Shown here piece after piece: positions 1 to 64,000 of a DNA stretch of 64,000 nucleotides. The translations under genes were made by a program, and so were the position numbers. The stretch is from an uncultured Dehalococcoidia bacterium (GTDB lineage Bacteria > Chloroflexota > Dehalococcoidia > Lucifugimonadales > Lucifugimonadaceae): NCBI GenBank assembly GCA_958295935.1, contig OY282385.1:930001-994000 (forward strand), given 5' to 3'. Every line of letters starts with the position of its first letter. The stretch's first letter is position 1. The notes beneath the pieces were generated by a model, which was not told the origin of the DNA, did no database searches, and worked only from the letters and a program-made list of their open reading frames with translations.

Positions 1-744
1 GGCGAGCATCTGCCGCACGGCCTTTTCGGCTTCGCCGGGTGAGTCGAAGCGTGCGATGAGTTCCATGGCGGCCTCGTTGGCGCCTCCGTGCAGAGGGCCT
101 CTCAGCGCTCCTATGGCCGCGGCTATAGCGGAGTAGAAGTCTGCGAGTGTGCTGGCGACGATTCTTGCGGTGAAGGTGGATGCGTTGAATTCGTGCTCAG
201 CGTAGAGGATGAGTGACATGTCGAGGGCTTTCTGCTTGACGGGATCCGGCCGGCGGCCTGTGAGCAGGTGCAGAAAGTGTTGCGCGACGGAGTCGTCATC
301 CGTCTCGGTGTCGATTCTCTCACCGCGCTGGTGAAACCTGTACCAGTAGAGGAGCATGCCGCCGAGGGAGGCTATCAATCGGTCCGCTATTCCCGATCCT
401 GTTCGCCCGTTCTCGCCTTCCGGTTCGAGGGCGCCCAGCAGGGAGACTCCGGTCCGCATGACGTCCATGGGGTGGGCCGAGCCTGGCAGCAGTTCCAGAG
501 CGGTCTTGAGTTTATCGGGCAGTCTGCGCATTCCCTTCAGCCTGGTTACGTATGCATCTAGTTGAGCGCTGTTTGGCAGGCGGTTGTAGAGAAGTAGATA
601 TGCGACCTCTTCGAACGCGGCGCCTCCCGCGAGGTCATGTATTCCGTATCCCCTGTAGGTCAGGCCGGCGCCTTCATGGCCAATGGTGGCGATTGCGGAT
701 CGGCCGGCGATGACTCCGGCCAGACCTTCAGATGCCGTGGTCAT
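1..744 (-). CDS. prpC: 2-methylcitrate synthase / citrate synthase family, 3' end cut off by the window
   Basis: This is the first 248 codons of a citrate synthase family enzyme, which condenses propionyl-CoA (or acetyl-CoA) with oxaloacetate. The opening residues [19 protein letters not shown] followed by [12 protein letters not shown] are typical of PrpC-type enzymes. Two active-site histidine regions are present, [14 protein letters not shown] and [14 protein letters not shown]; the third (GxGHR) and the catalytic aspartate would lie beyond the window. The ATG overlaps the stop of prpB by four bases (ATGA), so the two are translationally coupled. Pairing with prpB favours the methylcitrate cycle over the TCA cycle, but the family also contains true citrate synthases and bifunctional members. 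The start is seen; the substrate is inferred from context. Confidence 0.9.
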
Positions 745-1649
745 TTTGATTTCTCCCTGCCGGACTCGAAGAGTTCGTCCAGCTTCTGCTCGTATTGGTG
801 ATAGCCGATGAGACGGTAGAGTTCATCTCTTGTCTGCATCATTCCCAGGACGTTCTTCTGGGAGCCTCGTGCGCGTATTTCCCGGTATACAGTCAGGGCG
901 GCGGCGTTCATGGCTCGGAACGCGGAGAGCGGGTACAGGACGAGTGCGACTCCGGCGGATGCGAGTTCGTCAACTGTAAAAAGGGGCGTTACTCCAAATT
1001 CCGTGATGTTGGCCAGTACCGGCGCGTCGACGGCGTTTGTGAAGCGTGCGTAGTCGTCGAGGGTCTGCACGGCCTCTGCGAAGATCATATCTGCGCCGGC
1101 TTGGGTATATGCGGATGCGCGATCGATAGCCTGGGCGATTCCCTCGCCTGCAACGGCGTCTGTGCGGGCCATGACGATAAAGTCCCTGCAGGCTCGTGCG
1201 TCGACCGCGGCCTTTATACGGTCGCACATTTCGTAAGCGGGTACGAGTTGCTTGCCTGGTCGGTGGCCGCATCGCTTGGCCTGCACCTGGTCCTCGAGAT
1301 GCATTCCTGCGGCGCCTGCGCGTTCGATTTGTCTTGCGGTACGGGCGATCATGAGAGCGGCGCCCCATCCCGTGTCAGCGTCCACGAGCAGGGGCAGGTC
1401 TACGGCGTCGGTTATCCGGCGCACGTCCTGAGTCACGTTGTCGAGGGTGGTCATTCCGAGATCGGGCAGACCGTATGAGGCGGTGGCGACGCCGCTTCCC
1501 GAGAGGTATATGGCCCTGAAGCCTGCGTCTTTGGCCAGCATTGCGCTGTATGCGTTGACCGCGCCGGCAACCTGGAGCGGTGTTTCCTCTTCCAGCGCGG
1601 CGAGCATCCTTGCTCCGGGGGATGCTATTTTCGAGAAGTGCGGCTCCAT
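741..1649 (-). CDS. prpB: 2-methylisocitrate lyase
   Basis: A 302-residue member of the isocitrate lyase/PEP mutase superfamily, close to the usual PrpB length. It cleaves 2-methylisocitrate to pyruvate and succinate, the last step of the methylcitrate cycle for propionyl-CoA. The catalytic loop KRCGHRPGK (about residues 125-133, Cys127) matches the PrpB type, and VDADTG (about 89-94) gives the metal-binding aspartates. YLSGSG near residue 48 corresponds to the substrate-binding YxSG stretch. It sits directly upstream of prpC with a four-base overlap. Oxaloacetate hydrolases and PEP mutases share the fold, but the KRCGH loop and the prpC partner make methylisocitrate lyase the strongest reading. 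Confidence 0.93.
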
Positions 1650-1700
1650 ACTTGAAGTGAGCGGCCGGGGCGCCGGTGGGCGGGCGGGCGTCCGAATCCG

Positions 1701-2504
1701 TCAGTCGGCCAGAATCCTGGATATTCCGTTGGCCAAGGTGAGGGGGGCGAGCGCCAAGAGTATGATGCCGATCATGAGTCTCAGGCGTTCGGGCGGCACT
1801 GCGCCTGTCAGCCGTGCGCCGAAGAAGAAGCCGACGGCTGCGGACCCACCCATGATTCCCAGGAGAGGCCATGCCACGTTGCCTTTGAGCAGGTGCCCTC
1901 CCATTCCAAAGAGTCCTATCAATACTCCTATGCCCGTGTTGGTGCCTACGGCCTGCGCGGGCGCCAGTTTCAAGAGGTTGATTAGCGCGGGCATTCGGAG
2001 CATAGCGAGCACCAGGCCGACGGCTCCGCCAAGCATTCCGATTGCGAAACTAACAACGCCGTCTCTAGCCAGGTAGAACGTGCGCCGCTGAGGATACTGG
2101 GCTGGAGAGTCTTCGGGGGGGTAGCGCTGTTCCTCCGCGCCTATGGAGCGCACTATAAGCGTGAAAGCGGACCACAAGATCAATGCCGAAACCCCTACCA
2201 GGAGTATCCACATCGAAACGGCGTCTGCGAAGAGGGCTCCCAAGAATGCGCCCGCCACCGCAGGCAGTCCCATGATCAATACGACCCGGACGACCACCCT
2301 GCCGGCCCGTAGGTGTTCCCAGCTGGCGGCCGCGGATCCAACCAGCCCGACGCCGAGGTTTGTACCGGCAGCCAGCAGGGGATCCATTCCAGTGAAGAGC
2401 ATGAACGGCAGGCGCATTGTTCCCAGGGCGAGTCCTGACATGCCCCCCATGATCCCGGAGAGGGTAGCAACGAATGCGAGTCCGGCGTACTCATAGAGGG
2501 CCAT
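1701..2504 (-). CDS. TauE/SafE-family membrane permease
   Basis: A 267-residue polytopic membrane protein with about seven or eight hydrophobic segments in two similar halves, the pattern of the TauE/SafE (DUF81) family of anion exporters and importers. The repeated small-residue stretches near the start of each half (for example GGMSGLALGTMRLPFM and GGAVGLVLAMLRMPAL, each with a MRxP) are the family's internal duplication. Known members move sulfite, sulfoacetate, taurine or other organic anions, and the substrate cannot be read from sequence. It lies between the DHDPS-family gene and prpB in the same direction, so it may export or import a carboxylate used by that module; this is inference. 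Confidence 0.8.
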   Translation of the reverse strand: MALYEYAGLAFVATLSGIMGGMSGLALGTMRLPFMLFTGMDPLLAAGTNLGVGLVGSAAASWEHLRAGRVVVRVVLIMGLPAVAGAFLGALFADAVSMWILLVGVSALILWSAFTLIVRSIGAEEQRYPPEDSPAQYPQRRTFYLARDGVVSFAIGMLGGAVGLVLAMLRMPALINLLKLAPAQAVGTNTGIGVLIGLFGMGGHLLKGNVAWPLLGIMGGSAAVGFFFGARLTGAVPPERLRLMIGIILLALAPLTLANGISRILAD

Positions 2505-2645
2505 ATCGGTTGCGGCCTCGCGGTTGGGGACATAGGGTCAATTCATAGTGGCAGGCAGACAGGGAGCCCGGCGATGCGGCCAGCGAGCTCGCAGTCTGCC
2601 TGCTTCTACAGGAGCAGGGGTGATTTTTCGAGAACCCTGGAGCGG

Positions 2646-3542
2646 TCAAACCAGTTCCTGTTCTTCCAGCAGCCTGTCCACCTCGCGCAGTTGCATTTCG
2701 TCCGGTTCGAGGCTGGGGCTACGGGCATAGATGGACTCGCTGCTGATCGCGCCCCTGCGGGCCATGACGTACTTGTAGATGGTGTTGGAGAGGCCGAGTC
2801 CTTGGGCGAGGGTTCTTATAATTGGAGCGTATCGGTGAAATTCTCGTTCGGCGCCATCCTGGTCGCCTCGTTGCCAAAGGTCCCATATTCGCACCCATAC
2901 GTCGGGCATGGTCGATCCGGGCATGGTTCCCACAGAGCCTCGCCGCAGTTCTTCGAGGAAGAAGGCTCCTCCCGCGCCTCCAAAGAGGATGAGGCCGCTG
3001 TCCCCGCGCAATTTTGCAGCTTCTGCGGTACGCGGCACGGTTGGCGGGGTCTCGACCTTGATGTAGCAGAGGTTTTCGTGTCGTCTGGCGCACTGTACCG
3101 CCATGGCCGGGGGTACCTGTGCGTTGCTCTGGTCTTGCATGAATATGGGTATGGATACGGCCTCGCCGATGCGCCCGAAGTATTCGACGACCTCGGAAGC
3201 GACGGTGGGAACGTACGTGGGCGGGCGCACCATGAGCGCATCGGCGCCGAGTTCCTGCGCCTGCTTCGATTGAAAGATGGCGACGTCGGTACCTTCTGCG
3301 CCGGTGTTCATGACGACCTTCGCCCGTCCGTCAACTGTCTTGACCACGGATATGAGCACTTCGTCGCGCTCGGGGCCGGTCAGCTTGTAGACCTCGCTCG
3401 CCATGGCAATTCCCAGGCCGTGGACGCCGGAGTCTACAAACCACTCGACCTGGCGTTCGAGGTCTTCGTAGTGGACGCTTCCGTCTTTGCGGAACGGGGT
3501 GGACAGGATGGGGAAAATACCTGTCATACTGCGGTCTGGCAT
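2646..3542 (-). CDS. DapA/N-acetylneuraminate-lyase family aldolase of unknown substrate
   Basis: A 298-residue class I aldolase-fold protein of the dihydrodipicolinate synthase/NAL family. The Schiff-base lysine is visible in CYIKVETPP (Lys162). The canonical catalytic tyrosine (in the family's YN motif) is replaced: the matching stretch reads IPIFMQDQSN, with Gln136 at the Tyr position. The pyruvate-binding GTTGE motif is also altered to GIAMASE. It is therefore unlikely to be the lysine-pathway enzyme and more likely acts on another 2-oxo acid substrate. It sits between an OadB-like pump subunit and a TauE permease in the same direction. Hydroxy-acid or keto-sugar lyases are possible; I do not assign one. 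Confidence 0.82.
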   Translation of the reverse strand: MPDRSMTGIFPILSTPFRKDGSVHYEDLERQVEWFVDSGVHGLGIAMASEVYKLTGPERDEVLISVVKTVDGRAKVVMNTGAEGTDVAIFQSKQAQELGADALMVRPPTYVPTVASEVVEYFGRIGEAVSIPIFMQDQSNAQVPPAMAVQCARRHENLCYIKVETPPTVPRTAEAAKLRGDSGLILFGGAGGAFFLEELRRGSVGTMPGSTMPDVWVRIWDLWQRGDQDGAEREFHRYAPIIRTLAQGLGLSNTIYKYVMARRGAISSESIYARSPSLEPDEMQLREVDRLLEEQELV

Positions 3543-3672
3543 GTGATAGTCCTCGCTACTGTATGAGGGCTCACTGCGCGTAGGTACCGGCCGGAAGCCT
3601 GGATCAGCGCGTAGTGGGCGATGGGGAGCCGGGCAGTCTGATTCTACAGGATGGCGGCAGGCAGGCAGGGGG

Positions 3673-4884
3673 TCATCCGGCCAGTCCGGGTACGACGGCC
3701 AGCAGCACCCCTGCGACGGTGGCGGTTCCGATCACTCCGGCCACGTTCGGGCCCATGGCGTGCATGAGCAGGAAGTTGGATTCATCCTCTTGTTGGGCCA
3801 TGTCCTGCACGACGCGTGCCGCCATTGGGACTGCGGACACGCCGGCGGCTCCGATCATGGGATTAACCGGGTCTTTCGTTACGAGGTTCATCAGTTTGGC
3901 CAAGAGTATGCCCGTGGCGGTGGCCGTGATAAAGGCAAAGAGGCCGAGCATGAATATGGCTATGGTTTCCGGCTTGAGGAAGACGGCCGCCGGCATGGTG
4001 GCGCCGACTGCGAGGCCCAGGAGGATGATCACGATGTTCATGAGTTCGTTCTGGGCTGTGTTCGAGAGGCGTTCCACAACGCCCGATTCCTTCAGCAGGT
4101 TGCCAAACATCATGATGCCGATCAGCGGAGAGGCCTTGGGCACCAAGACGCTTACGAGTATGGCGGTGACGATGGGAAACAGGATCTTGGTGCGTTTGGA
4201 GACGGGCTTGTAGGAGTACGGCATCTTGATCCGCCGCTCTTTCCTGGTGGTAAGGAACCGGATGATGGGCGGTTGGATGATGGGTACCAGGGCCATGTAG
4301 GAGTAGGCTGCTACGGCGGTTGCTCCGACCACGTCCCTCACTCCGCCGGGGCCAAGGGCGGCCTCGCCCAGTTCCTTCATCCGGGTGGATATGAAGATGG
4401 TGGTCGGGCCGTCTGCGCCGCCAATGATTCCTATGGAGGATGCCTCGAAGAGGCCAAAGTCGAACAGGGTGGTCATGCCCAGGAGCAATGCGCCGATCAA
4501 AGCGAAAAAGACGCCCGCCTGTGCGCCTGCGCCGAGCAGCAGAGTTTTGGGGTTGGAGAGCATCGGCTCGAAGTCCGTCAATGCTCCAAGGCCGAGGAAG
4601 ATGAGCAGGGGGAGCAGGTCGGTGGTAAGGCCAAAGTCCTGGAAGACTCGTATGAATCCCGGCGGTTCTCCGCCTCCGCCGGCCCTTATGAGTTCACCGA
4701 GGGGCAGGTTGGCGAGGAGTATTCCGGTTGCGATGGGAACGAGTAGCAGGGGTTCCTTTCTCTTGGCGATTCCGACGTACAAGAGTCCGGCTGCAATGGC
4801 CCACATAGCGATCATGCGGGGTTCTGCGCCGACGGCAGTTATGCCCTGCCAAATTGCGCTGATGCCGCTTTCGGCGTCTGACAT
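3673..4884 (-). CDS. Sodium-translocating decarboxylase beta subunit (OadB/MmdB/GcdB family)
   Basis: A 403-residue integral membrane protein of the Na+-transporting carboxylic acid decarboxylase beta family, the subunit that decarboxylates carboxybiotin and couples this to Na+ export. The family's two signature regions are intact: GGADGPTTIF (about residues 155-164, with the Na+-binding aspartate) and a late stretch NPMIGAAGVSAVPMAAR near residue 342. Length and about nine or more hydrophobic segments fit. It lies eight bases downstream of a biotin carrier gene and an OadG-like gene. Oxaloacetate, methylmalonyl-CoA and glutaconyl-CoA systems share this subunit. The nearby methylcitrate genes suggest methylmalonyl-CoA or oxaloacetate, but the specificity subunit is absent here. 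Confidence 0.92.
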   Translation of the reverse strand: MSDAESGISAIWQGITAVGAEPRMIAMWAIAAGLLYVGIAKRKEPLLLVPIATGILLANLPLGELIRAGGGGEPPGFIRVFQDFGLTTDLLPLLIFLGLGALTDFEPMLSNPKTLLLGAGAQAGVFFALIGALLLGMTTLFDFGLFEASSIGIIGGADGPTTIFISTRMKELGEAALGPGGVRDVVGATAVAAYSYMALVPIIQPPIIRFLTTRKERRIKMPYSYKPVSKRTKILFPIVTAILVSVLVPKASPLIGIMMFGNLLKESGVVERLSNTAQNELMNIVIILLGLAVGATMPAAVFLKPETIAIFMLGLFAFITATATGILLAKLMNLVTKDPVNPMIGAAGVSAVPMAARVVQDMAQQEDESNFLLMHAMGPNVAGVIGTATVAGVLLAVVPGLAG

Positions 4885-4892
4885 TCGTCTGG

Positions 4893-5333
4893 TTACTCCA
4901 TCTCGACCAGGGTCTGGCCGTGCTGAACGGTGTCACCGGGCTGAACGTGCACGGCGCTCACGGTACCGCCCCTGGGGGCTGCGATGGTCTGTTCCATCTT
5001 CATCGATTCGATGACGAGCAGCGGCTGGCCACTCTCCACGCTATCTGCTTGCTGCACGCTCACGGAGACGATGCGGCCTGGCATCATAGCCCTGACGACG
5101 CCCTCTCCGGTCTGGTTGGAGACGGCAGGACGCGGCGCGGGCGCGGGGGAGGTAGAGGCAGGAGCAGGGGGCGGCTTTGCCGGACGAGGGCGCTCGCTTT
5201 GGTCGGATCCGGGTAGGTAGACCTCGTAGTCAACCCCGTCGACCGAGACGGCGACGGGGGAAGTTCCCAAATCGCCTACCTCGACGGTATAGGTCGAGCC
5301 TCTGAGAGTTATCCGATAGCGTTTGGGGCTCAC
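4893..5333 (-). CDS. Biotin carboxyl carrier protein of a decarboxylase or carboxylase
   Basis: A 146-residue biotinyl-domain protein. The N-terminal 45 residues form a short beta-rich region, followed by a Pro/Ala-rich linker (about residues 48-72) that lets the biotin arm swing, and a C-terminal biotinyl domain with ESMKMEQ, where Lys112 is the biotin attachment site. This is the layout of MmdC/GcdC-type carriers of sodium-pumping decarboxylases, and also of BCCPs in biotin carboxylases. It is packed between the OadG-like gene (two bases away) and the OadB-like gene (eight bases away), so it very likely hands carboxybiotin to that pump. Confidence 0.93.
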   Translation of the reverse strand: MSPKRYRITLRGSTYTVEVGDLGTSPVAVSVDGVDYEVYLPGSDQSERPRPAKPPPAPASTSPAPAPRPAVSNQTGEGVVRAMMPGRIVSVSVQQADSVESGQPLLVIESMKMEQTIAAPRGGTVSAVHVQPGDTVQHGQTLVEME

Positions 5334-5335
5334 GA

Positions 5336-5686
5336 TTAACGTTTCGGCGCGGCGCTTCGCGCGGTTAGCTGCCTGGCCCTGCCGGCTTGGAGCCAGCTTC
5401 CCGTCGAGGCCGTTTGCGGCTGCACAGGTACAAAGGATGGTTGCGCGGTTTCAGCCTCTGCCATTGCCAGGGCTACGCCGATTGCGGCTGCTATCTCGGG
5501 CGTTGGTTGGGCCTCGTCGAGGTCGGGCGCATCTTCCGGGGACGGCTGAGGGGTTGGCTCGGTTTCCGGCTCTGCCTCTTTCCTGGCCAGCAGCGCGCTT
5601 TCGATCCAATTGAGGATCCATATGGCGAGGCCCAAGAGGAGAAGCACGGCAAATACTATGCCGAGGCCAATGCCGCTTACTACCAA
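5336..5686 (-). CDS. OadG-like small membrane subunit of the sodium-pumping decarboxylase
   Basis: A 116-residue protein with one N-terminal membrane helix (about residues 3-27, rich in Gly/Ile/Leu/Val) ending in WIESALLARKE, then an acidic and Pro-rich cytoplasmic tail. This matches the gamma/delta anchor subunit (OadG, MmdD) that holds the complex together. The proposed start is TTG at 5686. A TAA lies in frame 13 codons upstream (about 5725-5727) and no ATG or GTG occurs between them, although family members usually carry a few more residues before the helix. It is the first gene of the minus-strand run oadG-bccp-oadB. Confidence 0.75.
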   Translation of the reverse strand: MVVSGIGLGIVFAVLLLLGLAIWILNWIESALLARKEAEPETEPTPQPSPEDAPDLDEAQPTPEIAAAIGVALAMAEAETAQPSFVPVQPQTASTGSWLQAGRARQLTARSAAPKR

Positions 5687-6158
5687 GCCGTCCTGAAGGG
5701 CTTCCCAGCTAAACGTGGCGATTACTCCGAGACCGTCTTATGTCACGAGGTGCGATGGCTGCGTCCGGTTGGGCGGAACGCAGCAAGGAATGATACCACC
5801 GGCAGGGAAGGTACCTTGAGAGTGTTCAATTCTTCACGCCGGATACCCTGCTCATCGTCCGAGGTACGTCTCAAGACCCCGAAACTGGAATCGACGGGAA
5901 GCCGCCAGACACCCTCATTCAAGCGCCCGACGCGTTTCTTCACGCCTCCTATCACCGGGTCACCGGGTGGGAAGGCGCGTGCCGGACTTTTTAGCCCGCA
6001 GAGCGCCCGCTTGCAAGGGCGCTGTGGATTTTACGGTCATCATCCGCTGCTTTCCCTAGACCACAGAACGGGCTGGTGCAACATGAAGATGCCGGATCCC
6101 GGCGGTCACGCGGGGGTTGCGCCTGCAACTGTAGAAAGCGGCGCGGGGAGTCGGGGGT
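5687..6158. other. Divergent intergenic region between the decarboxylase and ATP synthase operons
   Basis: About 470 bases separate two divergent operons, so promoters for both should lie here. No convincing gene is seen; a 70-codon minus-strand frame (5743-5955) shows no recognisable domain. A 7-bp hairpin AGCGCCC/GGGCGCT with an 8-base loop sits at about 6002-6023. It is not followed by a clear T-run in either direction, so it looks more like a leader structure than a terminator. No confident -35/-10 pair could be assigned by eye. Confidence 0.5.
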
Positions 6159-6527
6159 GTGATAAAGTACAGATTCGAAATCGAGAAGGGTCATGCCCGG
6201 TTGTCTGGTGAACGAAAAAGGCTCGCCAAAAGAGGTCCGGGAGTTGGCTCCGACGGCGGCCTAGACGAGGATTGGCCGAGCACGTTGGGCCTGCTGCTGC
6301 GTCTAACCGGCATCGGTTGGTACGTTGCAGTTGCGATAGCTCTTGGGGCTGTTGGCGGGTGGTGGCTGGACGGGCGCTTAGGCACCGGCCCCGCGCTGAC
6401 GTTGTTGGGGATAGCGCTGGGTCTGGTAGTGGCGCTGACAGGCATGATCCGCATGTTGCGCGCGGTGTACCGCGCATCTGATCAAGGCCGCGGCGGCGGT
6501 ACCGGCCGCACAGACGGCAGAAGCTGA
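6159..6527 (+). CDS. AtpI/AtpZ-like ATP synthase accessory membrane protein
   Basis: A 122-residue protein with two predicted membrane helices (about residues 47-68 and 78-102) separated by a short turn GGWWLDGRLGTGP, which matches the AtpZ/AtpI family. Members sit at the head of F-type ATP synthase operons and assist c-ring assembly or Mg2+ handling. The start is GTG at 6159; a TTG at codon 15 is an alternative. The N-terminal 40 residues are basic and hydrophilic. It lies 17 bases before atpB in the canonical place for this gene. Confidence 0.8.
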   Translation: MIKYRFEIEKGHARLSGERKRLAKRGPGVGSDGGLDEDWPSTLGLLLRLTGIGWYVAVAIALGAVGGWWLDGRLGTGPALTLLGIALGLVVALTGMIRMLRAVYRASDQGRGGGTGRTDGRS

Positions 6528-6544
6528 AACAGAGATCGAGGGCG

Positions 6545-7783
6545 GTGGGGAGACTGATCTCCAATCCAAAAATTCTGGCGCTCGCCATCATCGGCTTTGC
6601 CGCTCTCCTTATTTCCCTTGCAGGCGGCGCGCTGGGTTCAGCATTCGGCGGCGGCTTCCTAGGCGGGCCCATACCCCATATCCAGCTTCCGGCGGAGAAG
6701 GTCTTCCGGGTCGCTTCATACGACGTGGTGAATACGTCGGTGATGTTCTGGGCTGCGGGGCTGTTACTGGTACTGATTGCCTGGCTCGCCACGCGCCGGA
6801 TGAAGGAAGTTCCCACCGGTCTGCAGAACCTCGTCGAGACGATCGTCGAGTTCTTCGACGGTACGGCTGACAGCGTTGCGGGCGGCGCGCGTCACGCGGG
6901 GCGCCGCTTTCTGCCGCTGGTGTTGGTCATCTTTCTGGTTGTTCTGATAGCCAACTGGCTGGGGACGCTTCCCGGCGTGGGCACGATTGGCCGGATCGAA
7001 CCGGTGGAAGAGTGGGTGAATCACCGGCTGCACGATGAAGAGGCGGCGATCAAACAGAGCCGGAAGGATCAGGGCCTGCCTCTTCTTGGCGATGCCGACC
7101 TACACGAGACGGCACTGCGGGAGACGCTGTCCAAAAACGCGTCTGAGAAGTTCGTGGTCTTTTCGGGAGACGGATTATTCGGAATAGTCCCCATCGGGCG
7201 CGGAGAGGATGCCAAGGCGTCGCTGCGGGACATAGTGGACATAGACGACCCGGACATACACCGCGTCGAGGATGACCTGCACGCCGGCTTGGTGAAGCGT
7301 CCGCCCGTTACCGAGAACGACCCGGACAAGTACGCGAGCCTCGTGGGGAATCGCGCGGGCATCATAGTTCCCTTTTTCAGGGGGGCGAGTACCGACCTGA
7401 ACACGACGCTTGCGATAGCGATCGTTGCGATGGTCGCGGTTCAGATTTGGGGTATCCGGTCGCTGGGTTTCCGCCACTACAGCGGCAAGTTCATCATTCT
7501 GAACCGGGGTCCGATCAACGCGTTCGTGGGTTTTCTGGAGGCGTTCGGCGAGATCGCCCGTACCATCAGTTTCACTTTCCGGTTGTTCGGCAACATGTTC
7601 GCAGGGGAGATACTTCTGATAGTGATGGCTTTCCTGCTGCCTCTGATAGGGATAATCCCGTTCCTGGGGCTGGAGTTGTTCGTGGGATTGATACAGGCGT
7701 TCATATTTGCGATGCTGACATTGGTGTTCGGCGTGATGGCGAGCATCGGGCACGGGGACGAGGAGCACTCGGCCTCTCATTGA
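6545..7783 (+). CDS. atpB: ATP synthase F0 subunit a, with a long extra-membrane insertion
   Basis: Subunit a of the F0 motor forms the ion half-channels against the c-ring. The essential arginine is visible in FRLFGNM (Arg346), followed by the final hydrophobic helices, and TDLNTTLAIAI marks the preceding helix. At 412 residues it is far longer than the usual 230-280. Most of the excess is a hydrophilic insertion of roughly 115 residues (about 153-270) between the helix ending LIANWLGTLPG and the TDLN helix. The start is GTG at 6545, preceded by GAGGGC. It is second in the atp operon. The insertion is in frame and flanked by conserved helices, so it is not a sequencing artefact on its face. 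Confidence 0.95.
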   Translation: MGRLISNPKILALAIIGFAALLISLAGGALGSAFGGGFLGGPIPHIQLPAEKVFRVASYDVVNTSVMFWAAGLLLVLIAWLATRRMKEVPTGLQNLVETIVEFFDGTADSVAGGARHAGRRFLPLVLVIFLVVLIANWLGTLPGVGTIGRIEPVEEWVNHRLHDEEAAIKQSRKDQGLPLLGDADLHETALRETLSKNASEKFVVFSGDGLFGIVPIGRGEDAKASLRDIVDIDDPDIHRVEDDLHAGLVKRPPVTENDPDKYASLVGNRAGIIVPFFRGASTDLNTTLAIAIVAMVAVQIWGIRSLGFRHYSGKFIILNRGPINAFVGFLEAFGEIARTISFTFRLFGNMFAGEILLIVMAFLLPLIGIIPFLGLELFVGLIQAFIFAMLTLVFGVMASIGHGDEEHSASH

Positions 7784-7858
7784 CAATCTGGCAACGACAC
7801 AGTTCGGCCTGCTTTTGGGCAAGCTGTATTGAAGGCAACAAGATCCGGGAGGAGATAG

Positions 7859-8086
<228 letters not shown>

Positions 8087-8165
8087 CCGGGCTTGGACAA
8101 AGGGTTGCGGATCTTCCCTTTCCAGGGGGGCATCCGCAATCCGCGCAAAAGCGCGAGGGAAGCAC

Positions 8166-8666
8166 ATGGGTGGACTTGGAATCTCTCTAGGGGTATTGCT
8201 GACCCAGTTGGTCAGTTTTCTGGTCCTGTTCGGGTTGCTCTACCTGGTCCTGTACAAGCCGATTACGCGGATGCTCGACGGGCGCTCGCAGCGGATTCGC
8301 GAGAGCCTGGAGGCCGCGGATCGGGCTCAGCAGCAGGCGGCTTCTTCTGCGGAACAGGTTGAGGAAGAGCTTGCGAGGGCGCGGCAGGAGGGTCAGGAGC
8401 TGATAGCAGAGGCGCGCTCGGCTGCGGGCCAATTCAGGCAGCAGGAAGAGGAACGCACCCGGCTGGAGATGGCTGGGATGCTGGAACGGGCCCGCACAGA
8501 GATCGAGCGTGAGAGGGACGCGGCCGTGGAGCAGGTACGCAGGCAGTTTGCGGACCTTGCGATCACTGCGGCTGAGCGAGTGGTGGAGAGGTCGCTCGAC
8601 AAGGACGCCCACGGGGAGTTGATCGACCGGGTTTTGGAAGAAGGATTGGCGGTGAGGCGCAACTGA
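8166..8666 (+). CDS. atpF: ATP synthase F0 subunit b
   Basis: A 166-residue peripheral-stalk subunit with one N-terminal membrane helix (about residues 8-28, LLTQLVSFLVLFGLLYLVLY) followed by KPI and a long, charged, heptad-like helix rich in Glu, Arg, Gln and Ala that dimerises and reaches to the F1 head. Length and layout are standard for AtpF. The ATG at 8166 has GAGGGA upstream at good spacing. The C-terminal end (RVVERSLDKDAHGELIDRVL) fits the segment that contacts the delta subunit encoded next. Confidence 0.94.
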   Translation: MGGLGISLGVLLTQLVSFLVLFGLLYLVLYKPITRMLDGRSQRIRESLEAADRAQQQAASSAEQVEEELARARQEGQELIAEARSAAGQFRQQEEERTRLEMAGMLERARTEIERERDAAVEQVRRQFADLAITAAERVVERSLDKDAHGELIDRVLEEGLAVRRN

Positions 8667-8728
8667 TGCCGGAGATGGTCTCCAAAGGCTGCGACCGGCG
8701 CTGCGGGCGCTGGGAGGCGGGGAATTAG

Positions 8729-9265
8729 ATGGCCGCGCCAAAGCCCCGCAGATACGCGACAGCCGCGCTCCAGCTTGCCCTCGAGAACGAGGGCATAGAA
8801 CGCTGGGAGCGGGACATGGAGCGCGTGCTGGAGGCGTTGTCCTACGAGGATTTTCGCTCTCTGCTGGAGGCGCCGCAGGTGCCGGACGGCGTTAAGGTGA
8901 ACGGGATAGGGACGCTGCTGGGAGACGTTGCGCCTCTGGTGCGGAACATGGTGTCTCTGCTGGCCGTGCGGGGGGAGATATCTTCTTTTGGGAGCGTGCT
9001 GGAGACTTTTCGCGAGATGGCAAACGAACGTCGGGGGGTCGCGCTTGCGGAGGTGACGGCTGCCGTGCCTCTCGACGATGAGCGTCGGGAGCGCATACGC
9101 CGCGGGTTGGGCGATCTGACAGGCAAGCAGATTTCGATGACGGAGTCGGTAGACCCGAGCATTCTTGGGGGAGTTATCGCCAAGGTCGGGGACCGTCTGA
9201 TCGATGGGAGCGCCCGGGCCAGGTTGCGGTCCATGCGCGAGGGTCTGGCTCAGAGGCCCGCGTAG
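8729..9265 (+). CDS. atpH: ATP synthase F1 subunit delta
   Basis: A 178-residue subunit joining the b stalk to the top of the F1 head. It begins PRRYATAALQLALENEG-like (AAPKPRRYATAALQLAL), the usual helical start of OSCP/delta, and ends in the conserved DPSILGGVIAKVGDRLIDGS segment of the C-terminal domain. The ATG has a purine-rich GGGAGGCGGGG upstream. It sits between atpF and atpA, the canonical position. The last residues LRSMREGLAQ match the helix common in this family. Confidence 0.93.
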   Translation: MAAPKPRRYATAALQLALENEGIERWERDMERVLEALSYEDFRSLLEAPQVPDGVKVNGIGTLLGDVAPLVRNMVSLLAVRGEISSFGSVLETFREMANERRGVALAEVTAAVPLDDERRERIRRGLGDLTGKQISMTESVDPSILGGVIAKVGDRLIDGSARARLRSMREGLAQRPA

Positions 9266-9355
9266 CCAGGCGGCGGGTTTACGGCCTGCGCCTGTAGCAC
9301 AAGACAGGGATTTGATACCAGCAGAGCAAGGGTCTCCGCTGCGGAGTAAAGAAGA

Positions 9356-10882
9356 ATGGCAGTTGCAGGTCAGGACATAGCCTCGGTCATCAAGCGTCAG
9401 ATCGAAGAGTTTGGCGCGGAGCTCACGATGGTGGACGTGGGCACGGTTGTGGAAGCAGGCGACGGCATTGCTCGCATCCACGGCCTGTCCGGGGTCAAAG
9501 CGAATGAGTTGTTGCAGTTTCCGGGGGAGGTATTGGGGCTTGCGCTGAACCTCGAGGAGGACAGCGTGGGCGCGGTGGTTCTTGGTGACTACCTGGGCAT
9601 CAAGGAGGGCGACGAGGTGCGCAGCACGGGGCGCATCATCGAGGCGCCGGTGGGGGAGTCCCTGCTGGGCCGAGTGGTGGACCCGTTGGGACGCGAGTTG
9701 GACGGCAAGGGGCCGTTGCAGACGAGTTCTATGCTGCCTGTCGAGAAGATTGCGCCCGGGGTCGTGACTCGCAAGTCGGTCGACGAGCCGGTGCAGTTCG
9801 GGGTGAAGGTGGTGGACGCGATGGTGCCCATAGGCCGCGGTCAGCGCGAGCTTGTGATCGGCGACCGTACGACGGGCAAGACGGCGCTATGCGTGGACGC
9901 GATCATCAATCAGCGCGACTCGGACATTCTTTGCATCTACGTCGCGATAGGCCAGAAGGCGTCCAAAGTGGCTGCGGTCGTGGCGAAGCTCGATCAGGCC
10001 GGGGCGTTGGATAACACCATCATAGTTGCGGCGAACGCCTCAGACCCGGCGGCGCTTCAGTACCTTGCGCCCTACTCGGGCTGCGCGATGGGTGAGTATT
10101 TCATGGCCCAGGGCAAGGACGTGCTGATCGTGTATGACGATCTGACGAAGCACGCCTGGGCTTATCGGCAGATGTCGCTGCTTCTTAGGCGTCCGCCTGG
10201 TCGCGAGGCGTATCCGGGCGACGTCTTCTATCTTCACTCTCGTTTGCTGGAGCGGGCGGCGAGGCTGGATCCTGAGTTTGGGGGCGGCTCCATCACTGCT
10301 CTTCCGGTCATCGAGACTCAGGCTGGCGACGTTTCGGCGTACATTCCCACCAACGTGATTTCGATCACGGACGGGCAGATATATCTTGAGCCGGATCTGT
10401 TCGCCTCTGGCATTCGTCCAGCCGTGAACGCGGGTCTTTCGGTTACGCGCGTGGGCAGTTCGGCGCAGCGGCGCGGGATGAAGTCCGTGGCTGGCAGTCT
10501 GAAGCTGGACATGGCGCAGTACCGGGAGTTGGCAACGTTTGCGCAGTTCGGTACGGCTGATCTGGATGCTGCGACGCGGCGTCAACTGGAACGAGGGCGT
10601 AGGTTTACGGAGCTTTTGAAGCAGGATGAGAACGCGCCGGTGTCGTTTGAGAACCAGGTGGCGCTGTTCCACGTAGCGAATAGCGGCTTGCTGGACGACG
10701 TGCCGGTGGAGTCGATGCGCGAGTTCGAGGCTGGTTGGTACGACTATGCGGCTGCGAACGCGCCGGACGTCCTGAAGGAGATTTCCGAGAGCGGCGACCT
10801 TGGGGACGAATCCAAGTCCAAGCTCGAAGAGGCCGCCAAGGGCTACAAGCAGACGGCTGGATTGGCCGCTTCGGGGGATTGA
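9356..10882 (+). CDS. atpA: ATP synthase F1 subunit alpha
   Basis: A 508-residue non-catalytic nucleotide-binding subunit of the F1 hexamer. It carries the beta-barrel domain with DGIARIHGL near residue 36, the P-loop GDRTTGKT (residues 169-176), the YVAIGQK region and the late [10 protein letters not shown] stretch containing the arginine that completes the catalytic site of the neighbouring beta subunit. Length is normal. The ATG at 9356 follows a 90-base gap after atpH, with AAAGAAG as a likely ribosome site. No anomalies are seen. Confidence 0.97.
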
Positions 10883-10913
10883 GTCCGGGGCGGGAACGCC
10901 CTGAGTAACGATA

Positions 10914-11780
10914 ATGCCCAGCACCAGAGAACTTCGCCGCCGGATACGGTCGGTCGAGAATACGGCTCAGGTGACCAAGGCGATGCAGTTGATAGCTGCA
11001 TCGAAGATGCGCCGCGCGCAGCAGATGGTGCTGGCCGGACGTGCCTACGCCCGCCGTATCGAGGCGGTGCTCGCGGATCTTGTGTCCACGTTGCAGGAGC
11101 AGCAGGACGAGCTAAACGTCCATCTGCTGGATAATCGTCCGGTGCGCAAGACTATGATGCTGCTCATCACGCCGGATCGGGGTCTGTGCGGCGCGCTGGT
11201 CGGCAACATCCAACGGGCCGCGGGCGAGGCGATACAGAGTTCGGACTCTCCGGTGGAGGTGGTTTCCGTTGGCCGAAAGGGTGAGACGTTCGTAGTGCGC
11301 ACGGAGCAGACTTTGAAGGCGTCCTTTAGCGTGGGCGATCGTCCTTCACTTGAGGACACGGTGGGGATTTCACGGACGCTTATGAACGAGTTCGAGCGGG
11401 CGGGCGCTGATCGCGTGCTGATCGCGTACAGCGAGTTCGTAAGCACTGCGGTCCAGCGGCCGGTGATAAAGAGGCTGCTGCCCCTGGAGCCTCCGGAGGA
11501 TGAGGGTTTCCTGGACACGTCCGGTTACATCTACGAGCCCGGCGCTCACGAGGTGTTGCGGGAACTGGCTCCTCGCTACGTTGAGACAGAGGTGTATCAC
11601 ACCATCCTGGAGGCGATTGCCAGCGAACATTCGGCCCGCATGGTTGCCATGCAGAACGCCACTGACAACGCTCTGGAGTTGGTGGACGGGCTGAGGCTGG
11701 AGCTAAACAAGGCGCGGCAGGAAATGATCACGTCGGAGTTGCTGGACATCATTGGCGGCGTGGCCGCGGTCGAGGGGTGA
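10914..11780 (+). CDS. atpG: ATP synthase F1 subunit gamma
   Basis: A 288-residue central-stalk subunit. The N-terminal helix STRELRRRIRSVENTAQVTKAM with ASKMRRAQQ, the mid-protein DRGLCGALVGN and the C-terminal SEHSARMVAMQNATDNA helix are the standard family signatures; these two helices form the coiled coil that rotates within the alpha-beta hexamer. It is placed between atpA and atpD as usual, and the ATG is 31 bases after atpA. Length is normal. Confidence 0.96.
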   Translation: MPSTRELRRRIRSVENTAQVTKAMQLIAASKMRRAQQMVLAGRAYARRIEAVLADLVSTLQEQQDELNVHLLDNRPVRKTMMLLITPDRGLCGALVGNIQRAAGEAIQSSDSPVEVVSVGRKGETFVVRTEQTLKASFSVGDRPSLEDTVGISRTLMNEFERAGADRVLIAYSEFVSTAVQRPVIKRLLPLEPPEDEGFLDTSGYIYEPGAHEVLRELAPRYVETEVYHTILEAIASEHSARMVAMQNATDNALELVDGLRLELNKARQEMITSELLDIIGGVAAVEG

Positions 11781-11848
11781 TCGTCGGTTTCCACGTTGGA
11801 CGCACAATCTGAGAAGCATGGCCGCCCGGCTCGTAGTCCGGGCGCTGA

Positions 11849-13264
<1,416 letters not shown>

Positions 13265-13268
13265 CAAG

Positions 13269-13712
13269 TTGGCGCAGTTGCAACTCGACATAGTTACCGC
13301 GGAGGGCGAGGTGTATTCCGGGACCACGGATTACGTGGTTGCGCCCAGCGTGGAGGGCGAGCTGACGATTCTCCCATCGCACGCCCCTTTGATAACGATT
13401 CTTCAGCCCGGCGAGGTGAGGGTGACGGGGGAAGGGGACGCAGTGACTGCTCTGGTTGTGTTCGGGGGGTTCATGGAGGTTCATAGCAACCGGGTTGTGA
13501 TTCTCGCCGATGCAGCGGAGAGGGACGAGGACATAGATCTGGAACGAGCGGAAGAGGCGGTTCGCCGGGCGCAAGAGCGCATAGAGAACCGCAGCGGGGA
13601 CATGAACCTGGAACAGGCCTTGTCTTCGCTCAGGCGGGCGCAGGCTCGCGCCGGGGTGGCTCGGCGGCGCAGCAGACGGAGCCGGCCGCGGTCAGGCGGC
13701 GGCGGCGGTTAG
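13269..13712 (+). CDS. atpC: ATP synthase F1 subunit epsilon
   Basis: A 147-residue subunit with the N-terminal beta-sandwich (LQLDIVTAEGEVYSG, PSHAPLITILQPGEV, and FGGFMEV) and a C-terminal pair of helices that can inhibit ATP hydrolysis. The start is TTG at 13269, four bases after the atpD stop. The tail after residue 130 is very Arg/Gly-rich and low in complexity (RRRSRRSRPRSGGGGG), unusual for epsilon and perhaps a disordered extension. It ends the operon and is followed by a terminator-like hairpin. Confidence 0.94.
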   Translation: MAQLQLDIVTAEGEVYSGTTDYVVAPSVEGELTILPSHAPLITILQPGEVRVTGEGDAVTALVVFGGFMEVHSNRVVILADAAERDEDIDLERAEEAVRRAQERIENRSGDMNLEQALSSLRRAQARAGVARRRSRRSRPRSGGGGG

Positions 13713-13722
13713 GGGCCGACGC

Positions 13723-13763
13723 CGGCGGCGGGAATAGACGGTACGGAGACAGCCGCCGTTTTT
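13723..13763 (+). terminator. Probable Rho-independent terminator of the atp operon
   Basis: A 7-bp GC stem CGGCGGC (13723-13729) and GCCGCCG (13752-13758) is followed at once by TTTTT (13759-13763), eleven bases after the atpC stop. The 22-base loop is long for an intrinsic terminator, and the GC-rich end of atpC could offer competing partners for the 3' arm. Position and T-run support the call. Confidence 0.65.
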
Positions 13764-13823
13764 GTTGCAAGCGGGGATTTTGCGTTCTGTGCATGAGGTC
13801 GCGCGGATGTCTCGGATCGTGAA

Positions 13824-15101
13824 TCAGGCGCTGGGGGATTCGAGCACTCTGGGTCCTCTGGTGATCCGCACGCGAGCTATCTTCTTACCGTCCATTTCCA
13901 TAACTTGCAGCCGAAGGTCGTTGAAGCGCACCCGCTCGCCCGGCCCGGGTATGCGCTGAAGTTGTTCCACGACGAAGCCTGCGACCGTTTCGTATTCTCC
14001 CTCGGGTATGTCCAGGTCCAGTTCGTCGTTGGCCTCGTCGATGGACATTCCGCCGTCTACGGCGAAGGTGTTCTCGCTGATGGTGACGAAACGCCTCTCC
14101 GGTCTGTTTCCCTCCTCGCCGGTTCTGCCTACAATCTGTTCGACGACCCTGCTGAGAGTGATGATTCCGGCCACGCCGCCGAATTCATCCACCGCTATGG
14201 CCACCTTGTGGCCGGTTTGCTGAAGCATCTCGAACAGGTCATCGAGGCGTTTGGTTTCAGGCACGAACAGGGCGGTTCGCATTAGCCCCGTAACGGGTTG
14301 CGTCAAGTCCAGCCTGCGGTCTGCCAGCGAGGCCATGACGTTCTTGATGGAAAGTACTCCGACCACGTCGTCCTCGTCTTCATCAAACACCGGGAAGCGG
14401 GTGTGCGGGCGCTTCCGGTAGATGTCCAGGAATTCGCTAAACGGGGTATCGGCGTTTACCCATACGATTTCCGTCCTGGTGGTCATGACCTCCCGCACCT
14501 CGGTTTCTCCGAATCGAAAGATGTTCTCCAACATCTCGCCCTGCGCAGTTTCGACAGTTCCCTCTGTTGCGCCGACGTCGATGAGCATACGCAGTTCGCC
14601 TTCCGTAACGCTGGGTGTCTGAAGGGCCTGCTTGCCTCCCAATAGGTGGATTGCGCCTCTGGGTATGAGGGTGAATGCAAAGACGAATGGACCCGTAAGC
14701 GTCATGAGGGCCTTGATGGCGGGCGCTACGGTGAGGGACCATCTTTCTGAGGCCAGCGTGGCAAGGGATTTCGGGGTGAGCTCTCCGAATACGACGATAA
14801 GCACGGTCGTAATGGCCGTGGCCATGGCCACGGCGGCTCCGGATTCTCCGCCGATCTTGATGGCCAGGGCCGTTCCGACCGATGCGATCAGAATGTTGAG
14901 AACGTTTCCCGTGAGCAGTATGGCCCCGAAGAACTTTTCGTGTTGGCCCAGGATGCTGGTTGCGGCGATGGCCCGCCTGTTTCCCTCAGTCGCCAAGCGG
15001 CGTATGCGCAGTCGGTTGACCGAAACTAGGCCCGCCTCGGAGGCGCTTATGAAAGCGCTTCCGATAAGGCCCAAAACGATGATGACGATAGATATAGTCA
15101 C
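13824..15101 (-). CDS. CNNM/CorC-type membrane protein with paired CBS domains
   Basis: A 425-residue protein of the HlyC/CorC (CNNM, DUF21) family. The N-terminal domain has about four hydrophobic segments starting with IIVLGLIGSAFISASEAGLVSVNRLR, where the SASEA stretch is the family signature. Two CBS domains follow (about residues 200-320, including MTTRTEIVWVNADTPFSEF), then a C-terminal CorC_HlyC domain ending in RVRITRG. Characterised members move or sense Mg2+ or Co2+, and the older 'hemolysin' label is not supported for most. It converges on the atp operon and stands alone. The exact ion is unknown. Confidence 0.88.
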   Translation of the reverse strand: MTISIVIIVLGLIGSAFISASEAGLVSVNRLRIRRLATEGNRRAIAATSILGQHEKFFGAILLTGNVLNILIASVGTALAIKIGGESGAAVAMATAITTVLIVVFGELTPKSLATLASERWSLTVAPAIKALMTLTGPFVFAFTLIPRGAIHLLGGKQALQTPSVTEGELRMLIDVGATEGTVETAQGEMLENIFRFGETEVREVMTTRTEIVWVNADTPFSEFLDIYRKRPHTRFPVFDEDEDDVVGVLSIKNVMASLADRRLDLTQPVTGLMRTALFVPETKRLDDLFEMLQQTGHKVAIAVDEFGGVAGIITLSRVVEQIVGRTGEEGNRPERRFVTISENTFAVDGGMSIDEANDELDLDIPEGEYETVAGFVVEQLQRIPGPGERVRFNDLRLQVMEMDGKKIARVRITRGPRVLESPSA

Positions 15102-15291
15102 GTTTCTTCCTCCGGGCGGGCACAGACCATCGGGCCGCGTAATAGGACCCCGTCCTGTAGAAAAGTCTAACTCGCGGCGGGCTCAGGACGAGACTACGTT
15201 CCCTCTTTTCGGCCATTCGCCCTCAGCTGAGAAATGACCGGGCGCTGCCAGGGAGGTATCGATGGGCAGAGAGTGAAAGGGCCCAACGCGG

Positions 15292-16317
15292 CTATGCGCT
15301 GCGGATTGCGGCTTCCAGTTCTTCCCGGGTGTCCGTGTTGCGTTTCAGGAACTGGCGGGATGCCTCTCTGCCCTGTCCAATTCGCAATTCTCCAAAGAAA
15401 AAGAAAGAGCCTCTCTTGGTGAGCATCCCCAACTCGACGCCGAGATCGAGCAGCGCTCCCTCTTTGCTTATGCCCTCGTTGTAGAGGATTTCCATTTCCA
15501 CTTTCTTGAATGGCGGGGCCACCTTGTTCTTAACGACGCGTGCGCGCACCCGGTTCCCTATGATGTCTCCGGCCACCTTGATGGATTCAGCGCGCCGCAG
15601 GTCTATGCGCACTGAAGAGTAGAACTTGAGGGCTCTGCCTCCCGGGGTTACTTCCGGGCTTCCAAAGAGCACGCCCACCTTTTCTCTGAGCTGGTTTATA
15701 AACACGACTGCGGTGCTCGTCTTGTTGATGGCGCCGGTCAGTTTACGTAGGGCCTGGGACATGAGGCGGGCCTGCAAACCGACGTGGGTATCCCCCATTC
15801 CGCCTTCCAGTTCTGCCGAGGGAACAAGGGCGGCCACACTGTCCACCACCACCAAATCCAACGCGCCGCTCCGCACCAGGTAGTTGGTTATTTCCAGCGC
15901 CTGCTCTGCGGAGTCGGGTTGCGAGATGAGCAGTTTTTCCACGTCCACGCCTATGGCCTTGGCGTAGGTGGGGTCCAAGGCGTTCTCCACGTCTATGTAT
16001 GCTGCGGTTCCGTCTTTCTTCTGAGCCTCTGCGATGACGTGCAGCGCGAGGGTAGATTTGCCTGCGGATTCTGCGCCGAACACTTCGATGATGCGTCCTC
16101 TTGGCAGTCCTCCGACTCCCAAAGCCAAGTCGAGGGCGATGGATCCTGTGGGTATAGCGTCCACCGTGCGGTCAAGGGACTGGGCCTCGCTCATGCGCAT
16201 CACGGCGCCCCGTCCAAACTCTTTTTCTATCTGAGCCAGTGTCAGCTCCAGCGTCTTGTCACGGTCGCTTCCGCTTCCGTTCACGCTCGCCTTCACCCGC
16301 TTGGCTGTGGATGCCAT
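15292..16317 (-). CDS. recA: RecA recombinase with several unusual core substitutions
   Basis: A 341-residue RecA, the strand-exchange ATPase that also triggers LexA cleavage. The overall layout is normal: N-terminal helix, ATPase core with [40 protein letters not shown], and a C-terminal domain. Core motifs deviate from most bacteria. The P-loop reads GAESAGKS (residues 81-88; usually GPESSGKT) and the catalytic-glutamate motif reads VENALDP (Glu111 kept, Asn112 in place of His). The ending [16 protein letters not shown] differs from the common YGEERIGQG. All catalytic residues are retained, so it should be active. It is a single gene flanked by a CNNM protein and a LysR regulator. Confidence 0.96.
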
Positions 16318-16421
16318 TCTTCTACTCCCTGCGACTGTCGTGGGGGGATACTGTTCTTTCCCTGCCCAAACTACCCCGCAATGGCAAGCACACTAGCACA
16401 GGCGTTCGTGCTGCGCAATGG

Positions 16422-17333
16422 TCAGTTGTCATTGGTCGAGGCGGAGTGCGAGGAGACGATTGTGAATTCGATGAAGGCCCTTACCAGTTCGCTATTCCGT
16501 CGGGCCGGCTGATAGATCATATACAGGTCGCGCACGATAGGCCCGCCTTTGATCCGCACCGCAGTGACGTTGGCCGATTGGTTGGCATCCAGCGCCCGAC
16601 GTGTGACGAACCCGATTCCAAGTCCGGAATCGACCGCGTATACGACGGCTTTCGTGCTGCCAAGACTCATGGCGGCTTCCTGCTCCGGCAGGTCTGCGCT
16701 TCTCGCCCGCAGCGCGTCTTTCACGGTGTCCTGTGTACCGGAGCCGTCCTCCCGCTGTATGAGCCGCTCGCCGGCTAGCGCTGCGGCATCAATCTCCGGT
16801 GCGTTGGCAAACGGATGGGAAACAGGCACCGCAAGCACGATCTCATCACTATCTATAACGTAGTGGGCCAGTTGGGTTCCGGGTGCGCGGCGCCCTGTGA
16901 AGCCTACGTCCCAGCGGCGCTTGATCAGTTCTCCGGCAACGAGGGCTGAATCTGCGACGAAGATCTCGGTGTGCGCGCCGGGGTACTTTTCGGAGAATCC
17001 CGCTGCGAGGGCAGGTACAAGGTACTCTCCGGGCGTGGTGCTGGCGATAATGCGCACTGTGTTTGAGAGGCGGGAAGCGTCGCCCGGGTTCTTTGCCAGA
17101 AAGGCCTCGTAAGATGCGAGCGTCTCGGTGGCAAAGGCGAACAGTCGGGCGCCGGTCGCGGTTAGGCGGATTCCTCTGGCCTGGCGCAGAAGGAGCGTGG
17201 AGCCGACCTCCTGCTCCAGAGCTTGTATTTGTCTACTCACACCCGGCTGGCTCAGGTCGAGTTTCTGCGCGGCCTCGGTGAATGAGCCGATGTTTACCAC
17301 CGCGCAGAAGGTCTTTAGCCTAGAGATGTCCAT
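16422..17333 (-). CDS. LysR-family transcriptional regulator
   Basis: A 303-residue LysR-type regulator. Residues 1-60 form the winged helix-turn-helix (RLKTFCAVVNIGSFTEAAQ, LSQPGVSRQIQALEQE), and the remainder is a type 2 periplasmic-binding-like effector domain (from about residue 90, VRIIASTTPGEYLVPALAAGF). Its effector domain resembles the CysB/CysL branch, but the ligand cannot be read. A purine-rich GGAGG lies only one base from the ATG, and a TATATT box (minus strand, 17342-17347) lies eight bases upstream, so the message could be leaderless. The likely target lies in the long upstream non-coding region or at its own promoter. Confidence 0.88.
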   Translation of the reverse strand: MDISRLKTFCAVVNIGSFTEAAQKLDLSQPGVSRQIQALEQEVGSTLLLRQARGIRLTATGARLFAFATETLASYEAFLAKNPGDASRLSNTVRIIASTTPGEYLVPALAAGFSEKYPGAHTEIFVADSALVAGELIKRRWDVGFTGRRAPGTQLAHYVIDSDEIVLAVPVSHPFANAPEIDAAALAGERLIQREDGSGTQDTVKDALRARSADLPEQEAAMSLGSTKAVVYAVDSGLGIGFVTRRALDANQSANVTAVRIKGGPIVRDLYMIYQPARRNSELVRAFIEFTIVSSHSASTNDN

Positions 17334-17801
17334 ACCTCCATAATATACTAACCGCCAGTTGAGTAGCAGTTAAGGCATCACGATTGCCATTCGGCGGGCT
17401 GCGGGCTACCTGCGGGAAAGATCATTACGCGAGTATTATAGGGGTGGTTTGTCTTTCAAACCACGGTTTCCTGCAAAGGATGCCCGCTCGTGGATGGAGA
17501 CGCGTAGATATACAAATAGAGGAGTCAGTATATCGGTGAATTGCATATAGCTCAAGACATCTGGTTCAATTGCACTTCAGCGGAGTTATAACGACTGGGC
17601 AAAGGCGTTATGTATTTTAGCAGTGTCATGAGAAGATATTACGCTTGCCAGGTTCACCAGGTTCAGCGCGGCGATTTGTCCGATATAGTCCGGCCCTGCC
17701 GCCGTTGGCGATATACGATGGTTATACGGCCGCGTGCACGTACGAGAAAAACCGTGCGCGGCCATCTGCACGAGTGTTTGGACTGCCCCGGTTAGTGGAG
17801 G
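17334..17801. other. AT-richer non-coding stretch with two hairpins
   Basis: About 470 bases without a supported gene, visibly richer in A and T than its surroundings. An 8-bp hairpin GTGGTTTG/CAAACCAC with loop TCTTT lies around 17445-17466. A second, imperfect hairpin lies at about 17731-17765 (GCCGCG and CACG paired with CGTG and CGCGGC) and has a T5 loop when read on the minus strand, just past the crotonase stop, so it may help end that transcript. The remainder shows nothing I can name. Confidence 0.45.
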
Positions 17802-18725
17802 TTATGGGCGCCGGATGCCTTGTGCCCGCAGGAGTTCATCGAAGCGGGCGCGTTCGTCTTTGCTCATCTCAGGGAAGGGTTCTCCGCGCTGCCGCAGGCC
17901 GCCGGTGAAGTTGGCATCGCGTTTTTGTGTGAAGGCGTCCTTGGCTTCATCTATGTCGGTGGTGGCGGCGGTCACAAACGAGTTCATCAGGTGCTGCACC
18001 TGCCATGCTGCGTCTGTCGGCACGTCCCGGAAACGAATGGCGAACTCTTTCATCATGCGTACGGCAACCGGGGGCATGGCGGCCAAACGCTCCGCCACCT
18101 TTTCGGCTCGCGTGAGCAGGTCGCCATGCGGTACGACCTCATTGACTATGCCGACTCTGAGGGCTTCCTGGGCTGTCACGGGTTCGTCCATGAGCAGTAT
18201 GCGCATGGCGTCGGCGTAGCGTATCTGGCGCATCAGCAGGGTTGCTCCGGGCCCTGCTCCCACCGCGCCGCGCGAGGTCATGGCGAGCAGGTACCTGGAT
18301 CTGTCGGATGCGATGCGTATGTCAGTAGAGGCCAGGAGCAGGTAGAACCCCGCGCCTGCGGCCCATCCATTGACGGCTGCCACGACGGGCTTCCATATCT
18401 GGGGGAAGTGGTCGCCCATTCGTCCATCGGCTCCTACGCGCGTTCCGTTGACGGTGCCCGCGGGCGGCCAGACAAGGCGCTCCATGGTGTACCTCTCCCG
18501 GTCATCGGGGGACATGCCTGCCAGGGCCTCGAGGTTGTGTCCTGCGCAGAAGTGTCGATCACCGGCGCCGGTGATGACCGCTGCGCGCACGTTCCTGTCT
18601 TCCCACACCTCGATCCATGCTTCCGACAGGTCCGCCGCGGTCTCCCTGTCAAGTATGTTGGCCTTTCCAGGGTTGTTTATCGTGATCCAGGCGACGTGCC
18701 GCCGCTTTTCAAGATCGATGGACAT
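17802..18725 (-). CDS. Crotonase (enoyl-CoA hydratase/isomerase) superfamily protein
   Basis: A 307-residue crotonase-fold protein. The oxyanion-hole regions are recognisable: DRHFCAGHNLEAL early on and NGWAAGAGFYLLLASTDIRIAS in the middle. The usual catalytic glutamate in the PExxLG stretch is not evident; the matching region reads AMTSRGAVGAGPGATLL. It may therefore catalyse a reaction other than hydration, as many crotonases do (decarboxylation, isomerisation, hydrolysis). The C-terminal third is charged (FTQKRDANFTGGLRQRGEPF). It stands alone on the minus strand, divergent from a small HAD gene, so context gives no substrate. Confidence 0.86.
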   Translation of the reverse strand: MSIDLEKRRHVAWITINNPGKANILDRETAADLSEAWIEVWEDRNVRAAVITGAGDRHFCAGHNLEALAGMSPDDRERYTMERLVWPPAGTVNGTRVGADGRMGDHFPQIWKPVVAAVNGWAAGAGFYLLLASTDIRIASDRSRYLLAMTSRGAVGAGPGATLLMRQIRYADAMRILLMDEPVTAQEALRVGIVNEVVPHGDLLTRAEKVAERLAAMPPVAVRMMKEFAIRFRDVPTDAAWQVQHLMNSFVTAATTDIDEAKDAFTQKRDANFTGGLRQRGEPFPEMSKDERARFDELLRAQGIRRP

Positions 18726-18836
18726 TTTCGCCTCCGGTCTTATCTCTGCGCTCTTGCAGGATACCCTTTGTTTCTGTGGAATAGCGCTTGTGGTGTAGTC
18801 TGTTTATCTGCGGCGCCGGCCGCCATCGCCGTGAGT

Positions 18837-19289
18837 ATGTCCGGGGAACCTTGGAGCTTTGCTGCGTCAGTGAACATCTACTTCGATCTCGATTACACCC
18901 TGATCGCTTACACGGGCGAACTCAGGCCGCTGGCCCGCGAGACTTTGGAACGTCTCAGGGCTGACGGGCATTCTCTGTTCATATGGTCCGGGGTGGGCGT
19001 GCGAAAGGAGGAGGTTCGCCGCCTCGGTCTTGCCGATCTGGTGGTGGACGTGTTGGAGAAGCCTACGGAACGTTTTGAAGAGCGCCTTCTCGAATTTGGC
19101 GTGGTGGAGACTCCCGATGCGGTAGTGGACGATCATCCTGAGATCGTGCAGCACTTTGGAGGGGTGAAGATCAGGCCGTACTTCTGGCCCAATGCGGCGG
19201 ATCGGGAGTTGAACAAGGCATACGATGAACTGACGCTCATCGCGCAAGGGCTGGAGGAAGGGTCGCGGCCAAGCGGCCAGGGTGAATAA
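18837..19289 (+). CDS. Small HAD-superfamily protein
   Basis: The open frame extends far upstream antisense to the crotonase, but only the last 150 codons look real. They open with NIYFDLDYTLIAY, the HAD nucleophile motif DxD, then ETLERLRADGHSLFIWSG, VVDVLEKP and a late VVDDHPEIVQHFGG acidic motif. There is almost no cap domain, as in small phosphatases or magnesium-dependent phosphatase-like proteins. The start could be ATG 18837 or GTG 18870, eleven codons later and nearer the conserved motif. The substrate is unknown. Confidence 0.72.
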   Translation: MSGEPWSFAASVNIYFDLDYTLIAYTGELRPLARETLERLRADGHSLFIWSGVGVRKEEVRRLGLADLVVDVLEKPTERFEERLLEFGVVETPDAVVDDHPEIVQHFGGVKIRPYFWPNAADRELNKAYDELTLIAQGLEEGSRPSGQGE

Positions 19290-19307
19290 CCGGGGGGATT
19301 TGGGTAG

Positions 19308-20312
19308 TTAGCGCGGGTAGCGTCGAGGGGTCGGTTCAAGCGGTTCGTCGTCAAGGGCTGAGCCGGAGGGCGCGACTGCGGGGAGCCAGGGTAGAGAGTG
19401 AATGGATCTGATGCGATCCAAGTTTATCCATAGCGATTCATTACGTTTCCTGTGCGCAATCGCGGCCTTGTGGAAGACGTACCGGGAGGTCAGCTGCGCG
19501 CCGACCAGCATGATGATCGAAGATACGTATACCCACGCCATCAGAATGATTACTGCGCTGACCGCGCCGTAGACGGCTGAGGTGGCATTGAAGTTCTGCA
19601 GGTAGAACACAAAGGAGAATTTGGTTATCTCGAATGCCAGTGCGCCGACTAGTGCGGTGGGCCACACGTCGCTGAACTTGAGCTTGGTGTTGGGTAGCCA
19701 CCAGTAGAGGATCACGAATACAAGGAAAGTAAAGAGGAGGGGCACCGGGGCGGAAAGGCGCTGCCACAGTGCGGGGTCTGCGATCACGCCGTCCGGGGCC
19801 AAGAAGGCGGAGGCTTGTTGGAAGAAGCTGATCGTGGCAGTTATGAATACGGAACCGAATAGCAGGAGTGCTGAGCCGGACATAAGGGCGAAGTCCATAG
19901 CGCGTTCCGTGAGGAATGGCCTGGTGCGGCGTATGCCCCAGATGTTGTTGATGCTCTTCCGTATAGATCCGAATACTGCGGTGGAGGTCCATAGCAGTCC
20001 GATGGCTGCCAGGATGCCGCCCAAGGTGCGGCGGTCCGACAGCGAATCGAGTACGCCGAGTATGGCGTCGCCGCTTTCTTCCAGCACGGGGACCTGTCGT
20101 TGCAAGCCCTCGATGAGTCTCTCCTGAAAGCCTCCGATGCCCAGCAGGAAGCCGAACACCGATACAAGGGCGAGTATCAGGGGGAAGAGTGAGAAGAGAG
20201 CGTAGAAGGATATGGCGGCCGCGTTGTAGGGGCCGTTTTTGCCCAGGAATTCGTTGAAGTTGCTGGCGCAGAATTTTATAAACTGGGAGAACCAGTAGGT
20301 CAGGATCCGCAT
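19308..20312 (-). CDS. YihY/BrkB-family membrane protein
   Basis: A 334-residue protein with about six hydrophobic segments and the signature of the YihY/virulence factor BrkB family: NGPYNAAAISFYALFSLFPLILAL near the N-terminus and a late AVYGAVSAVIILMAWVYVSSIIMLVGAQLTS. Older databases call it ribonuclease BN, which has been withdrawn for this family; the molecular function is not established. The C-terminal 50 residues are hydrophilic. It converges with the small HAD gene, separated by about 18 bases, and stands alone on its strand. Confidence 0.87.
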   Translation of the reverse strand: MRILTYWFSQFIKFCASNFNEFLGKNGPYNAAAISFYALFSLFPLILALVSVFGFLLGIGGFQERLIEGLQRQVPVLEESGDAILGVLDSLSDRRTLGGILAAIGLLWTSTAVFGSIRKSINNIWGIRRTRPFLTERAMDFALMSGSALLLFGSVFITATISFFQQASAFLAPDGVIADPALWQRLSAPVPLLFTFLVFVILYWWLPNTKLKFSDVWPTALVGALAFEITKFSFVFYLQNFNATSAVYGAVSAVIILMAWVYVSSIIMLVGAQLTSRYVFHKAAIAHRKRNESLWINLDRIRSIHSLPWLPAVAPSGSALDDEPLEPTPRRYPR

Positions 20313-20549
20313 TGTCGGTTTCCGGTACCGGGTTGTCGGGAGGCCTTACAAGGTATTTTCCCACAGATTCGCGGATTGTCGAAGGCCAGTCTCTCCGGCG
20401 GAATTTCTGTAGGGAGTCGTGCGTAAGGGGTCCCGGAGCGATTCTTGGCTCCTACGTCCATATACTCACTCTCGCTTTAGCTCTCTGCCTGACGGATGGG
20501 CTTTCGCGGGCGGCGTCCGGGTTGCAGAAACATCCGGGCAACCGGTCTA

Positions 20550-21590
20550 TCAACCCAGTTTTCCTGAGCGGTAAGCGTCCAGGTAGTTCATGCAGAAGTC
20601 GTCCTCGCCGCGCAGGAGCTGCATCGTTATCTTCACGGGCTCGGAGTCGAGGTCGAGGTTCATGATTCTCTGAAGTTTGGTTTCTATGGGGTTGATGATG
20701 CCGCTGTCGAGGCCGTGCTGTATCGCGAGGTACAGGAATGCGTCGTTTATGAGCCTGCGCTTGGGCAGTCCGAAGGATACGTTGCTTATGCCGCCGGTGA
20801 GGTGAATTTCGTTTCCGAAGCGGTTGCGGACCTCCTGGACGGCTTCCAGATAGTGCATCCCGTACTCGCCGGAGACGGAGATAGGAAATACTAGTCCGTC
20901 CACGAATATGTCCGACATGGCTATGCCGGCCGAAAGGGCCTTCTCGACGATGGCGCCGATGTTCTCGACCCGCTCGGCGGCGCCGTCGGGCATCCCGTCG
21001 ACGCTGGCCGCGGTGAGTATCACCCGGGCGTTGTGCCGGACAGCCAGGTCGAGGGTGTCGATGCGCTCCAGCGCAACCGAGTTGAGCATTGGCCGACCGG
21101 CTGATCCGTCGTACGCCTCCAGGCCCGCGGCTATGATGTCGGGATTGGAAGAATCCACACTGGGGGGCGCGCTCGACACGCTCTGGGTGTTTCGGATCAG
21201 CCACTCCATCGAGGCGATCTGCTCTTCGAGTCTGTATGACGCTTCATCGACGTTCAGGTCGAGGTAGTGGGCGCCTGCCGCGATCTGCCTGTACACCTCC
21301 CGCTGTACGTAGGCGGTTCCCTGTGCGGCTTCATCCGCATCTCCGTGAAGGCCCTTCCACACCGCGATCATGAAGTGCTTCAGGTTGCCTTGCTCGTAAG
21401 GCTGGGTGCGGGTGAAGTGTTCTGGAACAGTGAGATGGCTCACGTTGCCGGCCCGGTCTCTGTACTCGACCGCCTCGACGCCGCCTGGCAACGTGGTTGC
21501 CCGCCTGCCGTTTCTGCGCACGACCCTGGTGGTGTGAATGTTCTCGCCGATTATCACGAACTGGGTGGGTGAAGAGATGGTTTTTTGCAT
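20550..21590 (-). CDS. Pterin-binding methyltransferase (dihydropteroate synthase-like, MtgA/AcsE type)
   Basis: A 346-residue TIM-barrel protein related to methyltetrahydrofolate:corrinoid methyltransferases. IIGENIHTTR near the start, AGAHYLDLNVDEA and a late LTGGISNVSFGLPKRR are the pterin-binding signatures of this family. I chose ATG 21590 because the conserved QFVIIGENIH begins soon after; the frame opens 18 codons earlier at 21644 with a basic, unconserved lead. It lies downstream of the MetF-MetV gene in the same direction, so the pair likely links methyl-tetrahydrofolate to a corrinoid protein. No corrinoid protein gene is in the window, so the methyl donor or acceptor is open. Confidence 0.82.
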   Translation of the reverse strand: MQKTISSPTQFVIIGENIHTTRVVRRNGRRATTLPGGVEAVEYRDRAGNVSHLTVPEHFTRTQPYEQGNLKHFMIAVWKGLHGDADEAAQGTAYVQREVYRQIAAGAHYLDLNVDEASYRLEEQIASMEWLIRNTQSVSSAPPSVDSSNPDIIAAGLEAYDGSAGRPMLNSVALERIDTLDLAVRHNARVILTAASVDGMPDGAAERVENIGAIVEKALSAGIAMSDIFVDGLVFPISVSGEYGMHYLEAVQEVRNRFGNEIHLTGGISNVSFGLPKRRLINDAFLYLAIQHGLDSGIINPIETKLQRIMNLDLDSEPVKITMQLLRGEDDFCMNYLDAYRSGKLG

Positions 21591-21705
21591 GAGGACTTGG
21601 AGGGGGCTGTTTAACCGGATTCGGCTCGGTCGAGAGCGCGCCAACTGGGCATTTTATGCCTCCGGAGCGTATTCGAGTAGCCTGGCGGCGCCTTCACAGG
21701 CCATT

Positions 21706-23295
21706 TTACTTGCCCGGCGAGGGCGATTCGTCGGCTCGGTGGTCGCGTCCGAGGAAAGTATTTGCCCAGGCAGAGGTTCCTCTCAGCGCGGAGTTGCGAA
21801 ACACTATGGGCCGCTCCAACATATTGCGCTCTTCACCGTGCGGCTTGAGGCGGTCGTACGCGCGCAGCCAGATGCAGTCCTTGTCCAGGACTTCACACTT
21901 GCCGGCCCGGGTTCCTCCGCATGGACCGTTGCGCTGGTTCTTGACGCACTGAGATTCGGGGCAGAGATACGCTATGTCGGGCAGCGAGCAATCGCCGCAA
22001 TCCCGGCATCCATACAGCGGTACCTTTGCCATCTGTTCGACCGCGTGGGCCAGCCCGGACACGGCCCGGGACTTGTCCGCAAGCGAGTAGGCCGCCCTGC
22101 CGGCCGCGAATCCGGCTGAACCTTTTTCAAACGCGGCTGCGTGGAAGAGTCGTCCGAGGAAGTAGGCAGGCGATTGGGCGATACGGCCCTTCATGCGGGC
22201 TGCCCTGGACTTCGACGCTTCGTAGGTCTTGCTGACGCGGTCGCTGCTGAGCCCTCTGTTATCGCCTTGCTCCAGGTAGTAGAACTCATCCGGTTGCGGA
22301 AACGATATTTCCCCGGCGAAATCTTTCCAGTCATTGTTACCGAAAGAGTTCTCCAACTCCAGGATTCTGTTTAGTCGGGACAGTCTGGGTCTGCCTGAGA
22401 TATATGCGCCCCGGTAACCCATCCCTCGCAGTATCGCTATCTGCTTTGCGGCCAGTTCCTCGAAGAAGGCCCTGCCTCGGTCCTTTGCCTTTGCCTGCGT
22501 GCGGGCTATGTCTCTGAGCTCATCGGTTACTGCCACGCCCGGAATGCCCCATCGGTTGAAGAAGCCGGCGGCGGGGGCGGACAGTATGAAAACGGATCCC
22601 ATTAGCGGCAAGGCTATCCGGCTCATCTGTACGTATCGCCTGAGTTCGTCCAGCTTTCGGGAGTCGAAACCGATCTGGGTAACGGCGAATCGTGCGCCTG
22701 TGCGAATTTTCAGGTCGAGCTTGAAGTACTGGGTCATCAGTTCGCCTTCAAGTTTCTTGAAGGGGTTGACTGCGACTCCGGGGTAGAAGTTGGCCGGTTG
22801 AAGCGGGGCAGCCGGTTTTCTCGAATGCGAAGCAGACACTTGCAGCCCCTGATTCATCTGCCGGATCATCTCAAGCAGGCCGACGGAATCGGTATCGAAT
22901 ACCGGGGCGGCGGGGCCGGCGAAACCCTGTACCGGGTAATCTCCGCTCAGGGCGAGGATGTTGGTGAGGCCGGAACTGGCCAGCGCCCATAGCCTGCTCT
23001 CCAAGCCGTTGCGGTTATAGTCCTTGCAAGATACGTTGACGACGACGTCCAGGGCGCCGCCGAGGAGGTCCTGCCCCAATGTCTCAGGGCGTATATGGGG
23101 ATTCCCGCCTGGGTTGTCGGTGATGAATACAGTGTGAACACGCCCTTCCGAGGCCATTTGCCGGGCCATGGCGACGACGCTGCGCGCTCGCTCCTCCATG
23201 GCGAGGCCGCGCGTGGTTTCTAGTTCCACCGCAATGAGGAACTGGTCGGTCTTCTCCAAGCGGAGTTGCAACGCGGTACCGGTGTCGTTATTCAC
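21706..23295 (-). CDS. Methylenetetrahydrofolate reductase fused to a MetV-like cysteine domain
   Basis: A 529-residue fusion. Residues 1-320 are a MetF-type reductase barrel (IAVELETTRG, ALSGDYP, ALPLMGSVFIL). The last 100 residues are the MTHFR_C/MetV domain with eight cysteines (430, 433, 436, 445, 450, 459, 467 and 474), arranged as CRDCGDC, LCPESQC, NGPCGG and a further pair. In acetogens these are two proteins, with MetV binding an iron-sulfur cluster; here they are one polypeptide. It reduces methylene- to methyl-tetrahydrofolate and is followed by a pterin methyltransferase. NADH versus ferredoxin as donor cannot be decided from the sequence. Confidence 0.88.
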   Translation of the reverse strand: MNNDTGTALQLRLEKTDQFLIAVELETTRGLAMEERARSVVAMARQMASEGRVHTVFITDNPGGNPHIRPETLGQDLLGGALDVVVNVSCKDYNRNGLESRLWALASSGLTNILALSGDYPVQGFAGPAAPVFDTDSVGLLEMIRQMNQGLQVSASHSRKPAAPLQPANFYPGVAVNPFKKLEGELMTQYFKLDLKIRTGARFAVTQIGFDSRKLDELRRYVQMSRIALPLMGSVFILSAPAAGFFNRWGIPGVAVTDELRDIARTQAKAKDRGRAFFEELAAKQIAILRGMGYRGAYISGRPRLSRLNRILELENSFGNNDWKDFAGEISFPQPDEFYYLEQGDNRGLSSDRVSKTYEASKSRAARMKGRIAQSPAYFLGRLFHAAAFEKGSAGFAAGRAAYSLADKSRAVSGLAHAVEQMAKVPLYGCRDCGDCSLPDIAYLCPESQCVKNQRNGPCGGTRAGKCEVLDKDCIWLRAYDRLKPHGEERNMLERPIVFRNSALRGTSAWANTFLGRDHRADESPSPGK

Positions 23296-23454
23296 AATCG
23301 AGTCTGAAGCCGGGCTGGGCCTATGGGCGGTTGCCGGAAAGGTTAGCAGGCGAGGGAAGAAGCGTTAAACTGAATCGGCCCTGCTTCCGCCCGTCCGGGC
23401 CCCAGGGCGAGTATTCGAGGCCGTCACTTCCACTTTAGACCAAGCGCTTACGGA

Positions 23455-24912
23455 TTGAATCAGAATTTCCAATTAAGACCTGGTGACAGCGTGGTCCGCA
23501 GACCGAGTGCGGATGAGATTGCGCCGGTGCGGGTACGCATCGAAAGCCGCTCAGTCTCGGTCCGGGGCCCGACGTCTCCGATGCTGCTCGTGTACGGGTT
23601 CCTCGTACTGATGGCGCTGGGGACCGCGGCGCTCATGCTGCCGATTTCCAATACCGGGAGCGAGTTCACGCCGTTTACACAGGCGCTTTTCACGTGTGTC
23701 TCTGCGGTAACCGTAACGGGTCTTACTGTAGTGGACACCGCTGAGGCGTGGAGCCGATTTGGGCAGGTAGTGGTTCTTGGTCTGTTTTTCTTGGGGGGCC
23801 TGGGGTTTCTGACCGGGGCAGCGTTTTTCTCAGTCATAATCGGTCAGCGGCTGAGTCTCGCCAACCAGCTGATCGTTCGGGAAGGTATGGGCGGCGGAGA
23901 GTTGGGCACCATCGCCTCGATGGTGCGGACCTTCGTCGTAGTGGCTGTTGGCATACAGGCGCTGGGGGCTCTGCTGTTGTTCTTGCGCTGGTATGTGTTT
24001 GGTTCTATGTGGGACGGCATAAGCCTGCCGGACGCGGTATGGCATAGCGTGTTCCACGCTGTGTCGGCGTTCAACAACGCGGGTTTCGACGTGATCCCGG
24101 ACGAGTTGGGGGGAGCGAGCGTGGCGCCGTTCCGCCATGATTTTCCGGTTTTGGCAATCATAGGGGCGCTGATAGTGATCGGGGGCATAGGCTTCACGGT
24201 ACTCAGAGACATCGTCGCGGCGCGTAGTCCCGGCAAGCTGCGGCTGGAGACGAAACTGATACTGATTGGCACACTGACGCTCATACCTATCGGCGCGGGC
24301 ATTTTCTTCTTCAGCGAGAGAGATAACCCTGAGCTAACGTTTAACACAAGCGTCGGAGACAAGGTTGGAGACGCTTTCTTCCACTCGATCAGCGCTCGCA
24401 CTGCCGGTTTCTCCACCCTGGACTACGAACTGACAAGCCAAGGTGGGGATATTTCTACTGAACTCCTCATGTTCATCGGGGGCGCGTCCGCTTCAACGGC
24501 CGGGGGCATCAAGATAAACACCTTCATGGTGATCGTTTTCGCTGTATTGGCGGTCTTTCGGGGCCGCAGCAACGTGTCGGCGCTGGGTCGAGAGATACCG
24601 TTGGGAAACGTGCGGCGGGCTCTCGTGATCACTATCTTTGCGGCATTTAGCATGGTCTGCTTCATGTACTTGCTACTCACGGTCCAGGATACGTTGCCGT
24701 TCCGCGCTGCGCTTTTCGAGGTCATCTCTGCGTTCTCGACGGTGGGCCTGTCCAAGGGCATCACAGGGGATTTGAACGATCCCGCCCGGGTCATCCTGGT
24801 CATGGCGATGTTCGTAGGGAGGCTGGGGCCTTTGACTATGGCTCTGTTAATGACCGGCAGAGCCGCGCCGGAACGCATACGGATGGCCCAAGAAGAGGTT
24901 AGAATCGGCTAG
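23455..24912 (+). CDS. trkH: TrkH/KtrB-family potassium channel subunit
   Basis: A 485-residue membrane protein of the Trk/Ktr/HKT superfamily, with four pore-loop repeats visible: SAVTVTGLTVVD, HAVSAFNNAGFDV, SISARTAGFSTLD and SAFSTVGLSKG, each with the filter glycine. It admits K+ when gated by RCK proteins, and three RCK-type genes follow. The N-terminal 40 residues are hydrophilic. The start is TTG at 23455; no better ATG lies nearby. At the end it leaves about 65 bases before the first RCK gene. KtrB versus TrkH type is not settled by eye. Confidence 0.93.
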   Translation: MNQNFQLRPGDSVVRRPSADEIAPVRVRIESRSVSVRGPTSPMLLVYGFLVLMALGTAALMLPISNTGSEFTPFTQALFTCVSAVTVTGLTVVDTAEAWSRFGQVVVLGLFFLGGLGFLTGAAFFSVIIGQRLSLANQLIVREGMGGGELGTIASMVRTFVVVAVGIQALGALLLFLRWYVFGSMWDGISLPDAVWHSVFHAVSAFNNAGFDVIPDELGGASVAPFRHDFPVLAIIGALIVIGGIGFTVLRDIVAARSPGKLRLETKLILIGTLTLIPIGAGIFFFSERDNPELTFNTSVGDKVGDAFFHSISARTAGFSTLDYELTSQGGDISTELLMFIGGASASTAGGIKINTFMVIVFAVLAVFRGRSNVSALGREIPLGNVRRALVITIFAAFSMVCFMYLLLTVQDTLPFRAALFEVISAFSTVGLSKGITGDLNDPARVILVMAMFVGRLGPLTMALLMTGRAAPERIRMAQEEVRIG

Positions 24913-24979
24913 GCTGCCGCATGCCCGGCAAGTGGCATGGCGCGCCGCAAGACACGCTTGAAGCAGGCGATCTTCAGTC

Positions 24980-25636
24980 ATGAAACAGCACGTGGTAATA
25001 GTTGGGTTGGGCCGGTTCGGCACCAGGCTGGGGCGCACTCTGTACCAGTTGGGCCACGACGTGATGGCTATCGACCGCGACGAAGAGCGCGTACAGTCGA
25101 TGATGAGCGAGGTGACGTACGCCATCCGGGGCGACGCTACGCAGGAATCGGTGCTGCGGGAGATGGGGGTGCACAACTTCGACATCGGGATAGTCGCCAT
25201 CGGCGCCAACATCGAAGCCAGCATCATGGTGAGCGTGCTGTTCAAGACGATGAACGTTCCCTACATAGTGGCCCGCGCCAACAGTGACCTGCACGGCAAC
25301 ACGCTGGAGCGCATCGGCTGCGACAGGGTTATACACCCCGAGGAGGAATCGGGCCGGCGACTTGCCTATGAGTTGTTCAACCCGGACGTAGAGGAGTATC
25401 TGGGGGTGACCAGTTCCTTTGGCGTGAGCAGGCTGGCAGTGCCCGACCGCTTTGCCAACATGACTCTCAGGGAGGCGGGATTCTCAGGGCCCAGGGACAA
25501 GTACCGCGTTGTGGTCATAGCGTTGCGAAGGGGGGAGAACGTGACGCTGATTCCCGATTCGAACGAGATGATGAGGCTGGGAGATGAGTTGGTGATAGTG
25601 GGCAGGGACAACCTGGTACAGCAGATCACTGCGTGA
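24980..25636 (+). CDS. TrkA/KtrA-type RCK potassium-channel regulator
   Basis: A 218-residue protein with an N-terminal NAD/ATP-binding Rossmann domain (IVGLGRFGTRLG, then an acidic AIDRDEERV strand end) and a C-terminal TrkA_C domain from about residue 135. This is the KtrA layout: a single RCK unit that octamerises below the channel and gates it by nucleotide. It directly follows the channel gene. The C-terminal domain looks complete (DELVIVGRDNLVQQI). It is one of three RCK-type genes in the run, so subunit composition in vivo is uncertain. Confidence 0.92.
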   Translation: MKQHVVIVGLGRFGTRLGRTLYQLGHDVMAIDRDEERVQSMMSEVTYAIRGDATQESVLREMGVHNFDIGIVAIGANIEASIMVSVLFKTMNVPYIVARANSDLHGNTLERIGCDRVIHPEEESGRRLAYELFNPDVEEYLGVTSSFGVSRLAVPDRFANMTLREAGFSGPRDKYRVVVIALRRGENVTLIPDSNEMMRLGDELVIVGRDNLVQQITA

Positions 25637-25657
25637 TCTGGCAGGCAGAGTTGACGC

Positions 25658-26170
25658 ATGGCGATTTCAAACGTATTGGCCTTGGCCACCGGAGACGCGT
25701 CAGACGCCGGGACGGTGTCCTACGCCGCGGAACTTACGCGCGCTTCCAGGGGCAAGCTGCTGATCGTGTACGTAATAAAAATCAGGCGCTCCCTTCCTGT
25801 GGACGCGGAGGTGGATGAGCAGGTAGCCCGCGGGGAGCAGGCTCTGAAGCGAGCGCAGCAGCTTTCCCGGCTTGCGAGAAGCTCGGTTGAAACGCAGTTG
25901 CTACAGGCTCGTGAGATCGGCCCGGCGGTGGTACACGAGGTGTCAACGCGTGAAGTGGACGCGGTGGTCATAGGTATGTCCTACCAGAAGGAGCACGGCC
26001 GGTTCTCACTGGGCGGGAACGTTCCCTACATACTGGAGCACTCGCCCTCCCTCGTCATTCTCTACCGCGAGCCTCAGAAAAGGACGGCCGCGCTGGGGGA
26101 ACGGTCCCTATCCCTGTGGAATCAGGTGCGCGGGAGGATAAGCGCGCCGCAAGCGGGATTTCGCACGTGA
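25658..26170 (+). CDS. Universal stress protein (UspA) family
   Basis: A 170-residue Usp-domain protein: hydrophobic first strand (NVLALATGDASDAG), a helix rich in charged residues, then VDAVVIGMSYQKEHGRFSLGGNVPYILEHSPSLVIL, corresponding to the usual GSRGxxxxxxxxxGSVSxxVxxxxxxPVLVV nucleotide-loop region but altered at several glycines, so ATP binding is uncertain. The C-terminal 25 residues are an extra tail. It sits between two RCK genes and ends in TGA overlapping the next gene's GTG (GTGA), so it is translationally coupled to it and probably senses or tunes K+ transport. Confidence 0.85.
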   Translation: MAISNVLALATGDASDAGTVSYAAELTRASRGKLLIVYVIKIRRSLPVDAEVDEQVARGEQALKRAQQLSRLARSSVETQLLQAREIGPAVVHEVSTREVDAVVIGMSYQKEHGRFSLGGNVPYILEHSPSLVILYREPQKRTAALGERSLSLWNQVRGRISAPQAGFRT

Positions 26171-26589
26171 GCGTGATAATCGTGGGTGGAGGGAGAACGG
26201 GCACGGGGCTGGCTAGGCTGTTGTCCAACCAGGGCAAGCAGGTTGCTTTGGTCGACGTCGATCCTGCGAATATGGAATCCCTTTCGTCAGGTCGAATAGA
26301 GTCTGGCGGCGTCACGATCGTGGAGGGCGACGGGACCGACCCTCGCGTTCTCGAATCCACCGGCATTCGCGAAGCTGAGATTTTCATCGCGGTCACCGGC
26401 AGCGATACGGTGAACGGGCTGGCAGCCCAGCGGGCGCTCTACGAGTACGAAGTTCAAACCACCATCCTTAGCGCCCGCGACGACGGCCTGAAGAGGCTCT
26501 ACCAGTCTTTGGGGCTCAGCACCGTCAACCCGACTCAGTTGACAGTAGATAGCATCGTGTCCGGCGTATCAAACCGGGGGGAGGGTTAG
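26167..26589 (+). CDS. RCK-N-only TrkA-like protein
   Basis: A 140-residue protein with just the NAD-binding half of a TrkA unit: VIIVGGGRTGTGLARLL at the start, then a VDVDPAN strand end and GDGTDP, with no TrkA_C domain. I set the start at GTG 26167, which overlaps the Usp stop (GTGA), in preference to an ATG 17 codons upstream inside the Usp gene. It may heterodimerise with the following full-length RCK protein, together resembling the two halves of a classical duplicated TrkA. That pairing is inference from gene order and size. Confidence 0.83.
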   Translation: MSVIIVGGGRTGTGLARLLSNQGKQVALVDVDPANMESLSSGRIESGGVTIVEGDGTDPRVLESTGIREAEIFIAVTGSDTVNGLAAQRALYEYEVQTTILSARDDGLKRLYQSLGLSTVNPTQLTVDSIVSGVSNRGEG

Positions 26590-26595
26590 CGGCCG

Positions 26596-27261
26596 TTGTA
26601 CGTGGTGATCGTCGGAGGAGGCAGGCTGGGTACGAGTATTGCGGCATCCCTGGCCGGGGGAGGGCACGAGGCGTTTTTGCTCGACCGCGATTCTGCGCGG
26701 GTGGCAGCGTTCCGTTCTGAGATGGGCGGCATCGCCGGCGTAGGAGACGGTACGTCTCTGCGAAACCTCACCGAGGCGGGGGTATCGCGCGCCTCAGTGG
26801 TGGTGGCGGCAACGGGGTCGGACGAAGACAACCTTGCGGTGTGCCAGTTGGCGAAATGGAACTTCGACGTGCCAAAGACCATTGCGCTGGTGCACCGCCC
26901 TGAGAACGTCGAGTTGTTCGAGACCTGCGGCGTGGACGTGGTGGTTAGCGTCCCGGAAATCATCATGTCGAGTCTTGCGACCTCTCTCCCGGCACATCCG
27001 CTCATCAAGATGATGCGCATGCATGACCGCGGGTTAGAGGTGGTCGGCCTAAAGATTCCCGCGGGCGCTGAGGTTGCGGGTAAACTTCTGCGTGAAATCC
27101 AGTTGCCCTACGGCTCGACTGTTGCGCTGATCGTGAACAAAGAGGGCCGGGCCGAACCCCCCAGGGCCGACACGAGGCTTGAGGGTGAGGAAGTCGTCCT
27201 TGCGCTCAGCCCCGTCGCGTTCACGCAGGCCCTGTGGGAGATGCTCACCGAGTTGCATTAG
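26596..27261 (+). CDS. TrkA-type RCK protein (N and C domains)
   Basis: A 221-residue RCK protein: Rossmann motif VIVGGGRLGTSIAASL, acidic strand end LDRDS, GDGTS, then a TrkA_C domain from about residue 140 (GLEVVGLKIPAGAEVAGKLLREI). The start is TTG at 26596, six bases after the previous stop. Its stop TAG is immediately followed by the ATG of pheA with no gap. With the N-only protein before it, it offers three nucleotide-binding modules for one channel across the operon. Confidence 0.9.
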   Translation: MYVVIVGGGRLGTSIAASLAGGGHEAFLLDRDSARVAAFRSEMGGIAGVGDGTSLRNLTEAGVSRASVVVAATGSDEDNLAVCQLAKWNFDVPKTIALVHRPENVELFETCGVDVVVSVPEIIMSSLATSLPAHPLIKMMRMHDRGLEVVGLKIPAGAEVAGKLLREIQLPYGSTVALIVNKEGRAEPPRADTRLEGEEVVLALSPVAFTQALWEMLTELH

Positions 27262-28101
27262 ATGTCAAGTCAGAAACGAGTGGCGTTCCTGGGCCCGGCT
27301 GGTGCGTACGGGGAGGAAGCGGCGCTGATCTACGCACCGGATGACGAGCGCGTTCCCTACCCATCGCACCAGCACGTGGCCGCGGCCGTGGAGGATGGGG
27401 ATGCCGATGAGGCGGTGGCTCCAATAGAGAACAGCCTGTATGGAACCGTTGCAGACGTGCTCGACTTCCTGATCGAGTCGGCGCGGGTGAGGATCCGCGG
27501 CGAGTTGCTCTTACCGGTCAGGCACTGCCTCCTCTTGCAGCCCGGCGTCAAGCTGAGTGAAGTGAAGATAGTGACGTCCCACCCCCAGGCGCTTGGACAG
27601 TGCAGGAAGTATCTGGCGAGCCGCTTGCCGTTCGCTCGGCAGGAGTCAGTGGGCAGCACCTCCGCGGCCGTGAAGTCCGTGAGCTTGGGTGAGCGGACGT
27701 CGGCCGCTATCGCGTCGCGCAGGGCGGCCGACATCTACGGTCTGGAGGTGTTCGAGGAGAGCATCCAGGACCAGGATTCCAATATCACCAGGTTCGCCGT
27801 GCTGTCCCGCGAAGACCACCCCTACACGGGGGACGACAAGACCTCGTTGGCCTTCGATTTTCACTCTGACGCTCCCGGCCTCGTGTATGCGGCGCTGAGA
27901 CCGTTTGCGGAGCGCCGGATAAACCTGACCAAGATAGAGTCGAGGCCGACCGGCTCAAGGCTGGGCCGCTACATTTTCGTGGTGGATTTCCAGGGCCACC
28001 GCACGGAACCCCAGGTGATCGAGGTTCTGGAAGAAATCAGGCCTCACATGTCCTTGCTCAAGGTGCTGGGCTCTTATCCGCGAGCTGCCTGGCCGTACTA
28101 A
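27262..28101 (+). CDS. pheA: Prephenate dehydratase
   Basis: A 279-residue enzyme that decarboxylates and dehydrates prephenate to phenylpyruvate in phenylalanine synthesis. It has the N-terminal PDT domain (VAFLGPAGAYGEEAA, APIENSLYGTV, and the catalytic DSNITRFAVL) and a C-terminal ACT domain with KIESRPTGSRLGRYIFVVD, whose ESRP motif binds Phe for feedback inhibition. Length is typical for a monofunctional enzyme without chorismate mutase. Its ATG begins on the base after the TAG of the RCK gene, an unexpected partnership with a K+ uptake operon that is probably positional. Confidence 0.94.
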   Translation: MSSQKRVAFLGPAGAYGEEAALIYAPDDERVPYPSHQHVAAAVEDGDADEAVAPIENSLYGTVADVLDFLIESARVRIRGELLLPVRHCLLLQPGVKLSEVKIVTSHPQALGQCRKYLASRLPFARQESVGSTSAAVKSVSLGERTSAAIASRRAADIYGLEVFEESIQDQDSNITRFAVLSREDHPYTGDDKTSLAFDFHSDAPGLVYAALRPFAERRINLTKIESRPTGSRLGRYIFVVDFQGHRTEPQVIEVLEEIRPHMSLLKVLGSYPRAAWPY

Positions 28102-28248
28102 CCGGGCCGCCCCGTCCCATCCGGATAGAAGCCGTCCGCATCCTTGCCGGGAGGGGTTGTCGTCTGGCCTGGACTGATCCCGACGCTCCGTAATGCAACG
28201 TCTGGGTAAATCCGGGGGCAAGCGGATTTTCGCGGGCTGGAGCCTGGC

Positions 28249-28545
28249 TTACAGTTCCTCTCCGTCAAGGTCGAAGTCGTCAAATCCGCCATCGCCCCGA
28301 ATGTGCGCCGCGGCTCTCTGGCTCTCGGAAGCGGCTGATGACAGGCGTTCCCTGGTGGCTGCGGCGAGTTCCTCAGCCTTGTCGCGCCACTCCTTGCTCC
28401 GTTCAGATAGCAGGGCCCTGGTTTCCTCGCCGGATTTGGGGGCCAAGATCATACCGGCGGCAAATCCGGCGATCCCGCCTATGATCAGCCCTGCAAGGAA
28501 GCCGCCCCCGCCTTTCCTCTTACCGCCGTTATCAGCCATGGTCAA
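28249..28545 (-). CDS. YtxH-like small membrane-anchored protein
   Basis: A 98-residue protein with a basic start (KRKGGG), one Gly/Ala/Ile-rich helix FLAGLIIGGIAGFAAGMILAPKSGEE, and a charged alpha-helical tail rich in Glu, Arg and Ala. The GxxxG-type helix followed by LAPKSGEETR is the hallmark of the YtxH family, stress-linked in Bacillus but of unknown molecular role. It lies 24 bases downstream of another small membrane protein on the same strand, probably in one transcript. Confidence 0.78.
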   Translation of the reverse strand: MTMADNGGKRKGGGGFLAGLIIGGIAGFAAGMILAPKSGEETRALLSERSKEWRDKAEELAAATRERLSSAASESQRAAAHIRGDGGFDDFDLDGEEL

Positions 28546-28569
28546 ACTCCTGGCAAGCGTTCCGTAAGG

Positions 28570-28893
28570 TCAGTCATTGCGGTCTTTCTTGCCGCCGGCA
28601 AACATCCGGCCTATCGCGCCTAAAACACCTTTCACCCCGAAACCTGCCTGCGTCATACCGACTACATTCGATACAGCCTTACCGGCCGCGGTCAGGCCGC
28701 TGATGGCGGGGGCGAGCTCGTCAAGCCTCTGCTCGGTCTTGGAAAGGAGTTTTGTGATCTTGCGATAGAGCAGTAAAGCCATTACCGAAAACAGGAACAG
28801 CGCCAGAATGGCGAACAGGCTGATAGAGATCAGCACGATGTCTCGGACGATCCCCACCACCTCTGGTGCGGTAATGGCCAGCACGTTGATCAT
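28570..28893 (-). CDS. Small membrane protein, DUF948-like
   Basis: A 107-residue protein with one long hydrophobic helix (about residues 16-45, VRDIVLISISLFAILALFLF) and a helical C-terminal half (LLSKTEQRLDELAPAISGLTAAGKAV) resembling DUF948-type proteins that often precede a YtxH gene, as here. The tail ends in a basic GRMFAGGKKDRND. Function is unknown; the two-gene pairing with YtxH is the main support. Confidence 0.7.
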   Translation of the reverse strand: MINVLAITAPEVVGIVRDIVLISISLFAILALFLFSVMALLLYRKITKLLSKTEQRLDELAPAISGLTAAGKAVSNVVGMTQAGFGVKGVLGAIGRMFAGGKKDRND

Positions 28894-29011
28894 TGCAACT
28901 CTCCGGGGAACAGCCTATCGATGTGCGTCCCTGCGTCTATACTACCAGTTGGCGGTTCTATCGTCGAAAATTATCAAGTAAATAGTTAATAAGTAAAAGC
29001 ATGATAAGGAA

Positions 29012-29839
29012 TCATCTTCGGAACAACGTACCCGGCTGACAGCTCCGGCAGTAGTTGGTCTCGCGCCGGTTGGCCGTAATCGCGGTAATCTGCGCGCCGC
29101 ATACCGGGCACGGGCTTCCGCCCTTGCCGTGTACCTTGAGGAAGTCCCGTACCTTGCGGTGTATGTTGGCGCCGACGCGCTCTCTAAGGGTTTCGACTGC
29201 CCTGGCGGGGGTCTCGTAGACGGCTCTATGCAGGCGTTCCACGTCGGCCCCGCTCAACCGATTCCGTTTGGTGAACGGGTAGATCTTCGCTTCGAAGAGG
29301 ATTTCGTCCGCATAGGCGTTGCCGATGCCGGAGACTGCCTGGCCGCGCGTGAGCACGCCCTTTATTTCACCTCTAAAAGGCCTCAGCCGCTCTTTGAACT
29401 CGTCCAGGCTCAGCCGTTCATCCAGCACGTCCGGCCCTTGCGCCTGCAGTCGCGTTATTTCGCCGCGCGCATCCGGGGTTGTGTAGTAAACCTGTCCCAT
29501 TCGCTTCTGGTCGAAGTACCTCAGTTGCATGCCGTCGTCCACGTCCAACACGATGATGGTTGACGCCATGAGCCGAGTTCCGGCGCCGCAGTACTGAAGG
29601 CCGCCCGTCAGCATGGCGCTGATGATCATGGAGCGGTCCGGGCCGATTTCGATCAGCAGCAGCTTCCCCTTACGGTCGATAGCCGTGATCTGTCTGCCCA
29701 CCGCGTCGGTTTTGAACGGGCTGCCGACGAGATTGCGCAGGGTCAACGGCTTGCGCTCGGCAACGGCGGTGATTCGGCGTCCCACGATCCGGGGCTGTAG
29801 GAACTCCTTGACGACTTGCAAGTCTGGAGCTTCCGGCAT
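29012..29839 (-). CDS. mutM: Formamidopyrimidine-DNA glycosylase family (Fpg/Nei)
   Basis: A 275-residue base-excision repair glycosylase. I start it at ATG 29839 so that the protein begins MPEAPDLQVV, giving the catalytic N-terminal Pro2-Glu3 required by the family; the frame also opens 16 codons earlier. The helix-two-turn-helix stretch (VSGIGNAYADEILFEA) and the C-terminal zinc finger CPVCGAQIT...CRSCQPG are intact. PEAP rather than PELP leaves open an Nei-like preference for oxidised pyrimidines. It lies downstream of sigA on the same strand after about 280 bases. Confidence 0.87.
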   Translation of the reverse strand: MPEAPDLQVVKEFLQPRIVGRRITAVAERKPLTLRNLVGSPFKTDAVGRQITAIDRKGKLLLIEIGPDRSMIISAMLTGGLQYCGAGTRLMASTIIVLDVDDGMQLRYFDQKRMGQVYYTTPDARGEITRLQAQGPDVLDERLSLDEFKERLRPFRGEIKGVLTRGQAVSGIGNAYADEILFEAKIYPFTKRNRLSGADVERLHRAVYETPARAVETLRERVGANIHRKVRDFLKVHGKGGSPCPVCGAQITAITANRRETNYCRSCQPGTLFRR

Positions 29840-30118
29840 CTTGTCTCTCTGCTTCTTCGCGTCCCCGTCGGTTTGGCGGAGACGCAATCGCCGCCGCCTT
29901 CATAATCTTTTACTTACCGCGTTGGTGGAAGGCCAAGAACGGAAACTGACGGACTGCTTGGCCCGCTCAGACGTCTCTCCCTCTGACCGACGGTTTCTCT
30001 GGGCTGGCTTTGTGGATTCCTGCCCGCCGCATTGGGTGCAGATTTGGGCGGGAACGACAGCGATGAGCCATTTCATACGGCTACGCGGTTCGCCAAAGGC
30101 CGGCCATGGGGCCGGGTA

Positions 30119-31669
<1,551 letters not shown>

Positions 31670-31674
31670 AAGCT

Positions 31675-33522
31675 CTAGGACCGTCTTGGGAAGACGAGTT
31701 TCAGGTCGGAGTCGGTCGCAGCGGCGCGCTGACGCATCTTCAGCAGTTCATCTGCGGGCGCGCCCGGGCCCATCTGCGCAAACGCCTCCTTCTGCAATTG
31801 TTTGAGGCGTCTTAGGTAACGTTCGTGAAGGCGTCGCACAGTCTGTGATACGTCCTGAACTTTGGTCAGATGGTCGCAGGGTGGGAGCGGTTTTGACTTG
31901 AGTCGCTCGATTCTACCCGCCAATTGGTCATCGGCGGAAGCAGCAAACCCTGTGAGTGTATGCGAGGTTCGCCACGTCGTAAAGATCGTACGATTGCCAG
32001 AATCCAGGAAATGTTCTTCAGGCATGGCCGTAGCGTAGTCTCTCAGGTCTTCGTTGGACAGCACCAAAGATAGCAGGTGCTCTTCCAGGCCGTTTTCGCT
32101 CGACGCCTCCAAAGCCTTTCCTATTTGCGAGGGGTCAAGCCTCTCTTCCGGCTGAGTTCGCGCGTTGCGCGGGCGGTGCTGCGGTCTTCCGTAAGTACCG
32201 TGCTGCCGCGCACCTCGCATCATAGATCGCAGCCGTTCCGAGGAGACGGATATGATCTCTGCCAGGCGGGTCAGATAGCGGTCCTGCTCAAAGGCGTTGC
32301 CAACGGTGAGTATGATGGGTCGGAGTTCTTCTACGAGCCTGCCCTTGCCGTCGCCTGTTGACAGGTCATGGCGTGCGGCGTAGGCGGTCATGAGGTATTC
32401 GAGCAGCGGCTGCGCTTGTGCGATCGAGGTTCGCCAGGCCTCCGGGTCTGCCCGGATGGCTTCGTCGGGGTCTTTACCGGTTTCCGACCGGGCTACGTAT
32501 AGCGCCGCGCCGTTGTTCGGACCGCTCCCGGCACTTCCGCGCCAGGCGTCCTCGAGGTTGCGCAGGGTGGCCTCCTCGCCGGCGGCGTCGCTGTCGAGGC
32601 ACAGTGTGACGCGGGCCGTTGTGCCTTGGGGCGGGCGGGCCAGCAACTTCGACAGGATTTCCAATTGTGCAGCCGTCACCGCCGTTCCCATACAAGCCAC
32701 TACGTTCTTGAAGCCGTGCTCATGGGCGGTTATGACGTCTACGTAACCCTCCACGACGACGGCGCTCGCGGATTTTCTGATCGAATCGGCGGCCCAATCG
32801 AGTCCGTACAGCGACGCCGATTTATCGAACATCGCCGTCGCCTGCGTGTTGAGGTACTTTGGCTCGGTTCCGTCGAGGCTCCGCGCTCCGAATCCTACGG
32901 TCCTGCCCTGGGAGTCATGGATTTCAAAGGTGACCCTGCCCCGGAACATGTCGCGCCACTCGCCTGCCCTGCTGCGAGTAAGCAGGCCGGCTTCGACCGC
33001 GTCTTGGGCGCTGACGCCCTTGTTTCGCAGGTGCCCGCCCAGCGTTTCCATGCCGACAGGGGCCAGCCCGATGCCCCGGCGGTTGAATAGGTCGCGAGAG
33101 ATCCGGCGCGACTCGAGGTAAGCCCTCGCATCTTTTCCATCGGGGCCGTTGAGCACGTCCCGAAAATAGCGGGCCGCAACTTCGTTGGCCTGGAACGCGG
33201 AGCTATTCGGGCGCTTGACGGTCTCGCGACTGCTGGAATCGATCCCGTACCGCTGGGCGAGTTGCCTGAGGGCCTCTCCGAACGGCAGGTTCTCCTGTTT
33301 CATCAGGAAGGAAACAACGTCCCCGCCTGTGGAGCAACTGCCGAAGCAATGCCAGTTACCCGCCTCGGGATAGACCACGAAGGAGGGCGTTCGCTCTGAA
33401 TGGAACGGGCAGAGGGCTTTCGGGGTGCGGGACGAGGGGTCGAGGTCAACGTACTCAGAGACGATCTGAGCGATGTTCGCTCTCTGTTTTACTTCGTCCA
33501 GCAGTGACATCGTTCCATTCAT
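31675..33522 (-). CDS. dnaG: DNA primase
   Basis: A 615-residue primase that lays RNA primers for replication. The zinc-binding domain has Cys38, His41, Cys59 and Cys63 (CPFH and WHCFGSC). The catalytic core shows the TOPRIM stretch [20 protein letters not shown] and the [10 protein letters not shown] metal site. The C-terminal third is the helicase-interacting domain. The start at 33522 gives [17 protein letters not shown]; an internal ATG at codon 5 is possible. It is followed immediately by sigA. Confidence 0.95.
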
Positions 33523-33646
33523 TCGGCTTGGCGCGGCGGCCGGCTTCTGCGCTGAGGCAGTGTACTCTCGCTTCCGGAGGTTTTGGCAGCCGCCTGGGTA
33601 TACGTATCAAGTATATGGGCAGAGCGGCGTACTTGGGCGGCGATGA

Positions 33647-34738
33647 TCATATCCGTCCCTGGAAGACGTTCTCGCTGATGCCCGGCCTCAGCCGTTCTGC
33701 GAGCATGATCGCGAAGTTGTCAGTCATGCCGCACAGATAGTCCGCTGCGGCCTGTTCGTCAGTGTCCGACAGATTCCTGATCCATTCCGGCACCTGGCTC
33801 ACGTCGCTTGACAGGTTCTCCAACAGCAATTCCACGATTGCGGCAGCGTTGCGGCCTTCCCTGCTGTCACTTATGGGCAGGTATACGCGCTCGAACATGA
33901 AGTCGCGCAGGCTGGTGGTCACCTGGGTCAGATCGTCAGACATGCGGATCCATGGTTGAGCCTCTTCTATGTTTCCGGTCGCGTCTGAGGAGGCGTGTAT
34001 GACGCCGGTAACAAGGGTGTTTACGCGTTGGGAGTGCCGCTCGCCGAGCGCTTCCACGGCGCCTTCGGGCAGATCATCATTGGACAGGATGCCCGCGCGG
34101 ATGGCATCCCCGATATCGTGCGCCAAATATGCAAGGGCATCGGACAGACGGACGATCTGGGCCTCGAGAGAGAGGTTGGCTACCGGCTCGCGGTCCATGA
34201 AACGGCCCTGTGGCTTGGAGTGCCGCCTTATGCCTTCCACGACCTCCCTCGTGAGGTTGAGTCCCCGGCCTTCTTTTTCAAATCTCTCGACTATCCTCAC
34301 AGAGTGTCTGGAGTGGTGGAATCCGCCTGGGAGGAGGCGGTCCAGCACGGCCTCTCCTATGTGGCCGAACGGAGTGTGGCCAATGTCGTGCCCCAACGCG
34401 ATCGCCTCGACCAGGTCTTCGTTGAGATTCAGTGCGCGGGCGATAGTCCGACCGATCTGGGAGACTTCCAGGGTGTGCGTCAACCTGGTGACGTAGTGGT
34501 CGCCCATTGGAGCCACGAATACCTGGCTCTTGTGCTTGAGCCGCCTGAATGAGTTGGTGTGGAGTATGCGGTCGCGGTCTCTTTGGAACTCCGTTCGCAC
34601 CGGTGAAGGCGGCTCCGGGTGGAGGCGGCCCTGGCTAGCCGAGGACCGGACGGCAAACGGGGACAGCGTTTCCTCCCGCTCTTCCAGGCGAAGACGCACG
34701 ACGGGGTGATAAGAGGCTTGCTTGGATCCGGAATTCAT
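33647..34738 (-). CDS. dgt: dGTPase-like HD-domain triphosphohydrolase
   Basis: A 363-residue HD phosphohydrolase of the deoxyguanosinetriphosphate triphosphohydrolase-like family, which removes triphosphate from dNTPs. The signature runs RTEFQRDRDRILHTNSFRRL, TRLTHTLEVSQIGRTIA and GHDIGHTPFGHIGE, giving the metal-binding His and Asp residues. I start at ATG 34738 (MNSGSK); the frame extends 34 codons further upstream without conserved sequence. It sits between plsC and dnaG on the same strand, a frequent dgt-dnaG-rpoD order. The nucleotide preference is not readable. Confidence 0.88.
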   Translation of the reverse strand: MNSGSKQASYHPVVRLRLEEREETLSPFAVRSSASQGRLHPEPPSPVRTEFQRDRDRILHTNSFRRLKHKSQVFVAPMGDHYVTRLTHTLEVSQIGRTIARALNLNEDLVEAIALGHDIGHTPFGHIGEAVLDRLLPGGFHHSRHSVRIVERFEKEGRGLNLTREVVEGIRRHSKPQGRFMDREPVANLSLEAQIVRLSDALAYLAHDIGDAIRAGILSNDDLPEGAVEALGERHSQRVNTLVTGVIHASSDATGNIEEAQPWIRMSDDLTQVTTSLRDFMFERVYLPISDSREGRNAAAIVELLLENLSSDVSQVPEWIRNLSDTDEQAAADYLCGMTDNFAIMLAERLRPGISENVFQGRI

Positions 34739-34925
34739 ACGCTCAGGATACGCGGTAAGCAAGCGGCGGTGAATATGGCATTTCAGAGGGTATTCTCCTG
34801 GCAGGGTCCAAAGCGGTTGCACGCAGAGGATGTCTGGCACGGGGAGGCTGCCGTCCCGCGCGCATGACCTCGTCCGGGTCGTGCTGCGAATCCCGGGGCA
34901 GGCTGTCGAACTGATCCGGGTTGCG

Positions 34926-35612
34926 CTAGAGGTCGTTCAGGTTGGCGGTGAAGCGGTATGGACCTCCCGCGGTTTCACTGTACGCTCCCCTGCTGGACGC
35001 CGGGATCAGATCAGCGATACGGCGCATGATCTCGTCGGTGGCTGCGGTGAGTCTTTGCCTTATGGGCGCGTCCCCTTCCCGCAGCACTTTGAACGGGGGG
35101 CCGATGTTCAGGGTCAAGACGCCGGTCGGTCTTGTAACGCCAACGACTCCCTGTAATTTGCCTGTGCCTGTGAGACCGGCTGGCAGTACGGCTGCGTTGG
35201 TGATGGAAGCGAGGTGCGCCACGCCGGGTTTGCCTGCTTGCAGGATTCCGGAGCGGCTCCTCGTGCCTTCGGGAAACAGGATGATGGTGCGATCATGTTT
35301 CCTAAGTCTCGATGAGGCCCAGTTCAGGGCGCGCATGTCCGCTCCCGACCTGTCGACAGGATGTACTCCGTAGCCGTTTAGCAGGAACCTCATTACCGGG
35401 TTCGAGAAGAGTTCCTTCTTGGCCATGAACAGCGGGGGCCTGTCGAGCGCAGAGGCGACTACTGCCGGGTCTATGTTGGCGAGGTGGTTCGCGACGACGA
35501 TGAGCGGTCCCTTTGGGGGTATGTGTTCCCGCCCGGTTACGGTGTATTGTGCAAAGATTCGCAGGGAGACTTTGAAAGCCGAATTGGCTATGGGGAACAA
35601 CCACTGCTTCAT
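34926..35612 (-). CDS. plsC: 1-acyl-sn-glycerol-3-phosphate acyltransferase
   Basis: A 228-residue membrane-associated acyltransferase that adds the second acyl chain in phosphatidic acid synthesis. The catalytic HX4D motif is NHLANID (His43, Asp48) and the glycerol-phosphate-binding motif is FPEGTRSRSG. One N-terminal hydrophobic segment anchors it. Its ATG overlaps the cmk stop by four bases, and cmk-plsC is a conserved pairing. Length is normal. Confidence 0.93.
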   Translation of the reverse strand: MKQWLFPIANSAFKVSLRIFAQYTVTGREHIPPKGPLIVVANHLANIDPAVVASALDRPPLFMAKKELFSNPVMRFLLNGYGVHPVDRSGADMRALNWASSRLRKHDRTIILFPEGTRSRSGILQAGKPGVAHLASITNAAVLPAGLTGTGKLQGVVGVTRPTGVLTLNIGPPFKVLREGDAPIRQRLTAATDEIMRRIADLIPASSRGAYSETAGGPYRFTANLNDL

Positions 35613-36262
35613 CTTTGGGCCTCCTCTGCGAGCAAAGCCATAGACTCCACGACCTGCTCCAAGGTCATGTGATCGGTGGAGAGTATTCGGGCGTCACGCG
35701 CCGGGACGAGGGGCGCTTCCCGACGGCTTGAGTCGATGTTGTCGCGCCGCCGCAACTCATCGAGCACCTCTTCGTACCCGGCGTTCTCGCCGATGCAGTC
35801 TCGCTCCCTGTGGCGCCTTTCGGCGCGGGTTTCCTCTGACGCGGTGAGGAATATCTTGAGGTCAGCATTGGGCATTACGACGGTTCCAATGTCCCTTCCC
35901 GCCATGACGACGCGGCCAGATCTTCCAAATCTGCGCTGCGCCTCCACCATGCTCGCGCGTACTTCGGCTATTGCGGACACGTATGAGACGCGCCGGTCAA
36001 CATCCGCGGAGTGTAGCGCGGCGCCGATGTTTTCTCCGTCGAGGGTTATGGCGGCGGGCGCGCCTGCTCTGGGCAGGGCTTCGATGCGTGCCCGACCGAC
36101 AGCCTGAATGACTGCCTGCCTGGTCAATGCGCGCGCGGCTGCCAGCGCCGCCGCCCGGTACATCAGGCCAGTGTCGAGGAATGAGAAGCCGAGCCGTTCG
36201 GCGAGCTTCCACCCAGCGGTGGACTTGCCCGATCCGGCCGGGCCATCTATGGCTATCTTCAT
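35609..36262 (-). CDS. cmk: Cytidylate kinase
   Basis: A 217-residue kinase phosphorylating CMP and dCMP. The P-loop GPAGSGKST lies at residues 7-15, followed by GFSFLDTGLMYRAAALAAA, and VMAGRDIGTVVMPNADLKIFLTA and a LID region rich in Arg are typical. It is translationally coupled to plsC. Its start lies beside an intergenic repeat that fills the divergent gap to the CvpA gene. Confidence 0.94.
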   Translation of the reverse strand: MKIAIDGPAGSGKSTAGWKLAERLGFSFLDTGLMYRAAALAAARALTRQAVIQAVGRARIEALPRAGAPAAITLDGENIGAALHSADVDRRVSYVSAIAEVRASMVEAQRRFGRSGRVVMAGRDIGTVVMPNADLKIFLTASEETRAERRHRERDCIGENAGYEEVLDELRRRDNIDSSRREAPLVPARDARILSTDHMTLEQVVESMALLAEEAQR

Positions 36263-36390
36263 CAGTTCACTGCTGGCAGCGGACGGGACCGCTGCTATAC
36301 TCGCACCGGTCCGCAGAATACTGCGCGCCGCTTTTGAGGCCTTCCTTGCGCTCGCCGGAGATTACTAGAGTTCTCTCTCGCAGTCAGTCA

Positions 36391-36507
36391 CAGAGTGTCT
36401 GAAAATGCTCCTCTCCATAAAGAGACCTTTGCCTGACAAGGCCATCCTCTCGTCGTTCCGGCTTTCGCCGGAGCGGCGGTCGGCGGACAACATCGGAATG
36501 ACGGAGG
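36391..36507. repeat. Dispersed intergenic element, copy A
   Basis: This gap segment shares a 20-base core (36421-36440, AGAGACCTTTGCCTGACAAG) with three other intergenic sites in the window, at 37777, 41861 and 53089. The left end reads GAGTGTCTGAAAATG, like the terminus of the copy at 41829. It also contains a REP-like palindrome TTCCGGCTTTCGCCGGA and a GGAATGAC tail. It lies between divergent cmk and cvpA. The right boundary is approximate. Confidence 0.55.
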
Positions 36508-36547
36508 GTTGGCCGGCTGGTACGGCTGTCCACAGGGTGGATTCTGC

Positions 36548-37168
36548 ATGAATTTTTTGGATTGGGTCCTGCTGGTCTTTCTGGCCGGCGCGGCGCTCTT
36601 GGGTTTTCGAAACGGGTTGGTCAGTTCGCTACTGGCCGCTTTGTCCATCTATGTTTCTCTGCTGATCAGCGGGCAGTTTGCCGGGCGCGTGCTGGGCCTG
36701 TTGCCTATCAGCGTGGAGAGTGAAGCGCTATCGACCGCGCTCGGCTACGTGATAATTTTCGTGGCGCTTTTCATTGCCAGCCGTATCGCCGCCGCCGCTT
36801 TGAACAAGGCGCTGAGCCTCTCTTTCGTGGGATGGGTCAATCAGCTGGGCGGTGTCGCGCTGGCTGTAGTGGCTTGGGTGTTCCTGGCTGGTGCGTTGAT
36901 GAGCGTTGGGGCTCGTTATGCGTACGTGTTCGATAATCAGGACGAGTCAGGCAATCCGGTTGAACGGGCGGTGAAGGAGTTGGTAGTGAACAGGTCGAGA
37001 GAGTGGGTTGATGAATTGCTGACAAGCTCTGCAACTGTCCCGGTACTTCTGGACGTCAAGGATTTTCTGCCGGGCGGCATGCTTGGAATCGCGCCTGCGG
37101 ATTTCAGCACTGCACTTGATATTCTGGAAGAGCGCGTGGCGGACGCGGACAGAGAATCCGGCGGGTAG
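36548..37168 (+). CDS. CvpA-family membrane protein
   Basis: A 206-residue protein with four N-terminal hydrophobic segments (FLDWVLLVFLAGAALLGFRNG, AALSIYVSLLISGQFAG, VIIFVALFIASRIAAAAL, GVALAVVAWVFLAGALMSVG), matching the CvpA family linked to colicin V secretion and membrane integrity in enterobacteria. I start at ATG 36548 (MNFLDW); upstream codons are unconserved. The soluble C-terminal 80 residues carry an acidic tail. It precedes an HNH gene by 34 bases. The molecular function in this organism is unknown. Confidence 0.8.
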   Translation: MNFLDWVLLVFLAGAALLGFRNGLVSSLLAALSIYVSLLISGQFAGRVLGLLPISVESEALSTALGYVIIFVALFIASRIAAAALNKALSLSFVGWVNQLGGVALAVVAWVFLAGALMSVGARYAYVFDNQDESGNPVERAVKELVVNRSREWVDELLTSSATVPVLLDVKDFLPGGMLGIAPADFSTALDILEERVADADRESGG

Positions 37169-37202
37169 AATCGTCCTTCGCTTAGGCCCTTCACGAAGTG
37201 GA

Positions 37203-37745
37203 ATGATCACCCGCGCGCCCGTCTTGGTCCTGAACCAGAACTACCAACCGCTGAACGTATGCGACGCGAAGCGGGCGGTTTCTCTGTTGGGGCGCGGCAA
37301 GGCTGAGGCGATCGAGGAGAGCCCGCGTTACCTTCACAGTGCGACGAGTATCTTTCCGTTGCCTGAAGTAATACGTCTGATCTACCTGGTGAGGCGCCCA
37401 TTGCACCGTCGCAAGCTATCGAGGCGAGAGGTGTTCGTGCGTGACGGATATAGCTGCCAATACTGTGGGAAGAGGACTCGCGATCTAACCTTGGACCACG
37501 TCTTGCCGCGCTCTCGCGGGGGTGGTCACACGTGGCAGAACATCGTAAGCGCATGCACCCCTTGCAATCACCGAAAGGCTGGCCGCACGCCCCGGGAAGC
37601 TCACATGGCGTTGCGCACACGCCCGCGCGAACCTGCACCAAACCCCTACGCCTTCTTCCACGCCCGGCGGATATTGGCTACGTGGCGGCCATTTCTGCCG
37701 TGGGTACAGGAATATCCGCTCAGCGACAGAGGCGGCCATCTTTAA
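37203..37745 (+). CDS. HNH endonuclease domain protein
   Basis: A 180-residue protein beginning VLVLNQNYQPLNVCDAKRAV, the opening of a widespread single-copy bacterial HNH family. The nuclease core includes REVFVRDGYSCQYCGKRTRDL, LTLDHVLPRSRGG and ACTPCNHRKAGRTP, giving two CxxC zinc ribbons and the His-Asn-His residues. The family is chromosomal and conserved, not a mobile homing enzyme, though its role is unclear. ATG 37203 is chosen since the conserved start follows. The TAA stop falls inside the left end of an intergenic repeat (copy B). Confidence 0.88.
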   Translation: MITRAPVLVLNQNYQPLNVCDAKRAVSLLGRGKAEAIEESPRYLHSATSIFPLPEVIRLIYLVRRPLHRRKLSRREVFVRDGYSCQYCGKRTRDLTLDHVLPRSRGGGHTWQNIVSACTPCNHRKAGRTPREAHMALRTRPREPAPNPYAFFHARRILATWRPFLPWVQEYPLSDRGGHL

Positions 37746-37948
37746 GAGGTCGCCAAAGAGCGCTCCCCTACCGGCAAGAGGCCTTTGACCAACAGGCACT
37801 CGCTGGATTACGGCTTGCGAGGAATGACGGTCCGCGGGCTGCGCAGCTCAGTTCACCCTCGTCCCTCGCCTACGCAGAAGCAGCCGGCTCGAACCCTCAC
37901 CCCTCTCACGGGGGAAGGGGCTTGTCAGGCGTCCTTTCGGGCGCCCGG
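37742..37948. repeat. Dispersed intergenic element, copy B
   Basis: The left end TTAAGAGGTCGCCAAAG (from 37742) resembles the left terminus of the copy at 41829, the 20-base core is at 37777-37796 (AGAGGCCTTTGACCAACAGG), and the right end CTTGTCAGGCGTCC matches CTTGTTAGACACCC of that copy. The HNH stop codon lies in the left end and the stop of the minus-strand PSP1-like frame lies in the right end. It contains a CCCCTCTCACGGGGG-type inverted segment. No gene is seen inside. Confidence 0.55.
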
Positions 37949-38182
37949 AAGAGGACCGCGAGAGATTAGGCGCGCCGCTAGACCAGAGGGTTTGACCGAA
38001 CTGCCGGGGACCAACTGCTCCGGGGCGATAGCCACCTCTGCCTCCACCGGATGCGGCTCTCCGTCCAACTTGACTTCCACCCGATCTCCTGGTTGAAGGC
38101 CGACGAGAGCGGTTCCCACGAACCTGATGGGAGAATTCCTGGCGGTCCTGACTCCTGCGATAGACCCCCTCCGCAGAATCAC
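37925..38182 (-). pseudogene. Short PSP1-like frame, probably a truncated gene
   Basis: An 85-codon frame whose ATG overlaps the holB stop by four bases. Residues 8-56 (IAGVRTARNSPIRFVG, VGLQPGDRVEVKL, VEAEVAIAPEQLV) resemble the N-terminal half of PSP1/RicT-domain proteins, which typically follow holB and are about 270 residues. The frame then degrades and ends inside an intergenic repeat at 37925, so the C-terminal domain is missing. It could be a genuine small protein, but the holB neighbourhood and the break at the repeat favour a gene cut short by the element. The homology is judged by eye. Confidence 0.45.
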
Positions 38183-39324
38183 GACGCGGATCCACCGTCG
38201 GCTTCGGCGCTCGCCGTTGCCGGCGCTGGCACGGCGCTTGGGTCAACGCCGGGCAGATCTAGCATCATCACTTCCAACGCCAGTTGCGGCATGGCGTTCG
38301 CCCAGAGTGCGTCTAGAGTAAGTTCCACCGAATGAGCGGAGCGCGCAACGGCATCCGTGTCGAGCAAGGCGGCAATAGCCGAGAGCGACGTCAGCCAATC
38401 CGTGTTGATCACCTGCTCATGCAGTCCGTGGGCCGCAAAGGCGACGTCGCGCCACCATTCCAGCCACGCGCCGATCTCGTCCATGGCGGCCGCCCGGTCC
38501 CTCCGGAAAGTACTCGACACGTCCCGGGCGTATCTGAACCGCTCCTCTATGTCCCCGGTCAGAGCGGAAAATATTCGCAGCGCGGTCTGGTTGCGCCTAT
38601 CCATGGCGGTTGGGTCCCGGAGTGCGTCTATGGCCCAGCCAGGGCGGCCTCTCGCAGCGCGCGCTAACGCGGATGCCGTATCGGGGCCGGCGTTGAACCT
38701 TTCGACCAACATGCGCTCTATCACGCCGGCGGCGACGAGGCGCAGTTTGACGTGCTGGCAGCGGGATACCACGGTTTGGGGCAGCTGAGTGGAAGAGGGG
38801 GCAACCAGTACGATCAGCACGCTGTCTGCGGGTTCTTCCAAGGTTTTCAGCAGTCGGTTGGCGGCCTCCGGAGTCATAGTTTCTGCGCCGTCGATGATGA
38901 AGACTCTGCACCGTCCCTCGAACGGCTTGAGCGACGCCTCGCGCTGTAGTTCACCAACGTGTTCGATTCCGATGGTATTGCGGGAGCGCCCACCCGCGCT
39001 GCCCTGCCCTGACGCCTTCTGCGGCGACGGGAGCGGAGTATCGACGTCGATCACCCTGACGTCTGCGTAGAGGCTGCGAGCGATTCGGTCGCATGGGGAG
39101 CAGGCGCCGCACGGAGGGAGCGGCACATTTCCGAAAAGGTCGGGAACCGGGATGCAGTTGACCGCGCGGGCGAGGTCCATAGCAAGGGTTTTCCTGCCAG
39201 TGCGCTCCGGCCCGGTAAAGAGATATGCGTGGCTGGTGCGTTCAATCTCGACCGCGCCGGATAACAGCCGCACCGCGCCCGGGTGGCCAAAGGTTTGCCA
39301 GCCTCTTGCAGTCTGCTCAGACAA
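38179..39324 (-). CDS. holB: DNA polymerase III delta-prime subunit
   Basis: A 381-residue clamp-loader subunit of the AAA+ fold. The P-loop is present but altered (GPERTGRKT), as expected for delta-prime, which does not need ATP hydrolysis. The zinc module is visible as CGACSPCDRI, with another Cys upstream, and IDGAETMTPEAANRLLKTLEEP is the family's sensor region. Its 5' end overlaps the lysA stop by eight bases, so holB is probably co-transcribed with lysA. The ending is followed by the short PSP1-like frame. Confidence 0.88.
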   Translation of the reverse strand: MSEQTARGWQTFGHPGAVRLLSGAVEIERTSHAYLFTGPERTGRKTLAMDLARAVNCIPVPDLFGNVPLPPCGACSPCDRIARSLYADVRVIDVDTPLPSPQKASGQGSAGGRSRNTIGIEHVGELQREASLKPFEGRCRVFIIDGAETMTPEAANRLLKTLEEPADSVLIVLVAPSSTQLPQTVVSRCQHVKLRLVAAGVIERMLVERFNAGPDTASALARAARGRPGWAIDALRDPTAMDRRNQTALRIFSALTGDIEERFRYARDVSSTFRRDRAAAMDEIGAWLEWWRDVAFAAHGLHEQVINTDWLTSLSAIAALLDTDAVARSAHSVELTLDALWANAMPQLALEVMMLDLPGVDPSAVPAPATASAEADGGSAS

Positions 39325-40639
39325 TGCTGGTCGCCAACAGGTCCCGGTATGTTTCCCTGCGCCGTATGAGGCGCGCCTCTCCCTGGTTCACCATGACGAT
39401 GGGCGGCCTTGGAGCCATGTTGTAGTTGCTGGCCATGGCGGCGCAGTAGGCGCCTGATGCGGGGAGGGCTATGAGGTCTCCGGGCGCTATCTCCGGCAGG
39501 TCGACGTCCCGCGCAAGCACGTCGCCGGACTCGCAGAACTTTCCCGCGATGGTGGCGACCATCGCGGGTTCACCGGCGGGTACGCTCACGGGGGTGACGG
39601 TGTATGCGGCGTCGTAAAGGGCGGGGCGAATGTTGTCCCCCATTCCTCCGTCCACGCTGACGTAGGTTCGCACTCCGGGGATCGACTTGACGCCGCCGAC
39701 CTCGTAGAGGGCTACGCCGGCTCTGCCGACGATGGCGCGTCCCGGTTCAACAGTGAGGGTTGGCAGTTCAAGGCCGTTAGCGTCGCACCCCTCTCGTATG
39801 GCAAAGGCTATCTCCGCCGCATAGGCCGATATGGGCGGCGGGGGCGACTGCGTGACGTAGCCTATGGCAAATCCTCCGCCGGGGTTGAAGTGGCGCAAGC
39901 GCAGTCCGTAGCGGCCAATCATGTCCGCGGCAAACCGGAGCACGTATCGGATGGCCTGCGAGTAGGGTTCCAGCTCGAAAATGGGGGATCCAAGGTGGAA
40001 GTGCAGCCCCTCTACTTCCAGGTTTCCGGCCCGCAGGGCGAGGGATACCGCTTCCTCTGCCGCGCCGGTCTCTATGGAGAAGCCGAATTTCGAGTCGAGC
40101 ACCCCGGTGGTAGTTAGTAGATGGGTATGCGGGTCGACGCTGGGCGAAACGCGCAGCATTACCGGCTGGGTCACGCCGCGTTTCCGGGCTACGTCGTCCA
40201 GCAAGCCGATCTCGTGGAAAGAGTCCACGGTTATGTGCCCGACCCGGTAGTCCAGGGCCTCTTCAAGTTCCTGCCTGGTCTTATTGTTCCCGTGGAAGTT
40301 CATTTTTCCCGACGGAAAGGCCGCCGCCCTGGCGACTGCCAGTTCGCCGCCGCTTACCACGTCCATGCCCAATCCTTCCTCCTCCAGGATTTTGGCCAAG
40401 GCAGGGTTGGCGAAAGCCTTGGAGGAGTAAGACACCTTTGAGCCGGGGTACTCTCTGGTGAAAGCGCGGGTGAACTCCCTGCACGTGTGCCGGAGCGTGG
40501 CTTCGTCATACACGTACAGGGGAGTGCCAAACTCCGCAGCAAGCAGGGTGAGATCGCATCCGCCGATGGCTATACGCCCATTGGCGTTGACGTCCGCAGT
40601 GACGGGGAACAGTTCGATCCCCGGAAAGGTGTTTGTCAT
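39317..40639 (-). CDS. lysA: Diaminopimelate decarboxylase
   Basis: A 440-residue PLP enzyme of fold type III, the last step of lysine synthesis. The PLP lysine lies in KVSYSSKAFANPA, the HFHLGSP and PGGGFAIGY stretches bind phosphate, and CESGDVLARD carries the active-site Cys and the substrate-binding residues of the partner subunit. Length is standard. It is divergent from selD, with a 134-base gap that should hold both promoters, and its 3' end overlaps holB. Confidence 0.94.
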   Translation of the reverse strand: MTNTFPGIELFPVTADVNANGRIAIGGCDLTLLAAEFGTPLYVYDEATLRHTCREFTRAFTREYPGSKVSYSSKAFANPALAKILEEEGLGMDVVSGGELAVARAAAFPSGKMNFHGNNKTRQELEEALDYRVGHITVDSFHEIGLLDDVARKRGVTQPVMLRVSPSVDPHTHLLTTTGVLDSKFGFSIETGAAEEAVSLALRAGNLEVEGLHFHLGSPIFELEPYSQAIRYVLRFAADMIGRYGLRLRHFNPGGGFAIGYVTQSPPPPISAYAAEIAFAIREGCDANGLELPTLTVEPGRAIVGRAGVALYEVGGVKSIPGVRTYVSVDGGMGDNIRPALYDAAYTVTPVSVPAGEPAMVATIAGKFCESGDVLARDVDLPEIAPGDLIALPASGAYCAAMASNYNMAPRPPIVMVNQGEARLIRRRETYRDLLATSIV

Positions 40640-40687
40640 GTCGAATCAGAGAGTGCGGCTTGCAAATAGATAGGCGGGGCCTGGCCG

Positions 40688-40717
40688 TTACGGTTTCCTG
40701 CCAGTCTCTAATATACT
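40688..40717 (+). promoter_or_regulatory. Candidate sigma-70 promoter for selD
   Basis: TTACGG (40688-40693) and TATACT (40712-40717) are 18 bases apart, about 57 bases before the selD ATG. The -10 is close to consensus and the -35 weak. It lies in the only gap between divergent lysA and selD. This is a visual match only. Confidence 0.35.
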
Positions 40718-40773
40718 CATAAACCGTTTTGACAAGTCAGGCGCATCGCCTCAGACAAGGTAGTAGTAGGAAC

Positions 40774-41832
40774 ATGGAACCCTCAGAAGAGGACGTGAAG
40801 CTGACCTCGCTGGCTGAATGCGGCGGTTGAGCCGGCAAGTTCAGCCAGTCTGAACTGGCGCAGGTGCTGCGCCAACTGCCAGCCGCAAGTCACGATGACC
40901 CCAACCTCCTCATGGGGTTTGAAACGGGTGACGATGCCGCGGTCTATCGAATATCGGACGACGCTGCGCTTGTGCTCACGGTCGATTTCTTTCCTCCCAT
41001 CGTCGACGACCCTTTCGACTACGGCTCGATCTCAGCGGCCAACGCTCTCAGCGACGTATACGCCGTGGGCGGGCGTCCCGTCAGCGCGCTGAACGTTACC
41101 GGCTTCCCGCGCGACCTCCCCAAGGAGGTCTTGGGACGGGTGCTGGCCGGCGGCATGGAGAAAGCCTCGGAGGCCGGTTGCCCGGTGGTTGGGGGTCATA
41201 CGGTGAACGACCGGGAGCCCAAGTACGGCCTTGCGGTAACGGGCATAGTGGAACCGGGAAAGCAGGTTACCAATGCGGCAGCCCGTCCCGGGGATCGTCT
41301 GGTTTTGACCAAGCCCATAGGCACCGGGGTCGTGACCACGGCCCACAGGGACGGCGTTGTACGCGCCGACGTTCTCTCTGCGGCGGTGGATTCTATGAAG
41401 AGCCTCAACAAGGGCGCGTCCGAGGCCATGGTCTCCGCGGGGGCCAACGCGGCGACGGACGTCACGGGGTTCGGCCTGCTCGGCCACTTGCACTCGATGC
41501 TAAAGGCGAGCGGCGCGTCTGCCTGGGTGAGCAGGCGGGCTGTGCCGGTTCTGCCCGGGGCTCTGGAACTGCTGGAGGCAGGGATAGCTCCCGGGGGCAC
41601 GTATCGGAACGTGGAGTCGCTGGATGGTCGCGTGAGTTGGGATGCATCGCTGACCGAGTCCGACCGGCTGCTCTTGTGCGACCCACAGACTTCCGGGGGC
41701 ATGTTGATCAGCATTCCGGAGGCGAAGTTGGATGCACTCCTGCATGAGTTGAGCAACAATCGAACGCTTTGCGCCGAGGTTGTTGGCGAAGTGACCAAAG
41801 GGGATGCGGGGCGCATTTCGGTTACGCCTTGA
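40774..41832 (+). CDS. selD: Selenide, water dikinase, itself a selenoprotein (in-frame UGA)
   Basis: SelD makes selenophosphate from selenide and ATP. The frame starts at ATG 40774 and reaches a UGA at 40828-40830 after SLAECGG; it continues AGKFSQSELAQVL and on to a normal SelD body (GDDAAVYRI, DFFPPIVDDPFDYG, ANALSDVYAVGGRP, DVTGFGLLGHL), ending at 41832. The UGA falls where SelD proteins carry catalytic Cys or selenocysteine (the CGCxxK motif, with AGK after it). The product would be 352 residues with Sec19. Downstream, GGCGCA/TGCGCC (40857-40873) forms a hairpin with GGTGC loop, 26-33 bases past the UGA, a good bacterial SECIS; a nearer stem AGTTCAG/CTGAACT may stack beneath it. A simple pseudogene is unlikely given full conservation after the UGA. 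Confidence 0.93.
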
Positions 41833-42017
41833 GAAAGTGTCCAAAGCGCTTCCTTGCGTCAGAGGTCCTTGCCTGATAAGCGCCCTCCCCCGTCACGCCG
41901 GAATGACAGGCGATAGCCGTGTGCCGCCCTGTCCTCACCCTCTGCCCCGCTTTTTACTGGCGCAGGCTCTAATTTTTCCGCTGCGAGGGGGAAGGGACTT
42001 GTTAGACACCCTCTCAA
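41829..42017. repeat. MITE-like intergenic element, copy C, with inverted ends
   Basis: The left end TTGAGAAAGTGTCCAA (from 41829) and the right end, read on the minus strand from 42017, TTGAGAGGGTGTCTAA, match at 13 of 16 positions. The stop codon of selD (41830-41832) and the stop of mazG (42014-42016, minus) are both the TGA inside these TTGAGA ends. The 20-base core shared with other sites is at 41861-41880. There is no gene inside. This is the best-preserved copy in the window. Confidence 0.65.
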
Positions 42018-42763
42018 GAGGTCTCTTCGCGCGCCTGTTCCCAGACCTGCTCCAGCTCGCTCTGTGAAAGTTCGAGCAGCGACCTGGGATGCACGGCTTT
42101 TTCCGCCCGCCTGATCTTGTCCCTCAATCTGAGCGCGTGGGCTCGAAGGACCGTTTCCGGATCGTGTCCCTGCGCTTGCACCATACGGGCGGCCATCATC
42201 AGGTACCTGCCCGCTTCCCGTTCCGTTTCGAGCGGTTGGCCTGCAGCGTCATCCGGCGCGTCGAGAGGACTCAGGGGCAAACCGGCCTTTACCGCCCTGC
42301 TCCACACTGAAGTCGCGTACGACAACGCCGGCATGGAAGCGGGAAGGGAGTCCACGATCGATTTGCGCCCGCTCTCCTTGCGCTTCAGCTCTTCCCACTG
42401 TTCAGCGACCTCCCCGGCCTCCTGCAAAGGCTGGGCGTCTCCGAACACGTGAGGGTGCCGACGGGTTAGCTTGTGCATCACGCGGGAGATGACGAGGGAG
42501 GAGTCAAACTCACCGGATCTGCGGGCTACGTCCACGTGGAAGGCCACCTGGATTAGCAGGTCCCCCAATTCCTCTGCCAAGCCATCCGGCTCGCATGACT
42601 CTATGGCTTCCAGGGCTTCGTAGGTCTCCTCAAGCAGGTAGGGCCTGAGCGATTTATGATCCTGCTCGGCGTCCCAAGGGCATCCGCCGGGGCTGCGAAG
42701 GGTACTGACCAGTTCGAGCAGGTCCTCAAATGTTGCTTTGTTCTCGTCTGCACCGTGTTTCAC
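42014..42763 (-). CDS. mazG: MazG-family nucleotide pyrophosphohydrolase
   Basis: A 249-residue house-cleaning NTP pyrophosphatase. The first MazG domain shows LRSPGGCPWDAEQDHKSL, LLEETYEALEAI and LAEELGDLLIQVAFH with the metal-binding glutamates; a second, more degenerate MazG domain follows from about residue 165 (MMAARMVQAQG). This two-domain layout is the classical MazG. The last codon lies at the right end of the intergenic element. It is divergent from the DUF1461 gene. Confidence 0.92.
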   Translation of the reverse strand: MKHGADENKATFEDLLELVSTLRSPGGCPWDAEQDHKSLRPYLLEETYEALEAIESCEPDGLAEELGDLLIQVAFHVDVARRSGEFDSSLVISRVMHKLTRRHPHVFGDAQPLQEAGEVAEQWEELKRKESGRKSIVDSLPASMPALSYATSVWSRAVKAGLPLSPLDAPDDAAGQPLETEREAGRYLMMAARMVQAQGHDPETVLRAHALRLRDKIRRAEKAVHPRSLLELSQSELEQVWEQAREETS

Positions 42764-42828
42764 GCAAACCCTCCATTGAATGGCCGACTACAGCCTACGC
42801 CGGCGCGATACGCGTATCCTAGCCAATC

Positions 42829-43662
42829 ATGGAGATAAGCAAGTGGAGCGAACACGCGGCAGCACGGGCCGCGCTCGTCGCGGTGATGGCCCTCTTCGGG
42901 CTCGCCCTGCCCTTCTTCTTCATAACCTCCAACGTCCGAGTGATCACCAATAGCGGTTGGCTATACGACTACAACTGGTGGAGAAACGGGATTCCGCAAC
43001 GTTCCGGCATCTCCGCCGAAGAACTGGATGGGGCGGCGGAGCAGATCGTGGAGTACTTCAACAACGATGAGGATTTGCTGGACGTTCGAGTAGATTTCAA
43101 CGGGGCTGAGGTGTCTCTATACAACCAGCGAGAGGTCCTGCACATGCGGGACGTGAAGGGGCTGATGCGTGGAACGTTCAGCGTGAGCTACTGGACGGGA
43201 GCGGGTGTGTTGGGGGTCGGCTTATCGTGCGCATTGTTGATAGGCAGGCGGTTCTGGCCTTTGCTGGAGACCGCCACGCGCCTCTCCGCCATAGCGTCCC
43301 TGAGCGTCATAGTCCTATTGAGCATTTTGGTTTTGACGAACTTCCAGGCCGTGTTCACCTTGTTTCACGTTCTGAGCTTTGCGAACGATCTGTGGCTTTT
43401 GGATCCCCGGACTGACTATTTGATCGTCATGTTCCCTCAGCGCTTCTTCCTGGAAGCTACGCTGATGATCGCGGCGTTGACGGTTATAGAGTTCGCTCTG
43501 CTGTTCGCGGCCGCTCGTATGCTGCGCAGCCGCTACGGGGAGGCGCAGGCTCCGCCGCAACATCCTCCGCCGCCGCATCCGCTGGATCCCATGCCGGCGA
43601 GCGGCGTTGACGAACCGGCAGCCGAGGCGGCGAAAACCGACAGTTTCCGCATGGCCGACTGA
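42829..43662 (+). CDS. DUF1461/TIGR01906-family integral membrane protein
   Basis: A 277-residue protein with four hydrophobic segments (about 12-32, 124-145, 150-175 and 208-235), an extracytoplasmic loop after the first (SGISAEELDGAAEQIVEYFNN) and FxxREVxHMxDV (YNQREVLHMRDVKGLM), the signature of DUF1461 membrane proteins. Function is unknown in the family. The last 45 codons (AQAPPQHPPPPHPLDPM onward) are Pro/Ala-rich, and their DNA overlaps the antisense FmdB gene for about 130 bases, so this tail may be an extension forced by the overlap. Confidence 0.8.
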   Translation: MEISKWSEHAAARAALVAVMALFGLALPFFFITSNVRVITNSGWLYDYNWWRNGIPQRSGISAEELDGAAEQIVEYFNNDEDLLDVRVDFNGAEVSLYNQREVLHMRDVKGLMRGTFSVSYWTGAGVLGVGLSCALLIGRRFWPLLETATRLSAIASLSVIVLLSILVLTNFQAVFTLFHVLSFANDLWLLDPRTDYLIVMFPQRFFLEATLMIAALTVIEFALLFAAARMLRSRYGEAQAPPQHPPPPHPLDPMPASGVDEPAAEAAKTDSFRMAD

Positions 43663-43763
43663 CCGCACGAGGGGCAGTCCGCCTTCGAGTCGGACATGTC
43701 CATGGGTCTAAGCAGATCAAATTCGCGGGCGCAGTTTCCGCAACGGTATTCGTAGAGTGGCAC
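43533..43763 (-). CDS. FmdB-type zinc ribbon regulatory protein
   Basis: A 76-residue protein starting at GTG 43763 with PLYEYRCGNCAREFDLL, the conserved FmdB opening, and a second cysteine pair in CPSCGQSA, completing a zinc ribbon. The C-terminal tail is Gly/Cys-rich (SGCGGGGCCGGACASP), common in this family. The frame upstream of the GTG is unconserved. Its 3' half overlaps the end of the DUF1461 gene on the opposite strand by about 130 bases. FmdB was linked to formamidase regulation, but most homologues have no known role. Confidence 0.82.
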   Translation of the reverse strand: MPLYEYRCGNCAREFDLLRPMDMSDSKADCPSCGQSAMRKLSVFAASAAGSSTPLAGMGSSGCGGGGCCGGACASP

Positions 43764-43848
43764 GTGGCTTATTCCGTGGGTCCCAAGTAGGCGCGGGCGG
43801 CGCGTGAGTCCTGCCGGCCGGCGGTATGCGTGGGTGCAGGCGTTCCGG

Positions 43849-44643
43849 TCACGTTGCAATGTTAACCCGTTTGGCGAGCCAATCGGCTACCGCGAGAGGC
43901 GTTTCGCCGACATCGGTCACTATGTAATCGGGCTTTGCGGTCAGCGCCGGGCTGCCGGAGCCTGATATCCACACTGTGGCCATCCCTATGGCCGCGGCTC
44001 CGGCCACGTCGGCGACAGGGTTGTCTCCCACGTGAATCGCACGCCCGGGATCAACGCCCAGCGATTCCAGGGTGCCGGTGAATATCTCCGGGGACGGCTT
44101 CGCGACTTCCGCATCGCCCGAGAGAGTTATTACCTCGAAGAATGCGTCCAGGCCGGTTGAGTTCAGGAATCTGTAGTAGGCGCTCCCGGATGAGAAGCCG
44201 GTGTTTGAGATCAGCGCCAGTTTCACCCCCATCGAAGAGAGCGAGTCGAGGGTTTGCAAGGCGCCGGGCAGTAGGGCCGGGGGCCAGCGGTCGAACGCGG
44301 CGTCCACCGCCTGCGCAACCTGCCTTACACCCGAGACGCCGATCTCGACCGGCAGGTTCTCGTCGATTGAAGCGAGCGTCCGCACGATGCGGTCGTGGAA
44401 ATTCATATCCGTCCCCCTGGCGTGGCCGCAGTTGATCTCGGCCGTGGCAGCGTCGAACGCGGCGGCCAGTTGGGTACGTTCCAAGACTTTACCCAGCCCG
44501 GCCAGCGCGTCGATGGCGTTATCGACGCGTATCCGCCGCCGGTCTTGGGAAAAAGAGGCGCCCGTAGTAGGCTCGGCTATGAGGGTAAGCCACAGATCGA
44601 GCGTTACTGCCGCGTTGGAGGGGTCTGGTGAGCAGGAAAGCAT
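43849..44643 (-). CDS. HAD-superfamily hydrolase
   Basis: A 264-residue HAD hydrolase with a cap domain. Motif I is LDLWLTLIAEP, with the nucleophile Asp in VTLDLW; motif II ALISNTGF; motif III AKPSPEIF; motif IV HVGDNPVADVAGA. This layout is that of a subfamily I enzyme with a helical cap, such as 2-haloacid dehalogenase or phosphoglycolate phosphatase relatives. The second Asp of motif I is replaced by Trp, so it may be a dehalogenase-like enzyme rather than a phosphatase. It stands between FmdB and the thioredoxin-like genes; context does not reveal the substrate. Confidence 0.82.
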   Translation of the reverse strand: MLSCSPDPSNAAVTLDLWLTLIAEPTTGASFSQDRRRIRVDNAIDALAGLGKVLERTQLAAAFDAATAEINCGHARGTDMNFHDRIVRTLASIDENLPVEIGVSGVRQVAQAVDAAFDRWPPALLPGALQTLDSLSSMGVKLALISNTGFSSGSAYYRFLNSTGLDAFFEVITLSGDAEVAKPSPEIFTGTLESLGVDPGRAIHVGDNPVADVAGAAAIGMATVWISGSGSPALTAKPDYIVTDVGETPLAVADWLAKRVNIAT

Positions 44644-44884
44644 CGATGAAACTGTGGGCTGTGCGGATATTGCGGGCTGGACAATCGCGGAAGAAGGGTT
44701 GACCGGGACTCACTTACCCGCGCTCTTCCGTCGTCACCTGCCTGCTGTGGCAGTGGCGCGTACCAACTCTACCGACGAGGGAGAGGGGGATAGTGTGCCG
44801 CTCAGGGCGGGTTACCTGGAAGTCTTGCGCGGGTTCCAGAGGCAGTTCAGGATACGGGAATGACGGCTGGTTGGTGTCCGGAGT

Positions 44885-45856
44885 TTACGAAGTCGGCAGG
44901 ACGGTGAGCAGGGCTTCTTCTAGCTCGGAGTGTGGAACGAAGTTCTCGAAGCGCGCCGCCACCTTGCCATCAGCGCCCATGACGAAGGTCCATTCCTGCG
45001 ATACCAGCCCCCACTCCTCCAGCAGCGGCGTAACCACGGCGCTGGACAGGTCTCCCTTTATCTCATGGGGATTTTGGTACAGGTCAACGTGGATGAAGCT
45101 GATCCTGTCCCCGTACTGTTCTCGAAGGGCTGACGCGACTTCCACCTGCGGCCCGCATACTGCATTCGTGCAGAACGCAGGGCTTGCAAATACAACTACG
45201 AAGGGCCGATCCTGCTCAAGCGCCTCGGAAACCGTTACTGCGTAGAGTTCAGGATCGTGCTGTGTGCCGGTGGTCAGTTCCGCGATCGAATCGACGTCGG
45301 CCAGCGTCCTGTTCCTGCTCGCCGGTGGACGTTCTCCCTTGTCCACCGACATGGTGCTCTCCGCCACCGGGAAACGGATTTCCACGAGGTCGGCAGTACC
45401 GTCGGGCTTGGGTACGGCGGCTTCCACCGACCAGTCCCCCACTCTGTCGAACCGCAGGTTGGTGACGTATATTCCGCGCGTGCCCAGGGGAAATTCGTAG
45501 AAGCGCGCGATGGTTTCCTCTATGGGGCCTTCCCTGGGCGCGCTTCCGTCAACGCCTTCGGGATAGAAGTATGACGATGTTCGTATTACCGGGATCTTGA
45601 TGAGGCCCAAGCTATCGTATAGCACGGCGGCGAAGCGTCTTTCGCCGGTGGCGAGGTCCGGAGTCGCAAACTCGGCGCTTACGCGCTCTCCCACCACGCT
45701 CCAGTTCCTGTGAGACTCGGCGGCCTCTCCGGACTCGCTTGACTGTGCGGAGGTTGCAGGCGGCGGCGAGGGTGCGGGGTCTGCCGCGCCGGAACACGCC
45801 AGCCCGGTGAGAAGCAAGGCGGCCGCGAGCCATACTTTCCATGCCCGGTTATTCAT
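44885..45856 (-). CDS. Thioredoxin-fold lipoprotein
   Basis: A 323-residue exported lipoprotein. From ATG 45856 it has a basic start, a hydrophobic signal and the lipobox TGLAC, then an Ala/Pro/Ser linker and a region of beta strands. The C-terminal 150 residues look like a thioredoxin fold with FVVVFASPAFCTNAVCGP, where Cys-X4-Cys replaces the usual CxxC, similar to SCO-like or peroxiredoxin-like domains. The frame opens 46 codons earlier but without a signal sequence. It is third in a minus-strand run with a redoxin and a selenocysteine rhodanese, suggesting an extracytoplasmic thiol or copper role. Confidence 0.75.
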   Translation of the reverse strand: MNNRAWKVWLAAALLLTGLACSGAADPAPSPPPATSAQSSESGEAAESHRNWSVVGERVSAEFATPDLATGERRFAAVLYDSLGLIKIPVIRTSSYFYPEGVDGSAPREGPIEETIARFYEFPLGTRGIYVTNLRFDRVGDWSVEAAVPKPDGTADLVEIRFPVAESTMSVDKGERPPASRNRTLADVDSIAELTTGTQHDPELYAVTVSEALEQDRPFVVVFASPAFCTNAVCGPQVEVASALREQYGDRISFIHVDLYQNPHEIKGDLSSAVVTPLLEEWGLVSQEWTFVMGADGKVAARFENFVPHSELEEALLTVLPTS

Positions 45857-45956
45857 GATCCCCGATATTGAAGATTGTGTTGAGAGGCGATCCACACGCC
45901 GCCAAAGACGGCCGCGCGGCGGTTTTGCGGAGGTGGTTTGGGGCATGTTTGCGGGA

Positions 45957-47186
45957 TCAAAAACCGTCGGTGTAGGCGCCAAAGGTGAAGGCAAAGATTG
46001 CGAAGTTCTTGGAGTCTGAACTGAGTTTGAGGAGGTACTGTCCGAAACTTGGGGCCTCGACCACCTTGTACATGCGGCCCTCGGTTATGTTCATGAAACT
46101 ACGGCCTTGGGAATCGAATTGTACGTCCTCGCCGGCCTCCTCGGGGTTCATCCATCGGCCGTCCAACTCCACGAACACGTTGAACGGTTCGGGTCCCTGT
46201 GGGTCGATGACTACGTTGGCGCTGCGGGCATCCATCCTGAGCGCGATGTAGTCCTCCAGGTTCTCGCTGTCCCTCGCGTGAACGATGGCTTCTCTCTCGT
46301 TGCGCCACAGTCCATTTATGACCCACTGCTGCGGGGGGTACTCGCCAGAATCCGCCCAAGTGTCCACGTATTCGACGGTGGAGTTGGACCGCAGGTAGTA
46401 GTCGTCCTGCGCTGCGTACAGCCCGGCGGGCGAGTAGTTGCGGTCCACCCCGCCGTAGAGCTCCCGCGTGACGCGTTCGGCGGTCAGGTCCCTATCCTGG
46501 TTCTCCACCTGGCCGATGGGTATGTCGGCCACGTCGTATCCGGCCTCGGCCAGAGCCCTCCGTATCTCAAGTTCGGTCTCTACGTACTCGCCCTCTCCAA
46601 AGTGGCTGTACTTGAGTTGGCCGTCGGTTCCGATGAGGTATTTAGCCGGCCAGTATCTGTTTCCAAAGGCTCTCCACGTGTCCATCTTGTTATCGAGCCC
46701 GTGTGCCCAAGCCAGGCCGTTCTCCTGAACCGCGTTTTCTACGTTGGCCCTGATCTTCTCGAACTCGAACTCCGGCGCGTGGATCCCCAGTATGGCCAGA
46801 CCGTGGTCGGAGTACTTGTCGTGCCACTCTATGAGAAAGGGGAAGGTGCGAATGCAGTTGACGCACGTATAGGTCCAGAAGTCGACCAGCACCACCTTGT
46901 TGTCTGAGACCAGCCCGCTGATAGTCAGTGGGTCGGTGTTTATCCACCCTTCAATTCCATTGACTTCCAGAGCGGACTTGACGGTTCGATTTCCTGTGGA
47001 GGTCGTGGACTCTTCCCCGTCGGACGGGGCAGCGGTCGCCTCTGTGGGAGGCGTCGAGGCCGCGGGGGCTTCGTCGCCGCCGCCGCAGGCTGCGATGAAC
47101 AGGGCCAATGCAGCGAGCGCGGCCATTGATACGAAGCCGCGCATCAGTACTATGCGGCCTGTGAAGATGTGCGAGGCGATGGTCAT
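45957..47186 (-). CDS. DipZ-like redoxin lipoprotein
   Basis: About 409 residues. A signal peptide ends with the lipobox FIAAC followed by GGG and a Thr/Ala/Pro-rich linker, so it is anchored outside the membrane. A TlpA-like thioredoxin domain follows with VDFWTYTCVNCIRTFPFL (active-site CVNC) and AILGIHAPEFEFEK. The C-terminal half (ALRMDARSANVVIDPQGPEP to FAFTFG) resembles the beta-sandwich domain found at the end of DipZ proteins. The membrane CcdA part of DipZ is absent. Starts at 47186 or 47144 are possible. It likely reduces or oxidises thiols outside the cell membrane. Confidence 0.83.
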   Translation of the reverse strand: MTIASHIFTGRIVLMRGFVSMAALAALALFIAACGGGDEAPAASTPPTEATAAPSDGEESTTSTGNRTVKSALEVNGIEGWINTDPLTISGLVSDNKVVLVDFWTYTCVNCIRTFPFLIEWHDKYSDHGLAILGIHAPEFEFEKIRANVENAVQENGLAWAHGLDNKMDTWRAFGNRYWPAKYLIGTDGQLKYSHFGEGEYVETELEIRRALAEAGYDVADIPIGQVENQDRDLTAERVTRELYGGVDRNYSPAGLYAAQDDYYLRSNSTVEYVDTWADSGEYPPQQWVINGLWRNEREAIVHARDSENLEDYIALRMDARSANVVIDPQGPEPFNVFVELDGRWMNPEEAGEDVQFDSQGRSFMNITEGRMYKVVEAPSFGQYLLKLSSDSKNFAIFAFTFGAYTDGF

Positions 47187-47424
47187 GCGGTGGGTCTCAA
47201 CGGGGGTACTTGGGTGTGGAAATTCATCTTTGCGGTTCGGACAGTAATACCGCCATAGCAAGCGTGTGGTTTCACTGCCCTCTCCTAATTTTGAGATGCT
47301 CCGGCTTGGCGGGCGGTTCAACCACCTCTGCGGATCGTCGGTAAAGGCAGGGGACGATGGGCGAGCGTCTGCTTGTCGAGACGCGGGTCTACTTGGCCGA
47401 CGGGTCGATATGCCGAGCGCGGGT

Positions 47425-48312
47425 TTAGCTCTCTATGGGGCAGGACAGGTCATCGCCCCACTCTCTCCAGGATGCATCGTAGTTTCTGACGGAGGGGTAT
47501 CCGAGCAATTTGAGCGTCCAATACACGTGCGCCGCACGGATGCCTCCCTGTCAGTAGGTGATGACGTTCTTGTCGGGCGTAACGCCGCGGGCCTTCAAAA
47601 TGCGGCGCAGGTCATCTGCCGGCAAGAGCGTCGGCACGTCTCCGCGGGTCAGGAAGTTGGTCCATTCGAGATGTACGGCTCCCGGTATTCGACCGCCGCG
47701 TTTGGTACCCCGCTTGTTTTCGCCGGTCCATTCCGCGTCGGAGCGCACGTCGAGCAGCACGGTTTCCCGTTCGCCGATAGCGTCGATCACCTGTTGGCGG
47801 GAGGCGAAGATTTCAGGATTGGGTTTCGGCGAGAAGGAGGCTGCCGGGTAGGAGGTTTGCCGTCGGGACAGTGGACGTTTTTCTGCGAACCACTTGGGAA
47901 ATCCGCCGTCGAGCACCTTGACGTTGACGTGGCCGTAGTAGTGGAGCGCCCATGCCAGTCTGAAGGCGTACAGGCAGCCTGCGGAGTCGTACCCGACAAC
48001 CTGTGTGTCGTCTCCGATGCCGAGGCGGGACATGGCGCCGGCGAACTGTTCCGGGCCCTGGATATGCGTCCGGTCTTGAAGCGAAGTCTTGTAGTAGTGG
48101 TCGATGACCCTCACGGCGCCGGGTACGTGGACGCGGCCGTACTCTTCCGGCAGGTCGGTATCTACGATGCGGACCGACGGATCCTCGAGATGCTGCTCCA
48201 GCCAGTCGGTGGTTACGAAGATGCCGGGGTCAGCGTATCCCCGCTCGCGGGGAGGTGTGATGTTCAAATGGTTGGCCAAGTCGTCCTGTCCGGTTGCTTT
48301 CAGGCTCTGCAC
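47425..48312 (-). CDS. Two-domain rhodanese (sulfurtransferase) with selenocysteine at the active site
   Basis: The frame runs from ATG 48312 through KNVITY, meets UGA at 47553-47551, and continues QGGIRAAHVYWTL, LLGYPSV and YDASWREWGDD to TAA at 47425, giving 295 residues with Sec254. In ordinary rhodaneses this motif is YCxxGxRAAH..W..L and then YDGSW.EWG, with the Cys carrying the persulfide, so UGA sits exactly on the catalytic residue. The first domain (VRIVDTDLPEEYGRVHVPGAV) lacks a catalytic Cys as usual. Seventeen bases after the UGA the hairpin CGTGC/GCACG (47538-47526) displays GGC, fitting a bacterial SECIS. It heads a minus-strand run with two thioredoxin-like lipoproteins. It could handle sulfur or selenium; which one is unknown. 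Confidence 0.93.
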
Positions 48313-48644
48313 GTGCGGTCGGTGGAGTTGTACGGCTGGAATGTTAGCGCTGCGGCATGGATACCATAAGGGATGAGCAGGCGGGATGGGGTGATGCGCG
48401 CCCGCCGGATTCCCGTCAGCAACCGGTGACAGAGGCGTGAGGGCGGTTTATCTTCATCGCTATGAAAGTGAATCTGAGCAGGTAAGGGGCGAGGTTCCAG
48501 GCTGGAAAAGAGATAATCTGCGCATCAGGCAGTGAGGCGGCCACTTACACGGGCCGCGATAGGCCCGGCGGCGCCTCTGCCGCCTCGGGCCAGGCCGACG
48601 TGCACGGAACCGCGAGAGTCTCCACAGGAAAAGGCACAAGAGCG
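48313..48644. other. Divergent gap with a structured leader toward the 2-hydroxyacid dehydrogenase
   Basis: About 330 bases between the rhodanese and the dehydrogenase, with no gene seen. The half near the dehydrogenase contains several strong stems on the plus strand. GAGGCGGC (48534-48541) can pair with GCCGCCTC (48579-48586), enclosing CGGGCC/GGCCCG (48550-48567). Alternatively GGCGGC (48567-48572) pairs with the same GCCGCC (48579-48584). The two pairings exclude each other. No clear promoter was assigned. Confidence 0.5.
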
Positions 48645-49616
48645 ATGTCAATCAAAATGGTGTTCATGCCCCCTCAGTCGGAAGCGGTGAAGTCGTGGCT
48701 GCCGAGGCTTATCGACTCGATACCGGATGCCCGCTTCGTCTCTCCCGGCACTGCGGCGCAGGCTCTTGAGGAGATTGCGGACGCTGACGCGGCGTTCGGG
48801 GTTGTTCCGACGGAGGCGTTGGCCGAGGCCGGGCGGCTGCGCTGGTTGCAGGCCCCCGCGGCGGCTCCGCCCGCGGGCTACTACAGTCCGGAGTTGATAG
48901 ACCACCCGGTCACGGTCACCAACTTCCGAGAGATTTATAACGACCACATTTCGATCCACGTCATGGCCGTGCTGCTGGCATTTACGAAACGCTTGCCCGA
49001 TTACTACCGGCAGCAGGCCGCCCGCGAGTGGCATCCGCTCGACGAGTCTCGCGACCACGCCCTCTTTCTGCCAGATTCGACGGCGTTGATAGTGGGCGTG
49101 GGGGGGATTGGGGGCGAGACTGCGCGGCTTTGCGCATCGTTCGGTATGCGGGTGATCGGTATCGATGCTCGCCGTGAGGATGCGCCGGAAGGCGTGTTCT
49201 CGCTGCACCGGCCCGCCGATCTGAACAGACTGCTGCCCAAAGCGGATTTCGTGATTTTGACCATCCCGCACACTCCGGCGACGGAGGGGTTGTTCGACGC
49301 GTCCAAGTTCCGGCTCATGAAGGAGAGCGCTTACTTCATCAACATAGGCCGCGGGATGACCACGAAACTGGACGATCTGAACTCTGCTTTGCGCTCCGGG
49401 GAGATTGGCGGGGCCGCCCTGGACGTGTACGAGATCGAGCCGTTGCCGCGTGATCATCCCCTGTGGGACGCGCCCAACACGATACTGACCCCGCACGTGG
49501 CCGCATACGGTCCATACCTCGATGAGCGTCGGTATGAAATCGTGGCCGAGAACGTTCGACGGCTTTTGGCCGGGGAGCCCTTGCGCAACGTGGTAGACAA
49601 GGTGAACTGGTTCTGA
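48645..49616 (+). CDS. D-isomer-specific 2-hydroxyacid dehydrogenase family protein
   Basis: A 323-residue NAD(P)-dependent dehydrogenase. The nucleotide motif is GVGGIGGETARLCASFGMRVIGID, the catalytic Arg/Glu/His set is suggested by FINIGRG, DVYEIEPLPRDHPLW and LTPHVAAYG, the last with the general-acid His. The protein acts on a small 2-hydroxy acid or 2-oxo acid. ATG 48645 is chosen (MSIKMVFMPP); the frame extends 15 codons upstream. A structured RNA leader ends about 60 bases before it. Neighbouring amidohydrolase and TauE-type genes hint at catabolism of an organic acid, but no substrate can be given. Confidence 0.88.
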   Translation: MSIKMVFMPPQSEAVKSWLPRLIDSIPDARFVSPGTAAQALEEIADADAAFGVVPTEALAEAGRLRWLQAPAAAPPAGYYSPELIDHPVTVTNFREIYNDHISIHVMAVLLAFTKRLPDYYRQQAAREWHPLDESRDHALFLPDSTALIVGVGGIGGETARLCASFGMRVIGIDARREDAPEGVFSLHRPADLNRLLPKADFVILTIPHTPATEGLFDASKFRLMKESAYFINIGRGMTTKLDDLNSALRSGEIGGAALDVYEIEPLPRDHPLWDAPNTILTPHVAAYGPYLDERRYEIVAENVRRLLAGEPLRNVVDKVNWF

Positions 49617-49686
49617 GACGCGGCGAGGCTCGAAAAGGGGGGCGAGACGCTGTCGTAATTGGCATTGACGCGCGAGGCGCCAAGCT

Positions 49687-50544
49687 TCAGGTTGGCGGGC
49701 GGGCGTTGGCGAGCAGGTCTGCCAGAGTTCCACCCAGGATCTTGTCGCGGTCTTCAACGGACGCGAAGTCGCAGTGGGTGCGAAAGGCCTCGAGGGCCTG
49801 CCGGTAGATCATGTCGGTTTGTACGACGGGGTAGTCCGAGCCCCAGCACATGCGCGGCCCGTATCGTTCGTAACATGCCTCGTACACCCACCGGGCCTCG
49901 TCATATGGGTACTCCCATCGGAAGTTCTGATCGGTAACGTAGTGAAAACCTGAAAGTTTCAGATAGACGTTGGGCAGTTCGGCTGAATCGAGGACGTTTT
50001 GCAAGCGCTCGCTTGGCGGCTTGTCTGTGGTCTTGAGCATAGACATGTGGTGACACAGGAAGGGTATGTCGGGCCACTTTTCGGCCACCTTGCGGATGGC
50101 GGGCTGGTGCTGTGGCTGACATGCGATGGATGCGATCAGCTTGAGTTCGTTGGCTACCCGGAAGAAGTCGTCTCCGTCGGGGGAGGTGAACCATGCGCAA
50201 TCGTCCTCGGCTGCGAGGTAGTGCGTAAATCCGGCCATTGGCAGCCTTTCGGCGGCCTGCTCCAGGCGCTTGGCGGCTCCAGGAACGTGGTAGGTATCGG
50301 ACCATACTGAATCGACGTCTGCAAACTGGCTCAGCCTGTCGGGGCGTTCGCGTACGGCCTCTGCTATGTAGCCGTTATTGTCCGGGTTTTGCCATATCTG
50401 GGCGCATACTATGGCAGCCCTGTCCACGCCGTTGCGGTCCATCTCGTCGAGAAGCTGTTCCACGATGCCGCGCGAATGGGGGTCGGGTACTTCTGGCAGG
50501 TAGGGCCATATGGCCCAAGCGTGGCAATGAGAGTCTATGATCAT
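49687..50544 (-). CDS. Amidohydrolase-2 family metal-dependent hydrolase
   Basis: A 285-residue TIM-barrel amidohydrolase. The start MIIDSHCHAW gives the metal-binding HxH, HHMSM near residue 167 the next histidine, and MCWGSDYP the late catalytic aspartate, the pattern of the ACMSD/OHCU and lactonase-like amidohydrolase_2 family. Members decarboxylate or hydrolyse lactones and aromatic acids. The gene converges on the 2-hydroxyacid dehydrogenase and stands alone on its strand. Substrate unknown. Confidence 0.88.
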   Translation of the reverse strand: MIIDSHCHAWAIWPYLPEVPDPHSRGIVEQLLDEMDRNGVDRAAIVCAQIWQNPDNNGYIAEAVRERPDRLSQFADVDSVWSDTYHVPGAAKRLEQAAERLPMAGFTHYLAAEDDCAWFTSPDGDDFFRVANELKLIASIACQPQHQPAIRKVAEKWPDIPFLCHHMSMLKTTDKPPSERLQNVLDSAELPNVYLKLSGFHYVTDQNFRWEYPYDEARWVYEACYERYGPRMCWGSDYPVVQTDMIYRQALEAFRTHCDFASVEDRDKILGGTLADLLANARPPT

Positions 50545-50730
50545 CTTGCGGATACCGGCCTTCCCGATTGTGCTTCGTTTGGCAGATAATGCTAGGCAGA
50601 GCGGCTGCGCTGGTCAACCTCGTTGCGTAACTGGTGCTTCACAGTGGCAAAGTAGGCAGGTAAGATACGGCCCGATTGCTTTGCCTAAGATCGAGATCGG
50701 GACATTTTGTCCGGACAGGGGGCCTTGCTC

Positions 50731-51957
50731 ATGATTGACTCTGGATCGGTCGCATGGATCTTGGTGGCCTCGGCGCTTGTGTTATTCATGACGCCTGGGC
50801 TGGCGTTTTTCTATGGCGGCCTGGTGCGCGGCAAGAACGTCATCAGCACCATCATGTACAGCTTCATTTCGATGGGGGTTGTGAGCATCATATGGTTGCT
50901 CTGGGGTTACAGCCTGGCGTTCGGAACGGGACCTGAAGACGCGGTCGGGTTCAACAACTTCATCGGCAATTTCGATTTTTTGGGCTTCAGAGACGTGAGC
51001 GCGACGGAGGGGGACGGCATACCGGACATGCTGTTTGCGGTCTTCCAGATGATGTTCGCGATCATCACTCCGGCTCTGATCACCGGGGCCTTTGCCGAGC
51101 GGTTCAAGTTCACGACCTATCTGGTCTTCCTGGTTGCGTGGGTAACTCTCGTCTACGCGCCCATCTGCCACTGGGTTTGGGCGAGCGACGGTTGGATCCT
51201 GGGGATCGGTTCCGTTGACTTTGCGGGCGGTACCGTGGTGCACATCAACGCGGCAGTGGCAGCGATAGCGGCGGCGTACTTCGTGGGGCGACGGCGTAAC
51301 GTGGAGCGCGGAGTAGAACCTCACAACGTTCCCTTCGTGATACTGGGGGCCGCTATTCTGTGGGTGGGATGGTTCGGCTTCAACGCCGGTTCAGGTCTGG
51401 CTGCGGACGGTGTGGCCGTGAACGCGTTCCTCGTAACGAACATGGCCGCGGCCGTGGCCGCAGTGACGTGGGGCCTGATTTCGTACTTCCACACGGGCCA
51501 CATGAGCGCGGTGGGCGTGGCTTCCGGAGCGGTCGCCGGGCTTGTTGCGATCACGCCGGCAGCCGGGAACGTGGGCCCGATGGGTTCTCTAGGCGTGGGA
51601 TTCGGCGCCGGCGCGCTCTGCTACGTGGCCGTGCACCTGCGCCACCGGCTCCGGATAGACGACGCACTGGAGGTGTTTGCCGTTCACGGCATTGGAGGGA
51701 TCTGGGGATCCATAGCGGTCGCCATATTCGCCGTGGGCGGAGTGGGGCTGGTGGACGGGGAAGCCAATCTTCTCTGGGCCAACTTCCGGGCAGTGGTTGC
51801 AACGATTGGCTACTCGCTGGTGGCGACTACGGTAATTCTGCTCATCCTGGACCGGATACCCGGTCTTGGGCTGCGGACGGGCACCTGGGAAGAGGACATC
51901 GGCCTGGACCTGTCTCAGCACGGCGAACGAGCTTACGTGGCAGACGGCGCCGACTAA
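50731..51957 (+). CDS. amt: Ammonium transporter
   Basis: A 408-residue Amt channel with eleven hydrophobic segments. The pore histidines are seen in GGTVVHINAAVAA and VHGIGGIWGS, and the FFYGGLVRGKNV and GFNAGSG stretches are family signatures. I start at ATG 50731, preceded by AGGGGG; a TTG eight codons earlier is possible. It precedes glnB by about 100 bases, the usual amt-glnK pairing in which the P-II protein plugs the channel when nitrogen is ample. Confidence 0.95.
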   Translation: MIDSGSVAWILVASALVLFMTPGLAFFYGGLVRGKNVISTIMYSFISMGVVSIIWLLWGYSLAFGTGPEDAVGFNNFIGNFDFLGFRDVSATEGDGIPDMLFAVFQMMFAIITPALITGAFAERFKFTTYLVFLVAWVTLVYAPICHWVWASDGWILGIGSVDFAGGTVVHINAAVAAIAAAYFVGRRRNVERGVEPHNVPFVILGAAILWVGWFGFNAGSGLAADGVAVNAFLVTNMAAAVAAVTWGLISYFHTGHMSAVGVASGAVAGLVAITPAAGNVGPMGSLGVGFGAGALCYVAVHLRHRLRIDDALEVFAVHGIGGIWGSIAVAIFAVGGVGLVDGEANLLWANFRAVVATIGYSLVATTVILLILDRIPGLGLRTGTWEEDIGLDLSQHGERAYVADGAD

Positions 51958-52057
51958 GCATGACGGCGCTCCCCGGCTCGCGATTCGCTCCGAGCCGGGG
52001 AAATCTCAGTCAGGACTGGGGCTTCACGCCGCCAGGCCGGAAGGGAAGGATGAACCG

Positions 52058-52411
52058 ATGATCAAGATAGAGGCAGTGGTGCGCCCTGAGCGAGTCAACC
52101 CCGTGCTCCAGGCCATGGTGGACGCGGGTTGTCATGGCTACACCTACTTCAACGTGACGGGTCGCGGTAAGCAGCAGGGAGTGGAGGTCTTTACGGGTCG
52201 CGGGGGCTATTTCGCACACCGCGCATCGATGCCCAAGACCGTTATCTTCACCGTGGTGGAGGATTCCAAAAAGGAAGCCGTGATAGAGGCGGTTGTCAAC
52301 GCTGCGCGCAGTGAGGGGGGAACGGAGATCGGTGACGGCAAGATATTCGTGTCGCACGTATCGGACGTGGTGAGGGTGCGCACTGGCGAGAGAGGGGAGA
52401 TCGCTCTCTAG
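52058..52411 (+). CDS. glnB: P-II nitrogen regulatory protein with an unusual T-loop
   Basis: A 117-residue P-II signal protein. The ATP-binding and C-terminal signatures are present (EGGTEIGDGKIFVSHVSDVVRVRTGERG). The T-loop reads VTGRGKQQGVEVFTGRGGYF then AHRASMPK, about three residues longer than the common form, and without the YxxxEY tyrosine pair that is uridylylated in enterobacteria. It may therefore be regulated by ligands alone. ATG 52058 is chosen since MIKIEAVVRPERV is the family start; AGGGAAGGA lies upstream. It follows amt. Confidence 0.93.
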   Translation: MIKIEAVVRPERVNPVLQAMVDAGCHGYTYFNVTGRGKQQGVEVFTGRGGYFAHRASMPKTVIFTVVEDSKKEAVIEAVVNAARSEGGTEIGDGKIFVSHVSDVVRVRTGERGEIAL

Positions 52412-52434
52412 CCGGGGGATCCGAGCCGTTTACG

Positions 52435-52466
52435 CACTCTTCCGCTGCGAAAGCAGGGGAAGAGTG
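52435..52466 (+). terminator. Hairpin after glnB, possible terminator
   Basis: CACTCTTCC (52435-52443) pairs with GGAAGAGTG (52458-52466), a 9-bp perfect stem, and an inner CTG/CAG extends it around a CGAAAG loop. It lies 24 bases after the glnB stop and is followed only by TT, so it may stabilise or end the transcript without a full T-run. Confidence 0.5.
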
Positions 52467-52518
52467 TTGGCGGCCAGAGGCGCGTAGCCCTTAGAATAAC
52501 CATTGCTGAACTAACTGA

Positions 52519-52595
52519 AGGGGCGTAGCTCAGCTGGCTAGAGCGTCGGTCTCCAAAACCGAAGGTCGGGGGTTCGAGTCCCTCCGCCCCTGCCA
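52519..52595 (+). tRNA. tRNA-Trp (anticodon CCA)
   Basis: The cloverleaf closes: acceptor AGGGGCG with CGCCCCT, D-arm GCTC/GAGC, anticodon arm CGGT-CTCCAAA-ACCG with CCA, T-arm around TTCGAGT, discriminator G and encoded CCA (52593-52595). It strongly resembles known bacterial tRNA-Trp. Confidence 0.97.
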
Positions 52596-52810
52596 GGAAA
52601 ACTTGCGCCAGATTCCAGGCGCGTTCGACTTCCTATACGTGTTATCTCGGAGGTCGCGGCGGCCTGCGAGGAGGGCGCGGGGCTAGATGGCACAATTACG
52701 TGAGCGGAGTTTGCAGGCGGGGCGTGCGAATTGGCATTCTCATAGTAGAATGAGGCTCGAACGGCAGGCACTGTATGCGCACCGTGCGTAACGCTAAGAG
52801 CAGAACCCGG

Positions 52811-52897
52811 GCCGGGGTGCTGAAATCGGTAGACAGGCTGCGTTGAGGGCGCAGTGCTCGAAAGGGCGTGTGGGTTCGAATCCCACCCTCGGCACCA
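52811..52897 (+). tRNA. tRNA-Leu (anticodon GAG)
   Basis: Acceptor GCCGGGG pairs with CCTCGGC (one G-U), the anticodon arm CTGCG-TTGAGGG-CGCAG gives GAG, a long variable arm (GTGCTCGAAAGGGC) marks it as a class II tRNA, the T-arm holds TTCGAAT, and CCA is encoded. It is the middle of a three-tRNA cluster. Confidence 0.96.
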
Positions 52898-52946
52898 TCT
52901 GCAAGGCGTTACAATCGGGACAGGCTCGCGCCGGGCCGGCTTGCGG

Positions 52947-53023
52947 GGCGACGTAGCCAAGTGGTCTAAGGCGGAGGTCTGCAAAACCTCTATTCGGCGG
53001 TTCGAATCCGCCCGTCGCCTCCA
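52947..53023 (+). tRNA. tRNA-Cys (anticodon GCA)
   Basis: Acceptor GGCGACG pairs with CGTCGCC, anticodon arm AGGT-CTGCAAA-ACCT gives GCA, T-arm GGCGG-TTCGAAT-CCGCC, discriminator T and encoded CCA. It ends the cluster and is followed after 33 bases by an intergenic repeat. Confidence 0.96.
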
Positions 53024-53056
53024 TAACGAACGCCCGACCCGCGGGTTAGTAAAGCC

Positions 53057-53216
53057 TCATCAGGCGTCCAGAAATTCTTCTCGCCGTAAGAGGCCCTTGC
53101 CTAATAGGACGTTTTTACAGTGGACGGCAAGGCCCTAGTCCGCCGAGTTGCTCCGGCAGGTTCGACGCGGTTCCGGCTTTCGTCGGAATGACGGGCCGCG
53201 GGACCCGGCGGGCCTT
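53057..53216. repeat. Dispersed intergenic element, copy D
   Basis: The left part contains CAGGCGTCCAGAAATTC, the shared 20-base core is at 53089-53108 (AGAGGCCCTTGCCTAATAGG), and it ends with a REP-like TTCCGGCTTTCGTCGGAATGAC-type segment and CCTTTCAGGG. The stop of the quinone oxidoreductase (53217-53219, minus) lies in that right end. No gene inside; boundaries are approximate. Confidence 0.5.
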
Positions 53217-54185
53217 TCAGGGAATCAACAACAGTTTGCCAGCGCTCTGGCGGCCCTCCAAACGGCGGTGGGCGTCGGCCGCTTCCGCCAATGGCCGCTC
53301 GCTATCGATGCGCACGTGCAGGTTGCCTCCCGCCGCCATGCCGAAGACGTCGGCCGCTCTTTGAAGCAACTCATCCCTGGTCAGCGTGTGGTGCACGAGG
53401 GAAGGGCGTGTGACGAATACGGATCCGGCAGAGTTCAGCCTCTGCAGATTGAGCGGCTCCACGGTGCCGCTGGACTGCCCGAAGAGGGCCAAGGTACCTC
53501 GCGGCCTCAGACAAGCCAGGCTCTTGTCGAACGTGGCTCTTCCCACGGAATCGTAGACCACGTCCACGCCCTGCCCGTTGGTCAGCCGCCCGGTTTCGGT
53601 CTCGAAGTCCTGCTCCGAGTAGATGATGACCTCGTCTGCGCCTGCGCTGCGTGCAAGGGCCGCTTTTTCCTGCGTTGACACGGTGCCTATAGCTCGGGCG
53701 CCGACCTTCGCGGCCATCTGTATGAGCAGCAGGCCCACGCCTCCGGCCGCGGCGTGGATCAGCGCGGTATCCCCCGCGCTGAGTCGAAAGGTGTCTTTGA
53801 CGAGATAGTGCGAGGTCATTCCCTGGAGCAAGACGGCTGCCGCCAGGCGCGCGTCGAGGCCCTCCGGGAGAGTTACCAGCTTGTGTGCGGGTACGAGCGA
53901 AAGCTCTGCGTAAGCCCCAAGGACTCCCTCGTAGGCCACCCTGTCGCCGACGGAGACCCCTTCCACGTCCGGGCCCACCGATTCGACTGTCCCTGCGGCT
54001 TCCTGTCCGACGGTGAAGGGCGGCGTTGCGGGATACTGGCCCGATCTGTAGTAGACGTCGATGTAGTTGACGCCGACGGCGTCGATTTTAACGACGGCCT
54101 CGCCCGGCCCGGGTGCGGGCTCGGGGCTGTCCTGGTAAGTCATGGCCTCCGGGCCGCCGGTCTTGTGAACTCGAATAGCCTTCAC
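53217..54185 (-). CDS. Zinc-free quinone oxidoreductase (MDR superfamily)
   Basis: A 322-residue NADPH-dependent quinone oxidoreductase of the Qor type. The catalytic domain includes VGVNYIDVYYRSGQYP and GQEAAGTV; the Rossmann motif reads AAAGGVGLLLIQMA; DALLHAAAG-like TALIHAAAGGVG is typical. No structural zinc cysteines are seen. It reduces quinones or enones by one or two electrons. It stands alone, minus strand, with its stop inside an intergenic repeat, and does not hint at a pathway. Confidence 0.9.
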   Translation of the reverse strand: MKAIRVHKTGGPEAMTYQDSPEPAPGPGEAVVKIDAVGVNYIDVYYRSGQYPATPPFTVGQEAAGTVESVGPDVEGVSVGDRVAYEGVLGAYAELSLVPAHKLVTLPEGLDARLAAAVLLQGMTSHYLVKDTFRLSAGDTALIHAAAGGVGLLLIQMAAKVGARAIGTVSTQEKAALARSAGADEVIIYSEQDFETETGRLTNGQGVDVVYDSVGRATFDKSLACLRPRGTLALFGQSSGTVEPLNLQRLNSAGSVFVTRPSLVHHTLTRDELLQRAADVFGMAAGGNLHVRIDSERPLAEAADAHRRLEGRQSAGKLLLIP

Positions 54186-54248
54186 GTGGACTCCTCGCTG
54201 GTTTCCGTTGTCTTTGGGCGACGATAGTTCAGTGGGTAGAGGGTCTGT

Positions 54249-55157
54249 TCAGTGGTTGGTCCATCCCTCTGCGTCAAGAGCCCTTGCTGCAACCACCGCC
54301 AGTTTTTGGGCCATGTCGGGGTCTCGTGCGTGCGGTGCGGTTGCGATGGCGTGTTCAAGCGCGCGGTTGCAGTTTTGCGGGCAGTCTGCGGGCAGTTTGG
54401 CCACCTCGTCGGCCGAGGTTTTGGCAACTTCTTTCGCGAGGGTGGAATTTTCCTGCAGGGCCTTGAGCACGGCCTCCGCGCTGACCGCCTCGTGCTCAGG
54501 TCTCCAACAATCATAGTCTGTGACCATGGCAACCGTGGCGTAGCACAACTCGGCTTCGCGGGCCAGCTTTGCTTCCGGCATGTTGGTCATGCCGATCACG
54601 TCGCAGTTCCAGGATCGGTACAGGAGCGACTCTGCACGGGTGGAAAACTGCGGGCCGTCCATTGCCAGGTAGGTTCCCCCGCGTACGACCTTCGCGCCGC
54701 ATTTTGCCGCGGCTCTCTCGAGAGCATCGCCCAGTTGGGAGCAAACTGGGTCTGCCATGCTTACGTGTGCAACGAATCCCGGGCCAAAGAAACTGCTCTG
54801 CCGTGCGACGGTGCGATCAACGTATTGATCCACGATAACGAAGTCGCCGGGGTGGAGGCGTTCCTGCAAGGATCCGACGGCGCTGAATCCGATGATGCGG
54901 GATACGCCGGCGCGCTTCATCGCTTCTATGTTTGCCCGGTAGTTCACCTGCGTGGGGGGAATGCGATGGCCTCTTGCGTGTCTGGGCAGGAAGACGAGGC
55001 GCTGGCCGTTCAGTTCTCCGATCAGCATCTGGTCGGAGGGTTTGCCGAATGCGGACTCTACGTCCACCCACTGCGGGTTTTTGAAACCCGCGATTTGGTA
55101 CAGGCCGGTGCCGCCGATGATGCCGAGCGCGCCCGCTGGCGCGTTACTGCCAGTCAT
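54249..55157 (-). CDS. mtnP: S-methyl-5'-thioadenosine phosphorylase
   Basis: A 302-residue purine nucleoside phosphorylase family enzyme, longer than PNP and in the MTAP range. Key stretches are GIIGGTGLYQI, FLPRHARGHRIPPTQVNYRANI, ISFSAVGSLQE-like IIGFSAVGSLQERL, and MDGPQFSTRAES with TNMPEAKLAREAE and VTDYDCW, the methylthioadenosine-binding set. It recycles MTA from polyamine or SAM metabolism to methylthioribose-1-phosphate and adenine. Alone on its strand. A 6-oxopurine substrate is less likely. Confidence 0.92.
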   Translation of the reverse strand: MTGSNAPAGALGIIGGTGLYQIAGFKNPQWVDVESAFGKPSDQMLIGELNGQRLVFLPRHARGHRIPPTQVNYRANIEAMKRAGVSRIIGFSAVGSLQERLHPGDFVIVDQYVDRTVARQSSFFGPGFVAHVSMADPVCSQLGDALERAAAKCGAKVVRGGTYLAMDGPQFSTRAESLLYRSWNCDVIGMTNMPEAKLAREAELCYATVAMVTDYDCWRPEHEAVSAEAVLKALQENSTLAKEVAKTSADEVAKLPADCPQNCNRALEHAIATAPHARDPDMAQKLAVVAARALDAEGWTNH

Positions 55158-55501
55158 GTTTTTCCTTTCTGCTCGCGGTTATTGAAGGCGTTGCCTCGTC
55201 GGGCAACTACGCCCTGCCCCGCGGGGTTTCTTGTGAAGGTATACCTCATTAGGTAATGTTACGCGGTCCCCAGGCTGGACGGGAGGATGCCCAGCCCATC
55301 AGGACGGTGCATCCAGGCGGTCTCGAAACCCGGCGCGTTGCCGGATGAAGCACAGCCTCAGGTCCGCCAGAGGAGACAATCGATGCCAGACTAATGACGC
55401 CGCGAGGGGGGAGCTCCGCCTTGCGGCGTCGGTCGGCAGGCCGGCGCGGCCTGCCGCCTTACCCCTTGCAGGAGCGCGCACGGCCATAAGCAGGAGGAGA
55501 A
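55158..55501. promoter_or_regulatory. Structured leader upstream of the sulfatase gene
   Basis: The plus-strand region has stems GACGCCGC/GCGGCGTC (55396-55403 with 55423-55430) and GGCAGGCC/GGCCTGCC (55435-55455, GGCGC loop), preceded by CCGGC/GCCGG (about 55331-55345), then 46 bases to the sulfatase ATG with AGGAGGAG as ribosome site. No known riboswitch consensus was recognised. The mtnP promoter must also lie at the left side of this gap. Confidence 0.5.
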
Positions 55502-56926
55502 ATGTCAGACCGAGGAGACCGGCCCAACTTTCTGGTGTTCATGTCGGATGAACACGGCCCCATGTTCAGCAGCGCTTACGGCCACCCCCTTGTAAAGACC
55601 CCGAACATGGACCGCCTCGCCGAGCGCGGCACGACTTTCGAGAATGGCTATTGCAACTCTCCGTTGTGCACCCCGTCCCGGCTGTCGTTCATGACCGGCA
55701 AGTACGTAAGCCACTGCCAGGGGTGGGACAACTCCACGCCGTTGTACGTGGGAAGGGTGACGTGGGCGTGGCTGCTGAAGTCGCTGGGTTACGACACGGC
55801 GTTGAACGGCAAGATGCACATGATGGGGCCGAGGCCGCTCAATGGGTTCGACGAGCAGCTGAGCCGCGATCCCCACGCTGAGAACGCGCACGAGATCATC
55901 CGGTGGAAGGATGGAGTGGGTCCAGGCGTGACGCCGTGGCCGGACGTGGTGGAGGCGGGCGCGGGCAGAAGCAGCGTAATCGACCACGACGAGGCTGTGG
56001 AATCCGCGGCCCATGAGTATCTGCGCGACGACGCCAGAAGGGAGCGTCCGTGGGCGATGGTGTGCGGGTTCATATCGCCGCACTTCCCGCTGAAGGTTCC
56101 AGAGCCGTACTTTTCGACGTACTACCCGGATAACGTGGACCTGCCCAACAATCCGCCGGGCCACCTCGACAACCTGCCTCCCGCTGCGGCCAGGTTGCAG
56201 CGCTACACCGGTACCGGCGGGCCGTATACGGAGGACCAACTGCTGAGGGCGCGCGCCGCGTACTACGGCATGATCACCTGCCTGGACGAGAAGTATGGGC
56301 GGATCCTCGATACGCTGGAGCAGACCGGTCAGGCGGATAACACGGTGATAGTGCACACGTCGGACCATGGAGAGATGGCCGGCGAGCATGGATTGTGGCG
56401 CAAGATGTGCTTCTACGAGCAGTCTGCCCGCGTGCCTCTTCAGATCTCATGGCCCGGCCGTTTACCGGAAGGACGCTGGGAGAAAGGCGCGACCTCCAAC
56501 GTGGACATCGTGGCGACAATGATGGACGTCGCGGGCATCGATCCTGGAGAGTGGAACATGGACGGTTCCAGCCTGCTGCCCTACCTGGCGGACGAGAGCG
56601 CGGGCTGGAAGGACGAGGCCTTCTGCGAGCACTTGGCGCACGGGACGGAAGGCCCGCGCGCGATGCTGCGCCAAGGCGATTGGAAACTGTCTTACACCCA
56701 CTTGGAAACTCCGGAGCTGGAGCTTTACGACCTGGCCCGCGATCCTGGGGAGTTCGAGAACCTGGCAGGGCAGCCGGAGACTATGGCGATTCAGGAACGG
56801 CTGCTTGGCCGCATCCGAGAGTTGTGGCCGAACCCGGACAGGCTGGCCGGCGACGTCAGGGAAAGCCAGGAAGAGCGCTACCTGCTTCGGCAGTTGACTG
56901 GCACGGGAGAGGGCCGCCTGTTCTGA
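55502..56926 (+). CDS. Sulfatase / phosphonate hydrolase family enzyme
   Basis: A 474-residue alkaline phosphatase superfamily hydrolase. The start FLVFMSDEHGPMFSS gives metal-binding acidic residues; NSPLCTPSRLSFMTGKY holds the CxPSR sulfatase signature, whose Cys is oxidised to formylglycine by a maturase not in this window; HTSDHGEMAGEHGLW supplies the later metal site. Similar enzymes include choline sulfatase and phosphonate monoester hydrolase. No signal peptide is evident, so it is probably cytoplasmic. A good AGGAGGAG precedes the ATG. Substrate not given by context. Confidence 0.92.
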   Translation: MSDRGDRPNFLVFMSDEHGPMFSSAYGHPLVKTPNMDRLAERGTTFENGYCNSPLCTPSRLSFMTGKYVSHCQGWDNSTPLYVGRVTWAWLLKSLGYDTALNGKMHMMGPRPLNGFDEQLSRDPHAENAHEIIRWKDGVGPGVTPWPDVVEAGAGRSSVIDHDEAVESAAHEYLRDDARRERPWAMVCGFISPHFPLKVPEPYFSTYYPDNVDLPNNPPGHLDNLPPAAARLQRYTGTGGPYTEDQLLRARAAYYGMITCLDEKYGRILDTLEQTGQADNTVIVHTSDHGEMAGEHGLWRKMCFYEQSARVPLQISWPGRLPEGRWEKGATSNVDIVATMMDVAGIDPGEWNMDGSSLLPYLADESAGWKDEAFCEHLAHGTEGPRAMLRQGDWKLSYTHLETPELELYDLARDPGEFENLAGQPETMAIQERLLGRIRELWPNPDRLAGDVRESQEERYLLRQLTGTGEGRLF

Positions 56927-57338
56927 GAGTCGCAGGCGGTTGTGCATAGATCTCCGCCGGGCAGATGGGTATGGCAAAGAGCAGATATGACTAGGCTGGG
57001 GAAGAAGGAGAACCACCATGCGGCGGTGAGCCATTGCCGGCCCGCCTCCGTGATGCCCCGCCCTCTCGTACGTACAGGTCCAGGGGGGCCTGATACGATC
57101 CGGGAAACTCCAAAAGACGAAAATCTTGGCGGATGCGGGGGTCTTTGTGGATGCGAAAAGCCGCCGTATGATGAGACGTCTCAAGTCATCCAACCTTGGC
57201 AGGTACGCGCTTTGGCGCGGTCATGATACCCGCCCGATGCGTATTTTCCGGCGCCGTGACAGGCGCGGCGCAGGCTCTGGCGCGATGATGGCAACCGCCA
57301 TAATTGGCGCTGGCCTGCCGGTCAGGCGGGAAGAGTTG
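56927..57338. other. Intergenic region before tRNA-Leu
   Basis: About 410 bases between the sulfatase and tRNA-Leu(TAA) with no supported gene. Short frames here show no domain or codon pattern. The last part should hold the tRNA promoter, but no clear -35/-10 pair was picked out. I see nothing else of note. Confidence 0.5.
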
Positions 57339-57424
57339 GCCGGGGTGGCGGAATGGTATACGCAGCGGACTTAAAATCCGCCGCCCGCGAGGGCATGTGG
57401 GTTCAAATCCCACCCCCGGCACCA
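57339..57424 (+). tRNA. tRNA-Leu (anticodon TAA)
   Basis: Acceptor GCCGGGG pairs with CCCCGGC, anticodon arm GCGGA-CTTAAAA-TCCGC gives TAA, with a long class II variable arm (GCCCGCGAGGGC), T-arm TTCAAAT and encoded CCA. The methylase gene's cassette begins 37 bases later with a direct repeat, so this tRNA may mark an integration site. Confidence 0.96.
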
Positions 57425-57460
57425 CAATCAGGACTTCACCCGCTCCGCAGATACCGAACC

Positions 57461-57482
57461 ATGCACGGGCCGCCGCGATCAG
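57461..57482. repeat. Left direct repeat of the methylase cassette
   Basis: A 22-base sequence (ATGCACGGGCCGCCGCGATC plus AG) matching 60562-60583 with one change (G to A at base 7), with weaker similarity on both sides. It lies 37 bases after tRNA-Leu(TAA) and 30 bases before the methylase ATG. Confidence 0.7.
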
Positions 57483-57511
57483 CGCCGGCCGACAAGTTGC
57501 GACATGCGAGT

Positions 57512-60466
57512 ATGAAGGTAAATCCTGACGATGCTACCCTCGGCGCAGTTGAAGAGGGTCACGTGACGACTGCGCCGCACCGCATAGAGGAAAACGCCAA
57601 CAGCGCTTTGGGCGAGTTGCTGCGCGGGATGCTTTCAGGATGCTCGGTGTTGTGCGAGAGCACGCGCACGATACGAGGCCACCGGGCGCATCGAGCCGAC
57701 ATCCTGATCACCGGCAGAGGCCGCGCTCCGGTCGTCGTGGAGGCGGAGTACGAGCCGGGGGCCAGCGTGGAGGACGATGCGCGTTCGCGCCTTGGGCGTA
57801 AGCCGGTGGGCGAGCCGCGTCCCATCGAGTCCGCCATCGCATTGCGATACCCGCCGTCGATCGAGAGCGCGTACGACATTGCCGCTGCGGTCGCTGCGGC
57901 GCAGTTGTCCTACTGCGTGGCGTATGCCGACGGCAGCCGCTTTCCGGAGTCGGGTTGGCTGAGCGGCTCGGTTGCCGACCTGGCCGATCTGATCAGCCTG
58001 TCGGCGGTGCCTCAGAGCGCGGTGAACGCGGCGGCTGATGAGTTGGAGCGCGGGATCGACGATGCGCAGACGGTGCTGGAGGAGGTGGACAAACTGCGTC
58101 CGGGCATCACGTCGTCCATAGCCGGAACGCTGGGGATGAGCAACGTGCCCCAGACTCGGCGCATGGCCTGCGCGATCATGGCGAACGCCATAACGTTTCA
58201 TCAGCGCATCGCCGGTATGCATCAGGGCATAAAGCCGCTGCGCCAGGTGTGCGGGCCGGAAGTGCCCGATCCACAGGAAGAGACCCTGGCGGCCTGGGAA
58301 GGCATTCTGGCGATCAACTACTGGCCCATATTCGCTATCGCGAAGGACGTTCTGTCTCTGCTGACTCCCGGCTATGCGGCCGATGTTCTGGCCGCGCTGC
58401 GCGAGACCGCTCAGCGTATCGACGCCGCGGGCGTGAACAACGCCCACGACCTGACGGGGCGCATCTTCCAGCGTCTCATCTCGGACCGCAAGTACCTTGC
58501 TACCTTCTACACCCTGCCGCCCTCTGCGGCTCTGTTGGCGCGCCTTGCCGTTGCAAAGATGGAGGGGACGGACTGGTCGGACGCCGGGGCTATCGGCAAG
58601 CTGCGGATAGGCGACTTTGCGTGCGGCACGGGCGCGCTGCTGTCGGCGGTGTACGAGCAGATCGCGTCCCGCCACGAGCGCGCCGGGGGCGACCCCGCAT
58701 CGCTGCACCAGGTGATGATGGAGGATGCTCTGTACGGCTGCGACGTGATGCCGTCCGCCATTCACATCACCGGCTCCACGCTGTCCGGGGTGCGCCCCGA
58801 GGCCGGGTTCAACAGGTCTCGGCTGTACACGCTGGCCTATGGGAGACAGATCGACGGCAGCGTGAAGATAGGCTCGCTCGAACTTCTGCAATCCTCGGCC
58901 CTGCCCTCGCTCTTCAACACCAGCGATCCGGCTCTGCGCACCACCGGCGTGGGAGAAGAGACGGCGGCCTACGTGACTGCGGACATTCCCGATGGCGGTT
59001 TCGACCTGGTGATCATGAATCCCCCGTTTACCAGCGACACCAAACATTACGATGCGGCTTCGGGCGTTCTGGCCGCTGCCTTTGCGGCCTTCAACGCCAG
59101 CGTGGAAGAGCAGGACAAGATGGCAGCCCGTTTGCGCCAACGGGCAAGGGGCACCTGTTACCACGGCCATGCCGGGCTAGGTTCTGCCTTTGCCGCTCTC
59201 GCCGCCCGGAAGATTCGCCCCAACGGTATTATTGCGCTGGTTCTGCCCTTCACCGCAATCAACGGCGCATCCTGGGCCAAGTTTCGGGAACTGATCGCCA
59301 CTGAATACACGGACGTTACCATCGTCAGCATTGCCGCCAACGGCAAGGACATGTCTTTTTCGTCGGATACCGGGATTGCGGAATGTCTGGTAATCGCACG
59401 AAAGATTGCCAATGACAAACGGCCGAAACAACGGGCACAGTTCGTTTCATTGACCAAGCGTCCGGCGAACTTCGCGGCGGCGGCTGAGCTCAGTAAAGCA
59501 ATCTTGGCCGGTTTGCCTACGCGTCGACTTGAGGACGGGCCATACGGGGGTGTCCCCATCCGCTCTGGAGACGCTGCGGCTGGCGAGGCGCTGGAAGCTC
59601 CTCTTACACAGTACGAAAGCGGATGGGGCGCAGCGCGCATTCTAGACGCCGCCACCGCTCAGGTCGCACATTCACTGTCTTTGGGAAAGTTGTGGCTTCC
59701 CGCAGAGCCTGAAGCGCTTGACCTCCCCATAGCCCATCTGAACCAAGTGGGGCAACGCGGGCTGGACTCTCAGCTATTCATCAGCTCTTCCCATAACGGG
59801 CCTTTCATTCAGGGCCCGCGTTCTTCAACTGCGACCTATCCGTCTCTATGGAACCACAGCGCCAAGCGGGAAACCAGATTTGTGTGCGAGCCTGACTCTC
59901 AGTTGCGTGTGAAGCCTGGAATGGAGAGCAGGGCTGCCGAACTTTGGGAGACTGCCAGCCGCGCCCATCTGAATCGTGACTTCACCTTCGGTTCTCAGGC
60001 TCTTGCGGTTGCGTTCACTGATTTAGAGTCAGTTGGCGGACGTGTATGGCCTAACGTGATTTTCACGAATAAACAGTTCGATTACGCTTTTACGGCGTGG
60101 GGGAATAGCACGTTGGGCTTGCTGTGCTACTGGTGGCGATCCAGCCGGCAGCAATCGAGCAAGGCGGGTATGACGGTCCGTTCCGCGGAGTCCCTGTCGG
60201 TCCTGGACTTCCGTGCGCTTACCGACGAACAGTTGCTCATGGCCGAGTCGATATTCGATGAGTTCCGCGGCAGGGAGTTGAAGCCGGCATATCTTGCGGA
60301 CGCCGACCCGAACAGGGCGCTGTTGGACCGGCGAGTGGTGTGCGACCTGCTGGGTTTTGGAGAGGAGACGTACCGGGCCGTGCGGCGGTTGTCGGCCAAG
60401 TGGTGCGCCGAGCCGTCGGTGCACGGCGGCAAGACGCGGCCGCGGGGATCTAAGCTCATTATCTGA
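57512..60466 (+). CDS. Large N6-adenine DNA methylase, possible single-gene restriction-modification or defence protein
   Basis: A 984-residue protein from ATG 57512 (the open frame runs back into tRNA-Leu, but that part is not coding). Residues about 60-110 contain ADILI, then VVVEAEYEPGASVEDDARSR, a shape like a PD-(D/E)xK nuclease but with ExE in place of ExK. A helical region follows. SAM motif I is GDFACGTGALLSA (about residue 370), and the catalytic motif IV is NPPF (about residue 505), as in type I/IIG N6-adenine methylases. The C-terminal third would carry target recognition. No specificity or helicase gene adjoins. It is flanked by a direct repeat and lies beside a tRNA, so it looks acquired. 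The nuclease activity is uncertain. Confidence 0.85.
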   Translation: MKVNPDDATLGAVEEGHVTTAPHRIEENANSALGELLRGMLSGCSVLCESTRTIRGHRAHRADILITGRGRAPVVVEAEYEPGASVEDDARSRLGRKPVGEPRPIESAIALRYPPSIESAYDIAAAVAAAQLSYCVAYADGSRFPESGWLSGSVADLADLISLSAVPQSAVNAAADELERGIDDAQTVLEEVDKLRPGITSSIAGTLGMSNVPQTRRMACAIMANAITFHQRIAGMHQGIKPLRQVCGPEVPDPQEETLAAWEGILAINYWPIFAIAKDVLSLLTPGYAADVLAALRETAQRIDAAGVNNAHDLTGRIFQRLISDRKYLATFYTLPPSAALLARLAVAKMEGTDWSDAGAIGKLRIGDFACGTGALLSAVYEQIASRHERAGGDPASLHQVMMEDALYGCDVMPSAIHITGSTLSGVRPEAGFNRSRLYTLAYGRQIDGSVKIGSLELLQSSALPSLFNTSDPALRTTGVGEETAAYVTADIPDGGFDLVIMNPPFTSDTKHYDAASGVLAAAFAAFNASVEEQDKMAARLRQRARGTCYHGHAGLGSAFAALAARKIRPNGIIALVLPFTAINGASWAKFRELIATEYTDVTIVSIAANGKDMSFSSDTGIAECLVIARKIANDKRPKQRAQFVSLTKRPANFAAAAELSKAILAGLPTRRLEDGPYGGVPIRSGDAAAGEALEAPLTQYESGWGAARILDAATAQVAHSLSLGKLWLPAEPEALDLPIAHLNQVGQRGLDSQLFISSSHNGPFIQGPRSSTATYPSLWNHSAKRETRFVCEPDSQLRVKPGMESRAAELWETASRAHLNRDFTFGSQALAVAFTDLESVGGRVWPNVIFTNKQFDYAFTAWGNSTLGLLCYWWRSSRQQSSKAGMTVRSAESLSVLDFRALTDEQLLMAESIFDEFRGRELKPAYLADADPNRALLDRRVVCDLLGFGEETYRAVRRLSAKWCAEPSVHGGKTRPRGSKLII

Positions 60467-60561
60467 TCCGTTTAGCTCGGCAGGCATCTCGACCTGCCGC
60501 CATTCCTATGAAAAGCCGCCGGCACTCCGACACAGGGAAGGGATTGCAGACGACGCCGGCT

Positions 60562-60583
60562 ATGCACAGGCCGCCGCGATCAG
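60562..60583. repeat. Right direct repeat of the methylase cassette
   Basis: The 22-base partner of 57461-57482 (one mismatch), 95 bases after the methylase stop. Together the two define a segment of 3.1 kb. No integrase or transposase is inside the segment. Confidence 0.7.
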
Positions 60584-60671
60584 ACGCGGCCGGCTCTTTG
60601 GTGCGCTTCTGAACACGGCCTAGCGCCCTCGCGCGCGGGGATGGGGCGGCTAGCGCAGGGGGGTCTTGGGA

Positions 60672-63212
60672 TCAGGCCGGGCCGAGTTCGGCTATGGTGA
60701 CGCCGTTCCCGCCGTGCTCGCCTGAGGCCGGATGGAAGCCTGTGACGCCGTGGGAGGAGGCCAAGAGCTCTCTGACCGCCTCTCGCAGTGAACCTGTTCC
60801 GGCACCGTGGATGATTTTGCAACTGTCCACGCCGTCGAGCAGGCAGCGATCGATAAATCTGGGCAGTTCTTCCTGTACCTGCTGGACCCGGTATCCCCTG
60901 ACGTCGATGCTGCCCGAGTGGTAGGAAGTCTCCGCCGCGCTGACGGTGAAGGGCGATTCCCGCGGGGCGTCTCTGTTTTCCGCGTCCTGTACGAGCCGCA
61001 GCTGATTTTCGGAGAGGCGTATGCGTGCGTTGCCCATGCGCAGGTCTACTGCGCCGTCGACGTCGGGCCCGATCACCTCGGCCTCGACGTTAAGGCCCTT
61101 TATCTCGACGAGGTCGCCGGGGGCGAAGGGGCTTGCTGATTCCAACTTTGAGGGAGATGGGTGGGTAGAGGCGCTTTCCGACGTGTCCGCCGGGCTGGAT
61201 TGGGAGGCGGGGGGAGATTGTCCGGCCTGTGCGGCCTTCATCTTCCTGGCCTCGTCGATGCCGGCGATGGGAAACCAGGTGGGGTCGCTGACCTGGCGGC
61301 GTATGCGGCTAATGGCCTGCTGGGCCTCTCCGCGTCCGCTTCCTCTCTTTGCGTCCGCGAGGGTGCGCCGCAGTTCCTTTCGCACGGCGTCGGCTTCGCG
61401 GCGGAGTTGGGATCTGGTGCGCTCTACGATGTCTTCCTGGCGCCTTACGACTCTTGCCAGCCCTCTTTCCAGTTCGAGGCGCGCTGCCTCTGCGCCCGCC
61501 AGTTCCTCTTGGGCTTTGATAGCCGCCGTGCGCAGGGCGTTGCGCTCGGATTGGAGTTCATCGAGGAGGCGTTCGGCTGAGACGTGTGAGGCGTCGAGCA
61601 TAGAACGCGCCTTCCGGAGAATGTATTCAGGGAGTCCGAGCCTGGATGCAACGTTGAGCGCGTAACTTCGCCCGGGTATTCCGGTAACGAAGTGGTAGGT
61701 CGGCAACATGGTGGCAGGTTCGAGTTCGACGGATGCGTTGACCGCGCCTTCTACGGAGCTCGCGAACTCGGCGACCGCGCGATGGTGTGTGGTGATCGCG
61801 GTGGGAATGTTGCGGCCTATCAGGTAAGAGAGGATGGCCCGCGCAAGGGCGGATCCCTCGTCGGGGTCTGTGCCCGTGCCCAGCTCGTCGAGAAGGACGA
61901 GTGATCGGTGGTCTGCCTCGGCGACGATGCTGACGACGTTGCCCATGTGCGAGGAGAAGGTTGAGACCGACCGCTCGATGCTCTGCGCGTCTCCTATATC
62001 AGCGTAGACCCGATTGAATACGGAGAGGGCGGAACCTGGGGCCGCGGGTAGTTGCATGCCGGATTGGTGCATGAGGGCGAGCAGGCCGATGGTCTTTAGG
62101 GCTACGGTCTTTCCACCGGTGTTTGGGCCTGTTATCACGAGGCCGCGGAAGCCGGGGCCTATGGAAATGTTGACCGGTACCGCTTCCTGGCCGTCGAGCA
62201 GGGGGTGACGCGCGCCCAGCAGTCTCAGGGCCGTGTCGTCCCCGTCGTCCAGGGTCGAGACCCTCATGCCCCCCATGGAGGCGGCAAGCCGGGCGCGGGC
62301 CGTGATGAGATCCAACGCCGCGGCGGCTTCCAGGGCATGGAGTATCTCCTGCCTTCTTGCGCCTACTATCCTGGACAAGCGCCTCAGTACGCGCTCTTCT
62401 TCTCTCTGCGCCTCGGCTGCGGTCTCTCTCCATCTGTTGCATGGATCGACGGCTGCGAACGGCTCGACGAAGACTGTGGCGCCTGTGTTGGAGACGTCGT
62501 GGACGATGCCTGGCACGTCCTTGCGGCACTCTGACTTGACTTCCAGTACGAGGCGGTCGCCGCGTGCGGCTATGGCGGCCGACTGTATGGCGGCTCGTAT
62601 GGTGCGACGCGCGGTCATTCGTTCCAGCATTCCGGTGAGCTGGCGGTACGCGCGCGCGGCCTTTTTGCGCAGAGGGCCAAGACGAGGAGTACTGTCGTCC
62701 AGCACGTCCCCGCTATCGGCCAGAGATTGACGCAGTCGTTGGGTAACGTCTTGCAGGTCTGGGACGTCGCTCATCAGGGATTCGAGTATTTGGGTACGTC
62801 CACCCATGGAGTCCACAATCGACTTTGCAAGGCGAATGGACTCGATGAGATATACGATGCGCATGAGTTCGGCGCCGGCGAGCATTCCTCCAAGCGAGGC
62901 TCTCTGAAGCAGGGGTCTCGGATCCTCCGTGCCCCCGAGTCCTATGTCCCCAACGGAGTCGAGCATCAGGCGGGCTTCCCCGGTCTCCTTTTGCAGTCGC
63001 TCCACGTCTTCGGCTCGGCTCTGTGGAACCACTTCGAGGGCCATTTCCCTTGAGAGGAAGAAGCGGGTGTGAGCTGCTAGCCGTGCGGTGATGGCGGGGA
63101 ACTCAAGCAGTTCTCTGGCCAGTGTCTGCAAGTCGCGGGAGTACTCCGGCGCGTGGCCGTTTTCCTCTCCGCGATCTTGAGAGCCGCCCGACGGGGGGGT
63201 GCGCTGATCCAT
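60672..63212 (-). CDS. mutS2: MutS2 endonuclease/ATPase
   Basis: An 846-residue MutS2. The ATPase core has the P-loop GPNTGGKT, the YADIGDAQSIERSVSTFSSHM stretch and LLDELGTGTDPDEGSAL Walker B; a coiled-coil clamp of Glu/Arg-rich sequence follows (about residues 540-660); the C-terminal Smr nuclease domain shows DVRGYRVQQVQEELPRF and IIHGAGTGSLREAV. MutS2 lacks the mismatch-recognition domain and acts on branched DNA or stalled ribosomes. It is divergent from the alpha/beta hydrolase gene and stands alone. Confidence 0.95.
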   Translation of the reverse strand: MDQRTPPSGGSQDRGEENGHAPEYSRDLQTLARELLEFPAITARLAAHTRFFLSREMALEVVPQSRAEDVERLQKETGEARLMLDSVGDIGLGGTEDPRPLLQRASLGGMLAGAELMRIVYLIESIRLAKSIVDSMGGRTQILESLMSDVPDLQDVTQRLRQSLADSGDVLDDSTPRLGPLRKKAARAYRQLTGMLERMTARRTIRAAIQSAAIAARGDRLVLEVKSECRKDVPGIVHDVSNTGATVFVEPFAAVDPCNRWRETAAEAQREEERVLRRLSRIVGARRQEILHALEAAAALDLITARARLAASMGGMRVSTLDDGDDTALRLLGARHPLLDGQEAVPVNISIGPGFRGLVITGPNTGGKTVALKTIGLLALMHQSGMQLPAAPGSALSVFNRVYADIGDAQSIERSVSTFSSHMGNVVSIVAEADHRSLVLLDELGTGTDPDEGSALARAILSYLIGRNIPTAITTHHRAVAEFASSVEGAVNASVELEPATMLPTYHFVTGIPGRSYALNVASRLGLPEYILRKARSMLDASHVSAERLLDELQSERNALRTAAIKAQEELAGAEAARLELERGLARVVRRQEDIVERTRSQLRREADAVRKELRRTLADAKRGSGRGEAQQAISRIRRQVSDPTWFPIAGIDEARKMKAAQAGQSPPASQSSPADTSESASTHPSPSKLESASPFAPGDLVEIKGLNVEAEVIGPDVDGAVDLRMGNARIRLSENQLRLVQDAENRDAPRESPFTVSAAETSYHSGSIDVRGYRVQQVQEELPRFIDRCLLDGVDSCKIIHGAGTGSLREAVRELLASSHGVTGFHPASGEHGGNGVTIAELGPA

Positions 63213-63268
63213 AACGTTAGATTTTAGTGCCTGCCGAGGTGACGGCCGGTTGTATAGTGTTCTGCAAG

Positions 63269-64000
63269 ATGACTGTACTGCGTGCGAATACGCTGCGCCT
63301 CACGCCTGCGCAGTCTCGAATCCACCGTAGCATGGTGGATTTGCTGGCGTGCGCAGGGCTTGAATACAAGGGGGGCTACGTGGAGGCGGCCGGGCAGCGG
63401 CTGCACTATCTGGATTATGGGGAAGGGGAGCCGGTACTGCTTCTTCACGGAGGAGGCGCCGGAGGGCCGATCTGGTTCCGTCAGATAGCCGCCCTCAAAG
63501 AACGGTATCGAGTGCTGGTTCCGGACCACCCAATGTTCGGCCTGTCCAGCCAGTCGGAGATTCCACCGCCGCTGCGGTCGTTCTCAGTGAAGTACGTATC
63601 GGGATTTCTGGACGCGCTGGGGCTGGATAGGGTGCGCGTGGCCGGTCTGTCTCTGGGCGGATTCATCGCTCTCTGTATGGCCATCGAGCACCCTTCACGC
63701 ATAGAGCGCCTGGCGCTGCTGGACTCCGCGGGGTTGGGAACGGATTTGCCCTGGGTGTTTCGTCTTATAACTCTGCCGGTCCTTGGGTTCGTCCTACCGA
63801 GGCCGAGAAAGTTCATGCAAGACCGGTTCTTCGCGATGATGGAGTCGGCGCACCCCAACGGGCCGGGATCGGAGGAGTTCAAGCGCTACTCGTTCGAAAC
63901 GACCCGGAATGAGGGCCATCCGCGGGCCCTGCGGAAGAACACCCCTTCCTTTGCGACGCTTAGAGGTCAGCTTTCCATGCTGAGCGATGCGGAGTTGGGA
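63269..64000 (+). CDS. Alpha/beta hydrolase, 3' end cut off by the window
   Basis: The first 244 codons of an alpha/beta-fold hydrolase, still open at the window edge. VLLLHGGGAGGPIW gives the oxyanion region, PDHPMFGLSS the next loop and GLSLGGFIAL the nucleophile elbow (GxSxG). The catalytic acid and His would lie beyond the end. Members include haloalkane dehalogenases, lactonases and C-C hydrolases; the sequence does not decide among them. It is divergent from mutS2. ATG 63269 is the only good start. Confidence 0.82.
   Translation, partial: MTVLRANTLRLTPAQSRIHRSMVDLLACAGLEYKGGYVEAAGQRLHYLDYGEGEPVLLLHGGGAGGPIWFRQIAALKERYRVLVPDHPMFGLSSQSEIPPPLRSFSVKYVSGFLDALGLDRVRVAGLSLGGFIALCMAIEHPSRIERLALLDSAGLGTDLPWVFRLITLPVLGFVLPRPRKFMQDRFFAMMESAHPNGPGSEEFKRYSFETTRNEGHPRALRKNTPSFATLRGQLSMLSDAELG

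Follow-up and report, generated by a model that had tools for sequence, protein, structure and literature searches.

In 2005, a survey of the Sargasso Sea described a rhodanese-related sulfurtransferase (COG2897) that contains selenocysteine (Sec) and whose gene has a predicted SECIS (PMC1088965). It was reported again from the GOS data (PMC2398784) and is listed in a review (PMC9312934). In the latest listing, it appears as Sec rhodanese “form 4”, with the Pfam domain PF00581 and the motif UxxG (PMC13188914). Accessions listed for this family are MQG53192.1 and MCY3690685.1. Our literature search found no characterized native Sec-rhodanese, and searches for SAR202 or Dehalococcoidia together with selenocysteine returned no paper on this rhodanese by title or abstract.

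Here, we analyze a 64-kb stretch of DNA from an uncultured Dehalococcoidia bacterium (henceforth the window). The host is a marine bacterium whose genome is a single contig of 2.75 Mb; its nearest named relatives are SAR202-type Dehalococcoidia (Chloroflexota). Taken as a whole, the locus is best explained, with high confidence, as a two-domain rhodanese in which an in-frame UGA is decoded as Sec; the enzyme would probably transfer sulfur through a Se-S intermediate.

The first-pass annotation had described a frame of 253 codons that stops at UGA and then continues for 41 codons, through QGGIRAAH and YDASWREWG, to a TAA. We confirm this arrangement in the sequence, where the UGA is the sole interruption of the frame (Table 1). 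The start codon is uncertain: the first in-frame start is a GTG at 48312, and homology with orthologues begins at about residue 10 to 25. The read-through protein matches PF00581 in two stretches, corresponding to two rhodanese domains (3.9e-38), and the solved rhodanese 1uar matches it over nearly the full length (residues 25 to 293 of the window protein, 6e-50). By homology, it is thus a member of the rhodanese superfamily. The UGA had been placed at the position of the persulfide Cys, and alignment bears this out: residue 254 pairs with the Cys in the second-domain loop of both 1uar and 3hwi, and with the TGC or TGT codon of Cys orthologues. The active-site loop of this domain reads U-Q-G-G-I-R-A, with no second Cys. 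The first domain has no Cys at the corresponding place, as is usual in the tandem-domain rhodanese architecture. No signal peptide was recognized by eye, and the protein is probably cytoplasmic. The same genome also carries a Cys rhodanese paralogue (L099, G000:C1:1550545-1551375; loop CRIGERS), which is 37 to 39% identical to the Sec form.

Table 1. Features of the rhodanese locus and its surroundings, in window coordinates.
Feature	Position	Strand	Remarks
Predicted Sec tandem-domain rhodanese gene	48312..47425	-	295 residues with UGA read through
In-frame UGA, residue 254	47553-47551	-	Active-site Cys position of rhodanese
Core of predicted bacterial SECIS hairpin, CGTGC-GGC-GCACG	47538-47526	-	Starts 12 bases past UGA
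Probable lipoprotein, thioredoxin-like domains, CVNC motif	45957..47144	-	Conserved neighbour; lipobox by eye
Probable lipoprotein, thioredoxin-like by eye only	44885..45856	-	Conserved neighbour
selD (selenide, water dikinase)	40774..41832	+	In-frame UGA 40828-40830 (GGUAGK)

TGA occupies the active-site codon in 63 distinct related genes, including that of the window, from dozens of species; these genes share ancestry and hence do not represent 63 independent events. Many species of the window's own family and order have the UGA form, as do some species from further orders and classes of Chloroflexota. In other genera and clades, the best orthologue has TGC or TGT at this codon. A few relatives had been flagged for a different stop (TAA in G016 and G018; TAG in G092), but the active-site codon in those genes is an ordinary Cys.

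A single base separates TGA from TGC or TGT, and the window's SECIS is weaker than those of its relatives. These observations would fit a misread or dying Cys rhodanese, produced by sequencing error, recent nonsense mutation, or pseudogenization. As a general account, this is refuted by the occurrence of TGA at the same codon throughout the 63 genes and by purifying selection that continues past the UGA, and we regard it as very improbable. For 28 closely related Sec genes, we obtain pN/pS values of 0.215/0.748 over the 40 codons upstream of the UGA and 0.256/0.757 over codons 10 to 39 downstream of it. The two sides are therefore under equal constraint, which indicates that selection on the protein persists beyond the UGA; this includes comparisons with the window gene itself. 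There is no sign of frame decay. In codons 4 to 9 after the UGA, where the hairpin lies, the synonymous difference drops to 0.043, as against 0.75 outside. This collapse indicates that an element acting at the nucleotide level overlaps these codons.

The annotation had pointed to a CGTGC/GCACG stem with a GGC loop as a possible SECIS. We find it at the position described, and the comparison among relatives puts it well beyond chance. Of the 63 distinct UGA genes, 62 have a hairpin of at least five contiguous base pairs with a GGC or GTC loop, at a constant spacing from the UGA; all 24 Cys genes lack it. Mean contiguous stem length is 7.2 in UGA genes versus 0.67 in Cys genes, where synonymous shuffling leads one to expect 0.76 and 0.69, respectively. 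Four of the eight stem pairs show double (compensatory) changes, such as CGTGC/GCACG to CGTTC/GAACG in L115 and L117. In an alignment of 18 sequences, hand-picked for diversity, the covariation score of the hairpin was matched by none of 500 shuffles. The sole UGA gene with a broken inner pair (CGC for CGT) is L069 (G031), which may reflect decay, a strain mixture, or a tolerated change.

The window's own hairpin is the weakest of the set, with a stem of 5 bp compared with 7 to 8 bp in most relatives. It stops at a C/U mismatch, where a Val codon stands in place of the pairing Gly codon of most relatives. The bacterial SECIS model calls for an upper stem of 4 to 16 bp, a loop of 3 to 9 nt with G in one of its first two positions, 16 to 37 nt between UGA and loop, and an energy of -7.5 kcal/mol or lower (PMC13188914). 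The geometry of the window hairpin agrees with this model (5 bp stem, GGC loop, 17 nt from UGA to loop). Its energy is -5.7 kcal/mol alone and -7.5 kcal/mol when forced within the 45 bases after the UGA; the free 45-base fold reaches -10.7 kcal/mol with a different shape. For the 56 distinct Sec sequences, every free fold has an energy of -10.7 kcal/mol or lower. The hairpin is not the minimum-energy fold of these 45 bases, making up about 5% of the ensemble, and the 36-base fold after the UGA is no better than shuffles. At the Rfam gathering cutoff, the 64-kb window yielded tRNAs only. Support for the SECIS thus comes from the comparative tests rather than from the window's own fold. In view of the short stem, its nonminimal energy, and the unexceptional 36-base fold, this species may insert Sec with low efficiency.

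The search for selA, selB, and tRNA-Sec that the annotation had recommended found all three in the genome, along with selD. SelB, SelA, and SelD score above their cutoffs (337, 516, and 381 bits, respectively), and the tRNA-Sec has the anticodon UCA. With its own in-frame UGA, selD adds another selenoprotein gene to the window, at a distance of about 6 kb from that of the rhodanese. The tRNA-Sec also bears on whether a changed code or a suppressor makes the UGA specify Trp or some other standard residue, which could keep the frame open past the UGA. However, an ordinary tRNA-Trp with anticodon CCA lies in the window, the window's selD terminates at a TGA (41830), and homologues have Cys rather than Trp at this position. 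The chance that the UGA encodes a standard residue is therefore close to nil. We accordingly reject the error, pseudogene, and Trp readings on the conserved TGA, the constraint past it, the two tRNA anticodons, and the selD stop.

Decoding of the UGA as Sec is as strongly supported as sequence allows. The UGA is conserved, constraint is equal on its two sides, the hairpin is constrained and absent from Cys genes, and the machinery is present; the gene is thus best regarded as a genuine Sec-rhodanese, neither an error nor a pseudogene. The original proposal of a Sec-rhodanese is upheld on each of the three points set beforehand as able to overturn it: the Sec genes are not missing, close relatives either keep TGA or have true Cys codons in separate clades that lack the hairpin, and the frame does not decay.

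Sec and Cys have been exchanged repeatedly in this family. The tree requires seven Sec/Cys changes, at least four of them forced by well-supported branches. L068, nested in a Sec clade, marks a recent Sec-to-Cys replacement; as the tree is rooted only at its midpoint, the deeper changes may have run either way. Within the family, SelB scores above the cutoff in 27 of 27 UGA-form genomes versus 13 of 21 Cys-form genomes (Fisher test, P = 0.0005), counts that were taken by hand from related and in some cases incomplete genomes. At the order level, two UGA genomes (G080 and G086) have no SelB match above the cutoff, yet have a strong tRNA-Sec. One genome with a Cys-form main orthologue (G043) encodes a second, distant rhodanese (L133, G043:C8:22958-23794), about 37% identical to that of the window, with UGA in the loop UGGGARAS, followed by a separate hairpin of seven pairs.

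As to mechanism, the hairpin immediately 3′ of the UGA would direct its decoding by SelB and tRNA-Sec. In the finished enzyme, the selenolate would attack a donor of sulfane sulfur, such as thiosulfate, a persulfide, or a polysulfide. The resulting Se-S intermediate on the enzyme would replace the Cys persulfide of ordinary rhodaneses, and its sulfur would be handed to an accepting thiol, which might belong to a thioredoxin-type protein. Sulfane-sulfur transfer of this kind is the likely chemistry, rather than that of a CxxC-type redox center, because the rhodanese loop lacks a second Cys.

Two genes for probable lipoproteins lie downstream of the rhodanese on the same strand, and their products are probably located in the envelope; that of 44885-45856 has no match in Pfam or NCBIfam. 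Of 30 rhodanese loci, 14 have the first of these neighbors and 14 the second, whether the enzyme is of the Sec or the Cys form; other lineages have other neighbors. A conserved same-strand neighbor with thioredoxin-like domains could suggest that the Sec enzyme works mainly in redox chemistry, for example by reducing peroxides or persulfides with thioredoxin, and not as a donor of sulfur. Reviews expect most uncharacterized selenoproteins to have redox roles. We nevertheless consider it unlikely, since UQGGIRA offers no resolving Cys, the neighbors look exported while the rhodanese has no signal peptide by eye, and these neighbors accompany Cys forms too. It is also conceivable, though rather doubtful, that an envelope relay of thioredoxin-like proteins, encoded next to the Sec rhodanese, receives sulfane sulfur or reducing power from it in a dedicated selenium-dependent step of sulfur trafficking, typical of SAR202-type Chloroflexota and repeatedly turned to Cys in some lineages.

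The Sec protein might instead serve the Sec pathway as a selenium carrier, holding the element as a perselenide and delivering it, for example, to SelD. The nearby selD in the window would fit, and a part for rhodanese in the transport of selenium is discussed in PMC9369223. In relatives, however, selD is not among the recurrent neighbors within 4 kb, and Cys orthologues occur in genomes with no SelB match above the cutoff, so the function appears independent of the Sec pathway. We therefore judge a carrier role improbable, and retain sulfur transfer as the favored function.

Standard gene calling ends this rhodanese right before its active residue. Across many marine bacteria that form a large group, a sulfurtransferase would therefore be annotated without its catalytic site. 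Nature here offers Sec and Cys orthologues side by side, with SECIS kept or lost, and they make a good test case both for the advantage of selenium in sulfur transfer and for the course of Sec/Cys exchange.

Other rhodanese-type selenoproteins, the CxU Sec rhodanese (NF041203, form 3) and the rhodanese/DsbD fusion TsoB (NF045694, form 5), are more distant. The window protein scores 35.9 against a cutoff of 115 for NF041203, with the match at residues 118 to 149, away from the Sec site, and TsoB is absent among its family matches. It shares full-length homology and an active residue in the second domain with the thiosulfate/3-mercaptopyruvate sulfurtransferases (1uar, CysA2 3hwi, SseA 1urh, and bovine rhodanese 1rhd), but differs in having Sec for Cys and the loop UQGGIRA instead of CRIxERS or a mercaptopyruvate-type loop; the NCBIfam cutoff for SseA (NF008557) is not reached (146.1 versus 250 bits). 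With the COG2897 Sec rhodanese, it shares the rhodanese domain(s), UQGG as an instance of UxxG, a bacterial SECIS just past the UGA, widespread Cys homologues, and a marine origin. Compared by domain and motif, the two show no difference, and on this basis the window gene is of the catalogued COG2897/UxxG kind and not a new one. To that kind we add its distribution in Chloroflexota, a repeated Sec/Cys exchange accompanied by SECIS loss, and a conserved neighborhood.
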